A DNA stretch of 64,000 bases from Candidatus Bathyarchaeota archaeon (GTDB lineage: Archaea > Thermoproteota > Bathyarchaeia > TCS64), in contig JAOZHO010000019.1 of assembly GCA_026014875.1 (NCBI GenBank), positions 1 to 64,000 on the forward strand, given 5' to 3'. How positions within the stretch are numbered: position 1 is the stretch's first letter; every line of letters starts with the position of its first letter. A program made the translations under genes and the position numbers. The notes beneath the pieces are model-generated. The model had not been told where the DNA came from and searched no databases. It saw only the letters and a list, made by a program, of their open reading frames with translations. Shown in pieces: positions 1 through 64,000 of this stretch.

Positions 1-557
1 CTCTTACCGTCCCTGATCCAGTCGAAGAGAATGCCGAAGATCCCCAGCCTCATGGCGCCGCCGAGGATGCCCCGAGGCCGTATGATGCAGATCCGGAGTC
101 CGTGCTCCGAGGAATATCGATTGCATTGCCTCTCGGCCTCTACCTTCGATTGGCCGTACTCTCCCAGCGGGGTGAAGGGAGTCTCCTCGTTTACCGGGTT
201 CTCCTCGGGCACCCCGTACATAGCGCTGGAGGAGATGTGGATGACCTGAGGGTTATCCTCAAGGCGGAGGACCGCCTCCAGAACGTTCCTCGTCCCCCCC
301 TCGTTCACCTCCCTGAACCCCTTCCCCGCCTTGGATATCGGCACAGACGCAGCCGTGTGGTACACGCCCTCCACGCCGATGCATGCCGCCGACACGGTCT
401 CGAAATCCCTGATATCGCCCCTAACGAAATCCACCCGCCCAATCAGATCATCGGGGGGCTCGACGAGATCCAGTATCCTCACCGAGGTTCCCGTAGATAG
501 GATTCTCTTTGTCAGGTGGCTCCCGAGGTAGCCCGAGCCGCCGGTTATGAGGATCAT
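1..557 (-). CDS. NAD-dependent epimerase/dehydratase, N-terminal part (cut by window edge)
   Basis: Extended short-chain dehydrogenase, probably acting on a nucleotide- or lipid-linked sugar. The 185 residues present begin at ATG 557 and show the Rossmann signature G6-x2-G9-x2-G12, the Ser triad strand at residues 109-111 (HISSSAMYG) and the catalytic Y134-x3-K138 (YGQSK). The C-terminal substrate domain lies outside the window. Its ATG overlaps the stop of the upstream UbiA-family gene (ATGA), so the two are probably translated together. Pairing with a DPPR-synthase-like UbiA suggests a redox or epimerising step on a polyprenyl-phosphate pentose, but the sequence alone does not fix the substrate. 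Confidence 0.85.
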   Translation of the reverse strand, partial: MILITGGSGYLGSHLTKRILSTGTSVRILDLVEPPDDLIGRVDFVRGDIRDFETVSAACIGVEGVYHTAASVPISKAGKGFREVNEGGTRNVLEAVLRLEDNPQVIHISSSAMYGVPEENPVNEETPFTPLGEYGQSKVEAERQCNRYSSEHGLRICIIRPRGILGGAMRLGIFGILFDWIRDGK

Positions 558-1450
558 GGAAATATGCTCGTGTACAACGGTGTGTAGAGCAGTATCATGA
601 CGACAATTATCCAGAGAGCCAATCCAAGGAGCAGGGGCCGGTCGTTGAGGAGCCTGCTCGAGTCCCTCACGTTCTGATTCTTGTTGTAGACGATGTAGAT
701 GTACCGACCGATGAGAAAGACCACGACGGGGATGGTGACCATGAGCCTAGAGTCCCCGATGGGAGCGTTGACGCAGTACATCGTGTAGAACAGAATCGTG
801 ATGGCGCTGAAGATGTTGATCAGGTTGTCCAGCATCTCAGGAGAGTAGCTCTGGAGCGTGCCCCTGAACTCGCCCGCGTCATCCCCCAGGAATGCATACT
901 CTCCCCTCCTCTTCCCCGCGGCCAGGAGTAAGGCCACGAAGAAGACCCCGAAGATGAACCACAGCGACACGGGGGGGTGCGGGATGCCCTTCAGCAGGGC
1001 TATCCCGGTGAGGGCCCTCCAGATATAATTCAAGGAGATTACGATAAGATCGAGGACGATGACCTTCCTCGCCACAAGGTTGTAGAACTGGCTCGTCAGG
1101 AACAGAAGCCCCAAGAGTATCGCGAACTTCGTGTTCAGATAATAGCCCCCGACGAAGGAAACGACCAGGAGGACAGCGATCATCCCGTAAGCCTCATTCA
1201 GAGAGACCCGCCCGGAAGGCAGAGGCCTGCTCATCTTCTCCGGGTGACTAGCGTCCTTCTCACGGTCCACGACGTCGTTGATCACATAATTTACTGCGGA
1301 CACGAGACACAGGAGAACGTAGCCCGCGATGAAGGAGGGGTACAGGTCGAGATTCGTCAGGTTGAATGAGAAGACCAGCCCTAGGAAGATCAGCAGGTTC
1401 TTGTACCATTGCCTGACCCGGAGGAGACCGAGGAGAGCGTCTATCTTCAT
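554..1450 (-). CDS. UbiA-family polyprenyl transferase, DPPR-synthase-like
   Basis: Integral membrane transferase that joins a polyprenyl (phosphate) chain to an acceptor. At 298 residues it has about eight to nine hydrophobic segments. The first Asp-rich motif is N58-D-x2-D62-x3-D66, followed by RPLPSGR at 75-81. The N-terminus (RQWYKNLL at 13-20) and the motif context resemble decaprenyl-phosphate phosphoribosyltransferase more than the ubiquinone or DGGGP enzymes, which would make it a maker of polyprenyl-phosphate ribose. The downstream epimerase overlaps it by four bases. Placement at the end of a glycosyltransferase cluster supports a role in making a lipid-linked sugar donor. The family is secure; the precise acceptor is inference. 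Confidence 0.85.
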   Translation of the reverse strand: MKIDALLGLLRVRQWYKNLLIFLGLVFSFNLTNLDLYPSFIAGYVLLCLVSAVNYVINDVVDREKDASHPEKMSRPLPSGRVSLNEAYGMIAVLLVVSFVGGYYLNTKFAILLGLLFLTSQFYNLVARKVIVLDLIVISLNYIWRALTGIALLKGIPHPPVSLWFIFGVFFVALLLAAGKRRGEYAFLGDDAGEFRGTLQSYSPEMLDNLINIFSAITILFYTMYCVNAPIGDSRLMVTIPVVVFLIGRYIYIVYNKNQNVRDSSRLLNDRPLLLGLALWIIVVMILLYTPLYTSIFP

Positions 1451-1519
1451 CGTTTAATCTTACCTATATTCGGTGCCTCGTGTATGTATGCGATCCCGTC
1501 TTTCCATGGGTCAACGTGT

Positions 1520-2692
1520 TCAACTGGCTCCATCCAGAGCGAGATCGATATACGACGCGAATTGCTCCCTGAACACTCCGGTGTCGAACACCTTTGATCG
1601 CTCGACGCATTTCACGCTGAGGCTCTCCCTGAGCCGTTCATCGCCGAGGAGCTCCGTTATCCGCTCCGCGGCATCCTGAACCCCCTCGTACCAGTAACCG
1701 TACTCCCCCTGCTTGCCGTCCAGCACATCCAGATACGGCCCCCCCGAGCGGTGGACCACGGGCACAAGCCCCGCGGCCATGGCCTCAACGGGGGAGATCC
1801 CGAAGTGCTCGTAGGGCATCGTGTGGAGGTAGACCTTGGCCTCGACGATGCTGAGCAACAGTCCTCTCCGGTCGAGACCTGTCTCGAAACTCACCCGTTC
1901 CTCGACGCCCATGTCCTCCACCGCCTGGAGGAGTTCTCCGTGATAGTCGCTGTCGTGTATGTGGCCTATGACGAGAAACTCCGCTTCCTCGACCTTCTTC
2001 GCGATCTCGGGTATCAGTTCCAGCCGCTTGTCCCGGCGGATGTGAGAGATGGTCACCACGGTATTCCTTCGCTCACCCGACGTTTCAGCGAGCCCGATGA
2101 TGTCCTCGACATCGACGGGGGGATAGAGGACACTGGTCTCCGCATCCACAACCTTGTCCAGGCAGCTTTTCGTGAACAGGGAGTTGGCCAGCACCACGGC
2201 AGAGTGCTCCATGAGGGACTTGTACACGGGCTGCCTCATCCTCATCATCATCTCGTCCTTCCTGGACGAGGCGTATGCCGAGAGATGGTATTTGGCTATC
2301 TCTTCCAGCGCCGGATGGAGCAGCGCAAAGGTGGGAAAGTGAACATAGGAGACGTGGGCGTAAGACGGCACAGTGTTCCCCTGAGAATTCACGACCAAAT
2401 CGGTTTTACGATAAATCCTTCGAGACCTCTCGAGCCAGCGGAGGGCGTCGGACCAGCCCACGCGGTCCAGAGGGATGTAATCCGACCCGAGGGGCTCCGC
2501 GCATTCCACGTGGTCGGAAAGCCTGATCTCGTCGTGGAACAGCCGGTCTATCCGGTCCCAGTCCGGCTTGTCCCAAGTCTTCAAGGTGACATCGTGCCCC
2601 AGCCCCTCCAATGTAAGCAGCATGTGGGCGGTCACCCGTTCCCCCCCGCCCATGGTGTTCAGCGTGTTCCCGATGAGGGTCACATCAGGCAT
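1520..2692 (-). CDS. GT4 glycosyltransferase, ALG11-like
   Basis: GT-B fold glycosyltransferase of 390 residues, probably working on the cytoplasmic face on a lipid-linked glycan. The N-terminal domain opens with a Gly-rich loop (GGGER at 15-19). The C-terminal donor domain has the E-x7-E signature in EHFGISPVEAMAAG near residue 295, flanked by HTMPY before it and by an SGGP-x-LDV stretch after it. That combination resembles eukaryotic ALG11, which adds alpha-1,2-mannoses to the lipid-linked N-glycan precursor. The gene starts inside the 3' end of its upstream neighbour (13-base overlap). Substrate assignment is inference; the GT4 family is certain. Confidence 0.88.
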   Translation of the reverse strand: MPDVTLIGNTLNTMGGGERVTAHMLLTLEGLGHDVTLKTWDKPDWDRIDRLFHDEIRLSDHVECAEPLGSDYIPLDRVGWSDALRWLERSRRIYRKTDLVVNSQGNTVPSYAHVSYVHFPTFALLHPALEEIAKYHLSAYASSRKDEMMMRMRQPVYKSLMEHSAVVLANSLFTKSCLDKVVDAETSVLYPPVDVEDIIGLAETSGERRNTVVTISHIRRDKRLELIPEIAKKVEEAEFLVIGHIHDSDYHGELLQAVEDMGVEERVSFETGLDRRGLLLSIVEAKVYLHTMPYEHFGISPVEAMAAGLVPVVHRSGGPYLDVLDGKQGEYGYWYEGVQDAAERITELLGDERLRESLSVKCVERSKVFDTGVFREQFASYIDLALDGAS

Positions 2693-3819
2693 TTCTCGTA
2701 CACCCTCAGGGTTCCCTCAACGGTTTTATCCCAAGAGAAAAGACGGGCCCGCTCGACGCCCCTCCGCCTCAACACGGCTCGCAGCCCCTCATCACCATGG
2801 AGCCTCATCATCGACTCAGACAGGCATCCGACATCGTAGGGGTCCACTAAAAGCCCCGCTTCTCCCACGAGCTCGGGCAGGCTGCTCCTGTTCGATGCAA
2901 TGACAGGTGCACCGCAGGCCATGGCCTCCAGAACGGGGAGCCCGAATCCCTCATATAGGCTTGGAAAGACGAAGGCCTCGCAGGCGGCGAAGAAAAAAGG
3001 GAGGTGCTCCCGGGGCACGTAGCCGAGAGCGCGAACATCATCAGCGTTCGCCCCAGGCATCGCAGCCAAGTCTTCAGGAGGAACCCCGACGAGCAATATG
3101 TCCCATGGGAGCCCATCTGATTTCGCTGAACCGAAGGCCTCGAGGAGCCGGCGGAGATTCTTCCGGGGGTGAGAGCTCCCGACGTAAAGGGCGTACTCGT
3201 TCCCGACGCCGTAGTTTTCGCGAAGGAAATTCCTCGCAACCGCGTACTCGACGGGTCTGAAGAGGTCGTCGACGCCCTCGTGGACGACGAAAACCCGATC
3301 CTCGGAGATTCCTATGTAGTGGACCAGGTCCTGTTTGGTGGACTCGGAGACGGCGATGACCGCGCAGCCGGACCGAGCCAGCTGTCTCAGGCTGCAGAGG
3401 AGGACGGATCGTTCCAGCGAGCCGTAGCGGTACAGGTCGGGATGCAACGCGTTCCCGATGTCGTGGACCGTGGCGACGACCTCGACCCCCCTCAATCTTC
3501 GGGACAGCAGCAGGGGGGCGTAACTCGCCCCCCATGTGGTGATGTGGAGGAGGTCTACGCCGTCGAAGAGGGGGGAACCCAGGGGGGTGGCGGAAAGGGT
3601 CAGGTTTCTGAGGGAAAGGAAGAACGGCGACGGCGATGGAAGGGAAATAGCTACATCTCTCTCGCTGAGGCTTGTAGAGGACCTTTTGAACCTCAGCGCG
3701 GACAGCGTGATACGGGGGGACGCGTTCAAACCCTCACCGAGGTACGACAGGTAATTGAATATCCCCCGAGGGTCACCGAGCTGCATGTCAAACTGGTCAG
3801 CGGTCCACAGTACATTCAT
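2680..3819 (-). CDS. GT4 glycosyltransferase
   Basis: Retaining GT-B glycosyltransferase of 379 residues, of the mannosyltransferase-like type. The C-terminal donor-binding domain carries [16 protein letters not shown], with the E-x7-E pair, followed by [16 protein letters not shown] chose ATG 3819 over an ATG nine codons upstream because a GGGAGGGG Shine-Dalgarno sequence lies about seven bases before it and the protein then begins MNVLWTADQ, a normal GT4 first strand. The 3' end overlaps the next glycosyltransferase by 13 bases. Donor and acceptor sugars are unknown. Confidence 0.87.
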
Positions 3820-3898
3820 GGCTCGCCCCTCCCGACGCGCCTTCATCTCTTGAAGAGCGACTCAAACATTATCTCGGATCAGGGAGAGAGGCCAGCAT

Positions 3899-4969
3899 CT
3901 AACGCCCACTCGACAGTCGCTCATATAAGTCGATAATCTGAGGGACGACGACGCCGTTGTCGAAGTGATTAGCTCGGTCCAGAGAATTGGCGGAGAGTTC
4001 CGCCCACCTCGCTTGGTCAGACAGCAGCTCAACGGCCCCCTCCGCCAAGGTGACGTGATCCTCGGGGGCTATGGTATACCCCGTGAATCCCGGTCTCAGC
4101 AGGTCCGTGGTGATTCTGTCGCTGCCGATGACCGGCGTGCCACTGCACATCGCCTCTAGGACTATGTAGCCAAAGCTCTCGTAGAAAGAGGGAGCCGCCA
4201 CTACCTTCACCATGCTCAGCAGGTCCCTGAGATGTTCCCGCGACACGAAACCGAGAGGGGAGATGCTCGAACGGACCCCCAGCTCCGCCGCCAAGTCCAT
4301 GCAGGTTTTCAGGTATCCTTCGTCACCTTCACCGACTATGTACAGTGTGATCGAGGGAATCTTTTCCCCGATCAACTTCAGGGAACGAACCACGGTCTCC
4401 AGGTTCTTGTTGGGGAACGGGTTAACGAATAGTAGGGCGTCCTCACGTTCCTCCAATGATCTGTTCTCGAATTCCCCGGTCTCGATTCCCGGGGATATCA
4501 CAACTAGTTTATCCGGCTTTACCCCGAGCGATTCAAGCTCCTCCCTGTGGGCGGTTGTGGAGCAAACCACGAAATCAGTATAAGAGTTGTACAGCGTCTT
4601 GGCATACATTCTTTGAGAAGGGGACGTGTCGACAAGACCGTGGTTCGTCGCTATCTTTCCGCCCTTCACCGACACCGGTACGACGCCGTTGAAATGGATT
4701 ATGTCCGGCTGGATCCGCTTCAGAACCCCGGCTCCATCGTTCATCCAGGCAAGAACCCGCCTCGAGTTGTCCGAGTTTAAATTACTCTTCGAGATCGCCT
4801 GTACCTTTACGCCCTCGACACTGACTCCTCCGACGTTGGAACCGCACACCACGTTGACCTCCACGTCTCTCTCGGTGAGAGCCGCCGCCAGGTTCAGTAC
4901 GTAGGTGTTGACGCCATCGGGGACGGAGAGGTCTCCCGCCCTCGTGAGGGCGACTCTGAGATCGCCCAT
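3899..4969 (-). CDS. GT4 glycosyltransferase
   Basis: GT-B enzyme of 356 residues. The acceptor-side domain begins with MGDLRVALTRAG and a DGVNTYVLNLA loop-helix that replaces the common GG-loop. The donor side has GDEGYL and the catalytic-region E-x7-E in YESFGYIVLEAMCSGTP. The ATG shares one base with the stop of the methyltransferase gene upstream (TGATG-type junction), consistent with coupled translation. It is separated from the next gene by about 80 bases, one of the larger gaps in the cluster. Confidence 0.87.
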   Translation of the reverse strand: MGDLRVALTRAGDLSVPDGVNTYVLNLAAALTERDVEVNVVCGSNVGGVSVEGVKVQAISKSNLNSDNSRRVLAWMNDGAGVLKRIQPDIIHFNGVVPVSVKGGKIATNHGLVDTSPSQRMYAKTLYNSYTDFVVCSTTAHREELESLGVKPDKLVVISPGIETGEFENRSLEEREDALLFVNPFPNKNLETVVRSLKLIGEKIPSITLYIVGEGDEGYLKTCMDLAAELGVRSSISPLGFVSREHLRDLLSMVKVVAAPSFYESFGYIVLEAMCSGTPVIGSDRITTDLLRPGFTGYTIAPEDHVTLAEGAVELLSDQARWAELSANSLDRANHFDNGVVVPQIIDLYERLSSGR

Positions 4970-5649
4970 CAGGTCGATGACTCGGGACGCTTCTTGAACT
5001 GGTAGATCGATATCTCCCCCAGGAACTTGCGGTTCTTCAGGGAGTTGAACTGGGTCACCGGCTTCAGGAACCCCAGCTTCCCTATGAAGGGGATGAAACA
5101 GGCGTTGTACCTGACCGATACTAACTCGAAGAGCGTTTTACAGTACGCCCGGAGGCTCGTATCGAAGATCGGTGAGAAATGGTCCCCCTCGGCGTTCACG
5201 TTCTGGGGCTTGAAATAGAGATATCTCCCCGTGAGCAGGTAGATGACTTTCTGCCAGACGTTCTCCACGTTGGGGGTCGACATCATGAACGTGCCGCCCC
5301 CCCGGAGCAGCCTGGCCGCCTCACCGATGAACCCGTAGGGATTCCAAAGGTGCTCGACGACCTCGATGGCGAAGAGATGATCGACGCAGCCGTCTCTAAA
5401 CGGGACGCCGTGGTTGAGGTCCACGACTACCAGGTCCGTCCCCTTCGGCCTGGAACGCGCAAACGAGTCGTTCCTGTCCAGCATGACCACGGGGAACCCT
5501 CTCTCCAGAAGGCTCTCCGTAAACGCGCCCTGGCCTGAGCCGGCGTCGATGGCCAACCCAGGAGCCATGTTGTCCGTGAGTCTCAGGGCCGTCTCGTGGA
5601 CGAATATGCTGGTCATGGGCCGCCTCGTCAAGCCTGCGTCACACCTCAT
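4969..5649 (-). CDS. class I SAM-dependent methyltransferase
   Basis: 226-residue Rossmann-like methyltransferase. Motif I is AIDAGSGQGAF near residues 33-43, motif II ends in the acidic VVMLDRND, and the post-II region reads FAIEVVEHLWNP followed by LLRGGGTFMMSTPN, typical of methyltransferase type 11/12 proteins. The ATG at 5649 overlaps the stop of the membrane protein gene by four bases (ATGA). Within a glycan cluster it most plausibly methylates a sugar hydroxyl or caps the glycan, but the acceptor cannot be read from sequence. No signal peptide; cytoplasmic. Confidence 0.85.
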   Translation of the reverse strand: MRCDAGLTRRPMTSIFVHETALRLTDNMAPGLAIDAGSGQGAFTESLLERGFPVVMLDRNDSFARSRPKGTDLVVVDLNHGVPFRDGCVDHLFAIEVVEHLWNPYGFIGEAARLLRGGGTFMMSTPNVENVWQKVIYLLTGRYLYFKPQNVNAEGDHFSPIFDTSLRAYCKTLFELVSVRYNACFIPFIGKLGFLKPVTQFNSLKNRKFLGEISIYQFKKRPESST

Positions 5650-7412
5650 CTAACCCGGCTGAAGGCCACGTGCCAATCATCGGAGTCGAAGACCCTGGCG
5701 TAGGAGGTGTGATCGTTGAGCATGTCGACGAAGTTGTCCGTCGCCACATCGTACATGGGGGTCGTCTGGATATATGCTGCCTTCGAGTAGGCCCTGAAGG
5801 TTGGTATGATGATCTGGAACCAGCGCACGTTCTCTAGGTCCAGCCCCGTCTCGTGGATGAAAGGGAAGCGCACGATGTAGACTACCTCGTTGTCGAGTCT
5901 GTCCGCCTCGTAGTAGGTTGAGATGGTGGTCCCGGGGTCAATCACCGCCACGGACCCCTTCCCGTAAGTCGTCAGATAATCCATCATCGAGAGCCCCGTG
6001 GAGGGAGGAAACATGTGAGCCGCGGGGCCATACATGGAGAGAGGAACCAAGAGCATGAAGAACACGAGGGATAACAGGAGTAAAGCCTTCCCCCCCTCGG
6101 CGACGACCTCGTAGAGCCTCCCCTCGGGCGGTTTAAGGTACTTCAGGGCACCTGCGAACATTATCCCCCAGGGCAGAATCGCGTACATGAATGGGATCAT
6201 CCTCCACCTGTTCGCGTACAGCACGAAGGGGAAAGGGGAGACGCAGAGGATGAATAACGATACAGCCATCTTCATGTTGATATCCTTCCTCATTATGAGC
6301 AGGAAGAACAGCAGCCCGGTGAGGAGAATATAGTAGGACGAGTACTGCCTCAGGTTCGCAATTATCAGATAGGAGGGCGTATACCCCGACACAACGGCGT
6401 GGGCGATGGGATCCGGCTCGCCAAGGAAGTTGATGGATGTGATCTTGAACTGCTCAATGAGCGCCGTGAAGGACGCTGCGAAGTTGATCTGCCACAGCAG
6501 CCAGGACACCGAGCTGAGTATCGCCAGAGTGGGGTTCATCCTCAGGGAGCTCCAATCTTTTTCGGGCTCCAACGTCTCGAGAACCTTCCTCGCTATGATG
6601 ATCATGAAGGGAGTGAGGGATATCAGCAGAGAGGAGGCGGGATGGGATATCGTGAGGGCCGTGAGGACGAAGAGATACTGGATCACCGTCGGGCGGTCGT
6701 ATTTCTGCAACGCTAATTTCACGATCAACATCCAGGCGAGATACTGGTAGATGAACGCGAAGGACTGGCGGTTGTACGCCAACCCCGTCCAGGACAATGC
6801 GTGGAACGCCAGAACGGAGATCAGGGGGTATCTCCGGTCTTTCAGAATGATTCGGGATATCGCGTAGATCATCAGGGAGAGGAATATCGAGACGAAGATA
6901 GGAGAATACTTTACGTACGCGAACAGGTCGAAGCCGGTGATGTCCACTAGTATTCCGGACATGAAGCTGATCAGGCCGGGAGTCTCGTTCCCGATGACGT
7001 TGTGCCCGGTCTTCTGGATATACAGGGTCTGGGCGACGAACTGGAAGGTGTCGGTGTAGATCACGTTCTTGTAGATCAGCCGGGGGATGGCGAAAATGTT
7101 CGAGGGCAACAGCACGACGACAGTCGCCGTGATCAGGTTGCCCAGGGTATGCTCCATGACCTCTTCCCGGATGACCACGAGGAAGACGAGGGCGATGAGG
7201 CAGATGATCCCGACCCAATATGTGAATGGCAGATTGTTGAACAGGAAATACGGGTCGGGGGGAATCTGATCCACGGGGCGAAGCGAAAAGATCGAGGCGA
7301 TGAAAGAGGCATAAGCGATTACGCAAAGGACGAGAGCCGCTCTCTTCAAAGTGTCCGGGGAGCGCCAATCGACATCCCGGGGAAACTCGAAGGATATGCT
7401 AGGCAACTTCAC
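5646..7412 (-). CDS. polytopic membrane protein, possibly a GT-C glycosyltransferase
   Basis: 588 residues with roughly a dozen hydrophobic helices between about residues 25 and 435, then a soluble C-terminal domain of about 150 residues. The architecture, an early loop after helix 1 and a soluble C-terminus, matches GT-C enzymes (GT39/GT83 or oligosaccharyltransferase-like) that use polyprenyl-phosphate sugars at the membrane. I see no intact WWDYG motif, so it is not a recognisable AglB. An O-antigen-polymerase-like role is an alternative. It overlaps its neighbours on both sides (14 bases upstream, 4 bases downstream), so it belongs to the same transcription unit. Confidence 0.7.
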   Translation of the reverse strand: MKLPSISFEFPRDVDWRSPDTLKRAALVLCVIAYASFIASIFSLRPVDQIPPDPYFLFNNLPFTYWVGIICLIALVFLVVIREEVMEHTLGNLITATVVVLLPSNIFAIPRLIYKNVIYTDTFQFVAQTLYIQKTGHNVIGNETPGLISFMSGILVDITGFDLFAYVKYSPIFVSIFLSLMIYAISRIILKDRRYPLISVLAFHALSWTGLAYNRQSFAFIYQYLAWMLIVKLALQKYDRPTVIQYLFVLTALTISHPASSLLISLTPFMIIIARKVLETLEPEKDWSSLRMNPTLAILSSVSWLLWQINFAASFTALIEQFKITSINFLGEPDPIAHAVVSGYTPSYLIIANLRQYSSYYILLTGLLFFLLIMRKDINMKMAVSLFILCVSPFPFVLYANRWRMIPFMYAILPWGIMFAGALKYLKPPEGRLYEVVAEGGKALLLLSLVFFMLLVPLSMYGPAAHMFPPSTGLSMMDYLTTYGKGSVAVIDPGTTISTYYEADRLDNEVVYIVRFPFIHETGLDLENVRWFQIIIPTFRAYSKAAYIQTTPMYDVATDNFVDMLNDHTSYARVFDSDDWHVAFSRVR

Positions 7413-8550
7413 GATAATATTTCTCCAGCGAGGCTATGGTGCTATCTGAATCCGCCAGCGTCTCCACGATCCTCCTCGCGTTCCCGCTCATCCTCATGCG
7501 CTCGTCGGGATCAGATAGGAGAGCCAACGCCTTCTCCGCGATGTCGCCCACGTCATATGGCTTCGCGAGGAAGCCGTTCTCCCCGTCGATGACCATCTCG
7601 GGGATAGCCGTGGCATCATATGCAATAACGGGGAGGCCCATGTAGAGGGCCTCGGCTATGGAGAGGCCGAAAGACTCGTAAAGGCTCGGGAAAAGGAAAG
7701 CCCCGGCGCTCGAGTATAAAGAGGAGAGCGCCTCACCGTGGACGACGCCATGATATCTGACCCTCTCCGGGAAATCTCGCGTGAGCCTCTGAACCATCCC
7801 CCTCAACGGGCCGTCACCCGCGACTGCCAATCTGGCCTCGGGGTCGCGTCTCAAGATGTGCCGACCGGCTTTAACCAAGAGAGGCGTACCCTTCGCGGTG
7901 GAGAGCCCTCCCACGTAGAGCAGGGTCTTCTCGAAGTCGGGGCTTGGACTGTTGTCTGGGATTTCTGGGAGAGATATCAGGTTGGGCACTCGATGAACTT
8001 TCTCCTCGTCTATTCCATAGCTGCCAATGATCTGCCCTTTCTCGAAGTGGGACGGGGTCAAGACCATCCGGGCTCTCCTGCAGGCCCTTTTTTCATACCC
8101 GCCCTGCAGCGCCCCGCCAACCATTATCCGGGCTGCCTCCGACAGGGATCCAGTCGACCACATCGATCTGTTGAAGACCGTCGAGGAGAAAATATGTCCG
8201 CCCCGTAAGCTTACGTGGCCATGATTGGTGACCACGAGCCTGTCCGTGATCTCGTCGGGTACTGCCAATCCGCTGATCCCGTGAGCGTTGACCACGTCTA
8301 CACTGGATGATAGACCCTCAATCACATCGGAAGCATCGTCTAATGCCGCTCCGAGGCTGGAAACGCCCGTGTAGCCGAGAGTATAAACCACGTTGGATTC
8401 TAGCTCGTCATCCACCCATTCCGCAATCCTCCTGTCGGGGTCCGCCCCCAGCACCAACGTGACGCTGTGCCCCCTATCGGTGAGAGCCTTCGTGAGATTG
8501 ATCGCAGAGATGGGCCCCCCGCCGATGGATGGCTCCAGCAGGAGCTCCAC
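7399..8550 (-). CDS. GT4 glycosyltransferase
   Basis: GT-B glycosyltransferase of about 383 residues. The N-terminal loop reads EPSIGGGPISAINL and the donor domain has YESFGLSIAEALYMGLPV with E-x7-E, then GENGFLAKPYD. The start is uncertain. An ATG at 8679 would overlap the upstream deacetylase by 109 bases and adds an atypical leader. GTG 8550 gives MELLLEPSIGGG, and ATT 8559, with no start of the usual kind, would give MVLVELLLE, a more typical first strand. I use GTG 8550. The 3' end overlaps the following membrane protein gene by 14 bases. Confidence 0.83.
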   Translation of the reverse strand: MELLLEPSIGGGPISAINLTKALTDRGHSVTLVLGADPDRRIAEWVDDELESNVVYTLGYTGVSSLGAALDDASDVIEGLSSSVDVVNAHGISGLAVPDEITDRLVVTNHGHVSLRGGHIFSSTVFNRSMWSTGSLSEAARIMVGGALQGGYEKRACRRARMVLTPSHFEKGQIIGSYGIDEEKVHRVPNLISLPEIPDNSPSPDFEKTLLYVGGLSTAKGTPLLVKAGRHILRRDPEARLAVAGDGPLRGMVQRLTRDFPERVRYHGVVHGEALSSLYSSAGAFLFPSLYESFGLSIAEALYMGLPVIAYDATAIPEMVIDGENGFLAKPYDVGDIAEKALALLSDPDERMRMSGNARRIVETLADSDSTIASLEKYYREVA

Positions 8551-8570
8551 CAGAACAATGTTGAGGGTCT

Positions 8571-9296
8571 CTATTCGGGAGGCCCTCCCTTGATCGAGGC
8601 AATGTACTCCGTGATGGTTGGGTTGCGGAGATTGTTTCTGGAGGCAAAGTCCTCGAACAGTTGCTCGAGGCGGTGCCATTCGCCTCTCTCCTCGATGAAG
8701 TGCGCGTGTACGAGTACGTGCATCACGCCCCTCCCCGCTTCGAGCATATCTTCGAGAACGAGTCCGGCGAATTTACCCCAGTTCTTGATGAGCGCCGGCT
8801 CCGAGATGACCCTCCCGGGGCTCAGAAGCTTCAAAGCCGAGGATATTTGGCGATAGGGATGGGGATCGGTCCAGAGGGTGACCCCGATCTCATAAACATC
8901 GTCGCCAATGCTTACGTTGTAGAGTTCCGTGGTTCTGCCGCTAGAATAGCCCGCCTCAGGAAGCAGGCTCTTGATCTTGGTATCGTATATCCCGTACGGG
9001 TATGCGAAGGACTCGACGGGTTTCTTCAGCAGGCTCTCCAAGCGTTCTTTCGACTCGACGACCTCCCAAGCCGCCCTCTCGTGGTCTAACTCCAGCAGGT
9101 TGCTGTGGGACACGGTGTGGCCGCCGATCTCGTGGCGCTGGGAGATATCTCGGACATCATCCTCGTCCATCTCCCGGGAGATTCCATCCGTATCCAGGTA
9201 GAAACAGGCCTTGAGCCCGTGTTTCTCGAGAAGGTCTACTGCTCTCATGTTGTGCGATGTGGCGTCATCGAAGCTGAGGAGGAGTTGGACAGTCAC
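8571..9296 (-). CDS. polysaccharide deacetylase (NodB homology, CE4)
   Basis: 241-residue metal-dependent deacetylase that removes acyl groups from N-acetylated sugars. The GTG start at 9296 overlaps the stop of the preceding glycosyltransferase (GTGA); a longer reading frame upstream has an arginine-rich, non-homologous leader and is rejected. Family motifs are all visible: motif 1 FDD at 9-11, metal-binding H60-x3-H64 (HTVSH), motif 3 FAYPYG, and a late VHAH. No signal peptide, so it probably acts inside the cell on a lipid-linked precursor, unlike secreted chitin or peptidoglycan deacetylases. Confidence 0.88.
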   Translation of the reverse strand: MTVQLLLSFDDATSHNMRAVDLLEKHGLKACFYLDTDGISREMDEDDVRDISQRHEIGGHTVSHSNLLELDHERAAWEVVESKERLESLLKKPVESFAYPYGIYDTKIKSLLPEAGYSSGRTTELYNVSIGDDVYEIGVTLWTDPHPYRQISSALKLLSPGRVISEPALIKNWGKFAGLVLEDMLEAGRGVMHVLVHAHFIEERGEWHRLEQLFEDFASRNNLRNPTITEYIASIKGGPPE

Positions 9297-10369
9297 GGTT
9301 GGACTACCAGGGTGTTCGTAGACGCATTGGGGTCGGTCTGGATTCGTTGATACAGTTCGAGATATTGATCGACGATGTCTTTCCAATGGAATTTCTGGGC
9401 GTATTCTCGGGACCTCACCGAGTATGAGGGCCTCTCGTCGAGGATTTTCTCCAGTCTCTGCGATAGCTGGGTCTCGTTCCGATACAGCATCCCTCCCTCT
9501 GATTCCTCGATATGGGTCACCCTTGCATCGTCGACCCAACGACCGAGAACAGGGGTCCCGCTTGCGAATGCCTCGATTATGGGTAAACCGAAGGACTCCC
9601 AACGGGAGGTCAGCAGGTAGAGGTCCGCGGAGCGGTAGTAGCTCGAAAGGTGTTCGAGCTCCATGTAGGGGAGGGCCACGACGTCGTCTCCCAGTTTCAG
9701 TTGGTTCTCTGCGACATGTCTATTCAGCAGGTCTCTGTGAGCAGGGGGGACGACCACGTAAAGTTTTGCCCCGGGATGGATTTGTTTTATCGTGGAAAAG
9801 TCCCGGACAAGGAGGTCGACGCCCTTCTGCCAGTTCCAGCCCGTCGAGTTGAATATAACGGGATCACCATCCAGAGCGATGTCTTCCCCCTCCTCGAAGA
9901 AGACCTCTTCCACACCGTTGGGTATCACGATGGTGTCTAGGCCGTAAAGCTCTCGGAGCTGTTCGCTGACGAAGGGGCTGACAGCGGTAATCAGGGGGAC
10001 TCTCTGAAGCAGACTACGGTATCTCCAGCGCAGGCCGAGATGGACGGCCTTGTTGGAGACCCCGGGTACGAGGTGCCAGGGCGTGTAGCCGTGGTGGGTC
10101 AAAAGGTAGGGGGACAGCCTGGCTCTGACAGCCGCTCTCGTGAAGGGGTACGATAGATGGATATGGGTCATGTCATGCTTCTCGGCGATCTTATAGAGAT
10201 CCGAGGGGCGTGCCTCTAGGACCTTGATACCCAGTGGAGGCTTGACCCTGACGGTGTGAGCCGCAACGGTCACCTCGTGGCCTAGTTCCTGCATGTTTCC
10301 TGCCAGGGCGTTGATCACCGTCGAGAAGCCCCCGGTCTCGTAGTATCCCAGGATCAGGAGTATTCGGAT
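9293..10369 (-). CDS. GT4 glycosyltransferase with apparent ATC start
   Basis: GT-B enzyme with donor-domain signature RWESFGLPIIEAFASGTP. The first conventional start in frame is GTG 10318, but that would remove the conserved first strand and loop. In-frame codons upstream encode RILLILGYYETGGFSTV, a typical GT4 N-terminus, back to a TGA; no ATG, GTG or TTG lies in that stretch. ATC at 10369 would give MRILLILGYY and has a GAGG Shine-Dalgarno eight bases upstream, so I place the start there. An ATG at the upstream gene's stop is in a different frame, so a frameshift or assembly error is the alternative. About 358 residues. Confidence 0.82.
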   Translation of the reverse strand: MRILLILGYYETGGFSTVINALAGNMQELGHEVTVAAHTVRVKPPLGIKVLEARPSDLYKIAEKHDMTHIHLSYPFTRAAVRARLSPYLLTHHGYTPWHLVPGVSNKAVHLGLRWRYRSLLQRVPLITAVSPFVSEQLRELYGLDTIVIPNGVEEVFFEEGEDIALDGDPVIFNSTGWNWQKGVDLLVRDFSTIKQIHPGAKLYVVVPPAHRDLLNRHVAENQLKLGDDVVALPYMELEHLSSYYRSADLYLLTSRWESFGLPIIEAFASGTPVLGRWVDDARVTHIEESEGGMLYRNETQLSQRLEKILDERPSYSVRSREYAQKFHWKDIVDQYLELYQRIQTDPNASTNTLVVQP

Positions 10370-10403
10370 ATTGAACGCCTCGCGGTCAAGGTTGGTAGGT
10401 CAC

Positions 10404-11564
10404 TCATCGCCGATTCTCAAGTATGTTCGAGTAGAGGATTTCGAGGGAGTCCACCGACGACTCCAGGGACAGGTGGGAAGCCCATTCTCTAGCGCCTTGG
10501 GAGAGCCTTCGCCGCAGCGCGGCGTCCCTCATTATCTTCCCGATTGCTTCTTTGAGAGCCTCGGGGTCCTCGGGCTCAACCAAGATGCCTGTTTCTCCGT
10601 CCCGCACTATGTCGGGTATCGCCGCAATGTTCGTGGAGACCACGGGGGTTCCCAGGGCCTGGGCTTCCAAGAGGGTTATGGGGTGGATGTCCTTGATGCT
10701 CGGGGATACGAAGACAGTGGCGGCGCACATGTAGTCGTATTTTTTCTCTTCGGACAGAGCGCCCTCCAACAAGACATTGTTCTGCAGGCCCTTCTGTTCC
10801 ACTGCGCTCCTGATCCTCTCAAAGTAGGCCTTCTCGGGTGGCCCCGCGATCACCACACGCAGGTTGGGCGCCTCCTCGACGAGGGCCTCCACCGCATCAA
10901 CGAGCACGTGCACCCCCTTTCTCCACGTGATCCTGCCAATATAGAGGACGACGGGACCATCGACACCCTCCAGCTCGGGAACGATGTTGCCCTCATATTC
11001 GAGGAGGGGGGCCGGCACGGCGGGGTACCGAATTATTCGTATCCTCTCTTCATCGATCTTTTCCCCCACCAACCAGTCCCGTTCCTTGGCTCCGTGGGCG
11101 ACGACCCCGTCAACCTTCCCCTGGTTTCGGGCGAGATTCCACATCGTCGGGCGGTAGAGCCCCCGTGCCACGACGCTGTCTATCCCTGTCACGGTGGGGT
11201 AATGGAGTTGGGCGACGAGGCCGTACCCCATTTCCTGTTTCCAGCCGATGAGTTGGAACAGGTGGGGATGTAGGTTGTGGGAGTGGACTATATCTGGCCG
11301 TATCTCCTCGACGGTGCCCTTCAGCCCCTCCATGAGGGTGGAGTACCCTATCTTCAACGACGACGGGTTAAGCCTGTGAATTACCACACCCCCGATCATG
11401 ACCTCTCCGGCTTCGGCGATCTTCTCCCATGTGTTATCGCATGTGATGGTCACGACGTGCACCTCGTGACCTCTCCTCACTAGCTCCTCCGCAGTGTCGC
11501 GGGCTATCGTCTCGACGCCCCCTATGCTCGGGGTGTAGAACGGAGAGACTATGGCGACCTTCAT
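10404..11564 (-). CDS. GT4 glycosyltransferase
   Basis: 386-residue GT-B glycosyltransferase starting MKVAIVSPFYTPSIGGVE. ATG 11564 overlaps the upstream stop (ATGA); an upstream in-frame start adds an unrelated leader and is rejected. The donor domain reads GRITWRKGVHVL and then DIHPITLLEAQALGTPVVS: the first acidic residue of the usual E-x7-E is Asp here (D-x7-E), a conservative deviation. The sequence HSHNLHPHLFQL is the usual GT4 histidine-rich loop. It is the second of two tandem, head-to-tail GT4 genes. Confidence 0.87.
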   Translation of the reverse strand: MKVAIVSPFYTPSIGGVETIARDTAEELVRRGHEVHVVTITCDNTWEKIAEAGEVMIGGVVIHRLNPSSLKIGYSTLMEGLKGTVEEIRPDIVHSHNLHPHLFQLIGWKQEMGYGLVAQLHYPTVTGIDSVVARGLYRPTMWNLARNQGKVDGVVAHGAKERDWLVGEKIDEERIRIIRYPAVPAPLLEYEGNIVPELEGVDGPVVLYIGRITWRKGVHVLVDAVEALVEEAPNLRVVIAGPPEKAYFERIRSAVEQKGLQNNVLLEGALSEEKKYDYMCAATVFVSPSIKDIHPITLLEAQALGTPVVSTNIAAIPDIVRDGETGILVEPEDPEALKEAIGKIMRDAALRRRLSQGAREWASHLSLESSVDSLEILYSNILENRR

Positions 11565-12721
11565 CTGGACCCAGCCAATGTTTCCCTGTAGATCTCCTCG
11601 GCCATGGCGGCGACTTCGTCCCACGAATGCACTTGGAGGATTCCCTCTTCGCCCATCCTCTCCGCCAGCGCTTCGTCCGCGAGGAGCTGCATGATCCTAT
11701 GGGCGAGCTGCTCGTGGTCATAGGGTCTGACCAAGAATCCGTTGCGCCCGTCGTCGACCCGGGCGGATAATCCCCCTATCTCCGAGGCGATAACCGGCTT
11801 CTTCTGCGCGAAGGCCTCCGAGATCACCGTCGAGTAGACCTCCACGATGTCCGAGAGGCTGGGGATGACGAGCATTCGGCATGTCGAGAGGGCGCTCAGC
11901 TTCTCCTCCTCGGAGAGGAAACCGGTCGTCATAACGTTCTCTCCCAGGTCTAGAGCCTCGATGGTCTGTGTGATCTCCGGCATCATGCCGTCGTCTGGGC
12001 CAGCGATGATGAAACAGGCATCCGGGTGTTCCTTCACCACCAGCTCCGCTGCTTTGATCAGAACATCGATCCCTTTCAGGGGGTGCAGCCGACCCAGAAA
12101 CAGGATCATCTTTTCGCTGGCTACTCCGAACTTGTCCCTGAAGACTCGTCCTTCGTGTCTCTCGAAATAGGATGCAGGGCAGCCATCCGGAAGCTTCTTC
12201 ACGGTGGGGAAGCCGTAGGGTCCTGTGAGCTTCTCGTAGTCCACCTGGCTCTTGGCGAGGGCGACATCGATGAGGTCCCTGTATGTCTTCATGGAGTAGC
12301 TCTCGAACATGGAGCCGAAGAATCTCACCCCCGGGTTCCGGTGGGTCCTCACGCCGTCGATGGCCATGAAATGGGTTAGGACGGGGATCCCTGCCTCCTT
12401 GGCGCATCGTGCGGCGCTGAGGTAGAAGGGGGAGAGATGGGCGTGGAGGTGGACCACGTCGAAGCCCTCGAAGATCGAATGGTCCAGCGAGTTAGGATAC
12501 TCCAGACCGTATCTCAGCTTGGTGCAGGGGATCCTCAGAACGGAGAGGCCGTCGATGGTCTCCCTCACGACATCGATCTTTTCCTGGGTGAGGGTTAGGT
12601 TTGAGGTTAGGATGTGGATGTCGTGGCCTTTATCCAGGAGCGCCTTGGAGAGGTTGTGGACCACGTTCTCCAAGCCGCCGATGACGGGGAGGAAGTAGGT
12701 GGAGACCTGGAGGACCTTCAT
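11561..12721 (-). CDS. GT4 glycosyltransferase
   Basis: 386-residue GT-B glycosyltransferase. N-terminus MKVLQVSTYFLPVIGGLE with the glycine loop; HLHAHLSPF near residue 95; donor domain GRLHPLKGIDVLI and an E-x7-E embedded in IVEVYSTVISEAFAQKKP. It resembles the next gene in overall plan and may be an old tandem duplicate, although the two are clearly divergent. The 3' end overlaps the next gene by four bases, and the epimerase gene precedes it by about 13 bases. Confidence 0.87.
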   Translation of the reverse strand: MKVLQVSTYFLPVIGGLENVVHNLSKALLDKGHDIHILTSNLTLTQEKIDVVRETIDGLSVLRIPCTKLRYGLEYPNSLDHSIFEGFDVVHLHAHLSPFYLSAARCAKEAGIPVLTHFMAIDGVRTHRNPGVRFFGSMFESYSMKTYRDLIDVALAKSQVDYEKLTGPYGFPTVKKLPDGCPASYFERHEGRVFRDKFGVASEKMILFLGRLHPLKGIDVLIKAAELVVKEHPDACFIIAGPDDGMMPEITQTIEALDLGENVMTTGFLSEEEKLSALSTCRMLVIPSLSDIVEVYSTVISEAFAQKKPVIASEIGGLSARVDDGRNGFLVRPYDHEQLAHRIMQLLADEALAERMGEEGILQVHSWDEVAAMAEEIYRETLAGSR

Positions 12722-12734
12722 CGCCGGTTGGGGG

Positions 12735-13673
12735 TCATGCCTTGTTTTGGTGCCATTCTATGAGCTTTCGGATGCCGTCGGCGAGCGGGGTCCGGGGCTG
12801 GAACCCCTTGCTCTTGAGCTTCGAGTTGTCTCCGACCAGGATCTGGATGTCTCCCTTCCAGGACGCACCCGTGTTGAATATCTCGGCCCCGGGGGAGAGT
12901 TCAGGGATCATTTTCTCGGCCAGCTCGTTGACCGACACCGATTCATCCCCCGAGAGATTGACGATCTCCCCGGGGGCGTTCTTAGCCGCGACGAGGATTC
13001 CTTCTACAGCGTCGTCGGTGAAGACGTAGCATCTCCTCTGACCTCCGTCCCCCAGCACCTCGAGCCTCCTGGGGCTCTTGGAGAGCTTGACCATGAAGTC
13101 GTACATGACATACATGGACTGCCGGGGGCCGTAGACGTTGAAGATCCTGACTGTTGTGAAGTTGATGTCGTAGACGCGTTGGAAGACGGCGCCCATCTTC
13201 TCCCCTGCCAGCTTGGAGGCACCGTAGGGGGAGATGGGGTCGGTGGGATGCGCTTCATCCATTGGAGTGTATCGGGGCTCCCCGTAGACTGCGGCCGTGG
13301 AGGCGTAGACGACATCGTCCACGTCCCCGAGGCGGCAGGCCTCTAGGAGGTTGAAGGTTCCCCCTGCGTTGACCTCGAAGTCGTATCGGGGGTCTTCCAC
13401 GGACCGGGGGACCGACGTGTTCGCCGCCAGGTGAAACACCGTGTCAATGCCAGTCAAGGCTTTGGAGACATCTCCGGGGCGTCTGATGTCTCCTTCTATG
13501 AACTCGATCCTCGCCCAGGAGCCTTCGAGGTACTCTCTCTTCCCCCGGGAGAGGTCGTCGAGGACCCTGACCTCTGCGCCCTCCTCTACGAGACGGTCCA
13601 CCAAGTGGGAACCGATGAACCCGGCGCCCCCCGTGACGAGGACGGGTCTATTCTTCAGGTGTGGGAATCCCAT
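12735..13673 (-). CDS. UDP-glucose 4-epimerase-like NAD-dependent epimerase
   Basis: 312-residue extended SDR enzyme, complete. The Rossmann motif TGGAGFIG sits at 14-21, the catalytic Ser/Thr at YAST 123-126, and Tyr-x3-Lys at Y150 and K154 (SPYGASK). The fold and lengths match the GalE/UDP-hexose 4-epimerase group, likely supplying a UDP-galactose or UDP-N-acetylgalactosamine type donor to the surrounding glycosyltransferases. The start lies inside the 3' end of the GT2 gene (26-base overlap). Exact sugar is not determinable here. Confidence 0.88.
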   Translation of the reverse strand: MGFPHLKNRPVLVTGGAGFIGSHLVDRLVEEGAEVRVLDDLSRGKREYLEGSWARIEFIEGDIRRPGDVSKALTGIDTVFHLAANTSVPRSVEDPRYDFEVNAGGTFNLLEACRLGDVDDVVYASTAAVYGEPRYTPMDEAHPTDPISPYGASKLAGEKMGAVFQRVYDINFTTVRIFNVYGPRQSMYVMYDFMVKLSKSPRRLEVLGDGGQRRCYVFTDDAVEGILVAAKNAPGEIVNLSGDESVSVNELAEKMIPELSPGAEIFNTGASWKGDIQILVGDNSKLKSKGFQPRTPLADGIRKLIEWHQNKA

Positions 13674-14859
13674 CTCTAGCCTTGGTCCATATGACGTCGG
13701 GGCCTATCAATATGTTCTTGATCATGGCGGCAATCAGGAAGAACTGGTTTATCGACCACGTCATGAAGGCGTCCCTGTAGGGGGGATAAAAGATTACGAG
13801 AGCGAGGCCTACGATTATCGCGTTGTTGATGAGCGTGAGCCCCTGGCTGCAGAAGGAGAGGATGAGGGCTATCAGCGCGACGAGGAACAGCCACGGGTTG
13901 AAGACGTGAAGATACTCCTCGAGATTGATCACCGACGCCAGGCATTTGGGAGTCTTCTCCATGCGCCCCACCTTTATGAAGTGCTGCACAAGGTGTTGGG
14001 CACGCCGGGTCTTCCAGTTGAGGAACATCCGAAAGCTGGAGGGAACGAGCTCCACGACCTCGGCATCGGGGACGCATATGGATCGGTACCCCGCCAGGGC
14101 GATAAGGGTAGCTGTGTGGCTGTCGTCCGCCCCCATGTCCTCGCGGAACCCGCCTATATCCTCGAGGGCCGAGAGCCGGTAGGCCGCGAACTCCCCGTGG
14201 AATATGGGGGTGCTGTGGATTTTGCTCTCGGCGACCCTGACGACGGAGTTGTAGTCCCTGTATGTCTTCTCTGATTTCCTGCTGCGCTCCGAGCCCATTG
14301 TCTTGGGCATCTTGACGCATGTGACCGCGCCCACCGTGGGAGCCGAGAAATATTTTAGGGCCTCCTTCAGGGCGTTCGTGTCCCAGGCGCAGTCGACGTC
14401 GGTGGTGACCATGACTTGGGATGATGCGTCGATGTGTCTCATGGCGCGGTTCAGGGCGTGGGCTTTCCCCTTCCTCTCGTCCTCCAGGATCAGTTTGATG
14501 TTGTACCCGGGGTGCGCCTCCATCCACTCTTGGGCCTTCTCCCGGGTCTCATCCGGGCTGGCGGAGTCCACCACGAGGACTTCCATGAGTTCGGGGGGAT
14601 AGTCCTGGGCCAAGACGTTATCCAGCCTCTCGTGGATCAGGTTGGCTTCGAGATATGTGGGTATGATCAGGGAGATCCGGGGCTGATATGATTCGGACAG
14701 GGAGAAGCCCCACGGATCGTCCAGCCTCTTGGAAACGTAGGCGTAGTAGACTAGGGGAGCGGCGAAGTGCATGAACCCGAACAGGAGGGCTATCTGATCG
14801 ATCATAGAATAGGTGATGCCCTCCGTTTTAGGGGGAAATTGGACTCCCTTGAGCGCCAA
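13648..14859 (-). CDS. GT2 family membrane glycosyltransferase
   Basis: 403-residue inverting GT-A enzyme anchored in the membrane. After an N-terminal helix (about residues 20-42) the catalytic domain shows LIIPTYLEANLI, VVDSASPDET, and the metal-binding TTDVDC around residue 137. A late WKTRRAQHLVQHF replaces the usual QxxRW. Three or so hydrophobic helices follow at the C-terminus. This plan is that of processive synthases and of polyprenyl-phosphate glycosyltransferases. It follows the DUF1616 half gene by only seven bases. Confidence 0.87.
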   Translation of the reverse strand: MALKGVQFPPKTEGITYSMIDQIALLFGFMHFAAPLVYYAYVSKRLDDPWGFSLSESYQPRISLIIPTYLEANLIHERLDNVLAQDYPPELMEVLVVDSASPDETREKAQEWMEAHPGYNIKLILEDERKGKAHALNRAMRHIDASSQVMVTTDVDCAWDTNALKEALKYFSAPTVGAVTCVKMPKTMGSERSRKSEKTYRDYNSVVRVAESKIHSTPIFHGEFAAYRLSALEDIGGFREDMGADDSHTATLIALAGYRSICVPDAEVVELVPSSFRMFLNWKTRRAQHLVQHFIKVGRMEKTPKCLASVINLEEYLHVFNPWLFLVALIALILSFCSQGLTLINNAIIVGLALVIFYPPYRDAFMTWSINQFFLIAAMIKNILIGPDVIWTKARDGIPTPEE

Positions 14860-14866
14860 TGGTTGT

Positions 14867-15433
14867 TCATGCGGTCTTTCCAGCGCGATAATTTCTGCGA
14901 ATCGTCAGCAGTGTGATGCCTGTCGTGATCAGGGCGAGAGACAGGATCGCGGTTGAAGCCCGTATTCCTTCTGGGGTATAATGTAGTACGAAGCCGACGA
15001 GAGTCGTCAGGGCCAGACTGAGGCCGATGGAATAGATGAGGCGTTGAATGGGCTCGAGGTCGTCCCCGTGAGGGTAGAGGAAATCCACGAGGGCCGCCCC
15101 GGGGAGGAAGATCACGCTCAGGACCCCGGTGAGGTACCTGAGGTAAATGAAGGGGGGGCCCTGGGGCAGGATGAAGTTTGTTGCCAGTGTGAGGGAAAAG
15201 AGCGCGGCGACGGCCCAGAGCCTGACGCCGTGTATCGAGCGGATGTATTGCACCAAGTTCCTCCTGGGTACGGGTTCTAGCCGTATCTCCTCTTGGGTCC
15301 ATGCCCGAAAGATATGTTTGGTGGCCTCGTCGAGGGGTATTCCTTGGCTCTCGGAGTATCGGGTCACCAAGTCTCCCACGGTCATCTGGTGTTGGGCCTC
15401 TATGATCTCCAGGATCTTTTCAGGGGGGGTCAT
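14867..15433 (-). CDS. DUF1616 N-terminal half: winged-helix-like segment plus membrane domain
   Basis: 188 residues. The first 65 or so look like a small helical, winged-helix-like domain (EKILEIIEAQHQMTVGDLV). Then come four hydrophobic helices with FLPGAALVDFLYPHGDDL and YSIGLSLALTTLVG, the hallmark of the N-terminal part of archaeal DUF1616 proteins. The extracellular DUF1616 C-terminal domain is absent here and is encoded instead by the gene immediately upstream. DUF1616 proteins are common beside archaeal glycosylation genes, but their role is unknown. Membrane protein. Confidence 0.75.
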   Translation of the reverse strand: MTPPEKILEIIEAQHQMTVGDLVTRYSESQGIPLDEATKHIFRAWTQEEIRLEPVPRRNLVQYIRSIHGVRLWAVAALFSLTLATNFILPQGPPFIYLRYLTGVLSVIFLPGAALVDFLYPHGDDLEPIQRLIYSIGLSLALTTLVGFVLHYTPEGIRASTAILSLALITTGITLLTIRRNYRAGKTA

Positions 15434-15442
15434 GGTCAGGGT

Positions 15443-15931
15443 TTAGGTGGTCGCTTGTTCCGTGTTGAACCAGAGGTGGCACCATCTACCCGTGTATTCG
15501 ATGGTGTGGGTTTCCCCGTTGTAGGCGTGGAGTTCGAAGACCAGCCTCTGGTCGGGAGCGATGCCATGTAGTCTCGTTTGGAATTGGATCGTGTGGTTCT
15601 CGCCGTGGGGGACGACTGCGCCGTATGTTCCTAGCACCGGGGTGTCCAGAGGTTCCGAGCCCACATCCTCTTTGGCGTCGCCGAGTTTCACGAGCACGGT
15701 GTAGTACATCAGCCGCCCCTCGTGGTTCCCCAGGTAGATGTTGAGGCCTATGTCTTCCCCCGGCTCCGGTTCCGTGGGGTAGTCGCTGACCATCATGTTT
15801 GTCCCCAGTATCCCGATCTCCGAGTAGGGCATCACCACGCGGTCCCCGTTGATGACTAGATATACGGAGATCGTGCCAGCCACGAGCAGGATGGCCGCGA
15901 CGAGAAAGGTTACTTCCTGGTCGATCTTCAT
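15443..15931 (-). CDS. DUF1616 C-terminal half: membrane-anchored extracellular domain
   Basis: 162 residues from ATG 15931, which overlaps the upstream stop (ATGA). One transmembrane helix at about 8-27 is followed by an extracellular beta-rich domain containing YSEIGILG, DYPTEPEPGE and IYLGNHEGR, matching the conserved features of the DUF1616 C-terminus (a DYP turn, then GxxNHE). In the usual single-chain protein this domain follows the membrane helices; here it is a separate gene transcribed before them. Together with 14867-15433 it probably reconstitutes one complex. An upstream in-frame start adds an unlikely leader. Confidence 0.75.
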   Translation of the reverse strand: MKIDQEVTFLVAAILLVAGTISVYLVINGDRVVMPYSEIGILGTNMMVSDYPTEPEPGEDIGLNIYLGNHEGRLMYYTVLVKLGDAKEDVGSEPLDTPVLGTYGAVVPHGENHTIQFQTRLHGIAPDQRLVFELHAYNGETHTIEYTGRWCHLWFNTEQATT

Positions 15932-16362
15932 GGGTGGACCGTCCAGTCTCGCATCGCTTTGAGCCATAGGGTCCAGAACGCCTTTGGGCCGTATCGTTTC
16001 GCGATTATTGCCGTGGCTGAGAGGAGGGTTATGGTGAACACGGTTTTCAGCCACCTGAACATGGCGATGGAGGCGATTTTCCCAGCTAGTGTCGGGGCGG
16101 ATGCGATGATTGCGTCGATCTTTGTTTCAGCTAGGTCCAGGTTGGTGGCCCGCCCGTCCTCGATTATCCTGAGGGCAGCGTTGAGGTCTTCGACAAGGGT
16201 CTCGACGTCGACTCCGCCGCGCTCTGCCTTCGTAACGATCTCGAAGGCTGCTGCTATGTCTGATCTCAGTTCGTCCTCGCGGTTCTGGCCGTGGGTCGTG
16301 GGGGGGGTGTTTAGCGCTGCGGTGAGGATGATGAGTATGAGGAAGCGTTGTCGGATTCTCAT
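15928..16362 (-). CDS. hypothetical secreted/membrane protein with helical ectodomain
   Basis: 144 residues; I do not recognise a family. An N-terminal signal-like helix (about 6-20, ending THGQ) precedes a mostly alpha-helical region with LVEDLNAALRIIEDG and an alanine-rich stretch, then a transmembrane helix at about 108-125 and a basic and aromatic tail. Its stop overlaps the start of the DUF1616 C-terminal half (ATGA), so a shared function with that pair is likely. Probably surface-exposed. Confidence 0.65.
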   Translation of the reverse strand: MRIRQRFLILIILTAALNTPPTTHGQNREDELRSDIAAAFEIVTKAERGGVDVETLVEDLNAALRIIEDGRATNLDLAETKIDAIIASAPTLAGKIASIAMFRWLKTVFTITLLSATAIIAKRYGPKAFWTLWLKAMRDWTVHP

Positions 16363-16456
16363 TTCAGGGGAATTTTTGGAGTCGTGTAGTGTTATCGTTG
16401 CGTGTGTCTAGTTTGTCGGGTTATCCGTTGTTCGGTGGAAGGGATGGTGTTAGCCT

Positions 16457-17395
16457 TCAGGTTCGGCTCTCCCGGATTTCTAGGATTATTCTGCGTTCCT
16501 GTCTCTTGCCGAGGAGGATGTTCATCGCGGTGGTGAAGGAGTTTATTCCGATGATGAACAGGATTAGTCCGAGGTAGAAGTAGCTCTCGTTCCAGCCTAG
16601 GGCCCCGAATCTCAGCCTGAGGTAGAACTGCCGTATTATGAGGTATGAGCCGGGTAGCGTGAATAGGGCGCCCGTGGCGGTGAGGAAGAAGAGGGGGTTG
16701 TAGGTTATGGACATCCTTATCACGGTCCATAGGATCTTTAGGCCGTCTCCCCAGGAGGAGAGTTTTCGTTTGCCGAGCCTCTCGCCGTAGCCTATGGGGA
16801 CTTCGGTCACGGAGCCGTTCCAGAGGTTCTGGATGGCCATCTCGACCTCGACGTTGAAGCCTCGGCTCTTGTACTCGAGTTTCCTCGCGACGTCGGTCCT
16901 CATCATGTACATGCCCGTGCAGACGTCGGATAGGGAGGTTCCGAAGAGGACGTTCAGGCTGGTGTTGATGATCCAGTTCCCGAGACGGTGTAAGGAGGGT
17001 ATGTTGTCGTTCTTGCGGTTTCCCAGGATCTGGTCGAATTTCTCTGCGAATGTGAGGAACTTCTCGATGTCCTTGGCCGAGTATGTGCCGTCCCCGTCCA
17101 TGACGAGCAGGTAGGGGGTCTTGATGTACTCGATGGCGGTCTTTATTCCGCCTGTCTTCCCGGTGCCGTGTTGCGTGATCACTTGGGCTCCGGCGGCTCT
17201 GGCGATTTTTACCGTGTCGTCTTGGGAGTATCCGTCGACCACGAGGATGTTGGTGTATCCTTCCCGTTTCAGCTCGTCGAGGACTTTTCCGATCGCGGCC
17301 TCCTCGTCGAGGACGGGGAGCACGATCGTGACCTCGTCCTTCTCGATCTGGGGTTGGATGCTGTCCCCCGTTGTGGTCGACGGTTCGGGGGTCAA
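16457..17395 (-). CDS. GT2 glycosyltransferase, dolichyl-phosphate-sugar synthase-like
   Basis: About 312 residues. The catalytic GT-A domain shows VTIVLPVLDEEAAIGKVL, VVDGYSQDDT and the donor-metal motif MDGDGTYSA, as in archaeal polyprenyl-phosphate mannose/glucose synthases. Two transmembrane helices follow at the C-terminus (FFLTATGALF and LGLILFIIG). I place the start at TTG 17395, which overlaps the upstream stop as TTGA; an ATG at 17467 would overlap the upstream gene by 76 bases and add a proline-rich leader. Such enzymes charge a polyprenyl phosphate with one sugar for use by GT-C enzymes. Confidence 0.85.
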   Translation of the reverse strand: MTPEPSTTTGDSIQPQIEKDEVTIVLPVLDEEAAIGKVLDELKREGYTNILVVDGYSQDDTVKIARAAGAQVITQHGTGKTGGIKTAIEYIKTPYLLVMDGDGTYSAKDIEKFLTFAEKFDQILGNRKNDNIPSLHRLGNWIINTSLNVLFGTSLSDVCTGMYMMRTDVARKLEYKSRGFNVEVEMAIQNLWNGSVTEVPIGYGERLGKRKLSSWGDGLKILWTVIRMSITYNPLFFLTATGALFTLPGSYLIIRQFYLRLRFGALGWNESYFYLGLILFIIGINSFTTAMNILLGKRQERRIILEIRESRT

Positions 17396-17832
17396 GGGCC
17401 CCAACCCGTGGGTTTGTTGTGGTTGATGAGAGTGAGGTATCTCGTGAATCCGAAGTCGTAGATCCATTCCTGGGCCTTCGTGTTTCCGAATTCTAGGGCT
17501 TGGTCAGCTATCTTCTTGGCCTCTTTCAGGCTGAAGGTCTCTAGGTAGCGTATGAACGGGCTCTTCAGGGCATCTCGCAGTTTCTTGGTTATCTTCACTA
17601 TCTCGATGCCTAGGGTTGCGCTCTGAACAGAGTCGATGAGTCTTATTGATAATGTGATGATGCCTCGTTCGACTTTGTCTAGGGCGCTGTACCACACTCT
17701 TTTTTGGAGGGCTTTACGCCTCAGGCTGCCTAGGAATGAGCGCGTGAACAGTGTTTTGCGCTCCCTAGACGGTGTTTCCCTCAAAGCTGCGTTAATCCTC
17801 AATCGGTGACTTCTCCTCCCATAATCAATCAC
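17392..17832 (-). CDS. hypothetical basic helical protein
   Basis: 146 residues, no recognised family. It is rich in Arg and Lys, mostly helical by composition, with RRKALQKRVWYSALDKVERG and a C-terminal stretch GFTRYLTLINHN. No signal peptide or clear membrane helix. Its stop overlaps the TTG start of the GT2 gene. Conserved position at the head of the GT2/DUF1616 group suggests an accessory role; no function is assigned. Confidence 0.6.
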   Translation of the reverse strand: MIDYGRRSHRLRINAALRETPSRERKTLFTRSFLGSLRRKALQKRVWYSALDKVERGIITLSIRLIDSVQSATLGIEIVKITKKLRDALKSPFIRYLETFSLKEAKKIADQALEFGNTKAQEWIYDFGFTRYLTLINHNKPTGWGP

Positions 17833-17861
17833 CTTATTTAATCCCTTATCTCAGGAGACCT

Positions 17862-18170
17862 TTAAGGTCTGATAAACCAGGTCTGGTCATGGAGTATTTT
17901 TTCGCTGTTGTCCTCCTCGCCATCGAATATTTTCAGACTTAGTACAGTCGTTGATTTAGTTGGTCTCTCCAGTATTAGTGAATATCTGAATGTCTGGCCG
18001 GGGGATATGTTGATGCGGGAGGTCTCGTTTTTTGTTTCTCCCTCCGTCGTGTTGTATTTGATCAGGTACATGTAGCTGTGAAGCTTATTCTCGATGTTCC
18101 TCAGGTTGAAATAGAGAGCGGGCTTGTTGCCTGCCTCGATGAGGCCCGCCTCGATGGTTTTCTCGCCCAC
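17862..18170 (-). CDS. membrane-anchored beta-sandwich protein (CARDB-like), true start unclear
   Basis: From GTG 18170 the product is 102 residues and looks like one extracellular beta-sandwich domain (NISPGQTFRYSLIL, TTVLSLKIFDGEED). In-frame sequence continues upstream without a stop to about 18285 and encodes a basic segment plus a clear membrane helix (PYLIILFLLFAIAY), yet no ATG, GTG or TTG occurs there. A GTG at 18294 is out of frame by one; one fewer A in a five-A run (around 18250) would join it. So either the start is non-canonical or an indel is present. Sits between the PEF-CTERM-like protein and the hypothetical helical protein. Confidence 0.6.
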   Translation of the reverse strand: MGEKTIEAGLIEAGNKPALYFNLRNIENKLHSYMYLIKYNTTEGETKNETSRINISPGQTFRYSLILERPTKSTTVLSLKIFDGEEDNSEKILHDQTWFIRP

Positions 18171-18283
18171 GGTGGAGCTGGTCTGTCGTTCGAGGGAGTA
18201 GGCGATCGCGAAGAGGAGGAAGAGGATGATGAGGTAGGGGAGCTTCGTGTTTTTCTTGAGGCGCTCGGGTACTAGGTGGGCTA

Positions 18284-19522
18284 CTACGTATCACCTGCCC
18301 CGTTGCGTTTCCTGAGGACGAGGTACGCGGATATCACCGGCGCCATGAGGACCAGCGTGCCATGGGGGAAGTCGGGTATCGCCTCGCTCAGTGTCCAAGA
18401 GGCCCCGCCAGAGGAGGGGCTCAGATCGTTGGGGGTGGCCCCGCCGCTTCCCGCCTCACCGGTCCCTCCGGCGAAGTTGGCTGCGAAGATGCCGGATACA
18501 GCGTTAGCTGTCGCCCCTAAAGTTGCTAGATACGTCTTCTTGACGACGAGTTTCGCTGAGCCGACGGTTGCTGTTGAGCTGGTTAATGTGAATCCGAGGT
18601 TTGTGCTCACGGATTGGTAGGCGGTTCCCGATGTGATGGAACCGACCACGTAGGTCTCGCCGTTGGACCACGCGCCTCCCCCGGTGGCCCTGTAGAATAG
18701 CTTCATGGTGCCGGCTGCGGCGCCGGTGGCTTGGAAGAGCATGGCGAAGTCTTCTTCGCCGATGGTGAAGTCGATCTCGTACTGGTCGTTGGCGGTCATC
18801 GCCGTCGCATCGAAGCCGTATCCTTTGACGATGAGCCAGACCTCATAGACGCTGACGATAGCGCCAGTATAGCCTCCCACTTTATTTGAAAGCCAGTTTA
18901 TCAGGAGGGTATCGACATCTGTCCAGCTCCAAGTTCCATCGTTCGGCTCGACTAGGCTTAGAAAGCTATGGTCCAGTAAAGGCAGAGCTGCGGTGCTTGG
19001 AGCCCATAGAGTCGTTTCGGTCCCCCCAGTGGTATATGTAAGACCATACGTGTCGTCGGTGTCCCCCGTGGCCGAGGCTCGAACATACAGGTCCACGCTG
19101 ACGATGGTTCCCGAACCTGTCTCGAATGAGGTTATCGTCCACAAACCATTGTTGCTGCTGGTTGGAAAAGTTGCAGCGTCATCTGGGTTACTATTATAGG
19201 CGAAGGTCGGATTAGTGACAATGGGCGCTTTGCTTGAATCGGCTGTAGGACTCGACTGCAATAGCTGGGACGCCTGTAGCTTTATGAGGAAGGCGAGGCT
19301 GTCCGTGTCCTCCCCGGTCTGGATGCCGGCGGTGGTGTGATCAATGTCGAATCTCCTGAGGGCATCAGCCACGCTGTTATCCGTAGAAGAGCTTGTGCCG
19401 GTGAGGTCGCTTGCAGTGGGGTTCCACGCATACGCTATCTGGATCGAGCTAAGCAGGGCTAGGACGAGGACTGTCAAGAAGGCCGCGGACGCCTTCCTAG
19501 CCGAAACACGCCTAACCTGCAA
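18284..19522 (-). CDS. secreted surface protein with PEF-CTERM-like sorting tail
   Basis: 412 residues. A signal peptide covers about 1-32 (cleavage near AYA|W). The body is rich in Ser, Thr, Gly and Asp with beta-strand character and no recognised catalytic motif. The C-terminus has the three-part sorting layout: IPDFPHG, a hydrophobic helix of about 18 residues, and RKR. This resembles archaeosortase-processed PEF-CTERM proteins. A TTG start at 19522 overlaps the upstream gene by 11 bases. It may be a glycoprotein substrate of the surrounding cluster. No archaeosortase gene is visible in this window. Confidence 0.78.
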   Translation of the reverse strand: MQVRRVSARKASAAFLTVLVLALLSSIQIAYAWNPTASDLTGTSSSTDNSVADALRRFDIDHTTAGIQTGEDTDSLAFLIKLQASQLLQSSPTADSSKAPIVTNPTFAYNSNPDDAATFPTSSNNGLWTITSFETGSGTIVSVDLYVRASATGDTDDTYGLTYTTGGTETTLWAPSTAALPLLDHSFLSLVEPNDGTWSWTDVDTLLINWLSNKVGGYTGAIVSVYEVWLIVKGYGFDATAMTANDQYEIDFTIGEEDFAMLFQATGAAAGTMKLFYRATGGGAWSNGETYVVGSITSGTAYQSVSTNLGFTLTSSTATVGSAKLVVKKTYLATLGATANAVSGIFAANFAGGTGEAGSGGATPNDLSPSSGGASWTLSEAIPDFPHGTLVLMAPVISAYLVLRKRNGAGDT

Positions 19523-20258
19523 TTATCATCACTATTCGCGTGATGACGAGACCCACGAATATAAGGAGCAGGTTAGCCGTAAGCAGACTGTATCTATCCC
19601 TCAGCCCCGTCAACCTCCTCCCTAGGTTTCCGAATCGTGGATTCGTTAATTCAATGAAGATTAACAACAAAATAAGTATTATGGAGACCACTAAGCCCAC
19701 ATTTATCCCCCATCTGATCGGGGCACGGGCGAGGCCGATGGTAGACTGGTAATAAGAGATGGTGAAGCTGGAGGACATCGACGACGAAGAAGAGGACGAG
19801 GACATCAAAGATGAAGACGAAGAGGAGGAAAGGAGCATCGTGGTCAAGCTGGAAAACGACGCGAAGCTCATCCAAGCCTCCGGAGGGCTCTGAGGCACCA
19901 TAATCGCCTCCGAAAACCGCGCCCCAGTCTCCAGATCCACGGCCTCAGCGTAGAATCGCACCGCCGTACCCAGCTTTGGAGCGGGAAGAGTCAGGGTAGA
20001 GGACTGGGTGGAGTGAGGCTCAAACAGCGACTCGGAGGACATAACTTCCTCGCCATCGACGAATAGGGTCACATGGTATCTGCGAGGCTCATCGGCCACG
20101 TTGTTCACCAGAGTGCGCACCACGAAGGGCTCATTCTCCCGGGTGACGCTGGGGAAATAGGACAAAGTCAGGGGCTTATCGAGCTGACTATACGAGTTGA
20201 GGAACAGAAGGGATAGGAATAGGATGAAGAACCCCTGAGCGATGGACCGGCCACTCAT
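19512..20258 (-). CDS. membrane-anchored surface protein with poly-serine linker
   Basis: About 248 residues from ATG 20258; an in-frame start at 20300 adds 14 residues ahead of the signal sequence. Signal-like helix FFILFLSLLFL, then a beta-sandwich ectodomain with TRENEPFVVRTLVNNV and VTLFVDGEEV (CARDB-like), then a Ser/Met tract of about 30 residues, and finally two membrane helices at the C-terminus separated by a basic loop. Plausibly a surface protein whose serine linker is O-glycosylated. First gene of the minus-strand cluster. No family assigned with certainty. Confidence 0.72.
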   Translation of the reverse strand: MSGRSIAQGFFILFLSLLFLNSYSQLDKPLTLSYFPSVTRENEPFVVRTLVNNVADEPRRYHVTLFVDGEEVMSSESLFEPHSTQSSTLTLPAPKLGTAVRFYAEAVDLETGARFSEAIMVPQSPPEAWMSFASFSSLTTMLLSSSSSSSLMSSSSSSSSMSSSFTISYYQSTIGLARAPIRWGINVGLVVSIILILLLIFIELTNPRFGNLGRRLTGLRDRYSLLTANLLLIFVGLVITRIVMIIAG

Positions 20259-20642
20259 ATCATCACTACCCCATATGAAATTAGTGAAAACAAACAGCAA
20301 CCGCTGAATAGCCCCAGCTAGCGATGAACGAAATCGCTTGAGGACCCCCGTTCGGTGTGGCCCCCGCCCTTGGCTTCCCGGCTATTGGCAAGCCAATTAT
20401 GCCTATTTTCATATTTTTCACACTAATCGGGTTTTTTATTTCCGAAACCGGTGTATTAGTCGGCCTATTAAACATTAGTAGAAAGGCTTAAATGATTAAA
20501 TTATGTTTTTTTCCACCCGTTTTAGATAAAAATCTGCAATAAATAGAATATAAAACAGGGTTTTTAGAGAATTATAGCATTTAGTTGTTAAAAACAATTA
20601 TTTTTATATGTGTTTAGCAACCATTTTAAGAGGTAATCAAAA
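20259..20642. promoter_or_regulatory. divergent intergenic region with TATA box for the plus-strand gene
   Basis: AT-rich spacer between the minus-strand surface cluster and the plus-strand secreted protein gene. TTTTTATATG at 20601-20610 fits an archaeal TATA box, about 40 bases before the TTG start at 20643, and a GAGGT Shine-Dalgarno lies at 20630-20634. The segment near 20330-20400 is more GC-rich and has weak reading frames on the minus strand that I do not consider genes. Nothing else is recognised. Confidence 0.55.
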
Positions 20643-21080
20643 TTGAGAAAAAACACCCTAAAAATCATACCCATAGTCATCTTACTGCTGCTAGCGACCG
20701 CCATCACGGTAAACGCAATCCCAGAAGGAATTCAAGTACTAGTCTTAGGCAAAGCAGTCGTCGCGGACGGAGACTACCTGAAGAACGACATAGTCGTCTC
20801 CGGGAAGATATTCATAAGCACAACCGAGACAGAAGTGAAAGTCAAAGTCGACATAGAGGTCACCGGCCCAGACGGCAGCGATTCCCAGAAAATGACCCTG
20901 TACGGATCAGGAGACGGATCAAAGGACATGGTCATCTATTACGGAACAACATTCCACGACATCGTCACGATAAAAGGAATGTATGAAATAACCGTTACCG
21001 CAACGTGCGAAGGGATGGAGGACACGGGAACCCATCAATTCGACCCGCCCGGTGGCGGCGCAGGCCCACCTCTGAGATAG
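20643..21080 (+). CDS. small secreted protein, beta-rich
   Basis: 145 residues with a classical signal peptide (KIIPIVILLLLATAITVNA, about 7-25). The mature part has alternating beta-strand patterns (VVSGKIFIS, VKVDIEVTGPDG, KGMYEITVTATCEG) of an immunoglobulin-like domain, and ends in a Pro/Gly tail. No lipobox and no C-terminal anchor, so it is probably released or held by partners. TTG start chosen because GAGGT lies eight bases upstream and the signal peptide follows directly. Divergently transcribed from the surface cluster. Confidence 0.72.
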   Translation: MRKNTLKIIPIVILLLLATAITVNAIPEGIQVLVLGKAVVADGDYLKNDIVVSGKIFISTTETEVKVKVDIEVTGPDGSDSQKMTLYGSGDGSKDMVIYYGTTFHDIVTIKGMYEITVTATCEGMEDTGTHQFDPPGGGAGPPLR

Positions 21081-21146
21081 GCAGCAATCCATCCTTCACC
21101 GTAGAGGGAAAGGGAATCTGAACCAAGATGCCGGGGGGCAAGAGAC

Positions 21147-22235
21147 ATGGATCTTAATGCTAGGGCTCTAAAGATACTCACGACCCTAGGTCAGGATCCC
21201 ACTTGCACCAACCAGGAACTCAGCCAGGCCTGCGGCATCTCCCCGGTCTCCGCCAAAAAACATCTGGCGGCCCTCTACGCAGACAAAGTCATCCTCGGAG
21301 TCTCGGCCCAAGTCGACAGCTTCGCAGCGGGTCTCGAGCCGATCATCGCCATGGCGGAGGTGGGCCCGGAGAACTGGACGACCTACGAAAAGTCCCTCGA
21401 CATCCACCCCTACACTAAATACAGGATCCGCTGCTTCGGCAACTGCATCGGCATCTTCTCCCTCTTCGCGATCCCTCCTCACTCGGACCAGCACATCGTA
21501 GATTTCATGGAGAGGCTCAAGGAAAAGGAGATAGTCCGGGAATACCAGCTCGTGACCCCGATAACAAACATCCTGACGGTCGAGACGAACTTCGACTACT
21601 ACGACCGGGAGAAGGAGTGGCTCTTCGACTGGGAAAAGTGGGAAAAATCCCTCGTGAACACTGAGCCGCAGAGCCTCGACGGCCCGGCTCAGAGCGTGCT
21701 CCACCGCCTCAACTCCGCCGACATGCGGATCCTGAGGCAGCTCTCCAAAGATTCCAGGAGGAAAAGCAGGGAGATAGCCGCAGAAGCGGGGGTTGAACCC
21801 TACCATCTCAGCAGGAGGAGGAAGATCATGGAGAAAATGGGGGTCATCCGGGGCTACAGGGTCCTTGCGGGGATGCACCTCCTCCAGCTCACATCCCACG
21901 CCATCATCAAATGCAAGTGCCCGATAGACACCACCAACCGGGTAGCAGCTGCGGTGAAGACTCTCCCGTTCCAGAGCACATTCATCCAGACCCTCGAAGG
22001 CTTCGTGTTATACACCACGACGACCGCGATAGACTTCCCCATCCTCGCCACCATTTTGCTGGAGCAGTGCGACTCCGCCGAGATAAGCTGGTGCGACTAC
22101 AGATCGAGCTTCAGATACTGGTTCTACGACGAGCCATTCGAGAACGGGGCGTGGAACGCCAACCACGACTACATGGTCGACACGGTCATCTCAGAACTCG
22201 ATAAGTATAGACATAGCACCAACCGAAAAGGTTAG
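21147..22235 (+). CDS. tandem Lrp/AsnC-like winged-helix regulator
   Basis: 362 residues made of two similar halves. Each starts with a winged helix-turn-helix (LDLN-type ARALKILTTLGQDP with SPVSAKKHLAAL at about 30-42; then MRILRQLSKDSRRKSREIA near 192) and continues into an Lrp/RAM-like alpha-beta domain. Probably a DNA-binding regulator working as a pseudo-dimer, cytoplasmic. It follows the secreted protein gene by 66 bases and has a GGGGG ribosome-binding stretch before the ATG. Its targets are not evident. Confidence 0.75.
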   Translation: MDLNARALKILTTLGQDPTCTNQELSQACGISPVSAKKHLAALYADKVILGVSAQVDSFAAGLEPIIAMAEVGPENWTTYEKSLDIHPYTKYRIRCFGNCIGIFSLFAIPPHSDQHIVDFMERLKEKEIVREYQLVTPITNILTVETNFDYYDREKEWLFDWEKWEKSLVNTEPQSLDGPAQSVLHRLNSADMRILRQLSKDSRRKSREIAAEAGVEPYHLSRRRKIMEKMGVIRGYRVLAGMHLLQLTSHAIIKCKCPIDTTNRVAAAVKTLPFQSTFIQTLEGFVLYTTTTAIDFPILATILLEQCDSAEISWCDYRSSFRYWFYDEPFENGAWNANHDYMVDTVISELDKYRHSTNRKG

Positions 22236-22391
22236 ACGAGGCCCACCCGAAAAGGGCGCGAATCTTTCAAATTTTATTTTTCTACTCTACCAACCCCATC
22301 CCGGAGTCTCTCGCCGGAGATGCATCCCACCGACAAATCGGCAGCGATAAAAGGATCCATGAAACACTCGAACACACTCAGAGGTGAATCA

Positions 22392-22856
22392 ATGTCCGAG
22401 AAAATAGAGATGATGAAGGCCTTCGCCCAGATCGGGTTCAGCCGCCTCGACCGGGCCACCAAGGACCTGACGGAGGAGCAGCTGGACTGGAAATCCTGCC
22501 CCGAGGCGAACACCATCCGGTGGAACCTCACCCACCTCGCCAGCGAGATGTTCGTCTTCGTCCCCAAAATCATCAAAGGGGACAAGGAATACAAGCCCGA
22601 CGGCTGGCCCGACGACTACGTGGGAAACGAAAGCTACTCCCTGGAAAAGATAATGGGGGACATCGAGAAAGGGAAGACCAAGTTCATGAAGAAGCTGGAC
22701 AACCTGACCGAGAAGGTCCTCGCAGAGGAAATGGACTGGTTCTACGGCAAGAGACCTAAGCAGGCCTACCTGATGCTCGCGATCTCAGAGATCCTCCACC
22801 ACGAGGGGCAGATCGCCGCCATCCTGGGCGTCGAGAAGCGGATGCAGGGCACTTAA
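22392..22856 (+). CDS. DinB-family four-helix protein
   Basis: 154 residues. ATG 22392 is preceded by GAGGTGA at the right distance, so the longer frame from 22320 is rejected. The family metal ligands are visible: H48 in NLTHLASEM and H136/H137 in ILHHEGQIAAIL. DinB/YfiT-like proteins bind a divalent metal and include thiol-dependent transferases, but most archaeal members are uncharacterised. No membrane segments. Confidence 0.75.
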   Translation: MSEKIEMMKAFAQIGFSRLDRATKDLTEEQLDWKSCPEANTIRWNLTHLASEMFVFVPKIIKGDKEYKPDGWPDDYVGNESYSLEKIMGDIEKGKTKFMKKLDNLTEKVLAEEMDWFYGKRPKQAYLMLAISEILHHEGQIAAILGVEKRMQGT

Positions 22857-22865
22857 ACCCCTCCC

Positions 22866-22879
22866 TTTTTTCAGTTTTT
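22866..22879 (+). terminator. T-rich terminator
   Basis: Two T-runs (six and five) just after the DinB stop codon on the coding strand, the usual form of an archaeal intrinsic terminator. Confidence 0.5.
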
Positions 22880-22976
22880 CTTAAAAATCACTCTTGAAAA
22901 CACGCCTGTTTCCTGGTTCCGCCATAGAAAACGTATTAAAACCATTCCCTGAAAATAAGTGCAGGAGAGGATTCCA

Positions 22977-23276
22977 GTGAAGAAACGGTTCCTGTTAATA
23001 GGACTGGTGGGGCTAGTGATAGGCCTCGTCATTTACGACATCTTCATACCCAGCCCTTGGGGAAGGAGCACCATACCCATCATATCCACGGGGTCCTTCA
23101 TGCTGATGATTTACGGCATCATCGCTAAAGACAAGTCAAAACACGTGAAGGTCGCTCCGCCGTCCCCTCCACCACCAGCCGCTAACGCCCCAGTCTGTCA
23201 AAAATGCGGCGGGCCCCTGGAGTTCATCCAGCAGTACAACCGCTGGTACTGCAGGAACTGCCAGCAATACGCCTGA
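22977..23276 (+). CDS. two-helix membrane protein with C-terminal zinc ribbon
   Basis: 99 residues from GTG 22977, which has AGGAGAGG six bases upstream; a GTG at 22959 lies too close to that sequence. Two hydrophobic helices (LLIGLVGLVIGLVIYDIF, and IISTGSFMLMIYGIIA) precede a proline linker and a Cx2C-x17-Cx2C zinc ribbon (CQKCGGPLEF ... YCRNCQQYA) facing the cytoplasm. First of four neighbouring zinc-ribbon proteins. Function unknown. Confidence 0.72.
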   Translation: MKKRFLLIGLVGLVIGLVIYDIFIPSPWGRSTIPIISTGSFMLMIYGIIAKDKSKHVKVAPPSPPPPAANAPVCQKCGGPLEFIQQYNRWYCRNCQQYA

Positions 23277-23353
23277 GACCCACCGAGGGCATCCAACATA
23301 GTTTCTAAGAGAGGGACAACTACTCCCCACTGATAAAAGAAGGGGGCGGCTGG

Positions 23354-24382
23354 TCAGTATTTCTCGACGGGGGCCATCCCCGCGTCGTAGCCTAGGAGGA
23401 CATCGTCCCGGAGAGCCTCCTTGATCATCCTCCGAGAGTACCAGATCTGATGGACGCCCTGAGCCAGCATCGCAATGAAACCCATCTCCCCCAGGAACCC
23501 CGTCCACCCGTTCCATAGGAAGTGGAGGAACATCGCGACGAGGAGCCCCGGTACGACATCCCAGATCACCACCCTACCCCGCCTAACCTTCGCGACGGCG
23601 AGCCAGAGACCCGTGGTGGCCACCCAGACCCCGTGGCCCCAGCACAATACGGATCTCATCAGGAGGACGGACTCATCGAAGTTGAGGAAGTAATGGAAGT
23701 TCTCCATAGCGAAGAAGCCGAGACCCGCCGCGAAGCCGTAGACGACCCCGTCGAGGGGGCTGTTGAACTCCTTCCCCCAGACCTTGTGCCGGACAAGCCA
23801 GTAAAGCCCCAGAGCCTTGAGGGGCTCCTCCACGAAGGGGGCGACCAGAGCCTCGTTCCCGAACATCTGCCCGAACAGAGGCCCCAAGACCGTATTCAAC
23901 GGGGCAGCCAGGACACCACTGAAGACCCCCCACGCGAAGAGGGCGATGACGAACCTGAAGGGCTCCCGTTCATACTTGTCGCTCCTGTAAACCCAGATGA
24001 GGAAGAGGAACGCGACGGCGTAAGTCGAGACGAAGTACAGCAGGTTACTGTCGATGATCGAGTAAGCCTGATCCCCGAACTCCAGCAGATAGAACCCGGC
24101 GAACAGCACGACCGCGATGACGATCAACTTCCAGGACTTGGCGACCTTTGGGGGCGGGAGCTTCTCATAAGCGACACCAGTGACGTTTACGAGACGCCGC
24201 CGAGAAGTGAAGAGGTTCGCGAAGGCGCCCAAGACGTTTCCCATGACGCTGACCTTATGGGAGGGTGGGGGCGGCGGCGGTGGAATACTCTGAGGCGTCA
24301 GCCTCGCCCCGCAGGCTCCGCAGAACCTGCTATTGGCATCCACGAGTGTTCCACAGTTGGGACAGGTCAGCACAAAATTCAC
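23354..24382 (-). CDS. PrsW-family intramembrane protease with N-terminal zinc ribbon
   Basis: 342 residues. An N-terminal zinc ribbon (CPNCGTLVDANSRFCGACG, 8-26) and proline linker are followed by eight or so membrane helices. PrsW signatures are clear: APFVEEPLKALG with the paired glutamates, DGVVYGFAAGLGFFAMENF, and a later GHGVWVATTG supplying His. PrsW proteases cleave within membranes, in bacteria an anti-sigma factor. Start is GTG 24382 after an AGGTG. Divergent from the zinc-ribbon gene at 24501, sharing a short promoter region. Substrate unknown. Confidence 0.82.
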   Translation of the reverse strand: MNFVLTCPNCGTLVDANSRFCGACGARLTPQSIPPPPPPPSHKVSVMGNVLGAFANLFTSRRRLVNVTGVAYEKLPPPKVAKSWKLIVIAVVLFAGFYLLEFGDQAYSIIDSNLLYFVSTYAVAFLFLIWVYRSDKYEREPFRFVIALFAWGVFSGVLAAPLNTVLGPLFGQMFGNEALVAPFVEEPLKALGLYWLVRHKVWGKEFNSPLDGVVYGFAAGLGFFAMENFHYFLNFDESVLLMRSVLCWGHGVWVATTGLWLAVAKVRRGRVVIWDVVPGLLVAMFLHFLWNGWTGFLGEMGFIAMLAQGVHQIWYSRRMIKEALRDDVLLGYDAGMAPVEKY

Positions 24383-24424
24383 CTAGTAGAAGATTTCCCT
24401 TAATGTCAACTCGTTTCCTTGCAG

Positions 24425-24469
24425 GCTATATAAAACAGACTCCCCCTCTCCGAGGGTCGTCCCTTATAA
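24425..24469 (+). promoter_or_regulatory. TATA-like elements between divergent zinc-ribbon genes
   Basis: GCTATATAAAAC at 24425-24436 and CTTATAA at 24463-24469. The second lies about 35 bases before ATG 24501, consistent with a nearly leaderless transcript on the plus strand. The first could serve a longer transcript. Confidence 0.45.
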
Positions 24470-24500
24470 CGACCTAGATACAGGTAAGCTTTCGATCGAT

Positions 24501-24935
24501 ATGACCGAGAACACCATTATCTGCACCAATTGCGGTGCCCAAGTGGTATCTCAGTATAAGTTCTGCACTGCATGCGGGACCCCAATTCGCGCGCCCAAGC
24601 CATCAATTCCTCTCCCTCCCGTGCCTGAGGCAGACAAGGGGCTGATCCAAGGATTGAAGACCAAGATCAGGGTCGTGGGAGACAAGGCCGGGAACGCCAG
24701 CAAGATGGCGAAAGGGGCGGTCGCCCCCGAGAAAGCATCGGCGGCGGTCAGGAACATGCTCAACGTGATGACTCAGGTCGCCTTGGACGTCGAGAGGGAC
24801 CTCCCCCCAGAAATGGTGAAGGCCGTGGATCTCACCGCGGAGATCAACCTCATCGCGTTCACCATCGGGGTCTCCATCGACCTCGAACAGTTGAGAACCA
24901 AGAGCACCCCTGAGCTACCCACGCAGGGAGAATAA
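24501..24935 (+). CDS. zinc-ribbon protein with helical tail
   Basis: 144 residues. An N-terminal Cx2C-x13-Cx2C zinc ribbon (CTNCGAQVV ... FCTACGTP) and a Pro linker lead into a helical domain rich in Lys, Ala and Glu (KTKIRVVGDKAGNASKMAK). No membrane helix. It ends about 20 bases before the convergent gene at 24955. Unknown function; probably works with the adjacent ribbon-bearing membrane proteins. Confidence 0.7.
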   Translation: MTENTIICTNCGAQVVSQYKFCTACGTPIRAPKPSIPLPPVPEADKGLIQGLKTKIRVVGDKAGNASKMAKGAVAPEKASAAVRNMLNVMTQVALDVERDLPPEMVKAVDLTAEINLIAFTIGVSIDLEQLRTKSTPELPTQGE

Positions 24936-24954
24936 GGGGAGAAGGTCTCGGAGT

Positions 24955-25731
24955 CTAGGATATCCTAGACCCGCAGTTGCCGCAGAACTTCATGTCGGGG
25001 GTTACATAGGCCCCACATGAGGGACAAACCCGAGGCTTCTCCTCGACCTTGACGCCGCAGTTGGTGCAGAACTTTAACCCCTCCTCGAGGGCGTTGCCGC
25101 AGTTACTGCAATAAGCCTTCCTCCCGACGGGGGCCGAAGGCGGCTCACGTGGTGGCTGAGGTTCTTGGATCGGGGGCACTGCCAACGCCGAGGGCGGTGG
25201 GGGAGGAGAAACATCCTGCACTCGGGGGACTTGCGAAGTCGTGTATCCTGGAGGAGGCGGTGGAGGAGGGGCAACCGACCTTGGAGATCCCAGCAATCCC
25301 TGTAGCCGGGCTAGTACCTCATCGATATCCTTCGCCGGTCCGAAGTAGAAGGGGCTGGCGGCCCCTTGTTGGCTGTGGTAGACCTCTATAAGATCCTTAC
25401 CGAATCTCTCGTGCTTAGACGCCCGGGAGACGGTCGATAGAGGTATGACGAGCTCAACATCGTCTCCCTTCACCATGCTACCGGCGGCGGCCCCGAGGGG
25501 GCCCAGAAGAAAAGCGCTCACTGCGCCGACCGCAACAGCCTTCGCGCCGCTGGCCGGTAACTTACCCTCGAAGATGAGCCTCATCGTGGTGAGAAAGAGC
25601 TGCCCCGTCATGGGTCGGGAGAGAGCCCCGGGTTCCTCGAAGAACAGGATGGCCGGGTTGATGGTGCCTCCACTGCTGTGGATCACCTGCTCATTGGGGA
25701 GGAGTTGAGTTTTCTCGGGATAATCGGACAT
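24955..25731 (-). CDS. PH/GRAM-like domain protein with two C-terminal zinc ribbons
   Basis: 258 residues. The N-terminal 125 or so read like a bacterial PH or GRAM domain (GQLFLTTMRLIFEGKL, IPLSTVSRASKHERFG, LIEVYHSQQ). A proline-rich linker follows, then two zinc ribbons (CSNCGNALEEGLKFCTNCG and CPSCGAYVTPDMKFCGNCG). GRAM domains often bind lipid or protein partners at membranes. TATA-like TTTATATT sits about 29 bases upstream of the ATG, so the transcript is probably leaderless. Confidence 0.72.
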   Translation of the reverse strand: MSDYPEKTQLLPNEQVIHSSGGTINPAILFFEEPGALSRPMTGQLFLTTMRLIFEGKLPASGAKAVAVGAVSAFLLGPLGAAAGSMVKGDDVELVIPLSTVSRASKHERFGKDLIEVYHSQQGAASPFYFGPAKDIDEVLARLQGLLGSPRSVAPPPPPPPGYTTSQVPRVQDVSPPPPPSALAVPPIQEPQPPREPPSAPVGRKAYCSNCGNALEEGLKFCTNCGVKVEEKPRVCPSCGAYVTPDMKFCGNCGSRIS

Positions 25732-25756
25732 GATAGAAAAATATTATCAAGAGAAT

Positions 25757-25764
25757 AATATAAA
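25757..25764 (-). promoter_or_regulatory. TATA box for the GRAM/zinc-ribbon gene
   Basis: TTTATATT on the minus strand, centred about 29 bases before ATG 25731, inside a markedly AT-rich spacer. Spacing fits a leaderless archaeal transcript. Confidence 0.55.
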
Positions 25765-25924
25765 TGCAGTTTTTCTCCATGTTTTTATTTAAAATATAAA
25801 TAATAAAAACGAGGCATAAAAAAATAATCTATGACGAAATAGAGAGGCATGTCAATACTTTGGTCACATATGACGCTCTAGCCTAATGATTCCTATCGTG
25901 ACAGGCGGTCATCGTGATAATCCG

Positions 25925-26635
25925 CTATATACATCCACAGCAGCGGGCGATCATGACCTCAAGGGGGACGTCTTCACACAACCCCCATTCCCAGAGAGCC
26001 CTCACAACGCTTCCCCTTACGCCAGAATGGTCTCCGGACAGGGAAGAGGCACTTGAATCCCCGAGGACTGGATCAACCAAGTCCCGGAAGTCTTCAATGT
26101 GTTCCTTCCCGTAATCCGAAACTTCTCTGCCCTTCATCGGATTATAATCACCGGTCTCCCGGTCAATAGCCCGATCCCTCCTCATGTCCTCGACCACGAT
26201 GGCCCCCGCGAGCCGTGAACCGAGGAGACTGAGACCGGTGACCTGCCTAGGGGTCGACCCCAATGTGCTGAAGATTGAGGCCCCGAACCGTGAGATTTCA
26301 GCCAGGTATTCACCGGCGGAGGCCTCATCTTTCTCAAGCTCTTCGACCTTGGCGTTGATCGCTCTGACCTTATCCACGATGGGCAGGGGGAGCCCCAGAG
26401 AAACGAAGCGGGATAAGAATCCTGCGACCATTCTCCTGGGCAGACTCCCATCCCTCCTGGAATCGGCTAATTCGATCAGTTGATAGGCCCTGAGGATATC
26501 CTTGGATCCCTTGGTTGATTGTGTCTCGTCGAGGCCCAGAGAGGATAGGAGGGCCTCCAAGGGCTGGCAGTGGAGGCAGAGGTGATTTTCTGGTACGTAG
26601 CCGTTGGATTTGAATACGCAGTGCAAGATGATCAT
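25925..26635 (-). CDS. DUF5685-like all-helical protein
   Basis: 236 residues, helical throughout. Cysteines near the N-terminus (CVF at 6, CLHC at 20-23) and a C-terminal RCCGCI suggest metal binding. The middle has LGSRLAGAIVVEDMRRD followed by GDYNPM, which resembles DUF5685 proteins, distant relatives of trans-isoprenyl synthases with an Asp-rich helix and a YNP turn. I give this family only tentatively. ATG 26635 lies downstream of an AT-rich region with several TATA-like stretches. No transmembrane segments are obvious. Confidence 0.6.
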   Translation of the reverse strand: MIILHCVFKSNGYVPENHLCLHCQPLEALLSSLGLDETQSTKGSKDILRAYQLIELADSRRDGSLPRRMVAGFLSRFVSLGLPLPIVDKVRAINAKVEELEKDEASAGEYLAEISRFGASIFSTLGSTPRQVTGLSLLGSRLAGAIVVEDMRRDRAIDRETGDYNPMKGREVSDYGKEHIEDFRDLVDPVLGDSSASSLSGDHSGVRGSVVRALWEWGLCEDVPLEVMIARCCGCI

Positions 26636-26778
26636 ATAATGTAATGCTATTGGATTTTTATCATTTTTCTAGTAAATTTATAAAAATATTTGAAAATTAA
26701 ACTAAACTATGAGAAGAAATAAGAAAAAGAAGAGAGGAGAGACCTTGCTCCCACTACCAATATTTCTTGCGAAGGATC

Positions 26779-27073
26779 TCACCGAGTGTTAAAGTGATCA
26801 TGAATGTCAGGGTATTCATACCAGTCGTGGCCCTTCCTGACGATCTCTTACCTCTGGATGTCTCCATCTGCCTCTTTCCGGACACGCTCCCTCAGGGACT
26901 TGCAGAGATCGGGGTTCCTTTAGGCGATGCCCTCATGCTGCGTCTGTTCTTACCTGAGGTCGTATACGCCCCTCGGTGCCGTCGATGTTAGGGGTCTCAA
27001 TCCAGTCGTTCCCATATGCCCCCACGTGGTCCCTCCGGAGAATGTCGAGTATGATGAGAATGAGGTTTGCCAA
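26779..27073 (-). pseudogene. sulfatase remnant with its middle missing
   Basis: On the minus strand a TTG at 27073 with GAGGT upstream opens MANLILIILDILRRDHVGA, followed by YGNDWIETPNID: the N-terminus of a sulfatase, where the metal-binding Asp lies in the ILD strand. The frame ends at TGA 26933, before the catalytic Cys/Ser motif. Just downstream, another stretch reads NPDLCKSLRERVRKEADGD and ends, after a further stop, near 26779, resembling a sulfatase C-terminus. A full enzyme is about 450-500 residues; fewer than 100 remain. Confidence 0.65.
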
Positions 27074-27394
27074 GACAGATACCTCAAAAAGATTACTCCC
27101 TAAAATCCTTTAGAGCCATTTCAGATCGAGGCGCTTCATCGCGACAAACGCGACACATACGCGACATGAGCGATCGATGCGCGACACGATAATTTCACCG
27201 CGACAATCCCAGGCCGCCTCTTTTTATCGGTAAAAAACGCGATGATTGCAGGAAACCGCGATAATAACCAAGTGTGAAACCGTGGATCTAGCAGCGTCGA
27301 AAGCAGAGAAGGGAGAGCTCTGCTCCGAGGCCGTCCTCCAAGCCCTCGCCGAGGACATGGTTTTATCTCTTTCATTCCCCTCTGTATTTTCAAG
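27074..27394. other. non-coding spacer with clustered GCGACA words
   Basis: Spacer between the decayed sulfatase and the MBL hydrolase. GCGACA occurs at 27141, 27150, 27161, 27181 and 27200, all in the same orientation. A TATA-like TTTTATC lies at 27361-27367, about 31 bases before ATG 27395. No convincing gene in either strand. Confidence 0.5.
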
Positions 27395-28303
27395 ATGAAA
27401 CAGATCAAGGCCCTCAAGATCACAACTCTGGCGGAGAACCTCGTCCAAGCCGGGGGTTTGGGCCAGTGGGGGCTCTCCTTCATCGTGGAGTTTGAGGACG
27501 CGAAGGGAGACCCTAGGAGAGTTGTCTTCGACACCAGTGCCAACAAGGATGCCCTCTTTCACAACGCCAAGCTTCTCAAGGAAGACTTCGATGACATCGA
27601 CTGCGTCGTCCTGAGCCACGGCCATGGAGATCACACCGCCGCAACGGCCGAAATCGTGGAGGCGGCCGGAGGGGTGAGGGTTTACGGTCATCCCCACACG
27701 TTTCTACCGAGAATAGTCGAGAACAAGGAAGGAAAAAGGCGTCAAGTAAGCCCCAGAGAGGGGGAAGACATAGCCGACATCGAGGCCGCAGGCGGAGAGG
27801 TGATCCTCTCGGTCGATCCCGTCGAGGTGGTGCCGGGACTCTGGACCACGGGACAGGTTGAGAGGATCACGCCCTACGAGGAGATCACACCCTCTCCTAG
27901 GGGCGGCAAGAGGATAATCGTGGTAGAGGGGGAGGAAACGGATGACCAGATCCTGGACGACCTCTCCCTCTGGACGGATGTAGGAGGGGTGGGTCCATGG
28001 GTGATAACGGGATGCGCCCACGCGGGACCTGTGAACACCCTTCTCCAGGTCCAGAAGCTCGGAGAGTTCGAGGAAATTTATGGTCTAGTCGGGGGGACTC
28101 ACCTTTTCGGTCGTTCGGAGGAGTACCTCGATGCGAGTATCAATGATATGAAGAAATTTGGGCTGCGCCTCGTCTCGCCCTGCCATTGCACGGGGTTCAA
28201 GGCGACCACGAGGTTCATGCAGACTTTCCCCGAAGAGTTCGTCCTCAACTTCAGCCTGAGGGTTATCGAGGCGGGGAAGGAGATCAAGAACCGGGTGATA
28301 TGA
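27395..28303 (+). CDS. MBL-fold metallohydrolase (COG1237 type)
   Basis: 302 residues. The metallo-beta-lactamase signature H75-G-H77-G-D79-H80 (LSHGHGDHT) is intact, with later GCAHAGPVNT supplying His and a GTHLFG motif near the C-terminus. The layout matches the COG1237 group, which includes homologues of the ribofuranosylaminobenzene 5'-phosphate-related enzymes of pterin biosynthesis, though most members are uncharacterised. A TATA box about 31 bases upstream suggests a leaderless mRNA. Cytoplasmic. Confidence 0.82.
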   Translation: MKQIKALKITTLAENLVQAGGLGQWGLSFIVEFEDAKGDPRRVVFDTSANKDALFHNAKLLKEDFDDIDCVVLSHGHGDHTAATAEIVEAAGGVRVYGHPHTFLPRIVENKEGKRRQVSPREGEDIADIEAAGGEVILSVDPVEVVPGLWTTGQVERITPYEEITPSPRGGKRIIVVEGEETDDQILDDLSLWTDVGGVGPWVITGCAHAGPVNTLLQVQKLGEFEEIYGLVGGTHLFGRSEEYLDASINDMKKFGLRLVSPCHCTGFKATTRFMQTFPEEFVLNFSLRVIEAGKEIKNRVI

Positions 28304-28391
28304 CTCAAATTTTTCCCTCTGTCGCTCCAGTTCCCAAGGCCGAGCGGAGAGCATCAGAATTCTTAAACCCAGATAGACCCCAGAACCCACC

Positions 28392-29222
28392 ATGGAAAAG
28401 CTCATAATCACCGCCGCGATTACCGGCAGTCGAATATCCCGTTCACAGACCCCGTACATACCCATCACCCCCGAGGAGATCGCCCAATCCGCCTACGAGT
28501 GCTGGGAGGCGGGGGCCAGCGTCGTCCACATCCACGTCCGAGACCCCGAGACGGAGATCGGCACCCAGGACGCCGAGCTCATCCGCAGGGTCGTGGAGCC
28601 CCTCAGGGAGAAGACCGACCTCGTCCTCTGCCTCACCACGAGCGGCGTCCCGGGGCTAAACTTCACCCTCGAGAAGCGCATGATCCCCCTCCAGTTCAAA
28701 CCGGAGCTTGCAAGCTTCGACGCAGGAACGATCCTCCTCGGCGGAAGGCCCTTCATAAACACCCCCGAGTTCCTCGAGGGCGCCGCGAAGGCGATGAGGG
28801 AGGCGGGGGTGAAGCCTGAGCTCGAGATCTTCGACTACGGGATGATCACCACATGCATCCGGATGCGGGACAAGGGCCAACTCGAGGACCCCCTCCACTT
28901 CCAGTTCGTCCTGGGGACCCCGTGGGGAGCGCCCGCTACGCCCCGGACCCTCGTCCACATGGTGGACACCATCCCCGGCGACGCCACCTGGTCCATCATC
29001 GGAATCGGGCGGAGCCACCTCCCCATGTCCATGTTCGCCCTCGCGATGGGAGGCCACATCCGGGTGGGAATGGAGGACAACATCTACTACAATCGGGGGG
29101 AGCTCGTGAAGAGGAACAGCCAGTTCGTGGAGCGGATAGTCCGCATCGCAGAGGAGTACGGCAGGGAGATAGCGACCCCCTCAGAGACCCGGGAGATCCT
29201 CAGCTTGCCCGAGAGGGCCTAG
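28392..29222 (+). CDS. beta-keto acid cleavage enzyme (BKACE, DUF849)
   Basis: 276-residue TIM-barrel enzyme of the 3-keto-5-aminohexanoate cleavage family, which transfers an acetyl unit from acetyl-CoA to a beta-keto acid. The zinc ligands H46 and H48 (VVHIHVRDP) and late Glu in VGMEDN (near 232) are present, as are TTSGVPG and LEIFDYGM. The substrate varies across the family and is not evident here. TTCTTAAA about 35 bases before the ATG is a probable TATA box. It stands alone between the MBL gene and the cyclophilin. Confidence 0.87.
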   Translation: MEKLIITAAITGSRISRSQTPYIPITPEEIAQSAYECWEAGASVVHIHVRDPETEIGTQDAELIRRVVEPLREKTDLVLCLTTSGVPGLNFTLEKRMIPLQFKPELASFDAGTILLGGRPFINTPEFLEGAAKAMREAGVKPELEIFDYGMITTCIRMRDKGQLEDPLHFQFVLGTPWGAPATPRTLVHMVDTIPGDATWSIIGIGRSHLPMSMFALAMGGHIRVGMEDNIYYNRGELVKRNSQFVERIVRIAEEYGREIATPSETREILSLPERA

Positions 29223-29336
29223 CCACCCCTCGTTGACCACTAAGCGCCCCCGGATGCCCCCCTCCCCCAGATTCTCGATGAGAGCCTCGGCGTAACCCAA
29301 AAGAATTATCTTCATCGAACTCGCATCTGAACACCC

Positions 29337-29939
29337 ATGAAGCTCAACAAAAGGACCGCCCTCAGCTTCTTCATGATCGCCATGTTCCTCGGCACCACAT
29401 TAATATCGCTGAGCGACATGCTGTTTGGAGGCAACAAAAACATGGACACCATAGTCGTCTTGGTGACCTCGATGGGCAACATCGAGATAGCGCTGGCCAC
29501 GGAGGAGGCCCCAATCACGACCGCGAACTTCATGGGTTACGTCGAGGACGATTTCTACAACGACACCGTGTTCCACAGGGTTATGCAGGGGTTCATGATT
29601 CAGGGTGGGGGGTTCATTGCCACGGGTAAACAAAAAATCACGGGGGACCCCATCGTGCTCGAGTCCTACAACGGCCTCACGAACAGGCGGGGAACAATCG
29701 CGATGGCCAGGACCAGCATTCCCGACAGCGCCACCTCCCAGTTCTTCATCAATCTGGTCGACAACGCGTTCCTCGACAAGACCTCCACGAGCGATGGATA
29801 CGCAGTTTTCGGGGAGGTCGTCGAGGGAATGGATGTAGTGGACGCCATCGGGGGAGTCAAGACGGCCACAATTGGCCTCTTCGATGACTGGCCCGAGGAA
29901 GATGTAGTCATACTGGGCGCCTACGTGAAGGAAAAATAG
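29337..29939 (+). CDS. cyclophilin-type peptidyl-prolyl isomerase, membrane-anchored
   Basis: 200 residues. An N-terminal hydrophobic helix (about 9-28) acts as a signal or anchor, so the domain is probably outside the membrane. The cyclophilin core shows TTANFMGYVEDDFYNDTVFH, RVMQGFMIQGG with the catalytic Arg, and ATSQFFINLVDN. Catalyses cis-trans isomerisation of prolyl bonds, assisting folding of exported proteins. Leaderless start is likely. Confidence 0.87.
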   Translation: MKLNKRTALSFFMIAMFLGTTLISLSDMLFGGNKNMDTIVVLVTSMGNIEIALATEEAPITTANFMGYVEDDFYNDTVFHRVMQGFMIQGGGFIATGKQKITGDPIVLESYNGLTNRRGTIAMARTSIPDSATSQFFINLVDNAFLDKTSTSDGYAVFGEVVEGMDVVDAIGGVKTATIGLFDDWPEEDVVILGAYVKEK

Positions 29940-30005
29940 GCGGGCGTCCGCCTCGTTCCTCGGCTATGCCAACAAGAGTCTGTTATTAGTGGACGCGGAG
30001 GGTTC

Positions 30006-31307
30006 TCATATCTTGACGGGGTTGAGCGCCCCCTCGATGACCTCGACACCGTTCATGTAGGGCCTCAACGCCTCCGGGATCACGACCGACCCGTCCGCCT
30101 GCTGATACTGCTCCAGCACCGCGATCATGGTCCTGCTCGTCGCGAGGGCAGTGTTGTTCAGTGTGTGGACGAACCCTGCGGGGGCCTGCCCCTCCTTCAT
30201 CCTGTAGCGGATGTTGAGGCGGCGGGCCTGGTAGTCGGTGCAGTTGCTGTTGCTCCCCACCTCCCGGAACTCCCCGTCTGCCATCCAGATCTCTGTGTCG
30301 TACTTCTTCGCTGCGATGGAGCCGATGTCCCCGGTGCAGACGTTCACGATCCTGTAGTGGAGCCCGAGCTCCTGGTAGAGCTCCTCGCTGTTCTGCTGCA
30401 GCTCCTCGTGGATCTCCCAGCTCTGCTCGGGGAGGCTGAAGACGAACTGCTCTATCTTGTTGAACTGGTGGACCCTGAAGAGACCCTTGGTGTACCTGCC
30501 GTGGGTCCCGACCTCCTTCCTGAAGCAGGGGCTCACACCGCAGAACCTGAGGGGTAAATCTTCGGCGTTGATCACCTCGTCCATGAGCATGGCGCCCATC
30601 GCGTGCTCGCTGGTCGCGATGAGGTAGAGGTCCTCGCCCTCGATCTTGTACATCACCGACTCGAAATCCGCGAGATCGGTGACCCCCTCGTAGGGCTTCC
30701 GGCGGATCATGTAGGGGGGCTCGATGAGGGCGAATCCCTTCTTGAGCAGGCGGTTTATGGTGTAATGGATTATGGCGTAGTCGAGGAGCGCCAACTCGTT
30801 CCTGAGATAGTAGAACCCTGCGCCCGAGACCTTCGCGGCCCTCTCCAGATCGAGGATGCCCAGGGCTGCGGCGATGTCTGCGTGGCTCTTGGGCTCGAAA
30901 GCGAACACGGGGCGATCCCCCTCCTTCCTGAGCTCGATGTTGTCGCTGTCGTCCAGCCCGTAGGGCACCGACTCGTGGAGCATGTTGGGTAACTGCATCA
31001 GTGCCACCCTGACCTTCCCGCCGTACTGGTCCCTCTCGGTCTCGGCGTCGACGATCTGCTTGGGGATCTTGGATGCTTCCTCCCGGAGCGACGATACGTC
31101 TCCCTCCTCCTTCATCACTTCTGCGATCTTGGAGCTGATCTCGTTCCTCCGTCTCCTGAGACCGTTCACCACGCCAGTTAGCTCCCGCCACTTGGCGTCG
31201 TTCTCTATCAGCTGATCCAGCAGTGTTTCTTTATCATGGTCGTGCCTCTGGGCCAAGTTCTCCCTGACTGTCTCGGGGCTCTCCCTGATGAGTTTGATGT
31301 CCAACAT
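30006..31307 (-). CDS. serS: seryl-tRNA synthetase
   Basis: 433 residues, the common (not methanogen-type) class II enzyme. An N-terminal coiled-coil tRNA-binding arm spans about 25-110 (GLRRRRNEISSKIAEVMKEE). Motif 2 reads FRKEVGTHGRYTKGLFRVHQ, and motif 3 includes NNTALATSRTMIAVLEQY. It charges tRNA-Ser, including the intron-bearing tRNA-Ser gene 5 kb away. I use ATG 31307 (MLDIKLIRE), the family's usual N-terminus; a TTG at 31325 adds six residues. Confidence 0.95.
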   Translation of the reverse strand: MLDIKLIRESPETVRENLAQRHDHDKETLLDQLIENDAKWRELTGVVNGLRRRRNEISSKIAEVMKEEGDVSSLREEASKIPKQIVDAETERDQYGGKVRVALMQLPNMLHESVPYGLDDSDNIELRKEGDRPVFAFEPKSHADIAAALGILDLERAAKVSGAGFYYLRNELALLDYAIIHYTINRLLKKGFALIEPPYMIRRKPYEGVTDLADFESVMYKIEGEDLYLIATSEHAMGAMLMDEVINAEDLPLRFCGVSPCFRKEVGTHGRYTKGLFRVHQFNKIEQFVFSLPEQSWEIHEELQQNSEELYQELGLHYRIVNVCTGDIGSIAAKKYDTEIWMADGEFREVGSNSNCTDYQARRLNIRYRMKEGQAPAGFVHTLNNTALATSRTMIAVLEQYQQADGSVVIPEALRPYMNGVEVIEGALNPVKI

Positions 31308-31441
31308 TCCTTGGCACCCAACCAAATGATGTGCTCAAACCCCTTTTTAGGGGTTGCCCACGCCACTTTCACCGGCCTCCCAGCCGGAAACAGCTACGGA
31401 CCCCTTTTAACACGCGGAGCGAAGGCCTTCTCGGGACGGCG

Positions 31442-31630
31442 ATGTCGAATTACCAGATCGGGGCATTTGAAGCCCTCCAGTGGGCGTGGCATATGCTGAG
31501 GGAGTACAGGGATCAGCCTGGAGGCGTCTACGAGGGAAGAAAGGCCATCCAAGACGTGCTCCTGAACATGGGAAAGGGCGACCAAGTCGACTTCCATGAA
31601 CAGTTACAGAATTCAGCCGTCCCCATCTGA
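31442..31630 (+). CDS. small hypothetical protein
   Basis: 62 residues (MSNYQIGAFEALQWAWHMLR...), helical with two Trp and several acidic and basic residues; family not recognised. ATG 31442 is preceded by a TATA-like TTTTAACAC about 35 bases upstream. A longer frame from 31331 runs back through the serS promoter and is unlikely. Divergent from serS. Confidence 0.5.
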   Translation: MSNYQIGAFEALQWAWHMLREYRDQPGGVYEGRKAIQDVLLNMGKGDQVDFHEQLQNSAVPI

Positions 31631-31749
31631 TTCTCCCCCGCAAAGAGATAAGGAGAACATCCGACAACCCTACTTGAAATGACCCAGATCGAAGCCATAT
31701 CCTGCACAAGATCTCTTTCCGTGGCCGAAGGGGTTCTCCGAGGCGCCTC

Positions 31750-32448
31750 ATGATGGAGATCAGGAGGCTCAGCACCGTCGCCGGGGCCCAGGAGGCTCGA
31801 GGACTAGCGGTCATCATCGACGTTTTCAGGGCATTCACCACCGCGGCCCACGTCATGGCAAACGGCGCCGAGAGGATTGCCCCCGTGCTCACCGTGGAGG
31901 AGTCTTTCCAGCTGAAGAAACTCCATCCGGACTGGCTCCAGATCGGCGAGGAGGGGGGAATCATTGTGAAGGGCTTCGACTATGGAAACTCCCCTTACGA
32001 CGCGAGCCTCGCCGACTTTACCGGGCGCACAGTGATCCAGAGAACAGGGGCGGGCACCAACGGCGTTGTGAACGCCAGTGGGGCGGAGGAGAGAATCCTC
32101 GGGAGCTTCGTGATGGCGGAGGCCATCGTGGGGTACATCAAAGGGAAGGACCCGGACGTAGTCTCCCTCGTGGCCATGGGTGACGTGGGAGTCGAGCCCA
32201 ACGAGGAAGACGAAAGCTGCGCAGAGTACATCGAGAGCCGACTCAGAGGGTACACACCCGATTTCGGGGAGATGAAGAAACGCATCAGGGCAGCGCCTTC
32301 GGGTGCAAAGTTCTTCGATCCCGCCCGGACCCAGTTCAGGGAACAGGATTTCCACCTCGCCATGGAACTCGATAGGTTCGATTTCGTTTTGAGGGTGGAG
32401 AGAGGTGAAATCCCTTACGTGGTGCGAGTCAACCCTCTATCCGCTTAG
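31750..32448 (+). CDS. comB: 2-phosphosulfolactate phosphatase family protein (ComB-like)
   Basis: 232 residues. Matches the ComB fold: AVIIDVFRAFTTAAHVM near the N-terminus, FDYGNSPYD, TGRTVIQRTGAGTNGV, and a C-terminal REQDFHLAMELDRFDFVL. ComB removes phosphate from phosphosulfolactate in coenzyme M synthesis. No ComA, ComC or methyl-CoM reductase gene is in this window, so a changed substrate is possible. The start overlaps the stop of a 24-codon reading frame (31679-31753). Confidence 0.85.
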   Translation: MMEIRRLSTVAGAQEARGLAVIIDVFRAFTTAAHVMANGAERIAPVLTVEESFQLKKLHPDWLQIGEEGGIIVKGFDYGNSPYDASLADFTGRTVIQRTGAGTNGVVNASGAEERILGSFVMAEAIVGYIKGKDPDVVSLVAMGDVGVEPNEEDESCAEYIESRLRGYTPDFGEMKKRIRAAPSGAKFFDPARTQFREQDFHLAMELDRFDFVLRVERGEIPYVVRVNPLSA

Positions 32449-32468
32449 GGCGTTGTACGGTAGGTTGA

Positions 32469-32798
32469 CTAGACCAAGAACGAGCATATCGGCTCCAAAG
32501 GGTAGTGGATGGGCGGTCTTCCCATTTCCAGGAGTTCATCGAGGCTGGGCTCGTCCCTCTTCCCGAGGAAGACCTTCCGGCCCCTCCTGAGGACTCTTCC
32601 CACGGGGGTCCATCTGCCGTTCTTCCTCCCGAGGACCGGGGCACCGTTCTTGAGGTCGGTGATCACGTAGGGGTCCCCCCCGAGCTCGAAATATATGTTA
32701 CCTTTACGGCTCTCATTGAGATGTGTCCGGACTCTGCGGTGGATCGGGGTGCCCTTGTTCCACTCGTAGATCCATTCGACGACGATCTCGTCCCGCAC
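32469..32798 (-). CDS. hypothetical small protein
   Basis: 109 residues from GTG 32798, which has GAGG about eight bases upstream; the frame continues upstream without homologous features, so the longer reading is rejected. Visible features are YEWNKGTPIHRR, YFELGGDPYVITD and a basic LGRKNGRWTPVGRVLRRGRK. Mixed alpha-beta, no membrane helix. Convergent with comB. No family recognised. Confidence 0.5.
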   Translation of the reverse strand: MRDEIVVEWIYEWNKGTPIHRRVRTHLNESRKGNIYFELGGDPYVITDLKNGAPVLGRKNGRWTPVGRVLRRGRKVFLGKRDEPSLDELLEMGRPPIHYPLEPICSFLV

Positions 32799-32980
32799 CG
32801 TGGATTCCTCTGATCCTTGAACGTAAGTCTCCGTTTGTTTTGACGAGGACGGAGTTTTATCATGATTCTGGATTAATGAACCATGTTCTCCGGTTACAGG
32901 GAGCCCAGTGCCAACGAAGGCCTGAAAGAGGATTGATGAAGAGAAGGGGAGCCGGGGGCCGCCCCGACACCAAATTGAGA

Positions 32981-34120
32981 TCAGTAGCTCTCGGGCTCGG
33001 GGTCCCTGATGAGGGCCCCTGCGGCGCAGTGGATGGAACCGCTGTTCCTCGGGCCCACGAGGGACGGGCACTCGACCTCGACCACCTCGACGCCGATGCT
33101 CTCAAACCATTTGGTGGCCTTGGGGGCGCCGGTGGGCACCATAATCTTTCGGGGCTCCAGGACGACGCCGGTCTCGGGGCCCCTCTTGAAGAGGACGGCG
33201 CGCTCGTCTCTGGAGCGGACTATCCGGCATATGTCGCCTGGGGGGACGATGAACTCCCAGTCCATCTCGGCTTTCATCCAGTCTACGAGGTACTGGTCCA
33301 GATCTCGGGGGTCTTGGACCGAGGTGTGCCTGTCGATGAGGGTGTAGTGGCTCGCGCCGATGCGGGAACCGTACCCGGGGCAGAGCCTGACGTCGACGGT
33401 AGGGTCCTGGGTCTTGATGATCCGGGCGAACTGCTCGTGGCCGAACTCGTTGGCCCTCATCACCTCGGGGGTCCTAGTGTTGGCCCTGGGGTAGTGGACG
33501 GCGACGACCACATGCTTCTCGTCGAGCCACCCAATGGGGCCCCCCTCGGCCATACCGTTGCCGACGATCATACCGACGACGGGGCATCCGATCTCGGCGA
33601 GGGTCTGGTAGGTGGGGACCTCCTCCCCCTTGCGGACGTGGTCGTACATCCTGAGTATGATGCTCCCGTAGACCCCGGGGTGGCAGACGTCGTCCGTGTA
33701 GATGGCCTTCACCTGGTAGGGCGGGTCGTTGGGATCCGGCTTCCTGACCACCACCTCGACTCCCTCGGCCTTGTAGGCGTCCACGAGGTTCTCGTGGTGC
33801 TCCACGAGTTCGTCGAGGTCGGGCTTGAAGGACATTCTCCAGGCTCCGAGGCTGGTGCCGTGGGGGGGCCAGGGGGTGGGCTTCCCGACGCTGAGGAATT
33901 CGTTGCCTGGGCGGTGGACCAGCACCATCCTGAGCTTCCCGACGTTGGTGTTCGCCTTCCACTTGCGGCCCCAGTACTTGGGCATCTCGTCCTCAAAGTC
34001 GGCGAGGACCTGAGGGTGGTGCTTCTGGTACATCTCCCGGAGGGTGAGCCCCGTCTCATCCTTGAACTTGTCCTCGGCGCCCTGACCGCTAGCGGCCTGA
34101 AACTCTCCTTCGCTGACCAT
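32981..34120 (-). CDS. arginine deiminase/amidinotransferase-superfamily protein
   Basis: 379 residues of the pentein (GME) fold. An Asp pair DDVCHPG, a central EFGHEQFARI region, and the C-terminal GSIHCAAGAL holding the catalytic Cys near residue 367 place it with guanidino-group-modifying enzymes (arginine deiminase, DDAH, amidinotransferases). The exact reaction is not determined. Start ATG 34120, though ATG at 34033 region is possible. Stands alone between hypothetical genes. Confidence 0.82.
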   Translation of the reverse strand: MVSEGEFQAASGQGAEDKFKDETGLTLREMYQKHHPQVLADFEDEMPKYWGRKWKANTNVGKLRMVLVHRPGNEFLSVGKPTPWPPHGTSLGAWRMSFKPDLDELVEHHENLVDAYKAEGVEVVVRKPDPNDPPYQVKAIYTDDVCHPGVYGSIILRMYDHVRKGEEVPTYQTLAEIGCPVVGMIVGNGMAEGGPIGWLDEKHVVVAVHYPRANTRTPEVMRANEFGHEQFARIIKTQDPTVDVRLCPGYGSRIGASHYTLIDRHTSVQDPRDLDQYLVDWMKAEMDWEFIVPPGDICRIVRSRDERAVLFKRGPETGVVLEPRKIMVPTGAPKATKWFESIGVEVVEVECPSLVGPRNSGSIHCAAGALIRDPEPESY

Positions 34121-34173
34121 TAGAATACCTGATTTAGTCTCCCGAGTTGGATATTAATAATTTAGCAGAGGGC

Positions 34174-34504
34174 TCAGTATCGGATCCTCGTGTCGAGAAC
34201 CACATATAGGATCTCCAAGGCGAAGCGGAGGGAGGCATAGATTAAAGCATAGGCGTAGACGATGCCGAGGAGTAGGCCGGTGCTCCTCGAGGAGCCTCGG
34301 CACGTCCTCCACCTCGATCTCCCCCGCCTCCACCAAGCCATGGAGGGTCATGCCGTATCCCCTGTTGAGATAGATCATCTTCCCCCGTAGGATCCGCTCC
34401 TCCATGCCCGAGGCTCCTGCGACTATGCAGATCAGGAGCAGGGTGACCGCCACCGTCGCGAATATGGCTATGCCCCTCTTGAGGAGAGTCCGTGGGAGAC
34501 TCAT
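34174..34504 (-). pseudogene. dipeptide/oligopeptide ABC permease remnant (DppB-like), centre lost and frame shifted
   Basis: ATG 34504 opens MSLPRTLLKRGIAIFATVAV followed by GASGMEERILRGKM, the usual first helix and loop of archaeal DppB-type permeases. After about 75 residues, near 34281, the frame changes: another frame then reads GLLLGIVYAYALIYASLRFA, LEILYVVLDTRIRY and a stop at 34174, the standard C-terminal helix and LDPRIRY-like end. A full permease is about 300-340 residues; only about 110 codons remain. So both ends survive and the middle is missing. Confidence 0.55.
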
Positions 34505-34558
34505 GGGAGTTGACCTGCTGAATTTTCACTGAATGAATCCAGCACGACTCGCACGGGG

Positions 34559-34909
34559 TCACTCCTTCCAGGCGACCTTCTCGAGGTAATCCTCTCTGGG
34601 CGGGGCGAAGGCCTCGACGAGGACTGCGGGCTTGTCCCCTGTGGCGTCGAAGTTGTGGGAGGCGTGGGGGGGCACAAGGAAGGTGGCCTGGGCCTCCATC
34701 ACCCGGGTCTCCCCGTCGATGTAGAGGATGCCTGTCCCCTCGATGAGGTAGCCGATCTGCTCGTGGGGGTGACTGTGGGGCGGAGTGGGGATACCCGGCT
34801 CGATGGTGTTCACCATCATCATGCACTTCTCCCCGGACATCAGTATCTCCCCCTTGCGACCCTTTACGGTCTCGAGACGGGGGGCGTTCTCTCTCTTTAT
34901 AATCTTCAT
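34559..34909 (-). CDS. cupin-domain protein
   Basis: 116 residues from ATG 34909; an upstream in-frame start adds a leader unlike the family. Single-domain beta-barrel with the metal-binding H-x-H-x3-E-Q motif HSHPHEQIGYLIEGTG and later PPHASHNFD. It ends with a PPREDY tail that is shared with the second cupin at 46937-47281, so they are likely paralogues. Substrate unknown; small cupins include sugar isomerases, dioxygenases and regulators. Confidence 0.8.
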   Translation of the reverse strand: MKIIKRENAPRLETVKGRKGEILMSGEKCMMMVNTIEPGIPTPPHSHPHEQIGYLIEGTGILYIDGETRVMEAQATFLVPPHASHNFDATGDKPAVLVEAFAPPREDYLEKVAWKE

Positions 34910-34974
34910 GGGGCTCACAAAGGGTTTCGCGGAGATAGTTATAACACATCTCATTGATGAGAAGGGGAACAGGG

Positions 34975-35483
34975 TCATCGTTTATTGTACAAGTAGAACG
35001 CAACCTCTCCAATCGTGAAAAAGACGATGATCACTACGGCATAATTGGGTATGCCCCTACTCTCAGCTTTCGGGTTCGGGTCCTCGAGTTCCGTATCACT
35101 TGCCACATTCACAACCATCGTGAATAAATTATCCACAGGATTACATGCCTCGACCTGAATAGAGGGGACATGGCCACGTATCCCGGTTTCGTCGGGTTGG
35201 TTACATAGGCTCCTTCTTCGAAAGCGCTCAGGTCCAGCGTTCCGTCGCTCCTCGAGAGTCCCTCCAAGACATCGACCCCATAATTTGATTGAAGGTTCAC
35301 CTGGACTCCTGCCAGTGGGGCGCCATCCCCGTCAATTCCCATCAGTTGGATATTGTTAATCGCGCGCGATTTTATGGAACGGTCTGTCGGGCGCGGATTA
35401 ATCCTAGGCAATGTCCCCGGGAAACCAAGCCCATCTATCCATCGGCTCTCCCTATGACAATTGATGCAGTTATTAGGGGGCAT
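34975..35483 (-). pseudogene. membrane-anchored surface protein disrupted by a one-base frameshift
   Basis: The frame from 35483 encodes an Ig-like or carboxypeptidase-regulatory-like domain (GVQVNLQSNYGVDVLEGLSR, SDGTLDLSAFEEGAYV) and then leaves it near 35165, at a CCCC run on the coding strand. Adding one C restores SPSIQVEACNPVDNLF, TMVVNVASDTELEDPNPK and a C-terminal membrane helix GIPNYAVVIIVFFTIG ending at 34975. The N-terminus is unclear and lacks a signal peptide, though CINCH resembles a heme-c site. A homopolymer sequencing error or real decay would both fit. Confidence 0.55.
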
Positions 35484-35506
35484 GTCCCAATAGGGTACCA
35501 GTTGAG

Positions 35507-35824
35507 ATGACCGAAGAGGCAGTCGAGAAGAAAGTCTTCGAGAACACCGATTTCAAGTTCAGCGCGGCATACGGTGCATACTCGGAGAGATTTGATAATT
35601 CAGAGAATAATGCCGAGGAACGGCAACGCCTGAACGATCTCATTGTAAAACTAGACGCAAACGATATCTCCTACCCTAATTTCTACGAGGAGGTATCGAG
35701 ACCAGATCGTGAGGAGGGTGAAAGGCGATACAAGTTCCACAGGACTAGAATCTCGGGATCAAGGAAATTCGCCGCTCGGAAGGCGGAACAGAAAGCGGAC
35801 CGAGTTAAGCGACATAAAAGATAA
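35507..35824 (+). CDS. hypothetical charged protein
   Basis: 105 residues, family unknown. The N-terminal part is acidic with aromatic residues (FENTDFKFSAAYGAYSERF) and the C-terminus strongly basic (RISGSRKFAARKAEQKADRV). No signal or membrane helix. Possibly nucleic-acid binding by composition, but nothing more can be said. Divergent from the disrupted surface gene. Confidence 0.55.
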   Translation: MTEEAVEKKVFENTDFKFSAAYGAYSERFDNSENNAEERQRLNDLIVKLDANDISYPNFYEEVSRPDREEGERRYKFHRTRISGSRKFAARKAEQKADRVKRHKR

Positions 35825-35949
35825 TGCCCGCCCCAGAGCCTTCAACGGTTTCTCCTTTTGACGCAGGACGCGCATGTGCCAAGAGATGAGTTTTCATAAC
35901 ACTCATCGGGCAATTCAGGTTATAAGTTGCGGACGCGTATAGTTGGTAG

Positions 35950-36276
35950 GTGAAAGTTTTAGTCGACAGAAAGTCGGTTTTGCGTGAGATTCTCAGGATC
36001 GAGGGTGAGATCAAGAAGACGAGAAGGAACCCGAGATATGTCAGGATAAAGCACAGCATATTCAGCATCGAGTCCAGGAGGTTTGGAGCCAACACGGTCT
36101 CCATCATCGCTCCTGATGATCCTGAGACCACCCTAGAGCTCAGGAACAACTCCCAGGAGATGAGGGACACCCTCTCACGCTACAAAGAGATGCGGACCGA
36201 GTTCACCGACCAACTAGACGAGTTGGTAGTCCGTAAGACGAGGCTTCAGAGACAGCTCTTCGAGCGCCCCCAATGA
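35950..36276 (+). CDS. hypothetical coiled protein
   Basis: 108 residues from GTG 35950. The first 35 and last 45 residues are helical and charged (LREILRIEGEIKKTRRN; RYKEMRTEFTDQLDELVVRK) and flank a short beta-like centre (GANTVSIIAPDDPET). No recognised domain. It ends just before the tRNA-Ser gene on the opposite strand. Confidence 0.55.
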   Translation: MKVLVDRKSVLREILRIEGEIKKTRRNPRYVRIKHSIFSIESRRFGANTVSIIAPDDPETTLELRNNSQEMRDTLSRYKEMRTEFTDQLDELVVRKTRLQRQLFERPQ

Positions 36277-36284
36277 TTGAGTGG

Positions 36285-36387
36285 CGCCGGGAAAGGGATT
36301 CGAACCCTTGCGTCCATACGGACACTAGCTTTCCAGGCCTGAGCCACCCGAAGGTGTTAGCTCCCTGCCAGACTAGGAGACCCCGGC
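36285..36387 (-). tRNA. tRNA-Ser (GGA) with 19-base intron
   Basis: Full cloverleaf after splicing (84 nt): 7-bp acceptor GCCGGGG with UCCCGGC (one G-U), D-stem UCCU/GGGA, anticodon stem CUAGC/GCUAG with loop CUGGAAA, so anticodon GGA; long variable arm GUCC-GUAU-GGAC; T-arm AAGGG-UUCGAAU-CCCUU; discriminator G73. CCA is encoded at 36282-36284. The long arm and G73 mark serine. The intron interrupts the 5' strand of the anticodon stem (between positions 29 and 30), not the usual 37/38. Confidence 0.93.
36339..36357 (-). other. tRNA-Ser intron with bulge-helix-bulge motif
   Basis: 19-base intron (ACACCUUCGGGUGGCUCAG). The precursor folds into a complete BHB: outer helix CAGG/CCUG, bulge AGG, central 4-bp helix GAGC/GCUC, bulge UAA, then inner hairpin CACC-UUCG-GGUG. 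Cuts between bases 2 and 3 of each bulge (UA^A and AG^G) yield exactly the mature tRNA, as expected of archaeal tRNA endonuclease. Confidence 0.9.
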
Positions 36388-36479
36388 TCAGAATTATAGC
36401 CGAGGCATCCCCGATTTAAGGGTTCCATCCTCCATGACGTTTATCAGGGACCGCTTCACACTATCCGCGGTGAGCAAAA

Positions 36480-36815
36480 ATGCACCAGAACTGGATACAG
36501 AGAAGCGAGAACACTCTCAAACAGCTCCGGGGACTCATGGAGAACCCCGACCAGGATAGACTGGAGCTGGTACGGGTGATGCGCTTCTCCTTCGGGGCCC
36601 TGGGCCAGAGCCTCGCGGGATGGATGCAGTGGGTGAACAGCCCCGAGATAATGTCCACATTCAACAAGGAGGAGCTCGAGGAGATGGCGAAGAAGATCAC
36701 CGGCATGGCGGAACAGTTCGTCACCTACGATATCGAGATCACCAGCACGGGCACCCGGAAAGGCTTAGCGAAGCAGAGGGAGAACGAGCAGCAGGGAACA
36801 CGGTTCGTGATCTAG
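36480..36815 (+). CDS. DUF2153-like helical protein
   Basis: 111 residues, all helical: RSENTLKQLRGLMENPDQ, FSFGALGQSLAGWMQWVNSP, then LEEMAKKITGMAEQFVTYDI. The pattern, including an early Phe/Gly helix and W-x2-W-x3-P, recalls archaeal DUF2153 proteins, with moderate certainty. GGTGAG lies five bases before the ATG. No known function; cytoplasmic. It stands between the tRNA-Ser gene and the dipeptidase. Confidence 0.6.
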   Translation: MHQNWIQRSENTLKQLRGLMENPDQDRLELVRVMRFSFGALGQSLAGWMQWVNSPEIMSTFNKEELEEMAKKITGMAEQFVTYDIEITSTGTRKGLAKQRENEQQGTRFVI

Positions 36816-37023
36816 GTACGCCCGGATCACGCGGGATTATGCTCAGTTTCTATCAGGACAGTTCGGGGTAGAGCCGCCTCACCACAACGAGGATGGTACC
36901 GCAATTGCGGTCTCTATAGGCGTCGCGCGCGCTACCTCTGGAAGAGCTACGAGAGAGCCCTAAAATCCTAAGGTTTAACCGGATTTCCCCCCTCATATCT
37001 CCGGGGATATTAGGGACAATAGA

Positions 37024-38025
37024 ATCAAGGAGCTTCACAGAGAGGCTCTTGTCGTCGACACCCACTGCGACACCCTGAAATGCCTGATGCCAATGTTCAC
37101 CCTGCCCCGGAACTCCCAGTGGGACGACCGGTCAGACATCGGGATGGGGGTGCGATCCTCTCTGGGCCACATCGACTTTCCGAGGCTGAGAGATGGGGGC
37201 GTCGACTGCCAGGTCTTCGCGATCTCCTCGGTGAGGGACAGGACACGGCCTTACGCCTTGAGAACGGCCATGGAGATGATCGATATCTTCTACAGCGAGT
37301 GCGCCGCTCACCAAGACGCCGTCACCCCGGTGACGACCCATGGAGAAATCGTCAAAGCCGCTGCCGAGGGAAAAGTCGCGGCGATGCTCTCCATAGAAGG
37401 AGCAGACATAATCGAAGGGAAAGTGGGAATGCTCAGGGTCTTCCATCGCCTCGGGGTGAGGATGGTGGGCCTCGTCCACAGCCTCAGGAACGAGCTCGCC
37501 GACGGCGTCGCCGATGGAAGGACCGGGGGCGGGCTCTCCGGGCTGGGCGTGGAGGCCGTCGAGGAGCTGGACCGCCTCGGGATGCTCATCGACGTATCCC
37601 ATCTGAGCGACGCCGGATTCTGGGACCTCATGGACGTCGCGAAGGGTCCCGTGATGGCCTCCCATAGCAACGCTCGGGCCGTCTGCGACCACCCCCGGAA
37701 CATGACAGATGATATGATCCGGGCCATGGCGGACAGGGGGGGCGTGATGGGGATGAACTTCGCCCCCGGTTTCGTCCATCCGACCCTTGCCACAGTCCAG
37801 GGCGTCGTGGACCACATAGACCACATCGTGAGCCTAGTTGGGCCGGATCACGTGGGCCTCGGTTCAGACTTCGACGGGATACCCTACACGCCCAAGGGAC
37901 TCGAAGACGTCACCAAGATGCCGAATATCACCGCAGAGTTGTTTGAGAGAGGCTACTCCGAGGAGGATATCAGGAAGGTCCTCGGCGAGAACCATCTGAG
38001 GTTGATGAGAGAGATGCTGGGGTAG
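37024..38025 (+). CDS. M19 membrane-dipeptidase-family metallopeptidase with apparent ATC start
   Basis: Zinc dipeptidase. The first ATG in frame (37087) would remove VVDTHCDTL, which carries the H-x-D zinc ligands essential to this family. In-frame sequence back to a TAA at 36976 has no ATG, GTG or TTG. ATC 37024 gives MKELHREALVVDTHCDTL and has AGGGA seven bases upstream, so I start there (333 residues). Other motifs are intact: SIEGAD (metal-bridging Glu), DVSHLSDAGFWD, ASHSNARAV, GLGSDFDG. No signal peptide. Confidence 0.82.
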   Translation: MKELHREALVVDTHCDTLKCLMPMFTLPRNSQWDDRSDIGMGVRSSLGHIDFPRLRDGGVDCQVFAISSVRDRTRPYALRTAMEMIDIFYSECAAHQDAVTPVTTHGEIVKAAAEGKVAAMLSIEGADIIEGKVGMLRVFHRLGVRMVGLVHSLRNELADGVADGRTGGGLSGLGVEAVEELDRLGMLIDVSHLSDAGFWDLMDVAKGPVMASHSNARAVCDHPRNMTDDMIRAMADRGGVMGMNFAPGFVHPTLATVQGVVDHIDHIVSLVGPDHVGLGSDFDGIPYTPKGLEDVTKMPNITAELFERGYSEEDIRKVLGENHLRLMREMLG

Positions 38026-38033
38026 AGCCGGGA

Positions 38034-38585
38034 TCAGGGGGTTTCGACGTCGTCCATCGTCATGTAGGGCAGGGTCGAGGTGTAGACGATGACCTCCACG
38101 ACCATCCCAAGGTCTTGTATGTCGACTGTTTCGGGATTGTCCACGTAGATCAACACGCTCCCGCTGACCGGAATTATGATGCTCCCCGTGACCGGTTCGA
38201 AAGAGTACTCCACCCCACTAACGGTGTGGTTGAAAGCCCCGGTGATGTTGAGGCTTTCCGCGGGTTCCATTAGGCCCCCCTCCCCCTCCGCGTAGAAGAC
38301 TGAGCTCCAGCCTTCCTCTACAAAGCCGACCTCGATCGATGTGATGAGGGCGTCTCGGCCCCCTATGTTCTCTACGTGGAGGGCTACCTGGGAGCCTGAG
38401 GAGTCCGCCCAGATCCGGGCGCTCCTTATGACGAGGTGCTCCGTCTTCATCGCCGATGTGGTAACTGAGAGGGTGTAGAGACCCACGGTGCCGCTAGCCA
38501 AGACGACAGAGAGGACGAGAAGGATCATCAGGGTTACGGACTGGGTTAGCCCCCTTTTTCTCCCTGGAAAACATGAAGGTTTCAT
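38034..38585 (-). CDS. type IV pilin-like secreted protein
   Basis: 183 residues. A short basic leader GRKRG is followed directly by a hydrophobic helix (LTQSVTLMILLVLSVVLASG), the class III signal layout cut by archaeal prepilin peptidase just before the helix. The rest is beta-rich (VALHVENIGGRDALITSI; GSVLIYVDNPE). Probably a pilin or pseudopilin. It lies tail to tail with the dipeptidase gene. No assembly ATPase gene is nearby. Confidence 0.7.
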   Translation of the reverse strand: MKPSCFPGRKRGLTQSVTLMILLVLSVVLASGTVGLYTLSVTTSAMKTEHLVIRSARIWADSSGSQVALHVENIGGRDALITSIEVGFVEEGWSSVFYAEGEGGLMEPAESLNITGAFNHTVSGVEYSFEPVTGSIIIPVSGSVLIYVDNPETVDIQDLGMVVEVIVYTSTLPYMTMDDVETP

Positions 38586-38674
38586 GCATTATTGAACAGG
38601 TAATTAACCCCATATAAAACTGACAGAAAATGTAGATCGGATGTAAAGATCGTAACAAAAGACCTAAAGAAAGT

Positions 38675-39532
38675 TCAGGTGAGCATTGAGGGCCAGCGGT
38701 TGGAGGCGCAGCCGCAGCTCACGTCCCCTGTTTCCATGTGCCTGACCGCGTGAAGGAGGGCCTCGGCTGAGGGGAGACGCCAGTGGCTCTGGAACTCCCT
38801 GAAGGCCTCGGCCCCGGTCCACTCGGTTGAGACCAGCCCCTCGCCATAGTTGGAGACCAGCTCCAGGGCGGCGTAGCAGGCTCCGATCTCCCGGGCGAAG
38901 AAGACCTCGGGGACCAGGTTCATGGTGACCACGTCGATGCCCTGATTGGTGTACCTGAGGCGTATCTCCGAGGGAGATTCGAGGCGGGGCCCCTCCGCGA
39001 CCCCCACAACTCCCCGGGGGAAAACCCTGGAGAAGCCGGCCTTCTTGGACCCCGCAACCAGGAGCATACTCAGGCGGGGGCAGAAGGGCTGATGGAGGCG
39101 GTAGGAGAAGTATTCAACGTCCTCCCCCTTCGCCTTTATCGCCCTGAAAAGTCTCTGCGCCCGCTTCGTAGTGTAGTCCACGAAGGCGTCGGGAACCACC
39201 ACATCGGCGGGGTCGAGAAGAGGGTTCGTGGAGCCGCAGAGGGCGGTCCCGATGATCTTGGTGACCCCGGCCTTGAAGAGGACATAGAAGACCCGCTCCC
39301 CGGCGCTGTCGGGCTCGGTGTTCATGATGTCCCGAGTGATGCCGTGGAAGGGGACAAAAAGGAACTCATTGCCTCCGACGGAGGCATGGGTGAAGGGGGC
39401 GGTGGGACCGAAAGGGGTTTCGTAGACGACGCCTTCCTCGATGACCTCGACGCCGTCTAGGGCCCCCGGGAACCCGGAGCCGAGGATCGTCGAACCCCCT
39501 ATCACGGCGATCCTGACTTGGGGAACGCTCAT
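38675..39532 (-). CDS. MTA phosphorylase/purine nucleoside phosphorylase family
   Basis: 285 residues from ATG 39532 (MSVPQVRIAVIGGSTILGSG); a longer frame adds an atypical leader. Family features: FLFVPFHGITR, CGSTNPLLDPADVVVPDAFVDY (phosphate and purine loops), EGPRLESPSEIR and the late MNLVPEVFFAREIGACYA. Phosphorolysis of 5'-methylthioadenosine or a purine nucleoside for salvage. The usual NH-GH-phosphate motif is shifted, so substrate specificity is uncertain. Divergent from the small gene at 39625. Confidence 0.83.
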   Translation of the reverse strand: MSVPQVRIAVIGGSTILGSGFPGALDGVEVIEEGVVYETPFGPTAPFTHASVGGNEFLFVPFHGITRDIMNTEPDSAGERVFYVLFKAGVTKIIGTALCGSTNPLLDPADVVVPDAFVDYTTKRAQRLFRAIKAKGEDVEYFSYRLHQPFCPRLSMLLVAGSKKAGFSRVFPRGVVGVAEGPRLESPSEIRLRYTNQGIDVVTMNLVPEVFFAREIGACYAALELVSNYGEGLVSTEWTGAEAFREFQSHWRLPSAEALLHAVRHMETGDVSCGCASNRWPSMLT

Positions 39533-39624
39533 CTTGAATTCCCCTATCTGGGCCGGAGGATAATAAGAGTTGGTCGTGGAGGTTAGAGGAAAAGGATATC
39601 CCTCTTGGACTAGGAGAGGTCTCC

Positions 39625-39894
39625 ATGGCAAAGGTATTGGTCAAGACGATAAGCCAAGAAGGACACTGTGCCGCGGGCCAGAGGGTGGGGGATGAGATCC
39701 TCTTCGACTGGGACAACCATGAGATTCAGGGAAAGATCTGCCTACACGCCCTCTACTCGGCGCTGCCGAAGATCTACGCCCTCGCTCACGGGGGCGATGT
39801 GGCCTTCGCGGTGGACGATGAGGGAAACAGGGTGGCCCGCCACGCGTGCCCGGACGGGTATAACCCAGTTATCTATGAGCTCAGGCTCATCTGA
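39625..39894 (+). CDS. TIGR04076-family small protein
   Basis: 89 residues. Matches TIGR04076: KVLVKTISQEGHCAAGQRVG, then ICLHALYSALPKIYALAHGG, and HACPDGYNPVIYELRL near the end. Conserved Cys and His suggest metal or cofactor binding; role unknown. Its ATG follows GAGGTCTCC. Upstream of the threonine dehydratase-like gene by about 60 bases. Confidence 0.75.
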   Translation: MAKVLVKTISQEGHCAAGQRVGDEILFDWDNHEIQGKICLHALYSALPKIYALAHGGDVAFAVDDEGNRVARHACPDGYNPVIYELRLI

Positions 39895-39954
39895 GTGTGA
39901 GGGCACCAAGCTCATAGATATAAACCCCGTCGGGCAGACTAGTTGCCGACAGAC

Positions 39955-40911
39955 ATGTACATCAATCCCACATTCACGGATATTTTGAGGGCGAAGAAAA
40001 GGATCGCCCCCTACCTCTCGAAGACGCCTCTACTCGAGTATCCCCTGCTCTCCGAGGCCCTTGGATTCAAAGCCTACGTGAAGCATGAGAACATCCAACC
40101 CACAGGGGCTTTCAAGATCAGGGGCGGCATCAACCTCATCAGCCAGCTCAGCCCCGAGGAGAGGAAGCGGGGAGTGATCACCGCCTCCACGGGAAACCAC
40201 GGCCAATCGATAGCCCTCGCCTGCAAGATGTTCGGCGTGAAGGCCATCGTCTGCGTCCAAGAAGGGGCGAACCCCGTCAAGGTCGGGGGGATCAGGAGCT
40301 ACGGAGCCAAGATCATCGAGGAGGGAAAAGACTTCGATGAGGCTCGGGAGAACGCCGAGCGCCTAGCAGAGGAGAAGGGGTACAGGTACGTTCACAGCGC
40401 CAACGAGCCGCTGCTCATCTCAGGAGTGGGCACCGCAGGCCTCGAGATCCTTGAGGACCTCCCGGACTTGGACGCGGTGATAGTCCCGGTGGGGGGAGGC
40501 TCCCAAGCCTCAGGGATATGCACCTGTTTCAAGACCGCCGCCCCGGACGTCGAGATCATCGCTGTCCAGTCCGCCCACGCCCCCAGCGTCTACAATAGCT
40601 GGAAGAGCGGGAAACTCGAGTCCACCGAGTCCGCGAAGACGATGGCTGATGGCCTCGCGACCCGGATCGCCTTCGAGCTCCCCGTCAACATAATGCGGGA
40701 CCTCCTCGACGATTTCATCCTGGTCACCGATGAGGAACTCGAGGCCGCGATCAAACTCTACGTCGAGAAGGCCCACACCATCGCCGAGGGGGCCGGCGCG
40801 GCCTCCCTCGCAGCGGGGTTCAAGATCCGGGACAGGCTCCAGGGGAAGAAGGTGGCCCTCATCCTCAGCGGCGGGAATCTGCCGGCGGATGTGCTCAAGA
40901 GTATCTTGTGA
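39955..40911 (+). CDS. threonine/serine dehydratase (PLP fold type II)
   Basis: 318 residues from ATG 39955 (a TTG 12 bases upstream is also possible). PLP lysine is in the GAFKIRGG motif, the substrate loop ASTGNHGQ, and the phosphate-binding glycine loop PVGGGSQASG, all intact. Converts threonine or serine to a 2-oxo acid and ammonia, or acts as a serine racemase. No C-terminal ACT domain, so no isoleucine feedback of the IlvA type. It precedes translin by 12 bases, probably co-transcribed. Confidence 0.9.
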   Translation: MYINPTFTDILRAKKRIAPYLSKTPLLEYPLLSEALGFKAYVKHENIQPTGAFKIRGGINLISQLSPEERKRGVITASTGNHGQSIALACKMFGVKAIVCVQEGANPVKVGGIRSYGAKIIEEGKDFDEARENAERLAEEKGYRYVHSANEPLLISGVGTAGLEILEDLPDLDAVIVPVGGGSQASGICTCFKTAAPDVEIIAVQSAHAPSVYNSWKSGKLESTESAKTMADGLATRIAFELPVNIMRDLLDDFILVTDEELEAAIKLYVEKAHTIAEGAGAASLAAGFKIRDRLQGKKVALILSGGNLPADVLKSIL

Positions 40912-40923
40912 GAAGGGAGATCA

Positions 40924-41550
40924 TTGCTCGAAGACCTGGTGAAGAAAGGGGCCGAGGAGCTCCGCCTCAGGGACAAGGCCCTGGACAAGGTGATGGAGCG
41001 GGCCCGCAGGGCTAGGATTCTCTCCAAGCAGGCCATCCTCAGAATCCACTCCGGGAAGGAGGCGGAGGCTGGGAAACGGCTCGAGGAGGCATCCAGCCTC
41101 ATATCCGAGATGGATGCGATCATCGAGGAGCATCCCGCGCTGGGGCGTTTCGACCAGGTCTCGGCCGCGAAGGAGGAGTTCTCCGAGGCCTCTATAGTTA
41201 TGGGGCTCACGGAGTCAGGTGAGTTCCCCGATCCGGCCGCGTTGGGGGTGCCCATGACGTCGTACCTCATGGGGCTCGGGGATGTTCCGGGTGAGTTGAG
41301 GAGGCAGGCCCTCGACGCCCTCAGATTGGGGGACATCGAGACCGCTGAGGCCCGGCTCTCGACGATGGAGGAGATCTACCTGAGCCTGGTGACCATGGAG
41401 GAGGTGCCCCTGCTGAAGGGGCTGAGGCGGAAGCTGGATATCGCCCGGGGGGTCATCGAGAGGACCCGGAGCGAGGTGACCGCCGAGGCGGGGAGGAGGC
41501 GGCTCGGGGAGTCGGTGAGGAGGCTCACGGACCGGCTCGGAGACCCGTAG
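40924..41550 (+). CDS. translin-family RNA/DNA-binding protein
   Basis: 208 residues, entirely helical, matching archaeal translin (COG2178): ERARRARILSKQAILRIHSG near the N-terminus, EFSEASIVMGLTESGEFP, YLMGLGDVPGELRRQALDAL and a C-terminal basic helix. Translins form octameric barrels that bind or cut single-stranded nucleic acid. The conserved acidic residues of TRAX-like nucleases (E-x-E-E) are partly present, so nuclease activity is open. TTG start with GGGAGA just upstream. Confidence 0.85.
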   Translation: MLEDLVKKGAEELRLRDKALDKVMERARRARILSKQAILRIHSGKEAEAGKRLEEASSLISEMDAIIEEHPALGRFDQVSAAKEEFSEASIVMGLTESGEFPDPAALGVPMTSYLMGLGDVPGELRRQALDALRLGDIETAEARLSTMEEIYLSLVTMEEVPLLKGLRRKLDIARGVIERTRSEVTAEAGRRRLGESVRRLTDRLGDP

Positions 41551-41565
41551 CCGGGAACCCGCATC

Positions 41566-41594
41566 TTTTTATTTCGGCGCCTCCGCTCTTTTTT
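41566..41594 (+). terminator. T-rich termination region
   Basis: Two T-runs on the coding strand shortly after the translin stop (41566-41570 and 41589-41594), consistent with archaeal intrinsic termination before the cysteinyl-tRNA synthetase gene. Confidence 0.45.
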
Positions 41595-41694
41595 CAGCTA
41601 GAAGGGAAGACTGAGATTATTGTGTACATCGACCTGAAAGGGTTCAGTGTCTCGCCGAGTCTAGCTGATTCTAGGAAAAAGGGAGTGAAGAAAT

Positions 41695-43149
41695 TTGTCC
41701 AGTGAGCACCAGAAGGGCCTCCAGTTGTACGACACCCTCACGCGGTCCAAGAAGCCGTTCGAGCCATTAGAGCCGGGGAAGGTGAAGATGTACGTCTGTG
41801 GACCCACGGTCTACGGCGACCCCCATATCGGGAACTTCCGCACCTTCACAGCGGGGGATATCCTCCGCAGGTGGCTGGAGTACAGGGGTTTCGACGTCTT
41901 CCATGTGATGAATATAACAGACATCGACGACAAGACCATCCGGAACTCCGGGGAGGAGGGGGTGAGCCTCAAGGAATTCACCGAGAGGTACACCGAGTCG
42001 TTTCTCAGGGGGCTCGACCTAATGAACATCAAGAGGGCCCACGTCTATCCCAAAGCCACCGAGTACGCCCCCCAGATGGTGGATTTCGTGAAGGAGCTAG
42101 TGGATAAGGGGGTCGCCTATGTAGCGAAGGACGGGGTCTACTTCGACATCAACAAGTTCCCCGACTATGGGAAGCTCAGCAGGATGAACATCTCCAAAGT
42201 CGAGAAGACCGAGCGAATGACCGCGGACGAGTATGATAAGGAGACCGCGAACGATTTCGCCCTCTGGAAGATCGCGACCCCCGACGAGGTGAAGAGGGGC
42301 ATCTACTACGAGTCCCCCTGGGGGAAGGGGCGCCCCGGGTGGCACATCGAGTGCAGCGTCATGAGCAGGAGCCTGTGCGGCGACACCCTGGACATCCACG
42401 CCGGCGGGGAGGACCTCGTGTTCCCCCACCACGAGAACGAGATCGCGCAGAGCGAGAGCCTCACCGGAAAAAAGTTCGTGAGGAACTGGCTCCACTCCCG
42501 GTTCCTCATGATCAACGGAAGGAAGATGTCCAAGAGCCTCGGGAACTACGTCAGCTTCGACGAGGTCCTCTCCAAGTACACCGCAGACGCCTTCCGATAC
42601 TTCTACCTCAGCGTCCATTACAGGAGGCCCCTCGATTATACAGAGCAGGCCATGGAGGTGGCCCAGAACTCCGTGAACCGGTTGGAGAACACCCTGACCC
42701 TCATCGAGGACGCCCTCAGGAAGGGGGATAAACACCTCTCCTACGGGGAGAGGGAGGCAGAGTTCCTGAAGGCAGTTAAGGAGCATCGGTTTAGCTTCGA
42801 GGCCGCAATGGACGACGACCTTGACACCCACGGGGCCATCGACGCCCTCCACGCCCTCTCCGGGGCCATCAACGAGTACGTCTCGGGCCCCACCAACAAG
42901 GGCATCCTCATTAAAGGCGAGGCGGCGTACAGAGAACTCCTCGAAGCCCTGGGTCTCTTCGAGAAGAGGGGGGGAGGTAGCGAGGGCCTCTCCGATGAAC
43001 TCATAGGGCTCATCGCGGGGGTCAGGGAGAGGCTCCGGGTGGAGAAAAACTACATAATGGCTGATGAGATCAGGGATCTCCTAAAAAAGGCAGGCGTGAC
43101 CCTGACGGACACCAACGAAGGAACCAGTTGGAAGATCGATAGAGGCTGA
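41695..43149 (+). CDS. cysS: cysteinyl-tRNA synthetase
   Basis: 484 residues, class I enzyme. VYGDPHIGNFRTFT carries the HIGH-type signature, CGPTVYG gives a zinc ligand, ECSVMSRSLCGDTLDIHAGG and HHENEIAQSE complete the zinc and active sites, and KMSKSLGN is exact. TTG start with GGGAGTGA six bases upstream. So this organism charges Cys directly, not only through the Sep-tRNA route. Confidence 0.96.
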   Translation: MSSEHQKGLQLYDTLTRSKKPFEPLEPGKVKMYVCGPTVYGDPHIGNFRTFTAGDILRRWLEYRGFDVFHVMNITDIDDKTIRNSGEEGVSLKEFTERYTESFLRGLDLMNIKRAHVYPKATEYAPQMVDFVKELVDKGVAYVAKDGVYFDINKFPDYGKLSRMNISKVEKTERMTADEYDKETANDFALWKIATPDEVKRGIYYESPWGKGRPGWHIECSVMSRSLCGDTLDIHAGGEDLVFPHHENEIAQSESLTGKKFVRNWLHSRFLMINGRKMSKSLGNYVSFDEVLSKYTADAFRYFYLSVHYRRPLDYTEQAMEVAQNSVNRLENTLTLIEDALRKGDKHLSYGEREAEFLKAVKEHRFSFEAAMDDDLDTHGAIDALHALSGAINEYVSGPTNKGILIKGEAAYRELLEALGLFEKRGGGSEGLSDELIGLIAGVRERLRVEKNYIMADEIRDLLKKAGVTLTDTNEGTSWKIDRG

Positions 43150-43253
43150 TCTTTCCGGCTCCCTATCCATAAAAAGGGGCGGCCCCTGAGATCTCAAGTG
43201 GTGGATCCCCGAGCAGAACCCCTAAAGCCGGCGGGGCACCCGTAACCAAGACC

Positions 43254-43490
43254 ATGCGGGAGATAGTCGAGGAAATCCACCAGCTCGAGATACCGATGCG
43301 GCACAACCCCTTGGGGAAGACCTACTCCCATCTGCTCAGGTACGCTGGATCCCTCCTCGACTTTGGCATCCCAACAAAAGAGGATCTGGACGCATTTGAA
43401 GCTCGCCACGGGAGACGTTGTGAGGCGATCATCGCGGTGCTGAGAGGGAGCGCCGAGACGGTCTTCGAGATGTCGTCCGTCGTATCCTAG
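43254..43490 (+). CDS. small hypothetical helical protein
   Basis: 78 residues, unrecognised. Helical, with REIVEEIHQLEIPMRHNP, HLLRYAGSLLDFGIPT and a C-terminal SAETVFEMSSVVS. No membrane helix. A TATA-like CATAAAAAG lies at about 43168-43176, some 80 bases upstream. Its reality is moderately supported by codon pattern and composition alone. Confidence 0.45.
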   Translation: MREIVEEIHQLEIPMRHNPLGKTYSHLLRYAGSLLDFGIPTKEDLDAFEARHGRRCEAIIAVLRGSAETVFEMSSVVS

Positions 43491-43637
43491 AATAGCAAGT
43501 CTTGGAATGAAATGGAATTCTTGACCAAGAGGAGGGTAACTGCTATGACCTACGCCCAGCTCATCTACCTTAGAAACCGTGGAAGGGTCGGGAAGAGGCT
43601 CCGTGGTGAAGTCCGGTTATAAGCGGCCGCCTAGGCT

Positions 43638-44264
43638 CTATCGCCAGACCTTGATGCCCCGCTCGTTGAGGTAGGTCGCGGCGAGGTCGGCGATGTCCGG
43701 GGTCCTGAAGGGGACCCGGAGTTCCTTGACCTGGATAATTATCTCCCGGTAGCTGATCTCGTCCACGTTCCTCTTGGTGATGTACTCGTCGAGGATGGTC
43801 TGGGCCACCGTCTCGGCCACCTGGAACTTGGGGCTAAGCAGCTGGTAGTGGAGCCTCAGGGATTTGGCCACCTCATCGTTGGAGGACCCCTCCAGCGCCC
43901 AGACGGTGGGGCGGGGGCCCCCCTTGGAGCTCTTAACCTTGGAGACCTTGAGCGCGGGGACCACGATGCCTATAGACCTGAGCCTCTTCAGCGCCCGGTA
44001 GGCGGTGGCTTCGGGGAGGCTGAGCTCGTTCTGGAGAACCCAAGCGGTGGCGGCCCCGTGGAGGCAGAAGTAGAGGAAAACCTCGGCCACTGCGGGGGAA
44101 GAGAAGACCTTCTCGGTGAAGGTGAGGAGCTCCTGGATGTTCTTGAGGGTGGTCGAGAGGTTGTTGTTCTCGTTCAGGAGCAAAAGCTGGCGGTAGACCT
44201 CGATGAATTTACCAAAGTTGCGCCCCCTCCCGCCCCGGGCTTCCGAGCGCTTTTTAACGCTCAT
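43638..44264 (-). CDS. winged-helix transcriptional regulator (TrmB/MarR-like)
   Basis: 208 residues from ATG 44264. A helix-turn-helix in ATAWVLQNELSLPEATAYRA followed by LKRLRSIGIVVPALKV forms the DNA-binding wing. The C-terminal half (ETVAQTILDEYITKRN; YREIIIQVKELRVPFR) is helical and may dimerise. Divergent from 44418-44846, and so could share control of that promoter region. Confidence 0.72.
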   Translation of the reverse strand: MSVKKRSEARGGRGRNFGKFIEVYRQLLLLNENNNLSTTLKNIQELLTFTEKVFSSPAVAEVFLYFCLHGAATAWVLQNELSLPEATAYRALKRLRSIGIVVPALKVSKVKSSKGGPRPTVWALEGSSNDEVAKSLRLHYQLLSPKFQVAETVAQTILDEYITKRNVDEISYREIIIQVKELRVPFRTPDIADLAATYLNERGIKVWR

Positions 44265-44353
44265 GGTTCCATCTAGATCTAACATAACATCGAGCCCCGA
44301 ACCCCAACCGATAAACTGGCCGAAGTCTTACGGCTTATCAACCTCTCGACAAG

Positions 44354-44386
44354 CTTATAAGATAACTTGTTAACATGTAAACAAGT
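44354..44386 (+). promoter_or_regulatory. TATA box and operator-like inverted repeat
   Basis: CTTATAA at 44354-44360 is a good TATA box for the plus-strand gene. Immediately downstream, ACTTGTT (44365-44371) and AACAAGT (44380-44386) form a 7-bp inverted repeat with an 8-base spacer. A repressor bound there would lie across the expected transcription start. Confidence 0.65.
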
Positions 44387-44417
44387 AAACATTCTAGCAT
44401 GTGGACGTGTTATCAAG

Positions 44418-44846
44418 GTGCCTCGTAAGACCGTCGCCATCCGTGGGCTCGACACAGATCTGTACCATGAGGTGTTCACCATGGCTAAGAAGGACGGCAA
44501 ACGGGTTAGCGAGGTGATGAACCAGGCCCTCACAGACTTCCTCAATGGGGGCAACCTGAACGGCGCGACCAACGGAAACGGTGGAAAGAACCCCGGCGCA
44601 TTCACCCTAAAGAACGACGGGGAGATCACCCTCTCCAAGAAGGACATCCTGAGCCTCGAAAAAGAGGTGGGCCCCTTCAGGATCGAGACCTCTGGGCGCC
44701 TCACCTTCGAGAAAGACCTCGACAAGAAGACCCTGAAAAGCATCGAGCGGATAGTGGTCCACGACGGGGTCGTCGAGGTCCCTCGGGCCCTTTACCCCCA
44801 GTTCCTTATTAAATCCGATATATACGGTAAGATCGAAAAGTATTGA
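44418..44846 (+). CDS. putative ribbon-helix-helix-type DNA-binding protein
   Basis: 142 residues from GTG 44418. The first 45 residues read like a ribbon-helix-helix: RKTVAIRGLDTDLYHEVFTM, then KRVSEVMNQALTDFLNGG. A glycine/asparagine linker follows, then a second part with ITLSKKDILSLEKEVGPF and DKKTLKSIERIVVHDGV. The inverted repeat upstream would fit autoregulation by a symmetric dimer. Its stop overlaps the TTG start of the DUF99 gene (TTGA), so the pair is one operon. Family otherwise unrecognised. Confidence 0.62.
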   Translation: MPRKTVAIRGLDTDLYHEVFTMAKKDGKRVSEVMNQALTDFLNGGNLNGATNGNGGKNPGAFTLKNDGEITLSKKDILSLEKEVGPFRIETSGRLTFEKDLDKKTLKSIERIVVHDGVVEVPRALYPQFLIKSDIYGKIEKY

Positions 44847-45415
44847 CCCCCGGGGATGGCCCGCTCCGCATTCTAGGAGTCGAGGACGGGAGCTTCGACG
44901 CCTTCAACAGGAAAGCCTCAGGCAGCACCATTCTCTGCGGAGTCCTCATGGAAAGGGACAGGATACTAAAAGTCTGTCACGTGGAGATCCGGGTCGACGG
45001 CCTCGACGCCACCGATAAGCTCCTTTCATTGATGCGGGGGATCGAGGTCGACGCCGTTATCCTCGGGGGAATCACTTTCGGGGGGTTCAATGTCATCGAC
45101 CCACGGGTCATCCATGCCGAAACGGAGGTCCCTGTCATTGTCTACTCGGGGGTCAAGCCCGATAACGATGCGGTGCTGGCGGCCCTCAGGAAGCATTTCC
45201 CCGACTGGGAGAGGAGATGGGAGATAATCGCTGGGCTGGGGGAGATTCATAGCGCCCGGGTCTTCCGGGAAGACCCCGAGATCTACTTCGAGGTAATCGG
45301 ATGCGACCCGGGATGGGCCAAAGGGGTTCTGAAGGACTCTGCGATGATCAGCCGGATCCCGGAGCCTGTCAGGGTGGCGGGGTTGGTGGCCCGGGGGCTC
45401 ACCCAAGCTTATTGA
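44843..45415 (+). CDS. DUF99 family protein
   Basis: 190 residues. Starts ILGVEDGSFD and continues with LCGVLMERDRILKVCHVEI, DAVILGGITFGGFNVID, VPVIVYSGVKPD and a C-terminal RIPEPVRVAGLVARG, the recognisable DUF99 pattern. The fold is related to endonuclease V/RNase H, with the early Asp (VED) as a candidate active-site residue. Likely a nucleic-acid enzyme. TTG start overlapping the upstream stop; its 3' end overlaps DP1 by 17 bases tail to tail. Confidence 0.85.
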   Translation: MTPGDGPLRILGVEDGSFDAFNRKASGSTILCGVLMERDRILKVCHVEIRVDGLDATDKLLSLMRGIEVDAVILGGITFGGFNVIDPRVIHAETEVPVIVYSGVKPDNDAVLAALRKHFPDWERRWEIIAGLGEIHSARVFREDPEIYFEVIGCDPGWAKGVLKDSAMISRIPEPVRVAGLVARGLTQAY

Positions 45416-46898
45416 AATCTATGGGCATCACCACGTGGGTCTGGAGGTCGACGATGGGGGCGACCCCGACCGTGGGTGTGAGGTTGACCCGCTTCTGGAA
45501 GGGGGTCTGATCCTGCCACGAGCCCGAAGCAATCAACGTTGTCCCCTTGTATTTTTTGGTTCCATGGATGTGGATGTGACCCATCTGGAATATGTCGGGG
45601 GTCGAGGAGATCACCAGGCGGTCCTCCCTCTCCGGGGCGATGGGAGTGGAGTTACCATAGGTAGGGGCGACGTGCCTGCAACGGAGAAGGAGCTCCATCC
45701 CCCCCACGGGATTCTGGAATTCGAGACCGGGAACCTGGCTCAATATCTCGTCCAGTGCCTTCCCATGGCTGATGAACGCCTCGACGCCGTGAAGCTGGAG
45801 GCGACTCGGGTTCCCGTAGAGGTGGATCCTGTCGTTCTCGTCCAAGACTTCGGCGTACTCCCGGGAGAGAGGCACTTGGGGGAGGCTCTTCCGGACCGCG
45901 TCGTGGTTGCCCGGGATGACGATGATCTCCACATAGTCGGGGAGCTCCTGGAGGAGCATCCCTGCGACCCTGTACTGCTCCCGGATATCGGTGATCTCGA
46001 GCTCCTTCATCTGGTTGGGGTAGACTCCGATGCCGTCCACGAGGTCCCCGGCGATCACCACGTATTTGACCCGGCCTGCGAGGTTCTTGGACTGCGGGGG
46101 GCCCAGCTCGAGGTTCATCCACCGGATGAAGCGGTCGAAGAGGTCCTTGTTGAAGTGGATGCTTCCGATGTGGGTGTCTGCGAGGAACGCGGCGCATAGG
46201 GGCACCTCGGATCTGTTTGGGGGTTTGCTGGGGATGTCGGGCCAGATGAAGTCTTTGACGACGAGGAGGTCCTGGCGGTACTTCACGGCGTCGACGCAGA
46301 TGACCTGGTCCTGGAGGATGGAGAGTCCTTTCCGGACCACCTCGCTGTCCGTAGCCATCACCGTGATGGAGTCCTCCCGGTCCTCGATGTCCAGGAAGAG
46401 GCGGTGGCCCCGGGACCTCTTCGTGGTGACTATGCCGATGACCTTCATCTTGGCCTTGAGGGGCATCTTCAGGGCATTGTCAATGGAGACTGCGTCCCGG
46501 ACGTCGATCCGTTGGCGGAGGATGCGCTCCACCTTCCTGAAGCGGCTCCTAAAGTATTCCAGATATCCTTGAATGTCCCCCTGGGGCTCCCCCGGAAGAT
46601 TCTCGGGCAGCCGTATCATCGCGTCGTGCTCAGCTGCGAGAGGCTTGATCCGGGGGGTGCGGGAAGCGAAGTTGAGGGGATCGGGGCTGCTCTCCTCCTT
46701 CTCGCAGACGCTCTGGAGGAAGGCCCTGTCTAGAATCGTTATTTCGGGTGAGGCCTGAGAAGCTTCGGCAAGGGCCCCCTGGACACTGTCCCCGAGGCCC
46801 TCCCCGTCCAGAGTCTTGAGGTACTCGAACCCGTCTGCGCTTATCTGGTAACCTGCCTCGATGATCTTTCCGAGGGCCTCCCTCAGGTTCTCAGACAC
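45399..46898 (-). CDS. polB: DNA polymerase D small subunit DP1
   Basis: 499 residues. An N-terminal helical region and an OB-fold (VIGIVTTKRSRGHRLFLDIE) precede a calcineurin-type phosphoesterase domain with FLADTHIGS, VIAGDLVDGIG, VIPGNHDAV, EAFISHGKALD and MGHIHIHGTK. These are the metal ligands of the Mre11-like 3'-5' proofreading nuclease, and all appear intact. Partner of DP2 encoded 5 kb away (51792-55208). Replicative polymerase of most non-crenarchaeal archaea. It is not in an operon with DP2 here. Confidence 0.95.
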   Translation of the reverse strand: MSENLREALGKIIEAGYQISADGFEYLKTLDGEGLGDSVQGALAEASQASPEITILDRAFLQSVCEKEESSPDPLNFASRTPRIKPLAAEHDAMIRLPENLPGEPQGDIQGYLEYFRSRFRKVERILRQRIDVRDAVSIDNALKMPLKAKMKVIGIVTTKRSRGHRLFLDIEDREDSITVMATDSEVVRKGLSILQDQVICVDAVKYRQDLLVVKDFIWPDIPSKPPNRSEVPLCAAFLADTHIGSIHFNKDLFDRFIRWMNLELGPPQSKNLAGRVKYVVIAGDLVDGIGVYPNQMKELEITDIREQYRVAGMLLQELPDYVEIIVIPGNHDAVRKSLPQVPLSREYAEVLDENDRIHLYGNPSRLQLHGVEAFISHGKALDEILSQVPGLEFQNPVGGMELLLRCRHVAPTYGNSTPIAPEREDRLVISSTPDIFQMGHIHIHGTKKYKGTTLIASGSWQDQTPFQKRVNLTPTVGVAPIVDLQTHVVMPIDFNKLG

Positions 46899-46936
46899 AG
46901 CAGCAGGCTCCGGAAGTTGATCGACGCGGAGCTGAT

Positions 46937-47281
46937 TTAAATTATTTTAGCGAGCTTGCGGTAGTCCTCTCTGGGGGGACTCCAAGACTCGTAGATTATG
47001 GTTGTCTCATCCCCGGTTACGAATTTATGGATCTCGTTTGGCGGTACAACCCATGCGTGTCCGGGCTTCACCTCTAGGTCTTTCCCGCCCGAGGAGAGGA
47101 CCCCTCCTCCCTCCAAACAGGTTCCTATCTGCTCATGTTCGTGGGAATGATCGGCAAAGACCGCGCCGGGCTGGGAGGTTATCCGGACAAGGGTCATCCT
47201 CTCTCCGTCGCCTAAGAGCTCCATCGTCGCGCCCTCCACCGGGCTGAGTTTAGGTGCTTTACCTATGCTCGTTGACTTCAT
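46937..47281 (-). CDS. cupin-domain protein (paralogue of 34559-34909)
   Basis: 114 residues from ATG 47281. Cupin metal motif HSHEHEQIGTCLEGGG and later PPNEIHKFV. The C-terminus WSPPREDYRKL matches the tail of the other cupin (APPREDYLEKV), marking the two as paralogues. No transmembrane helix. Lies 38 bases upstream of DP1 on the same strand and may be transcribed with it, but a functional link is not evident. Confidence 0.8.
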   Translation of the reverse strand: MKSTSIGKAPKLSPVEGATMELLGDGERMTLVRITSQPGAVFADHSHEHEQIGTCLEGGGVLSSGGKDLEVKPGHAWVVPPNEIHKFVTGDETTIIYESWSPPREDYRKLAKII

Positions 47282-47334
47282 GCACAATCAATACGGTTCC
47301 ATCATGCATGGGTCTTAAGAATTGCGGGTGAGGG

Positions 47335-48030
47335 TCAGAGGTTGATCTCGTTCCGAGCCTGGTGGGTCTTAACGATCTCCACGATCTCTTTCCTGAGGTG
47401 ATATCTGTAGGGCATGCTTCTGGTGTTCCTGTCGATGAAACCCCTGTCGAAGAGCTTCTTGAGGAGCCTCGCGGTGTGCTCCCGGGTCTTCTGGATCTTC
47501 TCCCGTATCTCCGGGACGGATCCCTCCCCCATCTCGTCGATAAGAGTGAGGACATCTAACTCCGTGGGGGTGAGCTGGCTCAGAACATCCCGCTGCTGGA
47601 GGGGGATCGGCGCATCTATGGGGACCGCCTGCACGAGGGGTACGGGCCTCTCAGAGAGCGCCTGGATCTCCTTCCTCATACCCTCGATAGCCTTCTCCGA
47701 GCCCTCGAACCTCTCGCTGAGGAGCTTCCTCTCGTCAACCCCCGACTTGGAGGCCTCGACAGCCATCCTAGAAGCCTCCCACGCCTGAGCAGCCACCCTG
47801 TGAGCGTCAGATGCGTCGCTTTCAAAACCCGATATCATAGCCATGAGTCTTGATATCTGTCTCGCGAATCCGTTGGTTATACCTCTCACGAGGTCTCTCG
47901 ATTCCTCGTATTCTTCCTGGGCCTGGCTGATTTTCTTGTAATAGATGAAAGAGGCTATCGTGGTGACCGCGAAAAGCATCAGCGTTGCGAAGAATAGCTC
48001 CAAAGGATTCACGATCTGTGTCGTTAACAT
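47335..48030 (-). CDS. membrane-anchored winged-helix regulator
   Basis: 231 residues. One N-terminal membrane helix (LELFFATLMLFAVTTIASFI), a long coiled-coil segment rich in Ala, Glu and Arg (about 40-125), then a MarR-like winged helix: LTPTELDVLTLIDEMGEGSV, EIREKIQKTREHTARLLKKL, FDRGFIDRNTRS. The plan is that of a membrane-tethered transcription factor sensing the cell surface. Faces the AT-rich island upstream, so it may act there. Confidence 0.75.
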   Translation of the reverse strand: MLTTQIVNPLELFFATLMLFAVTTIASFIYYKKISQAQEEYEESRDLVRGITNGFARQISRLMAMISGFESDASDAHRVAAQAWEASRMAVEASKSGVDERKLLSERFEGSEKAIEGMRKEIQALSERPVPLVQAVPIDAPIPLQQRDVLSQLTPTELDVLTLIDEMGEGSVPEIREKIQKTREHTARLLKKLFDRGFIDRNTRSMPYRYHLRKEIVEIVKTHQARNEINL

Positions 48031-48943
48031 GCATAGCTCTGAGTGATGGAATATTTGATTGTTTTCGTTCCCAGCAAGTGAAAATAACTCGTAATAATAA
48101 TAAAATAATGAAAAAAGTTATTTTTATTATATGAGAGAACTAACTTCACTAGATTTTTCCGAGTAATATTAGGTTATTTTCATTCATAGAAAATATCTTG
48201 GAAATTTCCTATGTTTAAAGCGATCATACCGTAAGTTTAACCCGTATATTTTTAGTTTACATAATTTAGAAAGTGTTCCGAATATCACATGTAATATGAA
48301 TGTGATGGAGTGTGACATGCTTCACGTTACATGATATCACATCATTCAAACTGAAATCACAGACCTATTACCGATTTTAGTTATGGCTTGGGATATTTAC
48401 AATTATTCGATTAATCCCCGATAATTATATGGTTTTATTGATTTTTAAACAGCTGTCTTAACTTATTATCCTTTATTTTAACCTATTTTATAATTTAAAC
48501 TCTTATTATCTCTTTGTTTAATATTTCACACCTTTTTACTTCAATTTAATTGGTACAACTCAATTAGTTTAAAGAAATTAATAAGAAAATTAATAAAAAT
48601 GGCCCGTGACATCACAGATTTATCACATATAAAATCACGAAATAATATTTGGTAAATATCGAATTTACGACTAAACTCTCACAGGACTAATTACCTAACA
48701 TTAAAGTATACTCTAACCATATAAATGGGTAAATTAATCATATAATCATGTTTAATATTAGATTTTAAAGATATATACGGTCTTAATAAAGAATTAATCA
48801 CATTTTTCTTGTTTATTGTGTATTTAAGGCATTCTTTAAGCTTTAAACTAATACTGTTTCTTCATAAACTTTCAAGTACAGAAAATGGAAAATCTTTATT
48901 TTTTACATCAATAAAAACAATCCATATGTGATTTCTTGTGATA
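48031..48943. other. AT-rich non-coding island with repeated ATCACA/TGTGAT words
   Basis: About 0.9 kb without a credible gene, far richer in A and T than the surrounding DNA. It contains many copies of ATCACA or TGTGAT, for example 48284, 48301, 48356, 48622 and 48797, near-palindromes GTGACATCACA at 48606-48616, GATATCACA at 48333-48341, and the full palindrome at 48937. No ORB-type origin boxes and no orc1/cdc6 gene are visible. Candidate regulatory region or origin. Confidence 0.6.
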
Positions 48944-48948
48944 TCACA
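48937..48948. promoter_or_regulatory. perfect palindrome TGTGATATCACA
   Basis: Twelve-base perfect palindrome, overlapping the stop codon of the 48944-49399 gene, with a further TGTGAT half-site ten bases to its left (48927-48932). Related sites recur across the island and inside nadE (49829-49838 and 49847-49856). Likely bound by a symmetric DNA-binding dimer. Confidence 0.5.
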
Positions 48949-49399
48949 CTTGTTTCAATTGCTTGGGTTCTGCTAAAGAACGTATTCCATTTGCTAATTC
49001 AGCTTCTAATCTTCTAATTCTAGACCGCGACTCGAGACTATCCTGATCCTGCATCAAGGATGAATACTCACTCAACTTTTCGGCCAAATTTTTATACTCC
49101 TCGAAAGGATAGGTGTCGTATATTCCGACATAACTGAGCAGTAATATCGTGTAAATGGACGAGATAATATTCCTTCTGGCTTGAGATAAAGTACGGCTAA
49201 ATGAACCCCTACTGACCTTTTTAGACCGATAAATCGCTTTATTATCATAAGTAATGATATTATCGGACATATTATCTGTATAATAATCTATTAACAGGCT
49301 TTCATATTGTATTTTGGTTAAATTACTATTTTTTAATAAAATAGCCGTTATTTGGTCTTTAAATGAACGATTAACCATATTTTGAAGCTCATTATCCAT
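48944..49399 (-). CDS. hypothetical helical protein, AT-rich gene
   Basis: 151 residues, unrecognised. Predominantly helical and rich in Asn, Ser, Ile and Tyr; IISSIYTILLLSYVGIYDTY could be a membrane or core helix, and the C-terminal part LESRSRIRRLEAELANGIRS looks coiled. The gene is much more AT-rich than its neighbours and lies inside the AT-rich island, which suggests transfer or weak selection on base content. It is divergent from nadE with an operator-like palindrome between them. Confidence 0.55.
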   Translation of the reverse strand: MDNELQNMVNRSFKDQITAILLKNSNLTKIQYESLLIDYYTDNMSDNIITYDNKAIYRSKKVSRGSFSRTLSQARRNIISSIYTILLLSYVGIYDTYPFEEYKNLAEKLSEYSSLMQDQDSLESRSRIRRLEAELANGIRSLAEPKQLKQV

Positions 49400-49450
49400 T
49401 TTTTATACACCTATTTTTTTAACCGATTCAATTACTACATTAAGAGCTCT

Positions 49451-49468
49451 GTATACAAAAATGTATAC
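49451..49468. promoter_or_regulatory. operator-like inverted repeat GTATACA-AAAA-TGTATAC
   Basis: Perfect 7-bp inverted repeat with a 4-base spacer in the 227-base divergent spacer between the AT-rich hypothetical gene and nadE. Size and symmetry fit a transcription-factor site controlling either or both genes. Confidence 0.55.
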
Positions 49469-49626
49469 GCAGAAAACAACCCTTAAAAACATGATTTACA
49501 GACATTAACCACTGTCACTTTCACCCTTTCATACAAAATAATGCCAAATATGTCCTTTTATTAACATTAATTTACAACAACATACACATCAGAACACTTT
49601 TACTTGCTCGAATTCAATGAAAAACC

Positions 49627-50430
49627 ATGTTTAATATCGAGTCTCTCAGCTTGAACACTCTAGAAATCTCTTGTAAAATTACAGAGTTCATCTCAGAAGA
49701 AGTGAGAAAATCTGGCCTAAATGGCGCAATAGTTTCAGTAAGCGGGGGAATAGACTCTGCACTGACTCTTTCCCTCACAGCCAAGGCGCTGGGCTCCGAA
49801 CGGGTACGGGCCGTCACTATGCCTGAGCGTGACATCACGCCGGAGAGTGATATCACGGACGTGATGCGTCTCACAGACCTGTATGATGTAACATGTGACA
49901 TCGTAGAAATCACGCCGACGTTGGAGGCCCTGAGCGAAGCACTCCCACTCTACGATCCGTCTGACCGGCTGGCCACGGGGAACATCAGACCCAGGATCCG
50001 GATGATGGTTTCATACCATTACGCCAACGCCCTTAACATGCTGGTGCTGGGGAGCTCGAACAAGACGGAGTTGCTGACGGGTTACTTCACAAAATACGGG
50101 GACGGAGGCGTTGACCTGCTGCCCCTGGGGGATCTCTACAAGTGCCAGGTGAGGCAACTAGCCTGTTACATGGGTGTCCCGCAGGAGATAATCGATAAGA
50201 CGCCCACTGCGGGGCTCTGGCCGGGGCAGTCCGACGAAGGGGAGTTGGGTGCCTCCTACGATGTCATCGACTTGATCTTGTGGGGTCGTGAGAAGGGGTT
50301 TTCAGCGCAGGATATCGCATCTGGAGTAGATGCGGATATAGGCATCGTGGAGAGCATTCTCACCAGAGTCGAGAGAACCGAGCACAAGAGGCGTCTCCCG
50401 CTACTCTTAAGACTAGGTTCCCTTACCTGA
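49627..50430 (+). CDS. nadE: NAD+ synthetase (ammonia-dependent)
   Basis: 267 residues. ATP-pyrophosphatase P-loop SGGIDSALT at about 39-47, SSNKTELLTGYFTKYGDGG and PLGDLYKCQVRQLA complete the NadE signature. There is no glutaminase domain, so it uses free ammonia. Catalyses the last step of NAD synthesis. An unusual cluster of GTGAYATCAC sites falls inside the coding sequence near residues 67-95 (RDITPESDITD). The TGA overlaps an ATG of the next frame; elf1 follows 30 bases on. Confidence 0.93.
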   Translation: MFNIESLSLNTLEISCKITEFISEEVRKSGLNGAIVSVSGGIDSALTLSLTAKALGSERVRAVTMPERDITPESDITDVMRLTDLYDVTCDIVEITPTLEALSEALPLYDPSDRLATGNIRPRIRMMVSYHYANALNMLVLGSSNKTELLTGYFTKYGDGGVDLLPLGDLYKCQVRQLACYMGVPQEIIDKTPTAGLWPGQSDEGELGASYDVIDLILWGREKGFSAQDIASGVDADIGIVESILTRVERTEHKRRLPLLLRLGSLT

Positions 50431-50459
50431 TGATTGAAAACCTCAGTGGTGAATGTGGA

Positions 50460-50717
50460 ATGGGGCGTAGAAGGAAACAAGTTGTAAAGATCGTTAGGAG
50501 GACCCTGCCGGAGCTGTACCTATGCCCCCGGTGCGGCAAGAACACCGTGAAGGCGAGCATAAACAAGTCTACGAGCATGGCTACGGTGATCTGCAGCAGC
50601 TGCAGCCTCAGATCCAGTTTCGCTGCCAAGAGCAACATGGTTTCCGTGGATGCCTACTGCATATTCGTGGACCATTTTTACAGCCAAGGGAACCCGGAGG
50701 AAACGGCGGTTGCCTGA
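50460..50717 (+). CDS. Elf1-like zinc-ribbon transcription elongation factor
   Basis: 85 residues from ATG 50460 (MGRRRKQVVKIVRRTLPELY). A basic N-terminus and a four-cysteine zinc ribbon CPRCGKNTVKASINK ... CSSCSL define the Elf1 family, which rides with RNA polymerase. Cytoplasmic. Part of the nadE-elf1-GGGPS-DP2 run; its last bases overlap the GGGP synthase start. Confidence 0.83.
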   Translation: MGRRRKQVVKIVRRTLPELYLCPRCGKNTVKASINKSTSMATVICSSCSLRSSFAAKSNMVSVDAYCIFVDHFYSQGNPEETAVA

Positions 50718-51459
50718 TTCCATAGAGGAGCAAATCAAGGAAGCGATAAAAGAGAGGGGGGCCCTCCACATGACCCTGCTGGACCCCCAGAAGATAGGCT
50801 CGAAGAGAAGCGCCGAGATCGCCTCGGAGGCGGAGAAGGGGGGGACCTTCGCGATTATGGTGGGGGGATCGACCCTCGCTTCCAAGAACGACCTCGATGT
50901 GGGCGTCCAGAAGATCAAAGCCCTCGTCGACATCCCCGTGATTCTCTTTCCCAACGACATCGCGGGGGTGAGCAAGTACGCTGACGCTATCTGGTTCATG
51001 TCTCTCCTCAACTCCCGGCTCACCTACTACGTGATAGACGCCCAGGCGATGGCGGCGTACACCGTGAAGAGCTATGGGTTGGAGGCGATACCCCTGGGAT
51101 ACATCATCATAGGCTCCGGCGGCACCGTGGGTTACGTGGGTCAAGCCAGGGGCATACCCTACGACCGCCCCGAGCTGGCGACAGCATACGCGCTCGCTTC
51201 CCAGATGCTGGGGACCCGCTTCATCTACTTGGAGGCTGGATCGGGAGCCAAGGCCCCCGTTCCTCCGGAGATGATAAAGGTCGTGAAGCGCGAGCTGAGC
51301 GTACCCCTTATCGTGGGGGGCGGAATCAGGAATGGATCTTCGGCGAAGGCCGCCGTCGAGGCGGGCGCGGATATCGTCGTGACGGGGAACCTCGTCGAGG
51401 GGACGGGGCGGGTCAGGGAAAGCATAAACGAGATCGTGACTAGTATAGAGGGTAGGTGA
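50710..51459 (+). CDS. geranylgeranylglyceryl phosphate synthase
   Basis: 249 residues from TTG 50710, with GGAGG eight bases upstream; a longer frame from 50650 overlaps elf1 and is rejected. TIM-barrel enzyme that forms the first ether bond of archaeal membrane lipids from sn-glycerol 1-phosphate and geranylgeranyl diphosphate. Signatures: LLDPQKIGSK, MVGGST, YLEAGSGAKAPVP, VGGGIRNGSSAKAA and TGNLVEG for phosphate binding. Strong mark of archaeal origin. Confidence 0.94.
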   Translation: MPDSIEEQIKEAIKERGALHMTLLDPQKIGSKRSAEIASEAEKGGTFAIMVGGSTLASKNDLDVGVQKIKALVDIPVILFPNDIAGVSKYADAIWFMSLLNSRLTYYVIDAQAMAAYTVKSYGLEAIPLGYIIIGSGGTVGYVGQARGIPYDRPELATAYALASQMLGTRFIYLEAGSGAKAPVPPEMIKVVKRELSVPLIVGGGIRNGSSAKAAVEAGADIVVTGNLVEGTGRVRESINEIVTSIEGR

Positions 51460-51508
51460 TTATCTGACCTCATTCGAGAGCTTCTTCAGCGCCCTCAAGA
51501 AGGCCCTC

Positions 51509-51778
51509 ATGAAGCCCAGGCTCTACGACATCTGGCCCGACTTTGAGCCCGTCTACGACGAGAACGAATACTCTTGGACCACCCTCAGGGGGTTAGGGGA
51601 CACACTCCTCCTCAACTGCGGGGCTTGCGACGGCCCCTCGGACGTGCGCCACGCGCGCTGCGAAGAGTGCGTCAAGAAGAGGAGCGGGATCGCATCCGAG
51701 GCCTACATATCCTCGACTGGCCGTGATCTCGAGAAGTGGCCTACCGTCATGCTCTGCAGGATCCACAGTCCTGACTAG
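51509..51778 (+). CDS. small Cys-rich protein between GGGP synthase and DP2
   Basis: 89 residues, family not recognised. It has five cysteines in NCGACDGPS, RCEECVKKR and LCRIHSPD: two CxxC pairs and a late C-x2-H, which could bind zinc. ATG 51509 follows GAAGG; a CTG about 16 codons upstream with a GGTGA before it would add a helical extension. Lies 13 bases before DP2 in the same direction, so probably co-translated with it. Confidence 0.6.
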   Translation: MKPRLYDIWPDFEPVYDENEYSWTTLRGLGDTLLLNCGACDGPSDVRHARCEECVKKRSGIASEAYISSTGRDLEKWPTVMLCRIHSPD

Positions 51779-51791
51779 CGGAGAATCAGCT

Positions 51792-54700
51792 TTGAACAGA
51801 CTTCCGATGTCCCCCGAGTACGAGGAGTACTTCAAATCCCTAGAGGACGGGCTCAACGAGCTCTACGAGGTAGCCCGCCGCGCAAAACAGAAAGGCCTCG
51901 ACCCGAGCCTAGAGCCCGAGCCCCAGATCACCCATGACATCGCCGAGCGCGTCGAGAAGCTCATCGGCCCCCCGGGGATCGGGGACCGGATGCGGGAACT
52001 CGAGGGGATGGACCGCCGGGCCATGGCGTTCCAGGTCGCCGGGGAGATCGTGGAGGGGCGCTTCGGGGAGCTCGAGACCGTGGAGGCGGCCGACCAGGCC
52101 ATCAGGACGGCCCTCGCCATCGTGACCGAGGGAGTCACCGTCGCCCCCATTCAGGGCATCCCCGAGATCAAGATCAAGAAGAACCTCGACAACACGAGCT
52201 ACCTCGCGGTCTACTTTGCGGGGCCCATCCGGCCAGCGGGAGGCACAGCCCAAGCCCTCACCTTAGTTGTCGCAGACTATGTGAGACGGAAGCTGGGCCT
52301 CGACAGGTTCCGGCCCTCCGACGAGGCGGTAGGCCGGTTCATCGAGGAGGTGGACCTCTACCAGCAGAAGGTGAGGCGGTTCCAGTACCACGTCACCGAC
52401 GCCGATCTGGATCTCGCGCTCAGGAGCCTCCCCGTGGAGGCGACCGGGGTCTCCACCGATCAATTTGATGTCTCCAACTACAGGGACATCCCCGGGATCG
52501 AGACGAACCGTCTCAGAGGCGGGGCACTAATAGTCGTCGTCGACGGGGTGGTGGGGCGGGCCCGGAAGCTGCTGGGGATCTGCGAGGCTCTGGAGTTGGA
52601 GGGCTGGGGCTGGCTTTCCAACCTTGGGAACAAGGCCGCCGAGAACGACGGGAAGAAGGAGCCGACGGCCAGCTTCATGGAGGAGATCATCGTGGGCCGA
52701 CCCGTCTTCTCCTTCCCCCACAGAATCGGGGGCTTCAGGCTCAGGTACGGTCGTGCCAGGACCACGGGCCTCGCCGCCGTGGGGATTCACCCCGCAACGA
52801 TGATCATTCTCAACAGGTTCCTATGCACCGGGGTCCAGCTCCGTATTGAGCTTCCCGGGAAGTCGGCGGCTATTACCCCCGTGGACTCCATCGAGCCCCC
52901 CGTCGTCAAGCTCAAGGACGGCTCTGTGCTCCGCGTAGAGACCGTGGGGGAAGCGGACAGGCTTCTGGAAAGGGTCGAGGAGATCCTCTTCCTCGGGGAC
53001 GTTCTCGTCAACGTCGGAGACTTTCTCCAGAACAACAAGAAGCTCCTCAGGGCAGGCTACGACGAGAATCAATGGCTCCACGACCTGAGGAGGGTCAACG
53101 GCGAGAGCGGCCCATTTAACACGATCAGTCCCGAGAGGCTCAACGATTTAATGGCGAGCAAGGATGCGATACCCAGCCTCACCGAAGCCCTCACCCTGAC
53201 GGAGTTCGGCGTACCCCTCCACCCGAGGTATACCTATACGTGGGGCGCCGTGACCCGGGATGAACTGATTAGGCTCCGTCAGGCTCTTGCGGAGTCGTGG
53301 CCATCTCAAGGGCCCTATGATGTTCAGCTGGAGCCAGAAGTGAAGAGAGTCCTCGAGTTGCTTCTGGTCCCCCACGACTATTCGGAGGGAAAGGTGGTTC
53401 TCGATGAGGTCGCTCCGATTCTGGAAAGGATGCTCGGGCTGAATGATCCAGACAAGGAGATAATCCAAGGGACGCCCCTGGAGATCGTCAGGAGCCTTTC
53501 AGGCATCGACGTCAGAGAGAAGGCTCCCGTCCACGTGGGTGCCCGGATGGGGCGCCCCGAGAAGGCGAAGGAGAGGAAAATGTCCCCCTACGTCCACGGC
53601 CTCTTCCCCATCGGGAACGCAGGGGGCCCCCAGAGGAACATCCTAAAAACCAAGAGGGGGCGGACCACCTCGGTCCAGATATCAGACAGGTACTGCTCCC
53701 AATGCGGAACCCTGTGTTACGGGGTCTGTTGCCACGTGTGCGGGGAGGAAACGGTCACCCGCAACAGATGCCCCCGGTGCGGGAGGGTGGTTGACACAAG
53801 GGTCTGCCCCGTCTGCAAGGTGGAGACCAACGGTAGCCACACAGTGGATTTAGACCTGAGGAACCTCTTCGACCAGGCTTGGAAAAGGATTGGCGCCCAG
53901 CTGGGGGACCAGCTCCCGGCGCGATTCAAATGCGTAAAAGGGCTCATGAGCAAGAACAAGACGGCTGAGCCCCTCGAGAAGGGCCTCCTTAGAGCCCGGT
54001 ACGACCTCTCGGTCTTCAAGGACGGCACACTGAGGTACGACCTCACCGACGTCCCCCTAACCCACTTCACCCCGGCGGAGGTCGGGGGCGACGTTGAGCG
54101 GCTCCGGGAGCTAGGCTACCCCCACGACATGCACGGAGAGCCTCTGGAGTCCCCGGATCAGATGCTGGAGCTCAAGGTCCAGGACATCGTCCTCCCGGAG
54201 GACTGCGGCGACTACCTCGTCAAGGCCTCGATGTTTATCGATGACCTCCTCACCAAATTCTACGAGGTGAAGCCCTACTACCAGATCAAGGAGCGGGGCC
54301 AGGTCGTGGGTCAGCTCATCCAGGGCCTCGCCCCCCACACCAGCGCCACCATCATAGGTCGGGTCATCGGATACACCACGACCCGGGTCTGCTACGCCCA
54401 CCCCCTGTGGCACGCGGCGAAGCGGCGCAACTGCGACGGGGACGAGGACGGCATCATGCTGGCTCTGGATCCTCTCCTCAACTTCAGCCGGGAGTTCCTC
54501 CCGGAGCAGAGCGGGGGCCTCATGGATGCCCCCCTCTACGTCATCCCCGTGCTGAACCCCAGCGAGGTGGACAAGGAAGCCCACAACGTCGACGTGGTCT
54601 CCGCGTATCCCCCCGAGTTCTACGAGCTCTGCGAGAAGGGCGCGAGCCCCGGGGAGTACGGCGCCATCATCGAGACCATCGGAGACCGGCTGGGGTCCCC

Positions 54701-55208
54701 GGGCCAGTTTCAGGACATGGGCTACACCGAGGGCTGCACCGACATCAACTTTGGGGCCTACCTCGGGGCCTACAACACCCTGAAGACGATGCTGGATAAA
54801 CTGGAGAGCCAGCTGGAGCTCAGCGAGAAGATCCGGGCGGTGGACGCGGAGACCGTCGCGCTAAAGGTGATCACCAGCCACTTCATGAAGGACATCTTCG
54901 GGAACCTCAGGGCCTTCACGAGCCAAAAGTTCCGCTGCATGGGGTGCAACCGCAAGTACCGGAGGATCCCCCTCAAAGGCGTCTGCCTCCGCTGCGGCGG
55001 CAAGCTGAGCCTCACCGTCTACAAGGGGGGCATCCAGAAATACGTTTCCCCTGCCTTGGGCCTCGTCGAACGGTTCGACCTGGATAGCTACTACAGGGAC
55101 CGGCTGGGCCTCGTAAGGGCGGAGCTCCGGTCCATCTTCCAGGAGGAAGAGGAAGTCGAGGAGCAGTTGGACAAGCAGATCAGCCTCACGGATTTCATGA
55201 GAGACTGA
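51792..55208 (+). CDS. polC: DNA polymerase D large subunit DP2
   Basis: 1138 residues, no intein. TTG 51792 is chosen because GGAGA lies seven bases upstream and MSPEYEEYF follows; a frame from 51723 overlaps the small gene. Conserved early motif AGPIRPAGGTAQALTL; zinc-binding modules CSQCGTLCYGVCCHVCGEE and CPRCGRVVDTRVCPVC; catalytic double-psi-barrel region with RRNCDGDEDGIMLALD; C-terminal zinc ribbon CMGCNRKYRR ... CLRCGGK. Pairs with DP1 (45399-46898). The replicative polymerase. Confidence 0.96.
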   Translation: MNRLPMSPEYEEYFKSLEDGLNELYEVARRAKQKGLDPSLEPEPQITHDIAERVEKLIGPPGIGDRMRELEGMDRRAMAFQVAGEIVEGRFGELETVEAADQAIRTALAIVTEGVTVAPIQGIPEIKIKKNLDNTSYLAVYFAGPIRPAGGTAQALTLVVADYVRRKLGLDRFRPSDEAVGRFIEEVDLYQQKVRRFQYHVTDADLDLALRSLPVEATGVSTDQFDVSNYRDIPGIETNRLRGGALIVVVDGVVGRARKLLGICEALELEGWGWLSNLGNKAAENDGKKEPTASFMEEIIVGRPVFSFPHRIGGFRLRYGRARTTGLAAVGIHPATMIILNRFLCTGVQLRIELPGKSAAITPVDSIEPPVVKLKDGSVLRVETVGEADRLLERVEEILFLGDVLVNVGDFLQNNKKLLRAGYDENQWLHDLRRVNGESGPFNTISPERLNDLMASKDAIPSLTEALTLTEFGVPLHPRYTYTWGAVTRDELIRLRQALAESWPSQGPYDVQLEPEVKRVLELLLVPHDYSEGKVVLDEVAPILERMLGLNDPDKEIIQGTPLEIVRSLSGIDVREKAPVHVGARMGRPEKAKERKMSPYVHGLFPIGNAGGPQRNILKTKRGRTTSVQISDRYCSQCGTLCYGVCCHVCGEETVTRNRCPRCGRVVDTRVCPVCKVETNGSHTVDLDLRNLFDQAWKRIGAQLGDQLPARFKCVKGLMSKNKTAEPLEKGLLRARYDLSVFKDGTLRYDLTDVPLTHFTPAEVGGDVERLRELGYPHDMHGEPLESPDQMLELKVQDIVLPEDCGDYLVKASMFIDDLLTKFYEVKPYYQIKERGQVVGQLIQGLAPHTSATIIGRVIGYTTTRVCYAHPLWHAAKRRNCDGDEDGIMLALDPLLNFSREFLPEQSGGLMDAPLYVIPVLNPSEVDKEAHNVDVVSAYPPEFYELCEKGASPGEYGAIIETIGDRLGSPGQFQDMGYTEGCTDINFGAYLGAYNTLKTMLDKLESQLELSEKIRAVDAETVALKVITSHFMKDIFGNLRAFTSQKFRCMGCNRKYRRIPLKGVCLRCGGKLSLTVYKGGIQKYVSPALGLVERFDLDSYYRDRLGLVRAELRSIFQEEEEVEEQLDKQISLTDFMRD

Positions 55209-55266
55209 ACGCAGCCTGAACCAAACCTTTTTCACCTAGCCCCCCATCAAGAAAAGGGAGCATAAA

Positions 55267-55434
55267 ATGAGCAGGAAGAAAAAAGAGAACGCCCCCTCCA
55301 TGCCAGCCTCCAGCGCCGGGCTGATGCGTTTCTTCCAGGACGAGGCCTACGGCGTAAAGATCAGGCCCGAGTTCGTGCTCGGGGGAGCAATTTTACTCGT
55401 CCTCAGCGTCATTGCGGCCCACGTATTTCTCTGA
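55267..55434 (+). CDS. preprotein translocase Sec61-beta subunit
   Basis: 55 residues. Cytosolic part with PSMPASSAGLMRFFQDEAYG, the typical archaeal Sec61-beta SAGLxRFF motif, followed by KIRPEFVLGGAILLVLSVIA, a tail anchor in the membrane. Third subunit of the Sec channel. Start ATG 55267 after a short poly-A stretch; lies downstream of DP2 by about 60 bases. Confidence 0.9.
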   Translation: MSRKKKENAPSMPASSAGLMRFFQDEAYGVKIRPEFVLGGAILLVLSVIAAHVFL

Positions 55435-55549
55435 GCCGCTGAAAACGCTCTCATTCACAGATGCCTGAAAGTAAATTTGAAAGATTAGAGCCTACCATTT
55501 TAATCTAGGGTGGGGTAGGACGTCGGGGAAGGACACCTCTGAACGCATA

Positions 55550-57334
55550 GTGGACTACTACTCTCTCCTCTTCACTTTTCCCTCCCGTGTCACCCTTATC
55601 TCCGCTACTCTGATGATTTCAGGCACAGGCGGCCTCGTTGCATCGACCATTGATGGGGGCATGAACCCTTTGACTGGGCTCACCCTGGGATTGCTGGGTG
55701 TAGCGTTACCCTTGATGGCTGCGGACCTCGTCACGATCCCCTTGCTCCGCGGGGAGCCTCTCATGAATCACCGGCGGTTCACGATCCTCACTTTCGTCGC
55801 GAGCATCGGCTATTCTTTTTTCCTCCTCTCTTCCACTCTGATAGGCGTCCCTCCTCTCATGGATGATAGATTGATGGGAGGATTCCTGATCGCCTCAGGG
55901 ATCACGACGTTTCTACGGCTTCTGAGTCTCCGAGTCTTCGTCAAGGAAAAATTTTGGCGGGTCTACACGGCTGGGCTTCTCCAGCCTTCTATGTGTCTGG
56001 CGGGGGCATTTATTTTCCTCAACCGGGGCTACGGCTCGATCTGGTTCGTGGGCGCTACCCTGCTGGTCAACGTCGTCGGGGTGGAGGCGCTCCTCTGGGT
56101 CATGGGGCTCTGGAGGGAGGTCGAGGGAATTAAGCTTCTGCCCCTCTTCAGGGCGTTGATCCTCTCGTGGGCCGAGGGGATGAGCCGACCCCTCGAAGAG
56201 GAGATATCCACTCTCGGACAGGAGAAAGATCTCTCGGTGGATACCCTCATTTTTAGAGGAGAGGGCGGGGAGCCCCTCGGGGCCTTCATAGTTCCCTACA
56301 TCCATCCGGGCCCCTTCGGGAACGTGGGGAGCAGCGCCCTCCCCGAGGTCCTGGCGAGGAGCACAGGGAACTATCTAGGATGCGAGGCCATGGTCGCCCA
56401 CGGGGTCTCGACCCACAGGCTGGACCTGACGCGGAGCGACGACAACACCCTCATCGCCGAGCGGGTTCTAGGGGGTATCCCCCGGAGCCCCGTGGTCAAG
56501 GAGTCCTCCCTCCTGGTATGGGTCGAGAGAGGCGGGGTCGGAGCGACATGCCAAGTCTTCGGGGACGTAGCCCTCATCACCCTCACCCTTGCCCCCCTCA
56601 GCTACGACGACCTCCCCGAGCGGATACTCAACGAGATCCAGGAAGCCGCATCTAGGATGGGCCTGAGGGCCACCGTCGTCGACTGCCACAACAGCATCGA
56701 CCTCGTGAAGGGGCTTGACGACTATGACGAAACGAGAATCATCGACGCGGCGAGGGAGGCTCTAGAGACTGCGGATGCCTCTCCGCGGCGGCGTTTTGAG
56801 GCTGCCGTCGCCAGGCGGGTGCCGTGGGAGTGGGGGCTTGACGAGGGAATGGGCCCCATGGGGTTCTCCGTCCTGGCGATGCGGGTCGAGGGAGGAGGCG
56901 TGTATGCCCGTGTCGTGGTGGACGGCAACAACATGGTCCCCGGCCTGAGGGAGAGGCTCATCGGGGCGTTGGAGGACCTGGGTTTCGAAGGGGCCGAGGT
57001 GATGACCTCGGACATCCACACTGTCAACGGGATTGGGGCCACACGGGCGGGGTACTCCCCCGTAGGGGAGCGCATGGAATGGGGCAGGATAGTCGAGTAC
57101 GTCGTGGATGCGGCTGAAGAGGCAGCCTCCAACCTCCAGCCAGCCGGAGTACTAGCCTACAGGACAGTGGTTCCGGGGCTCACGGTTCTGGGAGAAGGGG
57201 GCTTGGATACCCTCCGACGAGTCTTGGAGTCTGGGTTCAGCCTCTTCATGAGGGCGGGTTTGTTTATTGGCGTCGCCTGTTTCCTCGCATCCGTGGCCAT
57301 TGCGTACCTTTTCGGGGCCCCGTCGCCTATGTAG
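55550..57334 (+). CDS. DUF2070 family membrane protein
   Basis: 594 residues from GTG 55550. Six or so hydrophobic helices at the N-terminus (about 1-190), then a large soluble domain with VPYIHPGPFGNVGSSALPEV, CEAMVAHGVSTHRLDLT, VVDCHNSIDLVKG and TSDIHTVNGIGATRAGYSPV, and a final membrane helix. The HPGPFGNVG and H-rich stretches are conserved in DUF2070 and may bind metal. Archaeal family of unknown function. It lies between Sec61-beta and Alba. Confidence 0.87.
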   Translation: MDYYSLLFTFPSRVTLISATLMISGTGGLVASTIDGGMNPLTGLTLGLLGVALPLMAADLVTIPLLRGEPLMNHRRFTILTFVASIGYSFFLLSSTLIGVPPLMDDRLMGGFLIASGITTFLRLLSLRVFVKEKFWRVYTAGLLQPSMCLAGAFIFLNRGYGSIWFVGATLLVNVVGVEALLWVMGLWREVEGIKLLPLFRALILSWAEGMSRPLEEEISTLGQEKDLSVDTLIFRGEGGEPLGAFIVPYIHPGPFGNVGSSALPEVLARSTGNYLGCEAMVAHGVSTHRLDLTRSDDNTLIAERVLGGIPRSPVVKESSLLVWVERGGVGATCQVFGDVALITLTLAPLSYDDLPERILNEIQEAASRMGLRATVVDCHNSIDLVKGLDDYDETRIIDAAREALETADASPRRRFEAAVARRVPWEWGLDEGMGPMGFSVLAMRVEGGGVYARVVVDGNNMVPGLRERLIGALEDLGFEGAEVMTSDIHTVNGIGATRAGYSPVGERMEWGRIVEYVVDAAEEAASNLQPAGVLAYRTVVPGLTVLGEGGLDTLRRVLESGFSLFMRAGLFIGVACFLASVAIAYLFGAPSPM

Positions 57335-57370
57335 CGTTTTAATAAGGGAGTGATTAATAGAAAGAAAGAA

Positions 57371-57664
57371 ATGAATCAACCCCAGCCCCATACCTCCATG
57401 GACTTCGTGGTCGTCGGGCTCAAGCCCGAGATGAACTACGTCGTGGCATGCATGACATTGTTCAACGCGGGGATGGATCAGGTCATGGTGAGGGCGAGGG
57501 GGAGGCACATCAGCAAGACCGTGGACATAATCAACATGCTCCGCAGCGTCTTCTTGAAAGATCTCGTGGTCGACGGGATCGAGATAGGCACGGATACTCA
57601 CTTTAGCCCCGAGGGGAAGGAGCTGTTCGTTTCCACCATAGAGATACGGATATCCAACCCCTAA
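57371..57664 (+). CDS. alba: Alba DNA/RNA-binding protein
   Basis: 97 residues from ATG 57371; a GTG at 57350 would add seven residues. Matches Alba along its length: VVGLKPEMNYVVACMTLFNA, RARGRHISKTVDIINMLRSV, and the C-terminal STIEIRIS strand. The lysine acetylated in Sulfolobus Alba lies in GxKP; here the residue is Leu (GLKP), so that contact is altered. Dimeric chromatin and RNA-binding protein. TATA-like TTTTAATA about 35 bases upstream. Confidence 0.93.
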   Translation: MNQPQPHTSMDFVVVGLKPEMNYVVACMTLFNAGMDQVMVRARGRHISKTVDIINMLRSVFLKDLVVDGIEIGTDTHFSPEGKELFVSTIEIRISNP

Positions 57665-57718
57665 CTGATGACTGATTTTTTATATGGATATCTCACAGCT
57701 TCTTAATCGAGTGTGACC

Positions 57719-59053
57719 ATGGGTTATCCAAAGATAGTAGTAAAGCCGCCGGGCCCCAAGGCCCGGGAGATCGTGGAGAGAGACCACGCCATCATCTCCC
57801 CGAGTTTCGGGAGGGCTTACCCCCTCGTCATCAAGTCTGGGAAGGGCTGCATCATCACCGACGTGGACGGGAACGAGTATATCGACCTCAACGCCGGCCT
57901 CGCGGTCTGCAACGTGGGCCACAGCCATCCCCGGGTCGTCCAGGCCATCAAGGATCAGGCTGACAGGTTCATCCACTACAGCTACACCGACTTTTACTAC
58001 GAGAACTATGTCGACCTGGGGGAGACGCTGCACGACCTGGTTCCCGGGGACTTTGAGAAGAAATTCTTCTACGGGAACAGCGGCGCCGAGTCGGTGGAGG
58101 CCGCGATCAAGCTGAGCCGCTGGCATTCCAGGAGGCAGGGCATCCTCGCCTACATCGGGGCGTTCCACGGCCGGACCTTGGGCGCGGTGAGCCTCACGGC
58201 GAGCAAGCCCGCTCAGAGACGCTACTTCGCGCCGCTGCTGCCCGGGGTCGAGCACATCTTCTACCCGTACTGCTATCGGTGCCCCTTCAACCTGGAGTAC
58301 CCCGACTGCGGATACAGGTGCGTCACCTACATAGACGACTATCTGTTCCACAAGTTCGTGCCCCCCGAGGATGTAGCGATGGTCTTCGTGGAGCCCATCC
58401 AGGGGGAGGGGGGCTACGTCGTCCCTCCTGATGGATACTTCAAGTCTCTCAGGTCGCTCTGCGACGAGCACGGGATACTGATAGCCGCCGACGAGGTCCA
58501 GTCGGGGCTCGGGAGGACGGGCAAGTGGTTCGCCTCCGAGCACTTCGACCTGGTCCCGGACATAGTCTGCATGGCGAAGGGGATCGCAGCGGGGCTTCCC
58601 CTGGGGGTGACCGCTTCCCGAGCGGACCTCATGGACTGGACCCCGGGGAGCCACGCGAGCACCTTCGGAGGGAACCCCGTCTCCGCCTCGGCGGCGATAG
58701 AGGTCATCAAGATCATCAAGGAGGAGAGGCTCCTCGAGAACGCCGAGAAGGTGGGGGGCCACCTCATCAAGAGGCTGCGGGAGATGCAGGACACCCACCC
58801 TATGATAGGGGACGTCCGGGGGAGGGGCCTCATGGTGGGGGTAGAACTCGTCAAGGACAGGGACTCTAAGGAGCCGGCGAAGGAGGAGACCGAGGAGGTG
58901 ATGATGCGCTGCTTCGAGAAGGGGGCCGCCCTGGTGAACTGCGGTGTCTCGGTGATCCGGTGGATGCCTCCTCTGCTCATCACCGAGGAGCTGATCGACA
59001 GCGCCCTCGAGATCTTCGACGGTGTCCTCGGCGAGGTCGAGAAGAAGCTCTGA
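57719..59053 (+). CDS. class III aminotransferase
   Basis: 444 residues from ATG 57719 (GTG six bases upstream also possible). PLP fold type I: YGNSGAESVEAAIKLS, IGAFHGRTLGAVSLTA, ADEVQSGLGRTGKWFA, and the PLP lysine in CMAKGIAAGLPLGV. Belongs to the acetylornithine/4-aminobutyrate group; sequences such as PYCYRCPFNLEYPDCGY resemble archaeal ornithine aminotransferases and amino-acid racemases. The exact substrate is open. Confidence 0.9.
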   Translation: MGYPKIVVKPPGPKAREIVERDHAIISPSFGRAYPLVIKSGKGCIITDVDGNEYIDLNAGLAVCNVGHSHPRVVQAIKDQADRFIHYSYTDFYYENYVDLGETLHDLVPGDFEKKFFYGNSGAESVEAAIKLSRWHSRRQGILAYIGAFHGRTLGAVSLTASKPAQRRYFAPLLPGVEHIFYPYCYRCPFNLEYPDCGYRCVTYIDDYLFHKFVPPEDVAMVFVEPIQGEGGYVVPPDGYFKSLRSLCDEHGILIAADEVQSGLGRTGKWFASEHFDLVPDIVCMAKGIAAGLPLGVTASRADLMDWTPGSHASTFGGNPVSASAAIEVIKIIKEERLLENAEKVGGHLIKRLREMQDTHPMIGDVRGRGLMVGVELVKDRDSKEPAKEETEEVMMRCFEKGAALVNCGVSVIRWMPPLLITEELIDSALEIFDGVLGEVEKKL

Positions 59054-59062
59054 CCTTTTCCC

Positions 59063-60586
59063 CTATTTTTTCTCCACGACGATCCGGGTGAACATCCCGG
59101 AGCTCACCTGCATCAGCCCGTCGTAGGGCTCACGGATGTTGCAGTTCTCTATCCGGACCCGGGTCCCCCCGGATAGCCCCTCGACCTGGTTCACCAGTTC
59201 CCTCCAGAAGGAGACCCTTGCCTCCCCTGTGCCGTCGTCGATGCGGAAGGATGCAACGGTGGTGGGGCCCCTTGCGGTCTCCACCTCCCTCACCTCGGGG
59301 GGCTCCAAGACGGTGCCCCGGACGTGGATGTTGGTCTGCCCCTCCCTGAGGTCCCTGAGGGCGACGATCTTCGCCTCGACGCTGGACTCCCCGACCTCGA
59401 TGTCCTCGGGGTTGATCTTGAGACTACCGCTCTGGCCTACGTTTAGGCCTACGTCTCCGAGGCTGAGGCGGGTGTAGCCGTTCTCCACGGCGATGACTGT
59501 GCCGGGCTCCATGTCATCGACCATCTCGACGTCGTCGTCCCAGAGGCTGAGCCTCACGGTTCCGGTCTCGTCCTCGAGGAGGACCGAGACGACTCTGCCG
59601 GTGTCCCCATCCCGTCTGGTGAACTCTCGCATGGACCCGATGTTGGAGACCCGGCCGGCGACGTTGACGCCGCTCATCCCCGTCCTGAGGTTCCCTATCT
59701 TGGTCCACTTGGGGACGGGCTGCACGGGTCTCGCCCCCACCTCCAGGACCTCGATGATGGTACCGTAGTTGCTGTGGACCTCGAGGCTCCTGTCCTGCCG
59801 TTCCCGGGCGTTCCCCCCTGTGACCCTGATCTTGGTGCCGGGCTCCAGCTCCTTTACCTCGTCCACCTTGTCGTCCCAGAGGACCAGGTTTATCCTGCCC
59901 CCGCCCTCCTCGAGGCTGACCCGGGTCACCCGCCCCTCGGAGCCGTCCTGTCTGTTGAAGGTGGAGACCGGGGATTTGTCCACGATGACTCCGACGAGGT
60001 TCACCGTGCCCGGTTTGAATATCTCGGCGGGGGTCTTGTAGAAGCTCTCTAGGCCCGGGTAGTCGTCCTCGACGGCGTCCAGGGGCTCCATGTAGATCTG
60101 TCCCCGGTTCCCGACGTTGACTTGGATCTCTCCCCGGCGCTCCCGGCTGTATCCGTGGAGGACCCGGACGATCTTCCCCGGGGTCACCTTGCTCGCGGCT
60201 ACCTGGTCCGCCTTGTCGTCCCAGAAGACGACGGTCACCGAGCCCGTGGAGTCCCCCAGGAGCATGTTGAGGACCTTTCCCTCCCTCCCGTCTTTGCGGG
60301 TGAATGTGTGGGGCGGGGAGATGAAGATCACCCTGGCCGTGATGGAGACGTCGCTGAGCCCCGTGGTGAGGTCCCCTATCTTCACCTTCGCCTCTATTCG
60401 CTCCCCGGCGCCGTCGAGGCCCAGGTTCGAGGCGACGAGGTGAGCCGCGGCCTCCTCGGTGAGGAGCCCCGCAGCCTTCGCCCGTTCCTCGTCGATGAGT
60501 TTCTCCACGGCCTCCTTGGTGAGGTTGGGCCTCAGGGCCATTATCCGTTTGATGATCTCCTCGATGCTCGACAATGCGACACCCAT
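59063..60586 (-). CDS. replication protein A-like, four OB folds
   Basis: 507 residues from ATG 60586. After an N-terminal helical domain (about 1-70) come four similar OB-fold repeats, each recognisable by a VxVxFWDD-like strand: VTVVFWDDKAD, INLVLWDDKVDEV, VRLSLWDDDVEMV and ARVSFWRELVNQV. Binds single-stranded DNA in replication and repair. No zinc finger in the C-terminus, unlike many euryarchaeal RPA. Tail to tail with the aminotransferase. Gene order continues RPA, 36-residue membrane peptide, SWIM protein in the opposite direction of transcription order. Confidence 0.9.
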   Translation of the reverse strand: MGVALSSIEEIIKRIMALRPNLTKEAVEKLIDEERAKAAGLLTEEAAAHLVASNLGLDGAGERIEAKVKIGDLTTGLSDVSITARVIFISPPHTFTRKDGREGKVLNMLLGDSTGSVTVVFWDDKADQVAASKVTPGKIVRVLHGYSRERRGEIQVNVGNRGQIYMEPLDAVEDDYPGLESFYKTPAEIFKPGTVNLVGVIVDKSPVSTFNRQDGSEGRVTRVSLEEGGGRINLVLWDDKVDEVKELEPGTKIRVTGGNARERQDRSLEVHSNYGTIIEVLEVGARPVQPVPKWTKIGNLRTGMSGVNVAGRVSNIGSMREFTRRDGDTGRVVSVLLEDETGTVRLSLWDDDVEMVDDMEPGTVIAVENGYTRLSLGDVGLNVGQSGSLKINPEDIEVGESSVEAKIVALRDLREGQTNIHVRGTVLEPPEVREVETARGPTTVASFRIDDGTGEARVSFWRELVNQVEGLSGGTRVRIENCNIREPYDGLMQVSSGMFTRIVVEKK

Positions 60587-60623
60587 GGTATCATTGCGCA
60601 ATTTCAACATAAAAATTGCTGCG

Positions 60624-60734
60624 CTACTCTTCAGCCTTCTGGGTGAAGAGGTGGAGGAATCCCAGCCCCAGGGTGATCACGGCCAGGAGTATCGACATCT
60701 GCTGCAGGAGATTGAAGAAGGCCATGGAGGTCAT
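60624..60734 (-). CDS. 36-residue single-helix membrane peptide
   Basis: Reads MTSMAFFNLLQQMSILLAVI then TLGLGFLHLFTQKAEE. One hydrophobic helix (about 15-30) with a charged C-terminus. It lies between the SWIM gene (60777-61232) and the RPA gene, all on the minus strand, 43 and 38 bases from each. Too short to classify; codon use looks coding. No Shine-Dalgarno sequence is obvious. Confidence 0.5.
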   Translation of the reverse strand: MTSMAFFNLLQQMSILLAVITLGLGFLHLFTQKAEE

Positions 60735-60776
60735 GATTCGAAGAGATCACAACGGGGCCGATATTTAAGCTGTCAC

Positions 60777-61232
60777 CTACTGGGGCTGATCCGCGGAGAG
60801 GCGACGCCACTCCGCCATGAGGGGCTCATAGAACTCGTCTCCCTCACTGATCTCATCGTACCCCTCAAGGGCATCCGCGAGCCTCTGCCCCATGAGGTGA
60901 TAGCAGAGCCCCGCCTCCCCGTCCACGACCCTGAAGTAAAAGTCGCTGCAGTCGCAGTACCCCGACTCAGGGAGCACCTGGTACTCGCTCTCCCGACCCA
61001 CGACGATCCAGACCACCCGCCCCGAGGGCTCGAAGACATATTTCTTCACCCGGCGCTGCCCCACTAGCCGCCAGGCCTTATCGAAGCGGTCCCCTAGGCT
61101 CGATCTGAGGCGAGCCCACTGGGCCTGGGTGAGTGTGGGGTTAGATCTGAGCTCGTCGCAGATCTGCTCCAGGACCCGCCGCTCCTCGGTGATCGCCGTT
61201 TGGAACCCCCGGGAATAGCTGAGCGCCCCCAC
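60777..61232 (-). CDS. SWIM zinc-finger protein
   Basis: 151 residues. The SWIM motif C-x-C-x(n)-C-x-H is intact in YCDCSDFYF and GLCYHLMGQRLA, with the terminal Ala of the CxHxxA type displaced. An N-terminal helical region (EERRVLEQICDELRSNPTLT) precedes it. SWIM domains bind DNA or proteins, and members include Sws1/Shu2 recombination factors. Position upstream of RPA on the same strand supports a role with single-stranded DNA, by inference. Divergent from the phosphoesterase. Confidence 0.82.
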   Translation of the reverse strand: MGALSYSRGFQTAITEERRVLEQICDELRSNPTLTQAQWARLRSSLGDRFDKAWRLVGQRRVKKYVFEPSGRVVWIVVGRESEYQVLPESGYCDCSDFYFRVVDGEAGLCYHLMGQRLADALEGYDEISEGDEFYEPLMAEWRRLSADQPQ

Positions 61233-61299
61233 TTACAGCTTTTATGCCCCGGAGCCGGGTTTAAATTGGGGCTCGCGGGATATTGAGCGGGGGATCAGG

Positions 61300-62154
61300 G
61301 TGTTCAGGCTTCTCACTCCTTGGCCGGCGATGCTCGTCGAGGCCGGGGAACGGATCCTCTTGGCCACAGATTTTCACCTGGGCATCGAGTACGAGCTCGC
61401 CAAGATGGGCATCAGCATCCCCTACCAGACCGACCGCTTCCTCGGGGAGTTCATGGACCTGGTCCGGGAGCATAGGCCCGACAGGGTCGTCATCCTCGGA
61501 GATCTGAAGCACGGGGTCCCCATCACCAGCTTCCAGGAGAAGAGGGAGATCCCCCGGTTCTTCAGAACCCTCCTCGACGAGGTGGAGCACGTCGACCTGG
61601 TCCGGGGCAACCACGACGCAAACATCCAGAACCTCGCCCCCGAGGAGGTGGAGATCCACCCCAGCCGGGGCGCCCTCTTCGGCGAAGGCTACCGGGTCGC
61701 AGCCCTCCACGGCCACGCCTGGCCCTATCCACGGCTCCTCGCAGCGGATCTCATCGTTATGGGGCACAATCACCCCGCGGTCCAACTCAATACGCCCCTG
61801 GGCGTGCGGATCACGCGGAGGGCCTGGGTCAGGGGGCGCCTGGATCCTGTGAGGCTCGCTGAGGCCCTCATGGGGTTCGAGAAAGTGAAGGCGGGGGAGG
61901 ATCCTTTGGCCACGTTCGAGGCGGCGTTCGACACGGTTATCCGGCCCCCTCAGATGGTGATAATGCCCACCTTCAACGACCTCCTGGGGGGGCTCCCCGT
62001 CAACGCGGAGACGCCGAAGAGCCTCCTGGGCCCCCTCTTCAGGTCGGGGGCCGTCGACGTGGAGGACTTCGACGTCTACCTGCTGGACGGTGCGTTCCTC
62101 GGGAAGATCTCGTTCCTCCGGACCCTGATCACAGATCCCACCAGCATGAATTAG
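61300..62154 (+). CDS. calcineurin-like metallophosphoesterase (COG1407)
   Basis: 284 residues. All ligands are visible: DFHLG at about 26, ILGDLKHG, VRGNHDAN, ALHGHAW and MGHNHPAV. The family is the archaeal ICC-like phosphoesterase group, often found near DNA-repair genes; substrate unknown. GTG start, preceded by TTTAAAT about 40 bases upstream. The last four bases overlap the stop of the convergent radical SAM gene. Confidence 0.88.
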   Translation: MFRLLTPWPAMLVEAGERILLATDFHLGIEYELAKMGISIPYQTDRFLGEFMDLVREHRPDRVVILGDLKHGVPITSFQEKREIPRFFRTLLDEVEHVDLVRGNHDANIQNLAPEEVEIHPSRGALFGEGYRVAALHGHAWPYPRLLAADLIVMGHNHPAVQLNTPLGVRITRRAWVRGRLDPVRLAEALMGFEKVKAGEDPLATFEAAFDTVIRPPQMVIMPTFNDLLGGLPVNAETPKSLLGPLFRSGAVDVEDFDVYLLDGAFLGKISFLRTLITDPTSMN

Positions 62155-63083
62155 ACGAGGGCCTCGTCGAGCCGCGGATCTAGCAGAACCTCATGGCACA
62201 GGTGGCATCTGCTCACGAATCCTTCTCTCCAACTGATTCCCAGAGAATCGGCGAGGCTAGACGGTCCCTGTTCTGAGAGGATCTTGAACAGAGGCCGCTC
62301 ACATGCATCATCCAACAGCCGCCGAATCCCCGTCTCAACGACGCTCCCCAGACGGCCTCTCTCTAGGAGGCTGGCGGCGGAGCAGCAGGCGAGGAGCTCT
62401 CCCTCTGGATCGATCCCGATGTCTCGGAGGACGAGGCGGCATGGCCCCTCGGTTTGGCTCTCCCCGATCAGCCACCTGTCTCGAGGAAGCGCGGCTCCCC
62501 TGCCCACGGGGATGAACCCCGTCTCGACTGCGATAGCGGAAAGCCCCTCTGTGGATTCTCCCTCTCCCAAGGTCCCTATCTCATCGGGTCCCAAACGGTT
62601 GATTATCTCCGCTAGCCTGAGGCTGCCGCCTGCCTGGGCCGCGCTCATTATGACCGTCTTGAGCCCGAGGCTCTTGGCGGCCTCGAAGCAGTTCCGGACA
62701 TTCTCGAAGGGTACAAATTCCTGGTGGAAGTCGTCGGCGCTGATATTCACGACGTCGAGCCCCGACGCCTTTAGTGTTTTCAGGTTCTCCTCCGTTTTCT
62801 CCGGTGTCTCCGCCCAGGAGCAGTTGGTGACGCACTCCGTCCGGAGCCCCTTGGCGGAGGCGTAGACTACGAGCTCGTTCAGGAGCCCGGGGAGGAGGAA
62901 GGGCTCCCCGCCGGTGAAGCTGATCCACTCCACCGTGGGGATGCGGGAGGCCTGGTCGATGTAACGTCGCGCCTCGTCGAGAGACATCTCGGCGCCGTCT
63001 GAGATTTGTCCGAGCCAGCAGTGGGCGCAGGCGATGTCGCACCTCTCGGTGAGGAGGAGACCTAACCTGAACGGACCATTCAT
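62151..63083 (-). CDS. radical SAM protein with C-terminal Cys-rich (SPASM-like) region
   Basis: 310 residues. Cluster-binding C-x3-C-x2-C is CDIACAHC at 15-22. FTGGEPFLLPG gives the SAM-binding glycine motif. Later cysteines at CRLVLRDIGIDPEGELLACC and RCHLCHEVLLD resemble an auxiliary cluster-binding C-terminus. Such enzymes modify peptides or proteins or mature cofactors; here no precursor peptide gene is evident nearby. Substrate unknown. Confidence 0.87.
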   Translation of the reverse strand: MNGPFRLGLLLTERCDIACAHCWLGQISDGAEMSLDEARRYIDQASRIPTVEWISFTGGEPFLLPGLLNELVVYASAKGLRTECVTNCSWAETPEKTEENLKTLKASGLDVVNISADDFHQEFVPFENVRNCFEAAKSLGLKTVIMSAAQAGGSLRLAEIINRLGPDEIGTLGEGESTEGLSAIAVETGFIPVGRGAALPRDRWLIGESQTEGPCRLVLRDIGIDPEGELLACCSAASLLERGRLGSVVETGIRRLLDDACERPLFKILSEQGPSSLADSLGISWREGFVSRCHLCHEVLLDPRLDEALV

Positions 63084-63110
63084 CTCCGTCGACTCTCCCG
63101 CGTGCTGCTA

Positions 63111-64000
63111 TCAGATGGTGAGGAGCCTGAGCCTCTCTAGGGTCCCCCTGATGAGCTCGCTGGCCTGGTAGAAACCGTCCTCCACCGCGTTCCTCTGCCT
63201 AATCAGCTTGGTCCTGAGGAACCCGAACTCGGGCGTCTCCGGGTCCATCCCCGCCAACCGGGTGATCTCGGCGATCCGGGGGAAGGGGGTGGCCCCGAAG
63301 GTCTCCATGGAGACCTGCTCAGTGGGCCCCGCGTCGCTGTGCGCGACGGTGTTGATGTGGCGGGAGACCCATAGGAGGCAGTGGTTGAGCTCCTGCCTGA
63401 GGGGCTCCGAGGGATTCCCCTTCTTGGGGATGGACTTCACCATGTCCTCGAGTTCCCTGGCGAGGTCCCTGAACTCCTCGGCCCGGGCAAGGACGGGGTC
63501 GAGATTGAACTGATCCCTGACGCCGTCAGCCTTCGTCTGGTATTCCTTGAGTATTTTGAGGATGTGCTCTGAGTAGGTAGAGAAGTTGAGGGGGAGGACG
63601 GGGCAGTTGATCATCTTGAAGATGTAGTTGAGCTCCACCCTGACGTCCATCTTCAGGACTTCGATGTCCCCGTGCTCCATGGACGCGTGGGGAGTGTGCC
63701 ACCACCAGCCCCCGCCGGAGTAGTTGACGTGGGGGTCGTAGTCCTCAGGGGGCCTCGAGGACGTGAGGCTGGTGTGAGGGACCCCGGTGCCCCAGAAGCT
63801 TCCGTCCCCCGCCCTCGTCGGCCACCGGAGGCTCTCGACATCGATCCCCGTGGCGGATTTGATGCTGTCCAAGGCGGCCTCCAGGACCTCGCTGATGGGG
63901 GCGGCCCTGAATGTGTTGGCCCCCTTGGCCCCGGGGGAGTCGATGTTGTAGCTCGCGACGCAGTTGTACCTGAGGTCGTGCCAGAAGTGGTCGTTGAAGT
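63111..64000 (-). CDS. M28-family metallopeptidase, C-terminal part (cut by window edge)
   Basis: The frame is open to the right edge. An early NDHFWHDLR and SYNIDSPG fit the end of an M28 zinc-peptidase catalytic domain, and GGGWWWHTPHASMEHGD supplies the last metal His. A helical dimerisation-like domain of about 150 residues follows (LNYIFKMINCPVLPLNFSTY; RAEEFRDLARELEDMVK), as in glutamate carboxypeptidase II-like proteins. The start is beyond position 64000. Stop at 63111; 28 bases separate it from the radical SAM gene. Confidence 0.8.
   Translation of the reverse strand, partial: FNDHFWHDLRYNCVASYNIDSPGAKGANTFRAAPISEVLEAALDSIKSATGIDVESLRWPTRAGDGSFWGTGVPHTSLTSSRPPEDYDPHVNYSGGGWWWHTPHASMEHGDIEVLKMDVRVELNYIFKMINCPVLPLNFSTYSEHILKILKEYQTKADGVRDQFNLDPVLARAEEFRDLARELEDMVKSIPKKGNPSEPLRQELNHCLLWVSRHINTVAHSDAGPTEQVSMETFGATPFPRIAEITRLAGMDPETPEFGFLRTKLIRQRNAVEDGFYQASELIRGTLERLRLLTI

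Follow-up and report, generated by a model that had tools for sequence, protein, structure and literature searches.

A PrsW-family intramembrane protease that carries a zinc ribbon lies within a group of four adjacent ribbon genes at positions 22977-25731 of the window (the whole stretch of archaeal DNA analysed here, 64,000 nucleotides long), and further ribbon genes recur close to ribbon-bearing PrsW genes of other lineages. Our best reading, which is tentative and to which we give somewhat less than an even chance, is that the ribbon of this protease would be a cytosolic docking site for fast-changing ribbon-tagged partners, the whole serving membrane surveillance; its contacts, substrate and role are what we infer from the evidence below.

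The four genes, here called P1 to P4, exist as open frames in both orientations, as a sequence-only reading of the window had proposed, and the domains which it assigned to them were borne out. P1 (22977-23276, plus strand, 99 amino acids) has hydrophobic segments at residues 6-24 and 32-50, taken as two membrane helices, followed by a C-terminal ribbon, CQKCGGPL...WYCRNC. It starts with GTG, and by eye a GGAG-like ribosome site precedes the start; all Pfam models stay below cut-off on it despite its CxxCG...YCxxC motif. P2 (23354-24382, minus strand, 342 amino acids) begins with a zinc ribbon, CPNCGTLVDANSRFCGACG (24308-24364, minus strand), which scores 30.4 bits with PF13240 (Pfam cut-off 25), and continues into a PrsW intramembrane protease domain (23483-23965, minus strand) that matches PF13367 at E 1.4e-29 and 103.5 bits, above the Pfam cut-off of 23.5. 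P3 (24501-24935, plus strand, 144 amino acids), divergent from P2, carries an N-terminal ribbon, CTNCGAQVVSQYKFCTACG (24522-24578, plus strand), at 29.1 bits with PF13240, above the same cut-off of 25; its tail, predicted to be helical, is otherwise unmatched. P4 (24955-25731, minus strand, 258 amino acids) comprises a GRAM domain (25315-25713, minus strand; PF02893 at 28.6 bits, Pfam cut-off 23.6), a proline-rich linker and two C-terminal ribbons, CSNCGNALEEGLKFCTNCG (25054-25110, minus strand) and CPSCGAYVTPDMKFCGNCG (24970-25026, minus strand), the two stretches scoring 50.8 bits with PF13248 and 47.3 bits with PF13240 (cut-off 25). Hydropathy marks a hydrophobic insert inside the GRAM domain, residues 65-83, which could touch the membrane. 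Structure models made from single sequences were unusable for P3 and P4: the helical tail of P3 comes from a low-confidence AlphaFold model (mean pLDDT 56.6), and the model of P4 (mean pLDDT 46.8) is too poor for a PH-like fold to be read from it. Among solved structures, P2 has no relative at E <= 1 and P4 has weak ribbon matches only, the best at E 0.012.

The strand order of P1 to P4 is + - + -, and the four genes therefore do not form a single operon. P1 and P2 are 77 bp apart. P2 and P3, the sole divergent pair, could share a control region, and the 118-bp gap between them contains TATATAAAA (24427-24435), by eye a possible shared TATA box; a promoter and terminator scan with patterns of the bacterial sigma-70 type gave a count not above that of shuffles. 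Third-codon-position GC in P1 to P4 (0.71, 0.81, 0.76 and 0.68) is like that of the five neighbouring genes measured (0.66-0.88). Scans of the whole window for tRNA and Rfam families gave no match.

P2 keeps what is expected of a working PrsW protein. PrsW motifs are described as EExxK plus conserved histidines in the available part of PMC4602095, and the catalytic motifs (EExxK, a second Glu and two His) are all present in P2. Residues E185, E186, K189, E227, H250 and H287 lie at positions which, in an alignment of 53 PrsW proteins, are conserved in 50-52 of them, and the column of N291 is conserved in 43 of the 53. With these residues retained, the protease is probably active. Against the NCBIfam equivalog for PrsW proper, NF033739, P2 scores 64.2 bits, under the cut-off of 225.

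P2 itself has clear relatives in its family. Among 27 family genomes (own included), its homologues reach 75-79% identity in the congener G028, 66-70% in the congener G101 and 34-40% in seven others. The same does not hold for the set. In the 26 other family genomes, matches to P1 begin at residue 46 or later and those to P4 at residue 141 or later, which in both is the ribbon end, and matches to P3 are confined to its first 77 residues; outside its ribbon, P3 matches nothing in the 255 other genomes of the class. One of the P4 queries covered residues 55-258 only. In G028, no ribbon gene adjoins the PrsW gene and no other window gene occurs within 10 kb on either side. In G101, the PrsW homologue is cut by the contig end, which puts its P1 side out of view; downstream lies the same block as in the window (a metallo-beta-lactamase-like gene, the gene at 28392-29222 at 97%, and more), at about 230 bp from the PrsW start in G101 versus 2.4 kb in the window, and P3, P4 and the gene at 25925-26635 are absent from the site. 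The two congeners thus document turnover of the set within the genus. A conserved four-gene neighbourhood, on which the sequence-only reading had staked its proposal, was not found, the set being together in no other genome examined; with the set missing in congeners and P1, P3 and P4 lacking full-length relatives in the family, a fixed four-gene unit is rejected. As for the GRAM domain, a survey of 256 class genomes gave matches in 12, eight of them above the cut-off, and a two-helix neighbour of the own genome's second GRAM-ribbon gene (L148) was not found next to the counterparts in L248 and L246.

What does recur is a ribbon gene, of whatever kind, beside a ribbon-bearing PrsW. Our comparison took in 53 PrsW loci, namely 32 of the 59 places listed for the class, one G101 fragment and 20 of the 27 places outside the class; the PrsW places left out were mostly short with a weak PrsW match. 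Of the 53, 30 encode a PrsW with a fused ribbon (L108, L112 and L114, in whose PrsW ribbons are present, are counted here), at the N-terminus in the family of the window and several others and at the C-terminus in family f16. Taking as a neighbour any ribbon gene of at least 18 bits within 1.5 kb, we found one at eight of the 30 ribbon-PrsW loci (the window, L114, L115, L116, L117, L124, L189 and L193) and at none of the 23 PrsW loci without a seen ribbon, one of which, L197, is a fragment with its ends out of view (Fisher p 0.0066). Counted by genus, neighbours occur in 6 of 17 ribbon-PrsW genera, and some loci have several: three in L189 and two each in L115 and L117. Not counted were L118 (14.5 bits), L179 (2.6 kb off) and L195 (a P1-type ribbon). 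The other 22 ribbon-PrsW loci, both congeners included and several with incomplete flanks, lack such a neighbour. A Pfam tally made without selection points the same way: the families that turn up most often in the 129 genes around 21 ribbon-PrsW loci are PF13240 and DZR (11 members each), and ribbon families fall outside the first 25 among 107 neighbours of 16 other PrsW loci. The 12 loci of bacterial PrsW relatives, L002-L013, have no ribbon on PrsW and none elsewhere in the locus.

The partners are non-orthologous between families. In family f2, a gene for a multi-helix protein whose ribbon is C-terminal lies immediately upstream of PrsW, and a soluble ribbon protein is encoded convergently with PrsW. 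Genome G074 has a ribbon protein of 214 amino acids, and in G049 the gene directly upstream of PrsW encodes DUF4389 plus a ribbon. The PrsW of G442 (L189) bears two ribbons itself, and its gene is divergent from a row of three, two of PRC-barrel plus ribbon and one of multi-helix plus ribbon. The partner in G480 (L193) has, by eye, an N-terminal hydrophobic stretch, a second such stretch and then a C-terminal ribbon. For the ribbon-bearing neighbours in L114 and L117, hhalign lends no support to a GRAM-like fold (probability 2.4% for L114).

How far this exceeds the general tendency of ribbon genes to clump bears directly on the main rival of the docking reading, which is close behind it and a distinct possibility in its own right. 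Under that rival, P2 would act alone, using its ribbon to fold or to self-associate; the other three would be unrelated, promiscuously distributed ribbon proteins in a variable stretch. The absence of the set from G028 and G101, the lack of full-length relatives of P1, P3 and P4 in the family and the alternation of strands all fit this, and ribbon genes do clump to some degree anyway: among 54 control ribbon genes, five have another one within 1.5 kb. These controls comprise 40 from related genomes (5 of 40), which are the strongest listed ribbons and therefore not a random draw, and 14 from the own genome (0 of 14), the latter being what was left of 18 other ribbon places after four below threshold were dropped. 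The source assembly (2.5 Mb in 51 contigs) yields 23 matches to PF13240 at E <= 0.01, and when 20 ribbon genes are placed uniformly over 2.5 Mb, 0.35% of simulations put three of them within 2.5 kb. The excess of ribbon likeness inside the cluster is weak: the four cores share 0.32 of their non-Cys positions versus 0.245 in random sets drawn from the genome's 21 cores (p 0.044), two of the four belonging to one protein.

Set against a genome background of 8.2 ribbons per Mb (33 genomes), the 6 of 17 genera give a p of about 1e-5; control ribbon genes are likewise above background (p 0.035). Against the controls directly, the locus counts (8 of 30 versus 5 of 54) give p 0.038, a genus-level permutation also p 0.038, a Mann-Whitney test p 0.09, and a count of genera with any neighbour (6 of 17 versus 4 of 20) p 0.25. 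The excess of neighbours at ribbon-PrsW is therefore far above the genome background and modestly over general ribbon clumping. Loose clustering nevertheless has to contend with neighbours that recur in six genera beside ribbon-PrsW and at none of the loci without a seen ribbon, and with linkage that is conserved in genus g9 and family f48. In g9, the trio of PrsW, membrane ribbon and soluble ribbon genes is held between L115 and L117 at 69%, 65% and 64% identity, respectively; L116, whose contig stops at PrsW, is 94-95% identical to L117. In f48, the PRC-ribbon gene of L189 is 67.6% identical to that of L179 outside the ribbon, versus 35% for the PrsW proteins, and in L179 it lies 2.6 kb from PrsW with one gene between. 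Linkage held across such divergence is better evidence than the neighbour counts.

Fusions add a separate line of evidence. The long-spaced ribbon of the P1 type (CxxCGGPL...WYCxxC) occurs on the C-terminus of PrsW itself in L118, L119, L120 and L128, and in the first three a PF13240-type ribbon comes after it; L195 has a P1-like ribbon as well, on a protein encoded about 1 kb away from PrsW. Since ribbons of the P1 and P2 types are joined in one PrsW polypeptide, these fusions support a putative functional link between the two.

Taken together, the docking reading would work as follows. The ribbon of P2 would be a docking site for proteins with the same kind of ribbon. Charge distribution puts the ribbons of P2 (N-terminal) and P1 (C-terminal) inside, by simple hydropathy that found only four of the helices expected in P2, and the P2 ribbon is thus probably in the cytosol. 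The membrane protein P1, the GRAM-bearing P4, and P3 would be drawn to the protease, or the protease to them, and such partners would set which membrane protein P2 cuts, and when, in the service of membrane surveillance. The exact set would be private to its own genome because partners are exchanged quickly in evolution, and the theme of a ribbon-PrsW with a ribbon protein would be what recurs, with PRC-barrel, DUF4389 and multi-helix partners. A more specific form, which we consider rather unlikely, is that of a protease addressed by its ribbon, in which the ribbon is a docking plug and exchangeable adaptors (GRAM, PRC-barrel, DUF4389 or multi-helix) pick the substrates of a surveillance module without sigma or anti-sigma factors.

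Two other roles for the protease deserve weighing. The sequence-only reading had placed PrsW as the effector protease of a membrane signalling unit, with a membrane anti-factor as the substrate to look for. Spelled out, PrsW would cut the anti-factor and a regulator would be released into the cytosol, with P1 as candidate substrate or sensor. The precedent is B. subtilis, whose PrsW makes the first cut of the anti-sigma factor RsiW in the account given in the available part of PMC9263693. P1, small, membrane-embedded and encoded 77 bp from P2, would suit the part, and the neighbour at L193, in which by eye a ribbon follows two hydrophobic stretches, has a shape that could be used in regulated proteolysis. 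However, P1 is not retained in relatives that have PrsW, P2 is far under the equivalog cut-off for PrsW proper (64.2 of 225 bits), and no anti-factor-like gene, and hence no membrane anti-factor substrate of the kind proposed, was noticed in the neighbourhood of P2, where no dedicated search was made. In this anti-factor form the proposal is quite improbable. What of it retains some support is a looser, ribbon-centred membrane unit around PrsW, given the recurrent position of ribbon-PrsW beside non-orthologous membrane or soluble ribbon genes and the intact active-site residues; the fixed four-gene unit does not stand.

Alternatively, ribbon-PrsW and other membrane proteases may degrade faulty membrane proteins, the ribbons being incidental. 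To illustrate, a trypsin-like protease with PDZ lies near PrsW in L112 (by Pfam) and L114 (by eye), a ClpP-like SDH protease lies 2.6 kb off in L115 and likewise, by eye, in L116, and Lon_C lies 1.3 kb from PrsW in L130. The protease family differs by lineage, however, and none is beside P2, so that we regard such quality control as improbable.

Like B. subtilis PrsW (PF13367), P2 belongs to the same Pfam family above cut-off and has EExxK and the conserved histidines, but it differs in its N-terminal zinc ribbon, its ribbon-tagged neighbours and its sub-cut-off equivalog score. No description of a ribbon-fused PrsW was found in the literature on PrsW with zinc ribbons or fingers, subscription papers being mostly outside reach. 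Another archaeal case, HVO_0408 of Haloferax volcanii, is a PrsW-like membrane protease, as is P2, and its function is listed as unknown in the accessible portion of the review PMC9263693. The pspA-ydjG-ydjH-ydjI operon of B. subtilis is a cluster of ribbon-tagged membrane-linked proteins acting in envelope stress (PMC11237479, available in part) and lies within the sigma-W regulon (PMC3498285, likewise available in part), the regulon that PrsW activity releases. As a ribbon-tagged, membrane-linked cluster it is like P1 to P4, a resemblance only, ribbons aside; unlike them, it includes PspA and band-7 proteins but lacks a PrsW gene. Toxin-releasing systems can likewise be headed by PrsW, as a constant domain that stands beside variable partners (PMC3482391, accessible part). 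These PrsW-dependent polymorphic toxin systems share with the present loci a constant PrsW next to variable partners, but what varies in them is a toxin fused at the C-terminus, whereas in the case described here the ribbon comes before PrsW, and small ribbon proteins with no toxin domain seen make up the neighbours.

The substrates of PrsW-like proteases are hardly known beyond a few bacteria. If the ribbons are docking tags, a tag common to the protease and its neighbours would offer a direct route to partners and substrates and, if true, would provide a testable function for one of the very common, unexplained small zinc ribbons.

A second gene for a GRAM and ribbon protein occurs in the source genome (locus L148, 3533-4063), with close counterparts in the congener G101 (locus L248, 1498-2010) and in a further genome, G092 (locus L246, 1468-1977). 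All three encode proteins of 170-177 amino acids and lie away from PrsW. Genomes of one genus can carry very different numbers of ribbons, with 21 PF13240 matches at E <= 0.001 in the source genome versus three in the congener G028. Within the window, the minus-strand gene at 25925-26635 encodes a 236-aa protein that reaches the cut-off of no family, its match to DUF5685 being weak (15.7 bits versus a cut-off of 26.7), and has no counterpart at the corresponding site in G101.

Around PrsW homologues elsewhere, an MgtE-like membrane protein is found in several loci of genus g4 (L108-L111); two of these neighbors are members of Pfam family MgtE, and the rest were likened to it by eye. Membrane or envelope proteases of other kinds also occur close to PrsW homologues, namely a trypsin-like protease with a PDZ domain (L112, 3061-4404), a ClpP-like SDH protease (L115, 4005-4913) and a Lon_C protease (L130, 1267-2082).

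In locus L193, a PrsW-like protein (5485-6363, minus strand) lies beside a ribbon protein and an adjoining, intact PrsW, to which it is 30% identical. Judged by eye, it seems to have lost two of the catalytic motifs of PrsW, EExxK and the second Glu, and it is possibly a pseudoprotease.

Follow-up and report, generated by a model that had tools for sequence, protein, structure and literature searches.

Palindromic sites arrayed around the stop codon of a small HTH-like ORF and conserved with the replication-origin neighborhood across Bathyarchaeia

The window (the whole 64,000-nucleotide stretch of DNA analyzed here) came from contig C28 of a Candidatus Bathyarchaeota genome of 2,502,386 bases in 51 contigs. 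It carried the gene block DP1, cupin, wHTH231, small ORF, nadE, Elf1, GGGPS, and DP2, and the corresponding gene order in the class was DP1–Orc1/Cdc6 (Orc1.1 type)–wHTH231–sites–small ORF–(nadE)–Elf1–GGGPS–DP2. The sites were palindromic words with the core GTGA-YR-TCAC, most often TGTGAYRTCACA. The features of the window were as follows:

45399-46898, minus strand: DNA polymerase D small subunit DP1, a synteny anchor (named from its sequence and the block, without a family scan)
47335-48030, minus strand: wHTH231, a syntenic partner with a hydrophobic (membrane) helix at its N terminus, a MarR-type winged helix at its C terminus, and a coiled-coil-like region between them
48031-48936: AT-rich intergenic stretch in which both the distal cluster and site B lie; relatives may have hypF in the same interval
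48284-48361: distal cluster of half-sites ATCACA/TGTGAT/TGTGAC; relatives have clusters at a similar distance
48331-48340: near-palindrome ATGATATCAC, part of the distal cluster
48606-48615: site B, GTGACATCAC, at a position shared with the closest relative (L047)
48927-48948: site A, TGTGAT-N4-TGTGATATCACA (TGTGATATCACA at 48937-48948), with the TGA stop of the small ORF within the palindrome; stop-coupled class-wide
48944-49399, minus strand: small ORF of 151 aa, single-copy and near-universal in Bathyarchaeia, predicted to be all-helical and HTH-like
49451-49468: operator-like GTATACAAAAATGTATAC, a second conserved palindrome, which lies upstream of the small ORF
49627-50430, plus strand: nadE (NAD synthase; PF02540, E=3e-74), hosting sites C1 and C2
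49829-49838: site C1, GTGACATCAC, within nadE
49847-49856: site C2, GTGATATCAC, within nadE, 18 bp from C1
51723-55208, plus strand: DNA polymerase D large subunit DP2, a synteny anchor (named in the same way as DP1)

The four words named in the preliminary description were all recovered at its coordinates (48606, 48937, 49829, and 49847); the half-sites it had placed between the palindromes were present too, but they were unevenly spread and clustered at 48284-48361, 48606-48630, and 48927-48948. No full site was found within the small ORF or in the promoter gap between it and nadE in the window. The 48031-48936 spacer had a GC content of ~27%, compared to mostly 55-65% across the window. Near DP1, 44367-44846 encoded a 159-aa protein with a weak Omega_Repress (ribbon-helix-helix) match (E=0.0017, below the Pfam cut-off), and close relatives had an ORF of the same size at the corresponding position.

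The sites were counted against expectation in the own genome and across the class, most of the genomes compared being MAGs. Exact GTGATATCAC had two copies in the own genome, both at the window locus, while GTGAYRTCAC had eight: four of them lay within 48606-49856 (1.25 kb), making the motif far denser here than elsewhere, and the other four were isolated single sites. The region 48284-49914 contained four exact sites and 10 TGTGAT/ATCACA half-sites, compared to means of 0.0025 and 1.3, respectively, in dinucleotide shuffles, with 0 of 2000 shuffles reaching the observed number in either case. Clustering of the sites at the locus far beyond chance was confirmed, and in the own genome, clustered sites were unique to the small-ORF locus. 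The 37 Bathyarchaeia loci each harbored at least one site; 104 sites lay within -1700 to +1500 of the small-ORF stop versus four farther out (0.88/kb versus 0.0145/kb, ~60-fold), and the runner-up among 82 palindrome types of the same form occurred six times in these loci. GTGAYRTCAC was absent from +0 to +800 of the stop (the small ORF plus its promoter) in 37/37 loci. Rfam searches of six loci matched nothing, and no relevant literature was found on the motif or on a Bathyarchaeia replication origin.

Codon choice was compared among nadE homologues ranging from 90% down to ~48% amino-acid identity to the window nadE, with the expectation taken from the codon use of each locus itself. GT closed the codon preceding Asp (or its aligned Gly) in 17/19 genes at nadE site 1 (2.9 expected, P ~6e-14), and the codon before Asp ended likewise in 13/14 genes at site 2 (1.6 expected, P ~9e-13), these P values not being independent draws since the genes are related. 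GT was kept although the residue before Asp varied (Arg/Ser/Gly/Cys), which argues for selection at the DNA level, and the Ile/Val codons at these sites also ended in TC above expectation. The hypF gene of relatives carried an equivalent site, which encoded I/V-R/C-D-I-T and was written NGT GAY ATC ACA in 11/11 genomes. The sites are selected at the DNA level and conserved at synonymous bases in both nadE and hypF, the site-forming codons of nadE being kept among relatives. The preliminary description had allowed for coincidence, and the coding copies do encode R/S-D-I-T; nevertheless, an origin of the sites from repeated Asp-Ile-Thr codons plus AT-rich sequence was rejected by the codon comparison, the shuffles, and the genome-wide counts alike and has next to no chance of being correct.

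The small-ORF stop codon, and not nadE, formed the center of the array, and the strongest site overlapped this stop; the TGA of the small ORF usually lay inside the palindrome in Bathyarchaeia. The 20 loci from other Bathyarchaeia families displayed (i) GTGAYRTCAC at the identical stop-codon position in 14 loci and no more than 46 bp away in all 20, (ii) second sites on one side of the stop site, typically at a distance of 100-330 bp, and (iii) third sites ~0.85-1.1 kb to the opposite side. In relatives of the same family or order, the words occurred at fixed offsets from nadE: ~-690 and, within the gene, +202 and/or +220; more of them lay upstream. The sites are real, locus-specific, and conserved class-wide together with the small ORF and the origin block. 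The hypF gene was located between wHTH231 and the small ORF, at ~-3000 to -690 from nadE, in L049, L053, L057, L063, and other loci, and also in L111 of another family; in these loci hypF carried array sites in its coding sequence. Several genera had two upstream sites exactly 582 bp apart because hypF occupied the interval, and a reading of this distance as rigid non-coding spacing was thus ruled out. In L050 (G003:C1, a single-contig genome of the same genus), an N run directly upstream of nadE replaced the small ORF and the upstream sites; this was explained by the assembly gap, probably an assembly join, and not by true absence of the small ORF from G003.

The preliminary description had further proposed a looping or spreading DNA-binding protein, perhaps sensing NAD status. 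A multi-site binding system was supported by position, by synonymous-base conservation, and by the uniqueness of the cluster in the own genome, but the NAD part was left unsupported, because the array centered on the small-ORF stop, sites persisted without an adjacent nadE, hypF hosted equivalents, and the syntenic partners were replication genes. Two sites do lie within nadE of the window, as binding by an NAD-sensing regulator of nadE would have it. In other Bathyarchaeia families, however, nadE was 1-3 kb off or outside the block while the sites were still there, with the third site falling outside nadE, and nadE genes of family f3 had no full sites, yet the ORF-end site was kept. On comparative synteny, NAD-responsive regulation of nadE was rejected, and we regard it as very improbable; nadE is no more than a neighbor.

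The small ORF was single-copy and was found in 113/120 good genomes of the class; the relative JADHWM010000008.1 (Black Sea, Candidatus Bathyarchaeota) encoded a protein 89% identical to it. Sequence searches of Pfam, NCBIfam, PHROG, and PDB gave no usable match for this protein, and none of its 21-35 homologues searched matched a ParB family in Pfam, NCBIfam, or PHROG; the small protein thus had no match to a known family. Its AlphaFold model (35 homologues) was confident and all-helical (pLDDT 91), and neither the first nor the second AlphaFold model had a fold neighbor in PDB. The stretch LTxxQ..(V/I)S(R/K)G(S/A)(F/Y)xRTLxQA looked HTH-like by eye and Pfam HTH-family matches were very weak only, so the protein is treated here as a putative DNA binder. 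For the second candidate, wHTH231, almost every orthologue recovered had the hydrophobic helix at its N terminus; wHTH231 had no match in PDB by sequence and was syntenic with orc1 from Bathyarchaeia to putative ammonia-oxidizing archaea.

The lac repressor works by DNA looping between main and auxiliary operators, and a repressor could likewise use the sites as such operators to control the small ORF and wHTH231 through looping. Their position on both sides of the gene, the specificity of the cluster for this locus in the own genome, and the location of site B, which was upstream of wHTH231 in most loci of the class, are all compatible with such local autoregulation. Looping autoregulation is nevertheless made less likely by the small-ORF promoter, which had no GTGAYRTCAC in the 37 loci (+0 to +800) and had a separate conserved palindrome of its own, TATACA..TGTATA, versions of which were found upstream of small-ORF homologues at many loci across the class and into putative ammonia-oxidizing archaea. 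In addition, where hypF intervened, the sites stayed beside the small ORF (in hypF) and not at the start of wHTH231, ~1.8 kb off. We consider autoregulation unlikely on this evidence.

The comparison was extended to Orc1/Cdc6 and to the ORBs (Orc1 binding sites; consensus TTCCASTGGAAA..GGGG, PMC4153887). ORBs, exact or with no more than two mismatches, were present on the Orc1 side in 19/20 class loci, and in other families they lay 1-5 kb from the palindromes; the palindromes of these families are not Orc1 sites, since ORBs coexist with them at this distance. The order to which the window belongs differed: the window contained no ORB with up to two mismatches, and no exact ORB was found in 32 genomes of the order. 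Genes scoring as Orc1.1 (~360-430 bits elsewhere) were missing from these 32 genomes but for one match (G010:C37:506-1588), the remaining Orc1/Cdc6 being of a 180-275-bit type or fragments only. The own Orc1/Cdc6, on contig C11, was of the lower-scoring (Orc1.2) type, was not at the locus, and had nothing origin-like among the repeats around it. The sites, the small ORF, and wHTH231 were still found between DP1 and DP2 in this order; with the array kept where Orc1.1 and ORBs were mostly lost, the sites are separable from the canonical Orc1 origin.

In putative ammonia-oxidizing archaea, distant homologues of the small ORF and wHTH231 occupied the interval from orc1 to GGGPS/DP2, the small ORF lying ~2-2.5 kb from orc1; the ORF end carried TGTGATATATCACA in a putative Nitrososphaera-type genome and TCACA half-sites in putative Nitrosopumilus-like genomes. 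Certain other families within the phylum still had the small ORF next to wHTH231, but orc1 was tens of kb away.

These losses raise a further reading, in which the array and the AT-rich spacer would be a non-ORB replication origin, with the small-ORF protein or another factor as initiator, that replaced the Orc1.1/ORB origin in the order of the window. Its syntenic place is the same as that of the class origin block, the spacer has 27% GC, multiple ordered sites are accompanied by tandem half-sites, and the 32 genomes of the order have no exact ORB and an Orc1.1-type gene in only one. Arguing in the other direction, other families have ORBs at a distance of 1-5 kb from these same sites, not all genera share the AT-rich spacer (in several, hypF coding sequence fills the interval), the genome retains an Orc1.2-type gene at another location, and GC skew, taken from the single-contig relative G006 (52% sampled), gave no significant origin signal and was uninformative. 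We rate a replacement origin as unlikely, on a par with autoregulation, but keep both as live alternatives.

Our preferred reading, held with evenly balanced confidence, is that a protein encoded at the locus binds the sites and that they form an origin-linked nucleoprotein array of the parS/SegB kind. The words would be recognition sites of a dedicated DNA-binding protein encoded at the same locus and would form a 1-2 kb array around the stop codon of the HTH-like small ORF. We infer that dimers of either the small-ORF protein or membrane-anchored wHTH231 would occupy the sites and would bridge or spread between them, giving one compact nucleoprotein complex; looping or spreading between the sites is plausible. 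Such a complex may mark the origin neighborhood, and perhaps tether it to the membrane, for chromosome partition or organization. Counting against this partition model, neither the small-ORF protein nor wHTH231 matched a known partition family, the ORF end in putative ammonia-oxidizers showed only half-sites or a wider-spaced version, site B often lay upstream of wHTH231, where an operator could be, and GC skew of G006 yielded no significant signal of an origin. No ParA-type gene was recognized in the syntenic block (annotated genes, and PF13614 among the matches listed); PF13614 ATPases were found in 36/36 genomes searched, and a distant partner ATPase is possible.

The proposed array was compared with three known segregation systems and with Orc1/Cdc6-ORB origins. 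The SegB sites of SegAB in Sulfolobales are palindromes clustered round the cognate gene and the origin, mostly in coding sequence (PMC12284271), and the Bathyarchaeia sites too clustered at a candidate binder gene near the origin, partly in genes. They differed from SegAB in four respects: (i) the SegB site is TCTAGA-S-TCTAGA, while the Bathyarchaeia motif is GTGA-YR-TCAC, the two systems having neither sequence nor motif in common; (ii) SegB is a ribbon-helix-helix protein, while the candidates here are HTH-like (all-helical, no PDB match) or membrane winged-helix; (iii) segA adjoins the SegB gene, while no ATPase gene was recognized in the Bathyarchaeia block; and (iv) clustered sites here were confined to one locus. 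With ParB-parS (general knowledge; PMC5120986), the array shared few palindromes near the origin, kept in genes and beside a likely binder gene, but it had another motif, no ParB sequence match, and no ParA gene recognized in the block. AspA of the AspA-ParBA system of plasmid pNOB8 is a small dimeric archaeal DNA-binder of winged-helix type with a palindrome beside its own gene and is able to spread (PMC5120986); its site is longer (23 bp), the system is a plasmid one, and neither candidate protein matched solved structures by sequence. A winged helix is predicted in wHTH231, which had no PDB sequence match. Orc1/Cdc6-ORB origins occupied the same syntenic block in Bathyarchaeia and putative ammonia-oxidizers, but the palindromes were another element, located 1-5 kb away and surviving ORB loss.

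We also propose, with rather less confidence than the array itself, that the locus encodes a previously undescribed system for partitioning or anchoring the chromosome, inherited from the ancestor of Bathyarchaeia and ammonia-oxidizing archaea. It would comprise a single-copy HTH-like protein and a membrane-anchored winged-helix protein at the origin together with the stop-coupled array, and would have been retained in the order of the window after loss of Orc1.1 and ORBs. To our knowledge, origin marking and segregation are unexplained for most archaea outside Sulfolobales. The order of the window resembles a natural experiment that removed most of the canonical origin parts yet spared the palindrome element. 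With a class-wide cis-element and two uncharacterized proteins beside orc1, homologues of which probably occur in cultured ammonia-oxidizers, the question of origin marking becomes testable.
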